Assembly (NCBI GenBank): GCA_023488945.1 | Contig: JAMDBZ010000014.1 | Location: 1 to 10,353 of the forward strand | Source of the DNA: Deltaproteobacteria bacterium | Lineage (GTDB): Bacteria; Desulfobacterota_E; Deferrimicrobia; Deferrimicrobiales; Deferrimicrobiaceae | DNA length: 10,353 bases | Reading direction: 5' to 3' | In this document: positions 1 to 10,353 of the stretch, one piece after another | How positions within the stretch are numbered: the stretch's first letter is position 1 | How the letters are laid out: each line of letters starts with the position of its first letter | Position numbers and translations under genes: made by a program | Notes under the pieces: generated by a model | Seen by the model: the letters and a program-made list of their open reading frames with translations, nothing else | Told to the model about the DNA's origin: nothing | Database searches by the model: none

Positions 1-88
1 GCGCCGCGTCCGGCAAGGCGCGCGACCGAGGCGTACCGTTGAGTACGGCGAGGGAGCGCGTACTCCGCCGGCGCGGATGCAGCGGCGC
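1..88. repeat. Imperfect long hairpin (nested inverted repeats)
   Basis: Nested complementary arms are visible. GCGCCGC (1-7) pairs with GCGGCGC (82-88). CCGGC (10-14) pairs with GCCGG (67-71). GCGCG near 19-23 pairs with 56-60. GCGTAC (31-36) pairs imperfectly with GTACGGC (43-49) around a GTTGA loop. No coding frame here resembles a protein. It could be a REP-like element, a structured RNA or the terminator of an upstream gene. There is no T-run, and the left edge may be cut by the window. Confidence 0.45.
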
Positions 89-152
89 TCGAATGCAGCC
101 GTAATTATGAAATGGAGCACTTAGCATACCCGCGCGGCGGGCCCGGCCGCCG

Positions 153-158
153 TATAAT
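153..158 (+). promoter_or_regulatory. Candidate -10 box upstream of prmA
   Basis: A perfect TATAAT lies about 90 bases before the prmA start. No recognisable -35 box exists 16-18 bases upstream, where the DNA is GC-only and locally self-complementary. The match rests on the -10 element alone. If real, the leader would be roughly 80 nt. Confidence 0.35.
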
Positions 159-248
159 TGTTACTGTCTGCCGGCTTGGAGCTGACGGCTGCCCAGCCCT
201 CCGCCCGGGAGGCTCCGCAGCGCAAACCGGGCGGTAACGGAGGATCGA

Positions 249-1181
249 GTGACCCGCTGGAAATCGTTCACGGTGGAGACGCGCCGCGAGGCGGTGGACG
301 CCGTCTCGCACTTCTTCACCGGCCACGGCTCGCTGGGGCTGGCGTACGACGAGCGCCTGTTCGGCCCCAAGGGGGACCCCGCGGAGCCGCTTCCGGCGCC
401 CGACGAGATCACCCGGCTCACGGCCTACTTCCCGTGGGAGACCGACCTCCACTCGCTCAAGAAGGAATTCCTCGACTTCCTCCCCGTGCTCGCTGAATCG
501 TTCGGAACCGGGACCGGCTCGTTCGTCTCGGCGGCGGAGATCACCGACTTCGGCTGGGCGGAGAAGTGGAAGGAACATTTCACGGCGCGCAAGGTCGGCG
601 AGCGGCTCGTCGTCAAGCCGTCGTGGGAACCGTATGACGCGGCATCCGGCGAGGTCGTCCTGACGATCGACCCCGGCCAGGCGTTCGGAACCGGGACCCA
701 CGAGACGACGCGGATGTGCCTGCGGCTCACCGAGGCGCTCTTCGCGGATCACCCCGCCCCGCGCAGGGTCCTCGACATCGGGACCGGCACCGGCATCCTG
801 GGGATCGCGGCCGCGAAGCTCGGCGCCGAATGCGTTTTGGGGACCGACGCCGACCCGAAGGCGGTCGAAGTGGCTGCGGAGAACGCGCGGATCAACGGGA
901 TCGCGGACCGGTTCCACGCGACGGATGCGCCGCTGTCGCAGATCGAGGGGGTGTTCGACCTCGTCCAGGCCAACCTCATCGCGGAGATCCTGGTCGACCT
1001 GAAGAAGGAGCTCGTCGGGCGGACCCGGTCCGGGGGGGCGATGATCCTGTCGGGGATCCTGGCCGAGAAGGCCGGGTGGGTCGAGGAGGAGTTCGCGGCG
1101 GAAGGGGTCCGCGTCGCGGAGCGGCGGGAGGACGGACAGTGGGCCGCCCTGTTCCTGCTCCGGGAGCCATCCGCGCCCTAA
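249..1181 (+). CDS. prmA: Ribosomal protein L11 methyltransferase (PrmA)
   Basis: SAM-dependent methyltransferase that methylates amino groups of ribosomal protein L11 in the cytosol. The 310-aa length fits the family (about 290-310). The N-terminal substrate-recognition domain covers roughly residues 1-120. The family signature DPGQAFGTGTHETT is at 141-154, the SAM-binding glycine motif VLDIGTGTGILGI at 174-186, the acidic ribose-binding position near D200, and the active-site segment QANLIAEIL at 240-248. The GTG start at 249 is chosen because GGAGG (239-243) lies five bases upstream and the N terminus WKSFTVET matches the family start. It is first in a likely operon, ending 10 bases before rsmE, and prmA-rsmE adjacency is common in bacteria. 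Nothing looks damaged. Confidence 0.95.
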   Translation: MTRWKSFTVETRREAVDAVSHFFTGHGSLGLAYDERLFGPKGDPAEPLPAPDEITRLTAYFPWETDLHSLKKEFLDFLPVLAESFGTGTGSFVSAAEITDFGWAEKWKEHFTARKVGERLVVKPSWEPYDAASGEVVLTIDPGQAFGTGTHETTRMCLRLTEALFADHPAPRRVLDIGTGTGILGIAAAKLGAECVLGTDADPKAVEVAAENARINGIADRFHATDAPLSQIEGVFDLVQANLIAEILVDLKKELVGRTRSGGAMILSGILAEKAGWVEEEFAAEGVRVAERREDGQWAALFLLREPSAP

Positions 1182-1191
1182 GACCCGCGGG

Positions 1192-1929
1192 ATGCCGACC
1201 TTCCTCGTCAACCGGCGCGCCATTTCCGGCGACACGGCGGTCCTCTCCGGCACCGAGGCCGCGCACATGCTCCGGTCGCTGCGGCTTTCAACCGGCGACT
1301 CGTTCTTCGCCTTCGACGAGGACGGGACGCGCTACCGGATGCGGATCCTCGAAGCCACCTCGCGCTCCATGAGGGCCGAGGTCCTCGAGACGTACCCGCC
1401 GCCCCCCCTGCCCTCCGTTCCGGTCACGCTCCTCGTCGGGCTCCCCAAGGCCGACAAGATGGACTTCATCATCGAGAAGGCGACCGAGCTCGGCTGCTCG
1501 CGCATCGTCCCGTTCCGGTCGTCCCGGACGATCCCCCGGCTCGACGGCGCCGAAGCGCAGAAGCGGCTGTTGCGCTGGGAGCGGGTCGCCGTGGCGGCGG
1601 CCAAGCAGTGCGGCTCGGGCCGCGTGCCGGAGATCTCCGGGCTCCTCTCCTACGCGGATGCGTTGCGCGCCGCCTCCTCCTGCGACGGCCGGATCGTCTT
1701 CTACGAAGGCGAGGAACAGTTCGGGCTGAAGAGAACGCTCGACGGGATGCGCGGCATCCGCGGCGCGGCGCTGCTCGTCGGCCCCGAGGGCGGCTTCTCG
1801 GAGGACGAGGTCCGGGATGCGGAGAGTCTCGGGTTCGTCCGGGCGGGCCTGGGACCCCGGATCCTGCGGGTGGAGACGGCGGCGCTCGCCGTCCTGGCGA
1901 TGGTGATGTATCATTTCGGGAACGATTGA
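1192..1929 (+). CDS. rsmE: 16S rRNA (uracil1498-N3)-methyltransferase (RsmE)
   Basis: SPOUT-class methyltransferase that makes m3U1498 in 16S rRNA of the assembled small subunit. The 245-aa length is normal. An N-terminal PUA-like RNA-binding domain covers about residues 1-70. The knotted SPOUT domain follows, with KADKMDFIIEKATELG (86-101), the SAM-binding loop GPEGGF (197-202) and the knot motif LGPRILRVETAALAVL (220-235). The ATG at 1192 has only a weak GCGGG upstream and starts 10 bases after the prmA stop, consistent with translational coupling. The pairing of two ribosome-modifying methyltransferases supports a shared transcript. Intact by sequence. Confidence 0.95.
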   Translation: MPTFLVNRRAISGDTAVLSGTEAAHMLRSLRLSTGDSFFAFDEDGTRYRMRILEATSRSMRAEVLETYPPPPLPSVPVTLLVGLPKADKMDFIIEKATELGCSRIVPFRSSRTIPRLDGAEAQKRLLRWERVAVAAAKQCGSGRVPEISGLLSYADALRAASSCDGRIVFYEGEEQFGLKRTLDGMRGIRGAALLVGPEGGFSEDEVRDAESLGFVRAGLGPRILRVETAALAVLAMVMYHFGND

Positions 1930-1962
1930 GAAACCCCTGTCCCAGAGGACGACCGACCGCCG

Positions 1963-2724
1963 ATGACCGCCCCCACGAACGACCGCCGGTCCCTCTATGC
2001 CGGGTTCTGGACCCGCGCCGCCGCGCGGATCATCGACATCCTCATCATCCTGATCGTCTACAACCTCTTCTACCTCGTGGACCGTCTCGGCGCCGACGCG
2101 GGGCTGTGGAGCGCCACCGGGCTCGGCGAGGGGGAGGCGGGGAACGCCTTCTCCGTGGAGAACTTCCTGCGCGGCGTCTTCTTCCTCGGCTTCCCGATCT
2201 TCTACTACGTGTTTCTGCACGGCACCTACGGCCAGACCTTCGGCAAGATGGCGATGAAAATCAAGCTCCTGAACGAGGATGGCTCGCCGATCGGTTACCA
2301 GAAATCGATCAGGCGATGGCTGGTCGAATTCACGTTCAACGCGGTATTCCCCTTTTTCCTGTTATTTCTTTTGGTTCTCATAACATCCTCCGTGGAATTT
2401 CTGCTCAACAAAATGTCTTCCGTGTTCTCGGTGATGGAATATCTGCAATCGGCATTCAGCTGGGTGGCGGGAATTGCCGTCATGGTCATTATCATGGCTC
2501 CCACGGGAATCATGTTCTTATGGGCCGCCTTCGACCGCCGCAAACAAGGGTTGCACGACAAGATTTGCAGGACGCTCGTGGTCAAGGTCAACGGGCCCGC
2601 GGTCCCGGGTGCGTCTCCCTCCGGCCCCGTGACTGGCGGGGTGACGACGGAGCCGCCGTCACCCGCGCCGCCCGCCCCGATCGGCCCGGACTCTCCCGCT
2701 CCATCACACCCGCCTGCGAACTGA
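1963..2724 (+). CDS. RDD family integral membrane protein
   Basis: RDD proteins are small polytopic membrane proteins of mostly unknown role, some linked to ion transport. The family marks are present: YAGFWTRAAARIID (12-25, with the R and D residues), GTYGQTFGKMAMKIKLLNEDG split around 87-107, and RRKQGLHDKICRTLVV (192-207). Hydrophobic segments lie near 22-39, 70-86, 124-142 and 165-189. After residue 210 comes a Pro/Ser/Thr-rich tail of about 43 residues with no fold expected, beyond the usual family end. AGAGGA (1944-1949) lies 13 bases before the ATG, a rather long spacing. It follows rsmE by 33 bases and probably belongs to the same operon. The section around 2330-2560 is visibly more AT-rich than its surroundings. 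Confidence 0.85.
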   Translation: MTAPTNDRRSLYAGFWTRAAARIIDILIILIVYNLFYLVDRLGADAGLWSATGLGEGEAGNAFSVENFLRGVFFLGFPIFYYVFLHGTYGQTFGKMAMKIKLLNEDGSPIGYQKSIRRWLVEFTFNAVFPFFLLFLLVLITSSVEFLLNKMSSVFSVMEYLQSAFSWVAGIAVMVIIMAPTGIMFLWAAFDRRKQGLHDKICRTLVVKVNGPAVPGASPSGPVTGGVTTEPPSPAPPAPIGPDSPAPSHPPAN

Positions 2725-2785
2725 CCCGATTCCGTTCCCTTATCCTTCCGACGCGGCTTTCGCACGGCCGACCCGCGGCCCGGTG

Positions 2786-2851
2786 CGCCGCCGGCCGGAT
2801 TATGCGCTCGCTCCCCGTCGCGGATCGGCGTTCTCATCCGCCGCCGGCCGG
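2786..2851 (+). repeat. 13-bp direct repeat pair (CGCCGCCGGCCGG)
   Basis: CGCCGCCGGCCGG occurs at 2786-2798 and again at 2839-2851, between the RDD gene and the tRNA. The core CCGGCCGG is itself palindromic, so each copy could form a short hairpin or bind a protein dimer. No T-run follows, so a classical terminator is not supported. Confidence 0.5.
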
Positions 2852-2886
2852 TTCGGTGCACCCCCGTCCGGAGCAGGTGGTCCGCT

Positions 2887-2940
2887 GAAGCAGGCAGCCC
2901 GCATGAAGCAGGCAGCTCGAAGCAGGCAGAAGCAGGGCAG
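2887..2940 (+). repeat. Four irregular copies of GAAGCAGGCAG
   Basis: The 11-mer GAAGCAGGCAG occurs at 2887-2897, 2905-2915 and 2919-2929, followed by a copy with one extra G at 2929-2940. Start-to-start spacing shrinks from 18 to 14 to 10 bases. The array ends six bases before the -35 box of the tRNA promoter. Spacing is too short and irregular for CRISPR. It could be slippage-generated or an upstream protein-binding array. Confidence 0.6.
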
Positions 2941-2945
2941 CTCGC

Positions 2946-2975
2946 TTGACAATCCGGCGTCGGATTTCTTATTAT
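2946..2975 (+). promoter_or_regulatory. Sigma-70-type promoter of tRNA-Phe
   Basis: A perfect TTGACA (-35) at 2946-2951 and TATTAT (-10, five of six) at 2970-2975 are separated by 18 bases. Transcription would begin near 2982, about 10 bases before the mature tRNA. This is the clearest promoter in the window. Confidence 0.8.
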
Positions 2976-2991
2976 CTTTGCTCTTCCGGGT

Positions 2992-3067
<76 letters not shown>

Positions 3068-3077
3068 TGAAAATCAG

Positions 3078-3107
3078 GGGGTTAGCCCGCAACGGCTAGC
3101 CCCTTTT
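3078..3107 (+). terminator. Rho-independent terminator after tRNA-Phe
   Basis: GGGGTTAGCC (3078-3087) pairs with GGCTAGCCCC (3094-3103) as a 10-bp stem with one G-T pair and a 6-base loop, followed by TTTT (3104-3107). On the other strand four T's appear four bases past the stem, so it may also weakly stop transcription coming from the integrase remnant, whose TAA stop lies inside the stem. Confidence 0.85.
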
Positions 3108-3633
3108 CAGTCTCGACTGTCAAGTGATTGTCAAGTTGGCCGCCGGTAAGGGCCGCGTCGAGGATGGAGAGCGCGTTCCTTGTGTGGGATGGGGCGAGGT
3201 GGGAATAGCGCAGGGTCATGGTAAGTGTCTTGTGGCCCAGGAGCGCCTTGACCGTGGTGATATCCACGCCAGCCATGACAAGTTGAGAAGCGAAGGTATG
3301 CCGGAGGTCATGGAACCGAAAATCTTTGATCCCTGCCCGCCTACAGGCCGCGTGGAAGCCCTTCTTTACGTCCCCGTATCGTTTCCCCTCTTCGTTGACG
3401 AAAACGTGGGGGCAATCCACGCGCCGCACGATCTGCTGTAGGGCTTCGCGGAGAGTGGCGTTGATCGGGATCTCCCGCCGCTCCCCGTTCTTCGTCCGGT
3501 CCAGGAGAATGAAGCCGTGTCGGAGGTCGATATGCTTTTCCCACTCAAGGGAAAGGATCTCCTCTATCTCTTCGCCGCGCAAAGTCGGCGGCGGCATGAA
3601 AGTGGAGATTGGATTCGTTATGGCGAGACGCAA
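3082..3633 (-). pseudogene. Tyrosine recombinase/integrase, N-terminally truncated
   Basis: The catalytic domain of a phage-type tyrosine integrase (site-specific DNA strand exchange) is preserved: K48 in RTKNG, H108-x-x-R111 in FHDLRH, H134 in LGHK, and nucleophile Y143 in RYSH. A possible first arginine is R19 in TLRGEE, but the segment GEEIEEIL carries an apparent 9-base duplication (EEI twice), shifting the usual R-to-LxW spacing by three residues. The whole core-binding and arm-binding N-terminal part (about 150-200 residues) is missing. An in-frame TGA lies three codons before the TTG at 3633, and no ribosome-binding site precedes that TTG. Its 5' end overlaps the neighbouring gene by 89 bases in another frame, suggesting a deletion junction. 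It ends beside tRNA-Phe. Probably inactive. Confidence 0.8.
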
Positions 3634-4000
3634 CGTCTTTCAGAATCACGGGGATCTCCTGGACAAGCCCTTCGGCTTTATCCCTTAGCGCCCGAACCTT
3701 CTTCGCGTCCGCAAGGGGCGGAGGAACCTTTGGTCGATTCGGATTGCACAGAAGCCCGAGGTATAGAGCATAGGCGAAGACAGGGATCACGTCCTGCCCA
3801 TCCTTCGCCGCCTTGCACATGGAGTGGTAAGCCTCCTCCATCCGGCGGTCCATCAGGAACCCATCCGCGTGTTTCCTGTATTCGGGAGGGATAACGTATA
3901 CCGCGACGCCGTCCACCTTGGCGTCGATTATTCGAAGAACCTCCGCGGAAATCTGTCGCCAGTTTTCCTTGATCGCTTCCGAACGGTGAGGTTCCGACAT
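3545..4000 (-). CDS. Hypothetical protein, 151 aa, mobile-region
   Basis: I do not recognise this protein. The ATG at 4000 is preceded by GGGGGGAGG with a 7-base spacer, a good ribosome-binding site, and no alternative in-frame start lies upstream before the toxin stop. The product is soluble and rich in charged residues, with helical stretches (about 8-28, 45-67, 97-125), no signal peptide, no membrane segment and no cysteine-based metal site. The last 30 residues or so (arginine-rich, DFARRRDRGDPFP) are read out of frame across the integrase 5' end. The true C terminus may therefore have been replaced at a deletion junction. It lies between the toxin-antitoxin pair and the integrase, all on the same strand. 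Codon use looks ordinary for the window. Confidence 0.6.
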   Translation of the reverse strand: MSEPHRSEAIKENWRQISAEVLRIIDAKVDGVAVYVIPPEYRKHADGFLMDRRMEEAYHSMCKAAKDGQDVIPVFAYALYLGLLCNPNRPKVPPPLADAKKVRALRDKAEGLVQEIPVILKDVASRHNESNLHFHAAADFARRRDRGDPFP

Positions 4001-4035
4001 TTCGCCGCCTCCCCCCGCGGTCCGGCCCTCAAAAG

Positions 4036-4052
4036 TGATCCCGGGGAAGGCG
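4036..4052. repeat. 17-bp dispersed repeat, copy 1
   Basis: TGATCCCGGGGAAGGCG is repeated exactly at 4765-4781, and similarity continues loosely for about 20 more bases (AGGAT, GCC, GCC). The two copies lie outside either end of the toxin-antitoxin pair. On the - strand this copy reads in an open frame as FAFPGITFEG, between the toxin stop and the start of the 151-aa gene, without its own start codon. Confidence 0.65.
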
Positions 4053-4117
4053 AATGAGGATTGCCCGCCGTCTCCGTCCCCGCCCGCGAAGCGAGGACGT
4101 ATCCCCGAGAAGTCGTG

Positions 4118-4390
4118 TCAGGTCCGCCGGTAAACTTCCCGACGATGCCCGACGTTCATCACCATCACAATCAATGCGCGGTCGTGCACCTCGTACACGA
4201 TCCGGTAATCCCCGACGCGGACGCGGTACGCGGTTTCCTCCCCTTCGATCTTCCGTGCCCCGTGGGGACGCGGATTCTCCGCGAGCGCGTCAATCTTCGG
4301 TTCGATCCTCCGCCGCACGTCCTCCGGGAGCGTGCGATACGCCTTCGCCGCCCGGTGAGCGAATTCGATCCGATAACGGGACGCCGCCAT
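4118..4390 (-). CDS. RelE/ParE-superfamily toxin
   Basis: The 90-aa basic protein has the RelE fold signature: an N-terminal YRIEFAHRAAKAYRTLP, a helical pair to about residue 40, then YRVRVGDYRIVYEV (55-68) and a last strand with VGHRREVYR (80-88). RelE toxins cleave mRNA in the ribosomal A site, while ParE members poison gyrase. The basic and tyrosine positions of RelE-type nucleases have counterparts here (R56, R58, R63, R83, Y87), which favours the mRNA-cleaving type, though this is inference. The ATG at 4390 directly abuts the antitoxin TAG, with no bases between, so translation is probably coupled. It looks intact, with family-typical length. In a decaying island such a pair may persist through addiction. 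Confidence 0.88.
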   Translation of the reverse strand: MAASRYRIEFAHRAAKAYRTLPEDVRRRIEPKIDALAENPRPHGARKIEGEETAYRVRVGDYRIVYEVHDRALIVMVMNVGHRREVYRRT

Positions 4391-4645
4391 CTACCGGCCC
4401 GTGTCCGCCTTCACCTTCTCCCACGGGATCGTCCCCTTCTTCCGAACCTCCGCCCGCGCCTTCTTCAACAGGTCGCGGTCTATAAGGTCCTCCACTTTCT
4501 CCAAGAGGTCGAAGTCCTCCATTGGAACGATTGCCGCCATCCCCTTTCCCCGCCGACGAATGACGGTCCTTTCGCCCTTGTACGCGGCCCGGTTGATGAG
4601 TTCCGTGAAGTTGTCCCGCGCTTCGCTTGTCGCCACCTTCGGCAT
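4391..4645 (-). CDS. Phd/YefM-type antitoxin
   Basis: The 84-aa protein begins MPKVATSEARDNFTELINRA, typical of Phd/YefM antitoxins, whose N-terminal half binds DNA and whose C-terminal tail wraps the toxin. VIRRRGKGMAAIVPMEDFDLLE (48-63 region edge) is the conserved strand and helix of the Phd fold. The charged tail after about residue 55 is the expected toxin-neutralising part. Start at 4645: GGAGG lies five bases upstream. It is the first gene of the pair and is immediately followed by the toxin, giving antitoxin-first order. A palindrome covering its -10 box suggests autoregulation. Confidence 0.88.
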   Translation of the reverse strand: MPKVATSEARDNFTELINRAAYKGERTVIRRRGKGMAAIVPMEDFDLLEKVEDLIDRDLLKKARAEVRKKGTIPWEKVKADTGR

Positions 4646-4666
4646 ATCGGCCTCCGTTCGCCTTAA

Positions 4667-4690
4667 TGTCCGAATTGTACCATTCGGTCA
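4667..4690 (-). promoter_or_regulatory. Promoter -10 and palindromic operator of the TA operon
   Basis: CCGAAT (4670-4675) and ATTCGG (4682-4687) form a perfect inverted repeat around TGTACC, with two further matched bases outside after one mismatch on each side (TG at 4667-4668, CA at 4689-4690). On the - strand the centre holds TACAAT (4679-4674), a five-of-six -10 box, about 29 bases before the antitoxin ATG. The expected -35 position is poor (TTCCCT). Antitoxin dimers of this family bind such palindromes to repress their own operon. Confidence 0.6.
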
Positions 4691-4764
4691 AGGGGAAGGG
4701 AAGGGGTCGGAGATACCCTCCGGGGGACGGTCATCGGCCTTCCCATCCGACGGCTCCCCAAAGA

Positions 4765-4815
4765 TGATCCCGGGGAAGGCGGCGCAGGATGCCGCCTTGT
4801 CGGTCGCCGGGATCA
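4765..4815. repeat. Repeat copy 2 within a 51-bp nested hairpin
   Basis: The 17-mer TGATCCCGGGGAAGGCG (4765-4781) is copy 2 of the dispersed repeat. TGATCCCGG (4765-4773) is inverted as CCGGGATCA (4807-4815). Inside, GGCGGC (4779-4784) pairs with GCCGCC (4792-4797) around a 7-base loop. It lies 27 bases past the stop of the secreted-protein gene on the - strand and may help end its transcript, but no T-run follows. Confidence 0.6.
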
Positions 4816-4841
4816 GCGGCGACCTATCCCCGGAAGCTACA

Positions 4842-5144
4842 TCACCGCTCGAACACCCGGTAATCGGGACCTCGGGGATCGGGTAGATCGGACCCCGGCA
4901 AAGTCCGCCTCATTCTCATCTCTCCCCCGCGCCCCTCATCAATCCGCCAGCCCGGGGCTCGGGGATCAGGCAAATCGCTGTTTCGCAACGTGGGCCGTAC
5001 CGTTGTACCCCATCCTTTTTCATCAACCCGATACCCTTGATCGTCCGGGTTCGCTGGACGAACCACCCACATTTCGGCGGCAGCAGAGGCAGCAACGAGC
5101 ATGAGAGCGAAAGCCGGGACGATCACCAGTTTCAGACGTTTCAT
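4842..5144 (-). CDS. Small predicted secreted protein with tandem repeats, 100 aa
   Basis: Unrecognised protein. Residues 1-23 form a clear signal peptide: basic MKRLK, a hydrophobic run to about 18, then ASAAA before E24, so export by Sec is likely. The mature part is about 2.25 tandem repeats of 28-29 residues. Repeat 1 (37-64) and repeat 2 (65-93) share G-[YW]-R-[VI]-D-E...R-x-T-L-x-x-SDLPDPR-x-P, and a last partial repeat is DYRVFER (94-100). There are no cysteines. The ATG at 5144 is preferred over an upstream in-frame ATG at 5192 because AAGGAGG lies eight bases before it and the signal peptide begins there. It sits downstream of the HNH gene on the same strand. No function can be assigned. 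Confidence 0.7.
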   Translation of the reverse strand: MKRLKLVIVPAFALMLVAASAAAEMWVVRPANPDDQGYRVDEKGWGTTVRPTLRNSDLPDPRAPGWRIDEGRGGEMRMRRTLPGSDLPDPRGPDYRVFER

Positions 5145-5167
5145 GATCTCATCCTCCTTCCGGGTTA

Positions 5168-5260
5168 CTACTTCGACACCCACACGTCCCATTTTTCGGC
5201 TTCGTCAGGAATTGCGAAGATCACCGTGATAGTTTCGCCATTCAAGCGGGTCCCATCCAT
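5168..5260 (-). CDS. Possible 30-aa small ORF
   Basis: An ATG at 5260 opens 30 codons ending in TAG at 5168. GGAGGAG lies eight bases upstream, a strong ribosome-binding site, and the stop of the HNH gene is only 28 bases before it. The peptide (MDGTRLNGETITVIFAIP, then an acidic and tryptophan-containing end DVWVSK) has no membrane segment or known motif. It may be a genuine small phage or accessory protein, or the truncated start of a longer one. It lies wholly between two better supported genes in the same direction and fills that gap. Confidence 0.45.
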   Translation of the reverse strand: MDGTRLNGETITVIFAIPDEAEKWDVWVSK

Positions 5261-5288
5261 GCGTCCTGCTCCTCCTCTCCCCCCTCCA

Positions 5289-5702
5289 CTACGAGAGCGC
5301 GGCCTGCTTCGTGCAGCAGGGACGGGCCGCCTCCAACCCCGCCGCGATAACTTCGAGGTCCCGCCGTTTCCAGACGTGCTTTCCGTTCCCGCGGCTTCTC
5401 ATCACCTCCCGGGCAAGATCGAAAAAATCCTGACCGAGGGAATCCATCGCCACTACCACCACGGGTGCCGCGTCCCATTTCTCCCGGCGGTGATCCCGTT
5501 TGCAGAGGGGAAGCCCGTTCCGCAAGTCGTAGCGGAACCGGCCATGCTGTTCCTTCCGGAAAACGTGATGGGCTTGGGTCGCCGTGCCTCGACAGACGGC
5601 GCACCTGGGAACGCCGTTGACGTGGGAACGATGCATGACGACATCACGCCATAAATGGTCAAGCTGCCGCCGAAGGCGGGTAAGGGGAATCTTTCGGCTC
5701 AT
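5289..5702 (-). CDS. HNH/NinG-like phage nuclease-fold protein
   Basis: The 137-aa basic protein resembles phage HNH proteins of the NinG/Rap kind, which act on branched DNA or as DNA-packaging-associated nucleases. Residues 8-33 (LRRQLDHLWRDVVMHR) form the N-terminal helix typical of the group. The zinc/active-site region follows: C34-x-x-C37, H45-H46, RYDLRNG with N62, then LCKRDHRREK (66-75) with C67 and H71. The second zinc knuckle should read CxxC, but here is CxxD (C67, D70), so one ligand is unusual. The ATG at 5702 has only AGGGA nearby, and the stronger GGAGGAGG is about 17 bases upstream with no better start codon in frame. It is flanked by phage-like remnants on the same strand. 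Confidence 0.7.
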   Translation of the reverse strand: MSRKIPLTRLRRQLDHLWRDVVMHRSHVNGVPRCAVCRGTATQAHHVFRKEQHGRFRYDLRNGLPLCKRDHRREKWDAAPVVVVAMDSLGQDFFDLAREVMRSRGNGKHVWKRRDLEVIAAGLEAARPCCTKQAALS

Positions 5703-5736
5703 CGATGTCGTCCCTGTGTCCTCCTCCCTTTTTCCT

Positions 5737-5831
5737 CTGTCGGCGGGAGCCCTCTTTTGGCCGTCTCCGGTCGCTCACAGGGAAGGTGAAAGCCGACCGG
5801 GCGCACCTTCGAGGAAAAACCCCGCCGACAG
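5737..5831. repeat. Perfect 11-bp inverted repeat with 73-base loop
   Basis: CTGTCGGCGGG (5737-5747) and CCCGCCGACAG (5821-5831) are exact reverse complements in the 175-base gap between the HNH gene and the phage-tail remnant. On the - strand the first arm met is followed directly by GTTTTT, somewhat terminator-like, but its partner arm is distant. Otherwise this gap holds no supported gene. Confidence 0.5.
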
Positions 5832-5877
5832 CCGACCCGGAAGGACCCGCCCCCCGGGAAAGTCCGCCGGGCCGCCC

Positions 5878-6336
5878 CTACCGTTTCAGCGTGAAGCCCA
5901 CGGCATAGTAATCGCACCCGGGAGATCCGTTGGCTTGAACATATACCGTCTGGGACGTAGGTAGAGAAACGTCTCCTCCGTAATTAAGACTCCCCGTTGG
6001 ACCGGCAACAAGTTCCGTCAGCGTATTTGGACCTCCTGTTGAATCTGCGAAAGTGGTTCCAGAGAGATGACATATATTCCCTCCGAGCGTGTACATTCTC
6101 GCCTTTATGGACTTGGCGATATTCGGTGGGACGACGGCGTAGACAAGTGCCCCTCCTGCGGCTAGGCTTACCGCTGTCGTTGTGGTGGACGTTACCGTGG
6201 CGAATATCGGCTTCACGCCCCAGGAGTACATGTCATCCAGTTGCGTAAATTCTTTAATCTTGAACGGCGTCCCCGTGTTGTCCGTCGTACACCATGAAAC
6301 GAGGGCCTTGTAGGTGTACCCGGAGGGCGCTCGCAC
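5878..6336 (-). pseudogene. Phage tail-like protein, C-terminal fragment
   Basis: The 152-residue open frame reads like the C-terminal domain of a phage tail or virion-associated protein. It has PSGYTYKALVSWCTTD near the start (compare the 'P-x-GYTY-x-x-x-x-x-x-TD-x-x-G' pattern of such proteins), many Thr/Gly/Ser-rich beta-type stretches (TVTSTTTTAVSLAAGG), and a C-terminal strand CDYYAVGFTLKR. There is no signal peptide or membrane helix. The apparent GTG at 6336 lies in DNA of the adjoining IS3 transposase, so it is not the real start: the gene has lost its N-terminal part. The break is near 6325-6330, where transposase similarity begins on the other strand. The assignment is from pattern memory and moderate. 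Confidence 0.6.
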
Positions 6337-6686
6337 GATACGGGACGCCGGAGATCTTCATCACGGATCAGGGGTGCCAGTTCACCAGCATCGAGTTCAT
6401 CGAGGTCCTCAAGGAGGCCGGTGTCCGGATCTCGATGGACAGCAAGGGGCGGTGGATGGACAACATCATGATCGAGCGGCTGTGGCGGAGCCTGAAGTAC
6501 GAGTGCGTCTATCTGCACGCCTTCGAGACCGGCAGCGAAGCCAAGGCCGGAATCGGGAGATGGGTCAGTTTCTACAACGAGCATCGTCCCCATTCCAGTC
6601 TGGACGACCAGACACCCGACGAGGCATACTCTCGAAACAACGGGACCGGTTCCCCGGTTCCCGTCGACCCGCAGGCAGCGGCGTGA
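6327..6686 (+). pseudogene. IS3-family transposase OrfB, C-terminal fragment
   Basis: The frame encodes the end of an IS3-type DDE integrase-core transposase. ALARYGTPEIF is followed by TDQGCQFTS (the second catalytic Asp, codon at 6366), KGRWMDN, MIERLWRSLKYE (the catalytic Glu of IERLW, codon at 6474), and the family-typical end FYNEHRPHSSLDDQTPDEAY. The first catalytic Asp region and all of OrfA are missing, so it cannot be active. Full OrfB is usually about 280 aa, and about 119 residues remain. The frame is open further left to 6294, but those residues are antisense to the phage-tail remnant and do not look like transposase. TGA stop at 6684-6686. Confidence 0.88.
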
Positions 6687-6721
6687 ACCACAGGACCTTA
6701 GAGCTTATGTTCACTTCCGAA

Positions 6722-6746
6722 CTGTCCAAATCTTGGGTACCACCTC
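6722..6746 (+). repeat. Probable right terminal repeat of the IS3 fragment
   Basis: CTGTCCAAATCTTGGGTACC followed by ACCTC resembles the right terminal inverted repeats of IS3-group elements (a CTGTCCAA core, a G-run, then a CCACCT-type end). The matching left repeat is not in the window, so it cannot be confirmed by pairing. Confidence 0.45.
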
Positions 6747-6760
6747 TTTTCCCGTTGGAC

Positions 6761-6910
6761 ATGTTGGGTGCGGCCGGCGTGGCCTGCTTTTCCTGTGGTG
6801 CCCTCTTGCCCCTGTGGCGGCATATCGGTAGCCGCCTGACTCGATTCGTCGAGAGGCTTTACCGGATATTCATGGCCTGGCCGCTCGCTCAAGGCTGGAT
6901 GCGGCGTTAG
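6761..6910 (+). CDS. Weakly supported 49-aa ORF before the ATPase
   Basis: In the 177-base gap between the IS end and the ATPase start, an ATG at 6761 opens 49 codons ending in TAG at 6908-6910. The peptide has a short hydrophobic N-terminal run with two cysteines (GVACFSCGALLPLW) and a basic C-terminal half (ERLYRIFMAWPL). No good ribosome-binding site precedes it. The stop overlaps the TAGGAG that serves the ATPase. It may be chance, a leader peptide, or a remnant. No promoter is evident in this gap. Confidence 0.2.
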   Translation: MLGAAGVACFSCGALLPLWRHIGSRLTRFVERLYRIFMAWPLAQGWMRR

Positions 6911-6923
6911 GAGCCACGAAACG

Positions 6924-9900
6924 ATGCCGACGGAATTCCCTGGGCTGACCGACGCGGAAGTGCGGGCGCGCATCGCACGCGGCGATGTCAATCGGGTTGC
7001 GATGCCGACGAGCCGCACGGCTATGGAAATCGTGCGCGCCAACGTCTTGACCCGGTTCAACGCGATCCTGGGAACACTGTTCGTCGTGATTGTGACGACG
7101 GGTCCTTGGCAGGACGCTCTGTTCGGCGGGGTGTTCGTCGTCAACACCCTGATCGGCATCGTCCAGGAGCTCCGGGCAAAATGGATGCTTGACCGCCTCG
7201 CGCTGGTGAGCCAGCCCAAGACCCGCGCGGTTCGCTCCGGACAGATCGCCGACATCCCGGCGGGAGAGATCGTTCTGGACGACATCCTGGAGTTGGCGCC
7301 CGGCGACCAGGTGGTGGTCGACGGCGTCATGCTCGGCGCCTTGGGGCTCGAAGTCGATGAATCCTTTCTGACCGGCGAGTCGGCCGCGGTGCCCAAACGG
7401 CCCGGGGAGGAAGTGCTGTCGGGAAGCTTCGTCGTCGCCGGCACCGGCCGCTGCCGGGTGACCCGGGTCGGAGCCTCCGCCTACGGGCATCGCCTCGCCA
7501 GCGAGGCCAAACGCTTCAGCCTGGCGCATTCCGACCTGAGAGCAGGGATCAACCGGATTCTGCGTTACATCACGTGGGCCATCGTGCCCACCGCCGCGCT
7601 CTTGTTTGCCGGTCAATTCGTCGTCCAGGCACAGGTTGGCGACGCCCTGTTGTTCTCCGCAGCCGGCGTGGTCGCGATGGTGCCGGAGGGACTGGTGTTA
7701 TTGACGAGCCTTGCCCTGGCGGTGGGCGCCGTCAGGCTGGCCCGCCGTCGGACGCTGGTCCAGGACCTCCCCGCGACCGAGACGCTGGCCAGGGTCGACG
7801 TGATCTGCCTCGACAAGACCGGCACGCTGACCGAGCGGGAACCACGGGTCGAGCGCATCGAGCTGCTGGGCGACCATCCCGATGCGATGGACGCGCTGGC
7901 AGCCCTGGCGGTAGCCGAGTCCAGGCCGAATGCCACGCTGCGGGCGATCGGGCGGGCTCACCCCAGGGAACAGGGCCATGCCGCCACCGATTCCGTGCCT
8001 TTCTCGTCGGCGCGCAAATGGAGCGGCGCGACGCTGGATGAACTCGGCACCTGGGTCCTGGGTGCGCCCGAGGTGCTCCTGGCCGAAATCCCCGGCAGCG
8101 ACACCGTACGCCGACGCGCCGAGGAGCATGCCCGGTCGGGGCGGCGCGTGCTTCTTCTTGCCAGGACCGGGGACAGGCTCCTATCCGACCGGCTGCCGGG
8201 CGATCTCGTTCCCGCCGCCCTGGTGCTGCTGACCGAACAGGTTCGCGCCGATGCGGCCGAGATGCTGCGGTACTTCGACACCCAGGGCGTGACGATCAAG
8301 GTCCTCTCGGGAGATCATCCAGCCACCGTCAGCCAGGTGGCGACACAGCTCGGAATCGCACACGGCGGCGATCCGGTCGACGCGCGAGCGCTGCCGCAAG
8401 ACGCGGAAACGCTGGCCGGACTGGTGGAAACGCGCTCGGTCTTCGGCCGGATATCACCCCAGCAGAAGCAGTCGCTCATCGCGTCGCTCCAGGCGAACGG
8501 CCACGTGGTCGCGATGGTGGGCGACGGGGTCAACGACGTCCTGGCGCTGAAGCGCGCCGACATCGGCATCGCGATGGGCGCCGGGGCCGGGGCCGCCCGC
8601 GCCGTCTCCCACCTCGTACTCCTCGACAACCGGTTCGCGAGCCTGCCGTCGGTCATCGCGGAGGGCCGCCGCGTGATCGGCAACGTCGAACGGCTGGCGG
8701 CGCTGTTCCTGACCAAGACGGTCTACGCCATGCTCCTGGCGGTGGCCGTCGGTGTGGCCGACGTCACGTTTCCCTTCCTGCCGCGGCACCTGACCCTGGT
8801 CGGGGCGTTGACGATCGGCATCCCCGCCTTTTTTCTGTCCCTCGAACGGAACGACCAGCGGGCGCGTCCCGGCTTCGTCGGCCGCGTTCTGCGCTTCGCC
8901 GTGCCCAGCGGCTTGTTCGTCGCCGGCGCGACATTTGCCGCCTACGCGCTCATCCACACCTATTCCGGCGGCGACCTGGCGCAAGCCCGTGCCGGCGCGA
9001 CGGTGGCCCTGTTCGCCATGGCGAGCTGGGTTCTCGTCCTGGTGGCGCAACCGCTCACGCCGCGGCGCTGGCTTCTTCTCGGTGGGACGGTGACCGCGTT
9101 CATGACCGTGCTCGGCGTGCCGCCGCTGCGCGCATTCTTTGCCCTGGAACGCTTGCCGCTTGAAGCATGGCTCGCCGTGGCGGCGATCGCCCTCGCGGCG
9201 GCCGGCGTCCTGCATTGGAGCGCGTCGGTCGCCGCCCGCGCCCCCGCGGAGGCGATGAAAACCCGGCCGCTGCGGAGGAAGGAGATTGTGGCGTGGCTCG
9301 TCAGCGCGGACAGCCCAAAATGGTTTCTCATGGCTGCGGCAGTGTTCGTCGTGGGCGGCGCCTGGCTGTTTTTCGGCGTGCTGGAGGATGTGATCAGCCA
9401 CGATCCGCTGGTCGACGTGGATGTCTTCGTGTATCACCTGCTGCAGTCACTTCGCACCCCGGCAATGGACAGGGTGATGATTGCCGCCACGGAGCTGGGT
9501 GATGCGCAAGTTCTGCTGCCGGTGATGCTCGTCGCGCTGGCATGGCTCCTCAGCTACCGGCTCTGGTTGACGGCAGGATATTGGCTCGCAGCCATCGGCG
9601 TCGCCGAGGTGCTGGCAAAGGTATTGAAGCTGGCGCTGCATCGGCCGCGTCCCGCGGCGTTCTATGGCGGGATCGAACAGTTCTCCTTCCCGAGCGGCCA
9701 TGCCACGATGAGCGTGGTGGTCTACGGCTTCCTGGCGTTTCTGCTGTGCCGCAATGCGCGCCCCGGTTTGCGCAAGGTCGTCATCTCCCTGACCGCCACG
9801 CTGATCGGCTTGATCGCGCTGTCCCGGCTCTATCTCGGCGCGCACTGGCTGTCCGACGTGCTGGGCGGAGCGAGCTTTGGCGTAGCCTGGATCGCCGCGT

Positions 9901-10109
9901 TGGCCATCGCCTACGAATATCAGTCCCATGAGCAACTCCGGCCGAAAAATTTTGCAGCTCTCATGCTGGCGACCCTGATCATCGCGGGAGGCGCGCATAT
10001 CGCGTTGAGCCACGATGCCGATCGCTTGCGCTATGCGCCCCTGTCGATCACAGCCTGGATTCCACAGCTTTCCGCACCCGTTCGTGCCACTTGGAAAGCA
10101 CTGAGTTAG
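6924..10109 (+). CDS. CtpE-type P-type cation ATPase fused to a PAP2 phosphatase
   Basis: One uninterrupted 1061-aa frame joins two complete membrane enzymes. Residues 1-765 are a P-type ATPase close in style to actinobacterial CtpE (reported as a calcium pump). The actuator-domain TGES is at 150-153, PEGL in the fourth membrane helix at 254-257, the phosphorylation motif DKTGT at 297-301 (D297), KWSG at 365-368, SGDHPATV at 462-469, and the hinge GDGVNDVLALKRAD from 533. About ten membrane helices fit. Residues 785-1030 are a PAP2 lipid phosphatase with all three motifs: K902...R909-P910, PSGH 923-926, and S967-R968...H974...D978. AGGAG (6909-6913) precedes the ATG by 10 bases. Ion and lipid substrates are unknown. 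PAP2 enzymes often recycle undecaprenyl pyrophosphate or dephosphorylate lipids. The gene stands alone after an IS fragment. Confidence 0.92.
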   Translation: MPTEFPGLTDAEVRARIARGDVNRVAMPTSRTAMEIVRANVLTRFNAILGTLFVVIVTTGPWQDALFGGVFVVNTLIGIVQELRAKWMLDRLALVSQPKTRAVRSGQIADIPAGEIVLDDILELAPGDQVVVDGVMLGALGLEVDESFLTGESAAVPKRPGEEVLSGSFVVAGTGRCRVTRVGASAYGHRLASEAKRFSLAHSDLRAGINRILRYITWAIVPTAALLFAGQFVVQAQVGDALLFSAAGVVAMVPEGLVLLTSLALAVGAVRLARRRTLVQDLPATETLARVDVICLDKTGTLTEREPRVERIELLGDHPDAMDALAALAVAESRPNATLRAIGRAHPREQGHAATDSVPFSSARKWSGATLDELGTWVLGAPEVLLAEIPGSDTVRRRAEEHARSGRRVLLLARTGDRLLSDRLPGDLVPAALVLLTEQVRADAAEMLRYFDTQGVTIKVLSGDHPATVSQVATQLGIAHGGDPVDARALPQDAETLAGLVETRSVFGRISPQQKQSLIASLQANGHVVAMVGDGVNDVLALKRADIGIAMGAGAGAARAVSHLVLLDNRFASLPSVIAEGRRVIGNVERLAALFLTKTVYAMLLAVAVGVADVTFPFLPRHLTLVGALTIGIPAFFLSLERNDQRARPGFVGRVLRFAVPSGLFVAGATFAAYALIHTYSGGDLAQARAGATVALFAMASWVLVLVAQPLTPRRWLLLGGTVTAFMTVLGVPPLRAFFALERLPLEAWLAVAAIALAAAGVLHWSASVAARAPAEAMKTRPLRRKEIVAWLVSADSPKWFLMAAAVFVVGGAWLFFGVLEDVISHDPLVDVDVFVYHLLQSLRTPAMDRVMIAATELGDAQVLLPVMLVALAWLLSYRLWLTAGYWLAAIGVAEVLAKVLKLALHRPRPAAFYGGIEQFSFPSGHATMSVVVYGFLAFLLCRNARPGLRKVVISLTATLIGLIALSRLYLGAHWLSDVLGGASFGVAWIAALAIAYEYQSHEQLRPKNFAALMLATLIIAGGAHIALSHDADRLRYAPLSITAWIPQLSAPVRATWKALS

Positions 10110-10116
10110 CAAGGTT

Positions 10117-10139
10117 TGGTGCGGGCTGCGACCCCACCA
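10117..10139 (+). terminator. Hairpin just after the ATPase-PAP2 gene
   Basis: TGGTG (10117-10121) pairs with CACCA (10135-10139), and GGG (10123-10125) with CCC (10132-10134), leaving one bulged C and a 6-base loop. It starts eight bases after the stop codon. No T-run follows (the next bases are A-rich), so it may be a factor-dependent terminator or an mRNA 3' stabiliser. Confidence 0.35.
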
Positions 10140-10154
10140 CCATCGAAATAAAAA

Positions 10155-10207
10155 GACACGGCCCGCAGTTCCGCAGGCTCTCTCCGGATGGCCGCGGGAA
10201 CGGTGTC
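10155..10207 (+). other. Leader-like nested inverted repeat
   Basis: GACAC (10155-10159) pairs with GTGTC (10203-10207), and inside it GTTCC (10168-10172) pairs with GGAAC (10197-10201). A competing pairing exists between CCCGC (10162-10166) and GCGGG (10194-10198), which shares bases with the inner stem. It ends 26 bases before the radical-SAM start. I recognise no known riboswitch class. Confidence 0.35.
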
Positions 10208-10233
10208 GTGCCGAGGGCGATCCGCCTCCGGCA

Positions 10234-10353
10234 ATGAGGGAAGACTTGGGCATTTGCCGCCTCTGCTCCGTCACATCGCGAACCGTTTCGGGAGAGATGG
10301 GGGTGTGCCTCCGGTGTATCCGGGAGCGTCCCTCCGAGGCGCTTCCGCTCTCC
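10234..10353 (+). CDS. Radical-SAM protein (PflA-type), N-terminal part only
   Basis: The first 40 codons of a gene run off the window. The peptide has two cysteine pairs, C-R-L-C near residues 8-11 and C-L-R-C near 25-28, in the context VSGEMGVCLRCIRERPSEALPL. This resembles the N-terminal zinc knuckle of pyruvate-formate-lyase-activating-enzyme-like radical-SAM proteins of anaerobic bacteria. The radical-SAM CxxxCxxC motif itself would lie beyond the window, so the assignment is from this short stretch only. The ATG at 10234 lacks a good ribosome-binding site, and a TTG four codons later has AGGGAAG just upstream but too close. It probably marks return to chromosomal backbone. Confidence 0.5.
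   Translation, partial: MREDLGICRLCSVTSRTVSGEMGVCLRCIRERPSEALPLS

What the first reader, a model, noticed from the sequence alone, without database searches (positions are those of the whole stretch)
6924..10109. Single-chain fusion of a CtpE-type P-type ATPase and a PAP2 lipid phosphatase
Seen: one open frame of 1061 codons holds TGES, PEGL, DKTGT, GDGVND and, about 135 residues past the last ATPase helix, all three PAP2 motifs (K902..RP, PSGH, SR..H..D). Known: P-type pumps and PAP2 enzymes are normally separate proteins. Inference: ion transport may be coupled to lipid-phosphate turnover (for example undecaprenyl pyrophosphate recycling controlled by, or feeding on, a divalent cation). Both halves keep every catalytic residue, which argues for selection on both activities.
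Basis: partly seen in the sequence, partly recalled or inferred. Interest (0 to 1): 0.72.

Follow-up and report, generated by a model that had tools for sequence, protein, structure and literature searches.

The report
Ion pump fused to lipid phosphatase
One bacterial protein really does join an ATP-driven membrane pump to an enzyme that strips phosphate from membrane lipids, and family trees suggest that evolution made this joint several separate times, which points to a working link between the two jobs that can now be tested.

Summary
Window 6924-10109 is one open frame of 1061 codons: a CtpE-type (P6) P-type ATPase, a basic linker and a PAP2 lipid phosphatase. It is no artefact: 109 of the 120 listed database hits (the window's own included) are full-length fusions. 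Both halves are under purifying selection (dN/dS 0.16-0.26, five pairs). Machine annotation already names the architecture; five aimed paper searches found no study of it.

New here: (1) the fusion probably arose at least three times: the PAP2 halves of three fused clades do not group together (AU p 0.001 or less), and one fused ATPase clade is rejected (p 0.0008). (2) In 12 of 19 loci the gene directly follows an RND permease; on plasmid pB1701 it sits in a gene row with DedA and C55-PP-phosphatase-like genes. (3) The pump keeps an M5 lysine (210 of 210 rows) and nearly always a carboxylate in M4 or, in one fused subclade, in M6.

Best mechanism: a cation pump with a periplasm-facing, probably C55-PP, phosphatase, carried as mobile cargo. 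Substrates are inferred. Against it: unfused P6 pumps show no PAP2 neighbour, and the fusion is rare. An ATP-driven C55-P flippase is not excluded.

The parts
6924..10109 (+). Complete P6-ATPase/PAP2 fusion gene, 1061 codons plus stop
6924..9239 (+). ATPase half, residues 1-772 (ten membrane helices by my reading of the model)
7371..7382 (+). TGES, A-domain loop (residues 150-153); E152 in 109 of 109 full-length proteins, the window's included
7683..7694 (+). PEGL in M4 (residues 254-257), membrane carboxylate E255; Q in 17 of 109
7812..7826 (+). DKTGT phosphorylation site (D297)
8520..8537 (+). GDGVND hinge (residues 533-538)
8715..8717 (+). K598 in M5, 210 of 210 aligned rows; aligned to a Gly of LMCA1 one residue before the LMCA1 Asn
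8802..8816 (+). M6 residues 627-631: G627 (D in the Q255 subclade) and I631 at the position of the LMCA1 aspartate
9240..9317 (+). Basic linker, residues 773-798, low model confidence; dN/dS 0.28-0.86 (28 codons, 771-798)
9318..10031 (+). PAP2 half, residues 799-1036: PAP2 helices plus one more
9627..9653 (+). PAP2 motif C1 (K902 to P910)
9690..9701 (+). PAP2 motif C2 (PSGH, H926)
9822..9857 (+). PAP2 motif C3 (S967, R968, H974, D978)
6294..6686 (+). IS3-type transposase fragment (rve domains) upstream of the fusion
2992..3067 (+). tRNA-Phe(GAA), probable insertion site of the island that carries the gene (inference)
3082..4000 (-). Tyrosine integrase region beside the tRNA, in two overlapping frames; only the piece at 3082-3633 matches Phage_integrase

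Best explanation
A bifunctional inner-membrane protein. Its N-terminal 770 residues are a P6-family (CtpE-type) P-type ATPase that uses ATP through the phospho-aspartate cycle to move a cation, most likely a divalent one and by family analogy Ca2+ inward. Its C-terminal PAP2 domain faces the periplasm, as judged from helix count and charged loops, and takes the terminal phosphate off an isoprenoid or lipid diphosphate, most likely undecaprenyl pyrophosphate, giving back C55-P. Joining them keeps cation handling and lipid-carrier recycling at the same place and dose under metal or envelope stress; the gene travels as accessory cargo of plasmids and islands. Shown: the architecture, intact motifs, purifying selection on both halves, genomic setting. 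Supported by trees: repeated fusion. Inferred: substrates, membrane side, direction, physical coupling.
For: Single chain with all motifs. In 109 full-length proteins (window included) the nine ATPase positions are intact in 108, the five PAP2 catalytic residues in 103, both in 102. dN/dS of both halves 0.16-0.26 in five pairs, linker looser. Repeated fusion: with nested free PAP2 rows counted in, PAP2 halves of clades I and II as one side p=0.00098, I and III 2e-57, II and III 3e-56, all three 5e-7; fused ATPases as one clade p=0.014 and 0.0008. PAP2 half matches solved B. subtilis PgpB/YodM (1.7e-19) and LpxE (4e-5), and plasmid DedA-PAP2 proteins at up to 50%. Context: an RND permease frame directly upstream (gap 156 bp or less, or overlapping) in 12 of 19 loci; pB1701 row RR-HK-TolC-'metal transporter'-RND-fusion-LssY_C protein with DedA domain-adhesin-MFS-PAP2, with mer and chrA within 14 kb downstream; the last PAP2 scores 185 bits (cut-off 229) with an undecaprenyl-diphosphate phosphatase model. 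The 50 Foldseek hits listed, of 647, are cation pumps. CtpE is reported to take up Ca2+, and P6 pumps to lack the M6 aspartate (PMC5615198, PMC10654040; passages).
Against: No substrate was identified for either half. None of 67 unfused P6 loci held a PAP2 frame by regex, nor did any of 77 unfused loci match the PAP2 half by tblastn. In 112 Actinomycetota genomes with a match, no alignment to fused P0112 reached its PAP2 motifs. Fusions are rare: 6 of 399 genomes of the Trinickia order, centre included, and only the centre of 398 in its phylum. The pump lacks the LMCA1 M6 Asp and has Thr where LMCA1 has its M5 Asn, and 4 of 210 rows have no carboxylate at 255 or 627. The RND permeases are not all of metal type: L011 passes the CusA/CzcA cut-off, L081 falls short of it, L002 and L009 score higher with a multidrug model. 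The absence of RND and PAP2 genes beside unfused pumps is confounded, since those loci are mostly Actinomycetota.
Confidence: 0.42

Rival explanations
1. ATP-driven lipid-carrier recycling machine: PAP2 turns C55-PP into C55-P in the outer leaflet and the P6 pump itself flips C55-P inward, doing with ATP what DedA flippases do with the proton motive force.
For: The same kind of PAP2 module is fused to DedA, a C55-P flippase family (PMC10127716 and PMC12893004, passages). Clade II PAP2 halves nest with DedA-PAP2 and PAP2-LssY proteins. Fusion and DedA-type genes lie side by side in pB1701 and Trinickia, where the neighbour's own PAP2 part has lost all six residues checked. Reported CtpE transport is inward. 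The pump lacks usual M5/M6 Ca2+ ligands but keeps an M5 Lys.
Against: CtpE is reported as a Ca2+ transporter. PEGL in M4 is cation-pump-like. The 50 Foldseek hits listed are cation pumps, no P4 flippase among them. DedA-PAP2 decay also occurs where no fusion gene was seen in the stretch fetched (L105, L085). No lipid groove was tested.
Confidence: 0.17
2. Metal detoxification of the PbrA/PbrB type: the pump exports a toxic divalent metal and PAP2 releases phosphate from C55-PP in the periplasm to precipitate it, here in one chain.
For: PbrA/PbrB is a proposed model in print: Pb2+ exported, Pi made by PbrB, a C55-PP phosphatase, precipitates it (PMC3431237, passages). Setting with RND, mer, chrA, NicO and GDT1 families in L006 and, by eye, a Tn3-like transposase in L001.
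Against: PbrA is a different kind of P-type ATPase (heavy-metal type, recalled); this protein has PEGL in M4 and scores below the heavy-metal cut-offs. The one studied P6 protein cited here imports. Metal genes on plasmids co-travel for many reasons.
Confidence: 0.18
3. Envelope-lipid remodelling: PAP2 acts on phosphatidylglycerophosphate, phosphatidate or lipid A phosphate (PgpB/LpxE-like), lowering the surface's need for divalent cations that the pump handles.
For: The only two solved relatives found are PgpB/YodM and LpxE. A two-component system opens the pB1701 row and has matches in the Trinickia locus.
Against: The pB1701 row already holds a PAP2 resembling an undecaprenyl-diphosphate phosphatase and a DedA-domain protein, which points to C55 lipids.
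Confidence: 0.15
4. Artefact or decayed joint with no linked function.
For: The fusion is rare and the window joins a chromosome unlike the 60 Burkholderiales genomes tested to a gene 90% identical in DNA to a Burkholderiales MAG, so the contig could be chimeric outside the gene.
Against: Unbroken in many contigs and a complete plasmid, under purifying selection in both halves, fused repeatedly.
Confidence: 0.03

Closest known systems
P6 ATPase family (CtpE; proposed in J Biol Chem 2023, PMC10654040)
   Same: P-type ATPase motifs, PEGL in M4, isoleucine at the M6 aspartate position, ten helices, core of about 790 aa
   Different: carries a C-terminal PAP2 phosphatase, in some relatives also LssY_C; one fused subclade has PQGL, nearly always with an M6 aspartate
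Bifunctional DedA/PAP2(-LssY) proteins
   Same: PAP2 half up to about 50% identical, optional LssY_C, neighbouring genes shared in pB1701 and pBCEN1232 (MFS, PAP2, RND, TolC); PMC10127716 suggests the PAP2 part may dephosphorylate UndP-P before flipping (passage)
   Different: the transporter half is a P-type ATPase, not DedA
PbrA + PbrB/C lead resistance (Cupriavidus metallidurans)
   Same: P-type ATPase working with a C55-PP phosphatase; plasmid-borne (PMC3431237, passages)
   Different: another type of P-type ATPase, and pump and phosphatase are separate proteins
B. subtilis PgpB/YodM and bacterial LpxE (PAP2)
   Same: PAP2 sequence match including the motifs
   Different: solved as free-standing enzymes
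P4 lipid flippases
   Same: inward substrate movement and an M5 lysine (both recalled)
   Different: P4 model score far below its cut-off; M4 motif that of cation pumps

Membership tests
P-type ATPase superfamily | DKTGT, TGE and GDGxND motifs with the family domains | tested here: met
   TIGR01494 223 bits against a cut-off of 62
P6 (CtpE) ATPase | PEGL in M4 | tested here: met
   residues 254-257; E in 92 of 109 full-length proteins, Q in 17
P6 (CtpE) ATPase | isoleucine in place of the M6 aspartate | tested here: met
   I631 aligned to the Asp of LMCA1; I in 203, L in 4, V in 3 of 210 rows
P6 (CtpE) ATPase | grouping with CtpE apart from other P-type families | tested here: inconclusive
   groups with unfused actinobacterial-type pumps, one of which a source names 'cation-transporting ATPase E' (P0118), but M. 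tuberculosis or M. smegmatis CtpE and other families were not put in the tree
P6 (CtpE) ATPase | Ca2+ uptake | not testable with these tools
   needs a transport assay
PAP2 phosphatase | motifs C1, C2, C3 with catalytic R, H, R, H, D | tested here: met
PAP2 phosphatase | C55-PP as substrate | not testable with these tools
   NCBIfam C55-PP phosphatase models match below their cut-offs (SepP 42 of 250 bits)
DedA/PAP2 bifunctional protein | DedA (VTT) domain | tested here: not met
   no VTT match at E 0.001 in the window protein
PbrA/PbrB lead resistance | heavy-metal (P1B) ATPase with CPC-type M4 motif (recalled) | tested here: not met
   M4 is PEGL; heavy-metal models score below their cut-offs
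P4 lipid flippase | P4 family score and M4 motif | tested here: not met
   PEGL; TIGR01652 25 bits against a cut-off of 431

The most novel reading that the evidence does not exclude
P6-PAP2 is a one-chain, ATP-powered lipid-carrier recycler: PAP2 makes C55-P from C55-PP in the outer leaflet and the P6 pump drives C55-P back inward, perhaps with a cation as co-substrate. The P6 family at large would then be a bacterial lipid-linked pump family, which would explain its inward direction, its few ion ligands and the envelope phenotypes reported for CtpE. Repeated fusion to PAP2, and the shared PAP2 partner with the DedA flippases, are the clues.
Probability: 0.15. Interest if true: 0.88.

Novelty: new variant of a known kind. 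Interest (0 to 1): 0.58.

Why it matters
P6 ATPases were proposed as a separate family only in 2023, with an open puzzle: why would a pump with Ca-pump features import? Repeated fusion to a lipid phosphatase gives a second, independent handle on what they do. It makes the link between P6 transport, divalent cations and C55-P recycling directly testable with one protein, and it resembles two known partnerships (DedA-PAP2, and PbrA with PbrB) closely enough to decide between them by assay.

Tried and rejected
Assembly or frame artefact: rejected. One ancient fusion with losses: the PAP2 trees speak against it, unless PAP2 was later replaced. My first PAP2 clade tests (p from 1.5e-4 to 3e-88) forced free PAP2 rows that nest inside clades I and III out of the group and so were unfair; one search repeats them with those rows counted in, and these are the figures I use. 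Four fusions (clade III as two): dropped; with nested free rows clade III is one side of a branch (support 92/77), and its ATPases as one clade are not rejected (p=0.49), though in the 210-row tree clade III has support 0.0. Clades I and II as one ATPase clade are also not rejected (p=0.54); their separation rests on the PAP2 halves. Further fusions in Actinomycetota: 25 loci (23 of the 112 matching genomes plus the Sphingomonas centre, one genome twice) lacked the PAP2 regex in the ATPase frame. Second att copy of the tRNA in the window: none found. Metal identity from the RND TM4 motif: not decisive (the first regex matched nothing). Whole genome of the window: not held. DedA-PAP2 decay as division of labour with the fusion: seen in 2 of 2 such loci examined but also in 2 of 5 DedA-PAP2 genes with no fusion gene in the stretch fetched, so not claimed. 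Literature: ten searches of open-licence PMC papers; the five aimed at the joint gave 0, 1, 0, 2 and 0 papers, none about it by title; I did not open those three. The prokaryotic P-type ATPase survey of Chan and co-workers (2010) is not held under the DOI I recalled; I recall that it mentions fusions with catalytic domains, so an earlier passing mention is possible.
Full report
What is there. Window 6924-10109 is one open frame of 1061 codons. Pfam places E1-E2_ATPase, Hydrolase, Cation_ATPase_C and PAP2 along it, all above cut-off. The start is supported by relatives: DNA similarity to L001 begins at 6917, seven bases before the ATG.

Is it real? The protein search scored the 7994 candidates sharing most words and listed the best 120. 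Of these, 109, the window's own included, are at least 990 aa and carry both halves; two of the other 11 are partial and nine are ATPases of 779-800 aa without PAP2. The genome scan kept the best 80 of 586 confirmed places: 12 hold the fusion as one frame (L001-L009, L011-L013), one (L010) is cut by its contig end, and 67 hold only the ATPase. A complete plasmid, pB1701 of Burkholderia contaminans, carries it too. The fusion is therefore not an assembly error. Public sources already give it names such as 'cation-transporting ATPase E/undecaprenyl-diphosphatase'.

Are both halves in use? In the 109 full-length proteins the nine ATPase positions checked are intact in 108, the five PAP2 catalytic residues in 103, and both in 102; the exceptions are listed. 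Against five relatives (L001, L004, L012, L011, L002) dN/dS is 0.16-0.24 for the ATPase, 0.17-0.26 for PAP2 and 0.28-0.86 for the 28-codon linker; dS reaches about 1.1 in the more distant pairs, so those ratios are rough.

The pump. It belongs with the CtpE-like group that a 2023 review proposed as the P6 family (PMC10654040, passages read); CtpE itself was not put in my trees. CtpE of M. smegmatis is reported to take up Ca2+ (PMC5615198, abstract start and passages). In S. pneumoniae ctpE interacts genetically with cozEa, linked there to envelope integrity (PMC11371651, passages). Aligned to Listeria LMCA1, the M6 aspartate is I631, and K598 stands one residue before the LMCA1 M5 Asn. K598 is present in 210 of 210 aligned rows. 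E255 of M4 is present in 188 of 210. Of the 22 rows with Gln there, 18 have Asp at 627 in M6; among the 188 Glu rows only the 10 distant outgroup rows have it. The 18 fused Gln rows form one subclade (support 1.0) and one unfused locus (L054) shows the Gln/Asp pair too, so this is few events; four Gln rows (P0069, L029, L039, L051) have no acid at either place. Other acids in the membrane were not examined. I read this as a membrane carboxylate facing a built-in lysine. The parallel to K791 of the gastric proton pump is recalled, not tested.

The phosphatase. The two solved relatives found are B. subtilis PgpB/YodM and LpxE. The AlphaFold2 model gives, by my reading, ten ATPase helices, a weak linker, the PAP2 helices and one more helix. 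With a cytoplasmic N-terminus, helix counting and the basic loops put the PAP2 motifs, and LssY_C where present, in the periplasm. This is inference from parity, not a measurement. The PAP2 half is up to about 50% identical to PAP2 domains of 'bifunctional DedA family/phosphatase PAP2' proteins on plasmids.

Repeated fusion. On an ATPase tree of 210 rows the 128 fused rows fall in three groups: I (109 rows, with the window, support 0.90), II (6, support 1.0) and III (13, among unfused actinobacterial-type pumps; as a clade support 0.0). The place of II differs between trees: with the actinobacterial-type pumps, with clade I and unfused L039. Holding all fused ATPases together is rejected (p=0.014; p=0.0008 with a mixture model; 61 of the 210 rows used). 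On a PAP2 tree of 56 rows chosen from 291, clade II sits with DedA-PAP2 and PAP2-LssY proteins and clade III with free-standing PAP2 of another lineage. With free PAP2 rows that nest inside I and III counted in, I with II as one side is rejected at p=0.001, I with III at 2e-57, II with III at 3e-56 and all three at 5e-7; such tiny values are extrapolations. Caveats: some free rows come from metagenome contigs and could be pieces, though several lie on long contigs (P0208, P0226, P0180) and L082 and L084 are annotated plasmid genes; PAP2 rows were gathered with queries from I and III; the ATPase trees alone do not separate I from II (p=0.54); replacement of PAP2 after one old fusion would give the same PAP2 tree. 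So: two fusions firmly, three probably.

Setting. I compared 19 clade I loci, leaving out L010 (cut) and L086 and L087 (second copies of L005 and L013). In 12 of 19 an RND permease frame on the same strand ends at most 156 bp upstream of the fused open frame or overlaps it; six of these loci were held with only about 1.5 kb of flank and several are near copies, so independent cases are fewer. The seven without it include L001 (MFS upstream; a frame downstream that I read as a Tn3 transposase), L004 (RND 4.9 kb away on the other strand) and L006 (NicO and GDT1 transporters nearby). On pB1701 the order is response regulator, sensor kinase, TolC, 'metal transporter', RND, fusion with LssY_C, a DedA-domain LssY_C protein, adhesin, MFS, PAP2, with mer and chrA within 14 kb downstream. 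Plasmid pBCEN1232 has the same row without the fusion: RND 86%, MFS 79%, TolC 71%, PAP2 61%, DedA protein 54% identical. So the fusion gene looks like a module set into a row that can exist without it. DedA-PAP2 genes also sit near dmeF with a metal-sensing repressor, near chrB, and beside a heavy-metal two-component system (where the PAP2 part is decayed). No RND, DedA or PAP2 probe hit any of 77 unfused loci, but those are mostly Actinomycetota, so phylum explains part of this.

Distribution. Fusions were found in 6 of 399 genomes of the order of Trinickia, centre included (10 others have only a distant unfused P6), in 1 of 398 of its phylum, the centre itself, in none of 112 matching genomes among 396 Actinomycetota as far as the alignments reach (23 of the 112 looked at for the motif), and in 0 of 289 of the class of Sphingomonas (one unfused hit, the centre). 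It is rare and patchy.

The window. A tRNA-Phe gene (2992-3067) is followed by an integrase region on the other strand in two frames, an int-alpA RNA (4756-4834, minus), a ParE/Phd pair and an IS3 fragment (6294-6686). Left of the tRNA are prmA, rsmE and an RDD gene. Of 60 Burkholderiales genomes, 56 have a match to the rsmE product, at 40% identity at most, while the fusion is 90% identical in DNA to a Burkholderiales MAG. I read this as an island at tRNA-Phe carrying a recently moved gene; a chimeric contig is not excluded.

How it most likely works. Two known partnerships frame the choice. DedA-PAP2 fusions are suggested to make C55-P and flip it (PMC10127716; PMC12893004 on a DedA flippase; passages). 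PbrA with PbrB is proposed to export lead and precipitate it with phosphate from C55-PP (PMC3431237, passages). The fusion shares its kind of PAP2 and its neighbours with the first and its setting with the second, while its pump is neither DedA nor a heavy-metal ATPase. I commit to a cation pump with a periplasmic, probably C55-PP, phosphatase acting together under metal or envelope stress (0.42), ahead of the Pbr-like (0.18), flippase (0.17) and lipid-remodelling (0.15) readings. Shown: architecture, selection, setting. Supported by trees: repeated fusion. Inferred: substrates, side, direction, coupling.

Verdict. Real, uncharacterised in the papers I could search, already named by machine annotation; a new variant of known kinds, made interesting by repeated fusion and by the open question of what P6 pumps do.

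Noticed in passing
window 2992-4834: tRNA-Phe with an adjacent integrase region in two frames and an int-alpA RNA: signs of an integrated island; no second att copy within the window.
   Followed up: partly
window 4118-4645 (-): ParE-like toxin and Phd/YefM antitoxin pair.
   Followed up: no
window 249-2724 against 6924-10109: The rsmE product on the chromosomal side is at most 40% identical to those of the Burkholderiales genomes tested, while the fusion gene is 90% identical in DNA to a Burkholderiales MAG: horizontal transfer or a chimeric contig.
   Followed up: partly
window 5289-5702 (-): Small frame with a weak HNH match, below Pfam's cut-off.
   Followed up: no
L081 18751-20787, L013 11756-13813, L105 7284-9329, L085 5290-7329: DedA-PAP2-LssY proteins whose PAP2 part has lost catalytic residues, in contrast to intact ones in L082, L104 and L106.
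   Followed up: partly
L001, L081, L082, L104, L105, L106: One MFS family (55-79% identical in the pairs listed) recurs beside fusion or DedA-PAP2 genes, several in metal-linked settings; function unknown.
   Followed up: no
L084 7959-8720 and P0316, P0338, P0355: 253-aa free PAP2 proteins nest inside fused clade I, as if released from a fusion.
   Followed up: no
L087 and L103: The Trinickia genome holds two fusion copies, 55-56% identical to the window protein.
   Followed up: no
L093-L102: Distant unfused P6-like pumps (35-38%) in ten genomes of the order of Trinickia have both the M4 Glu and an Asp at the M6 position, perhaps the older site.
   Followed up: partly
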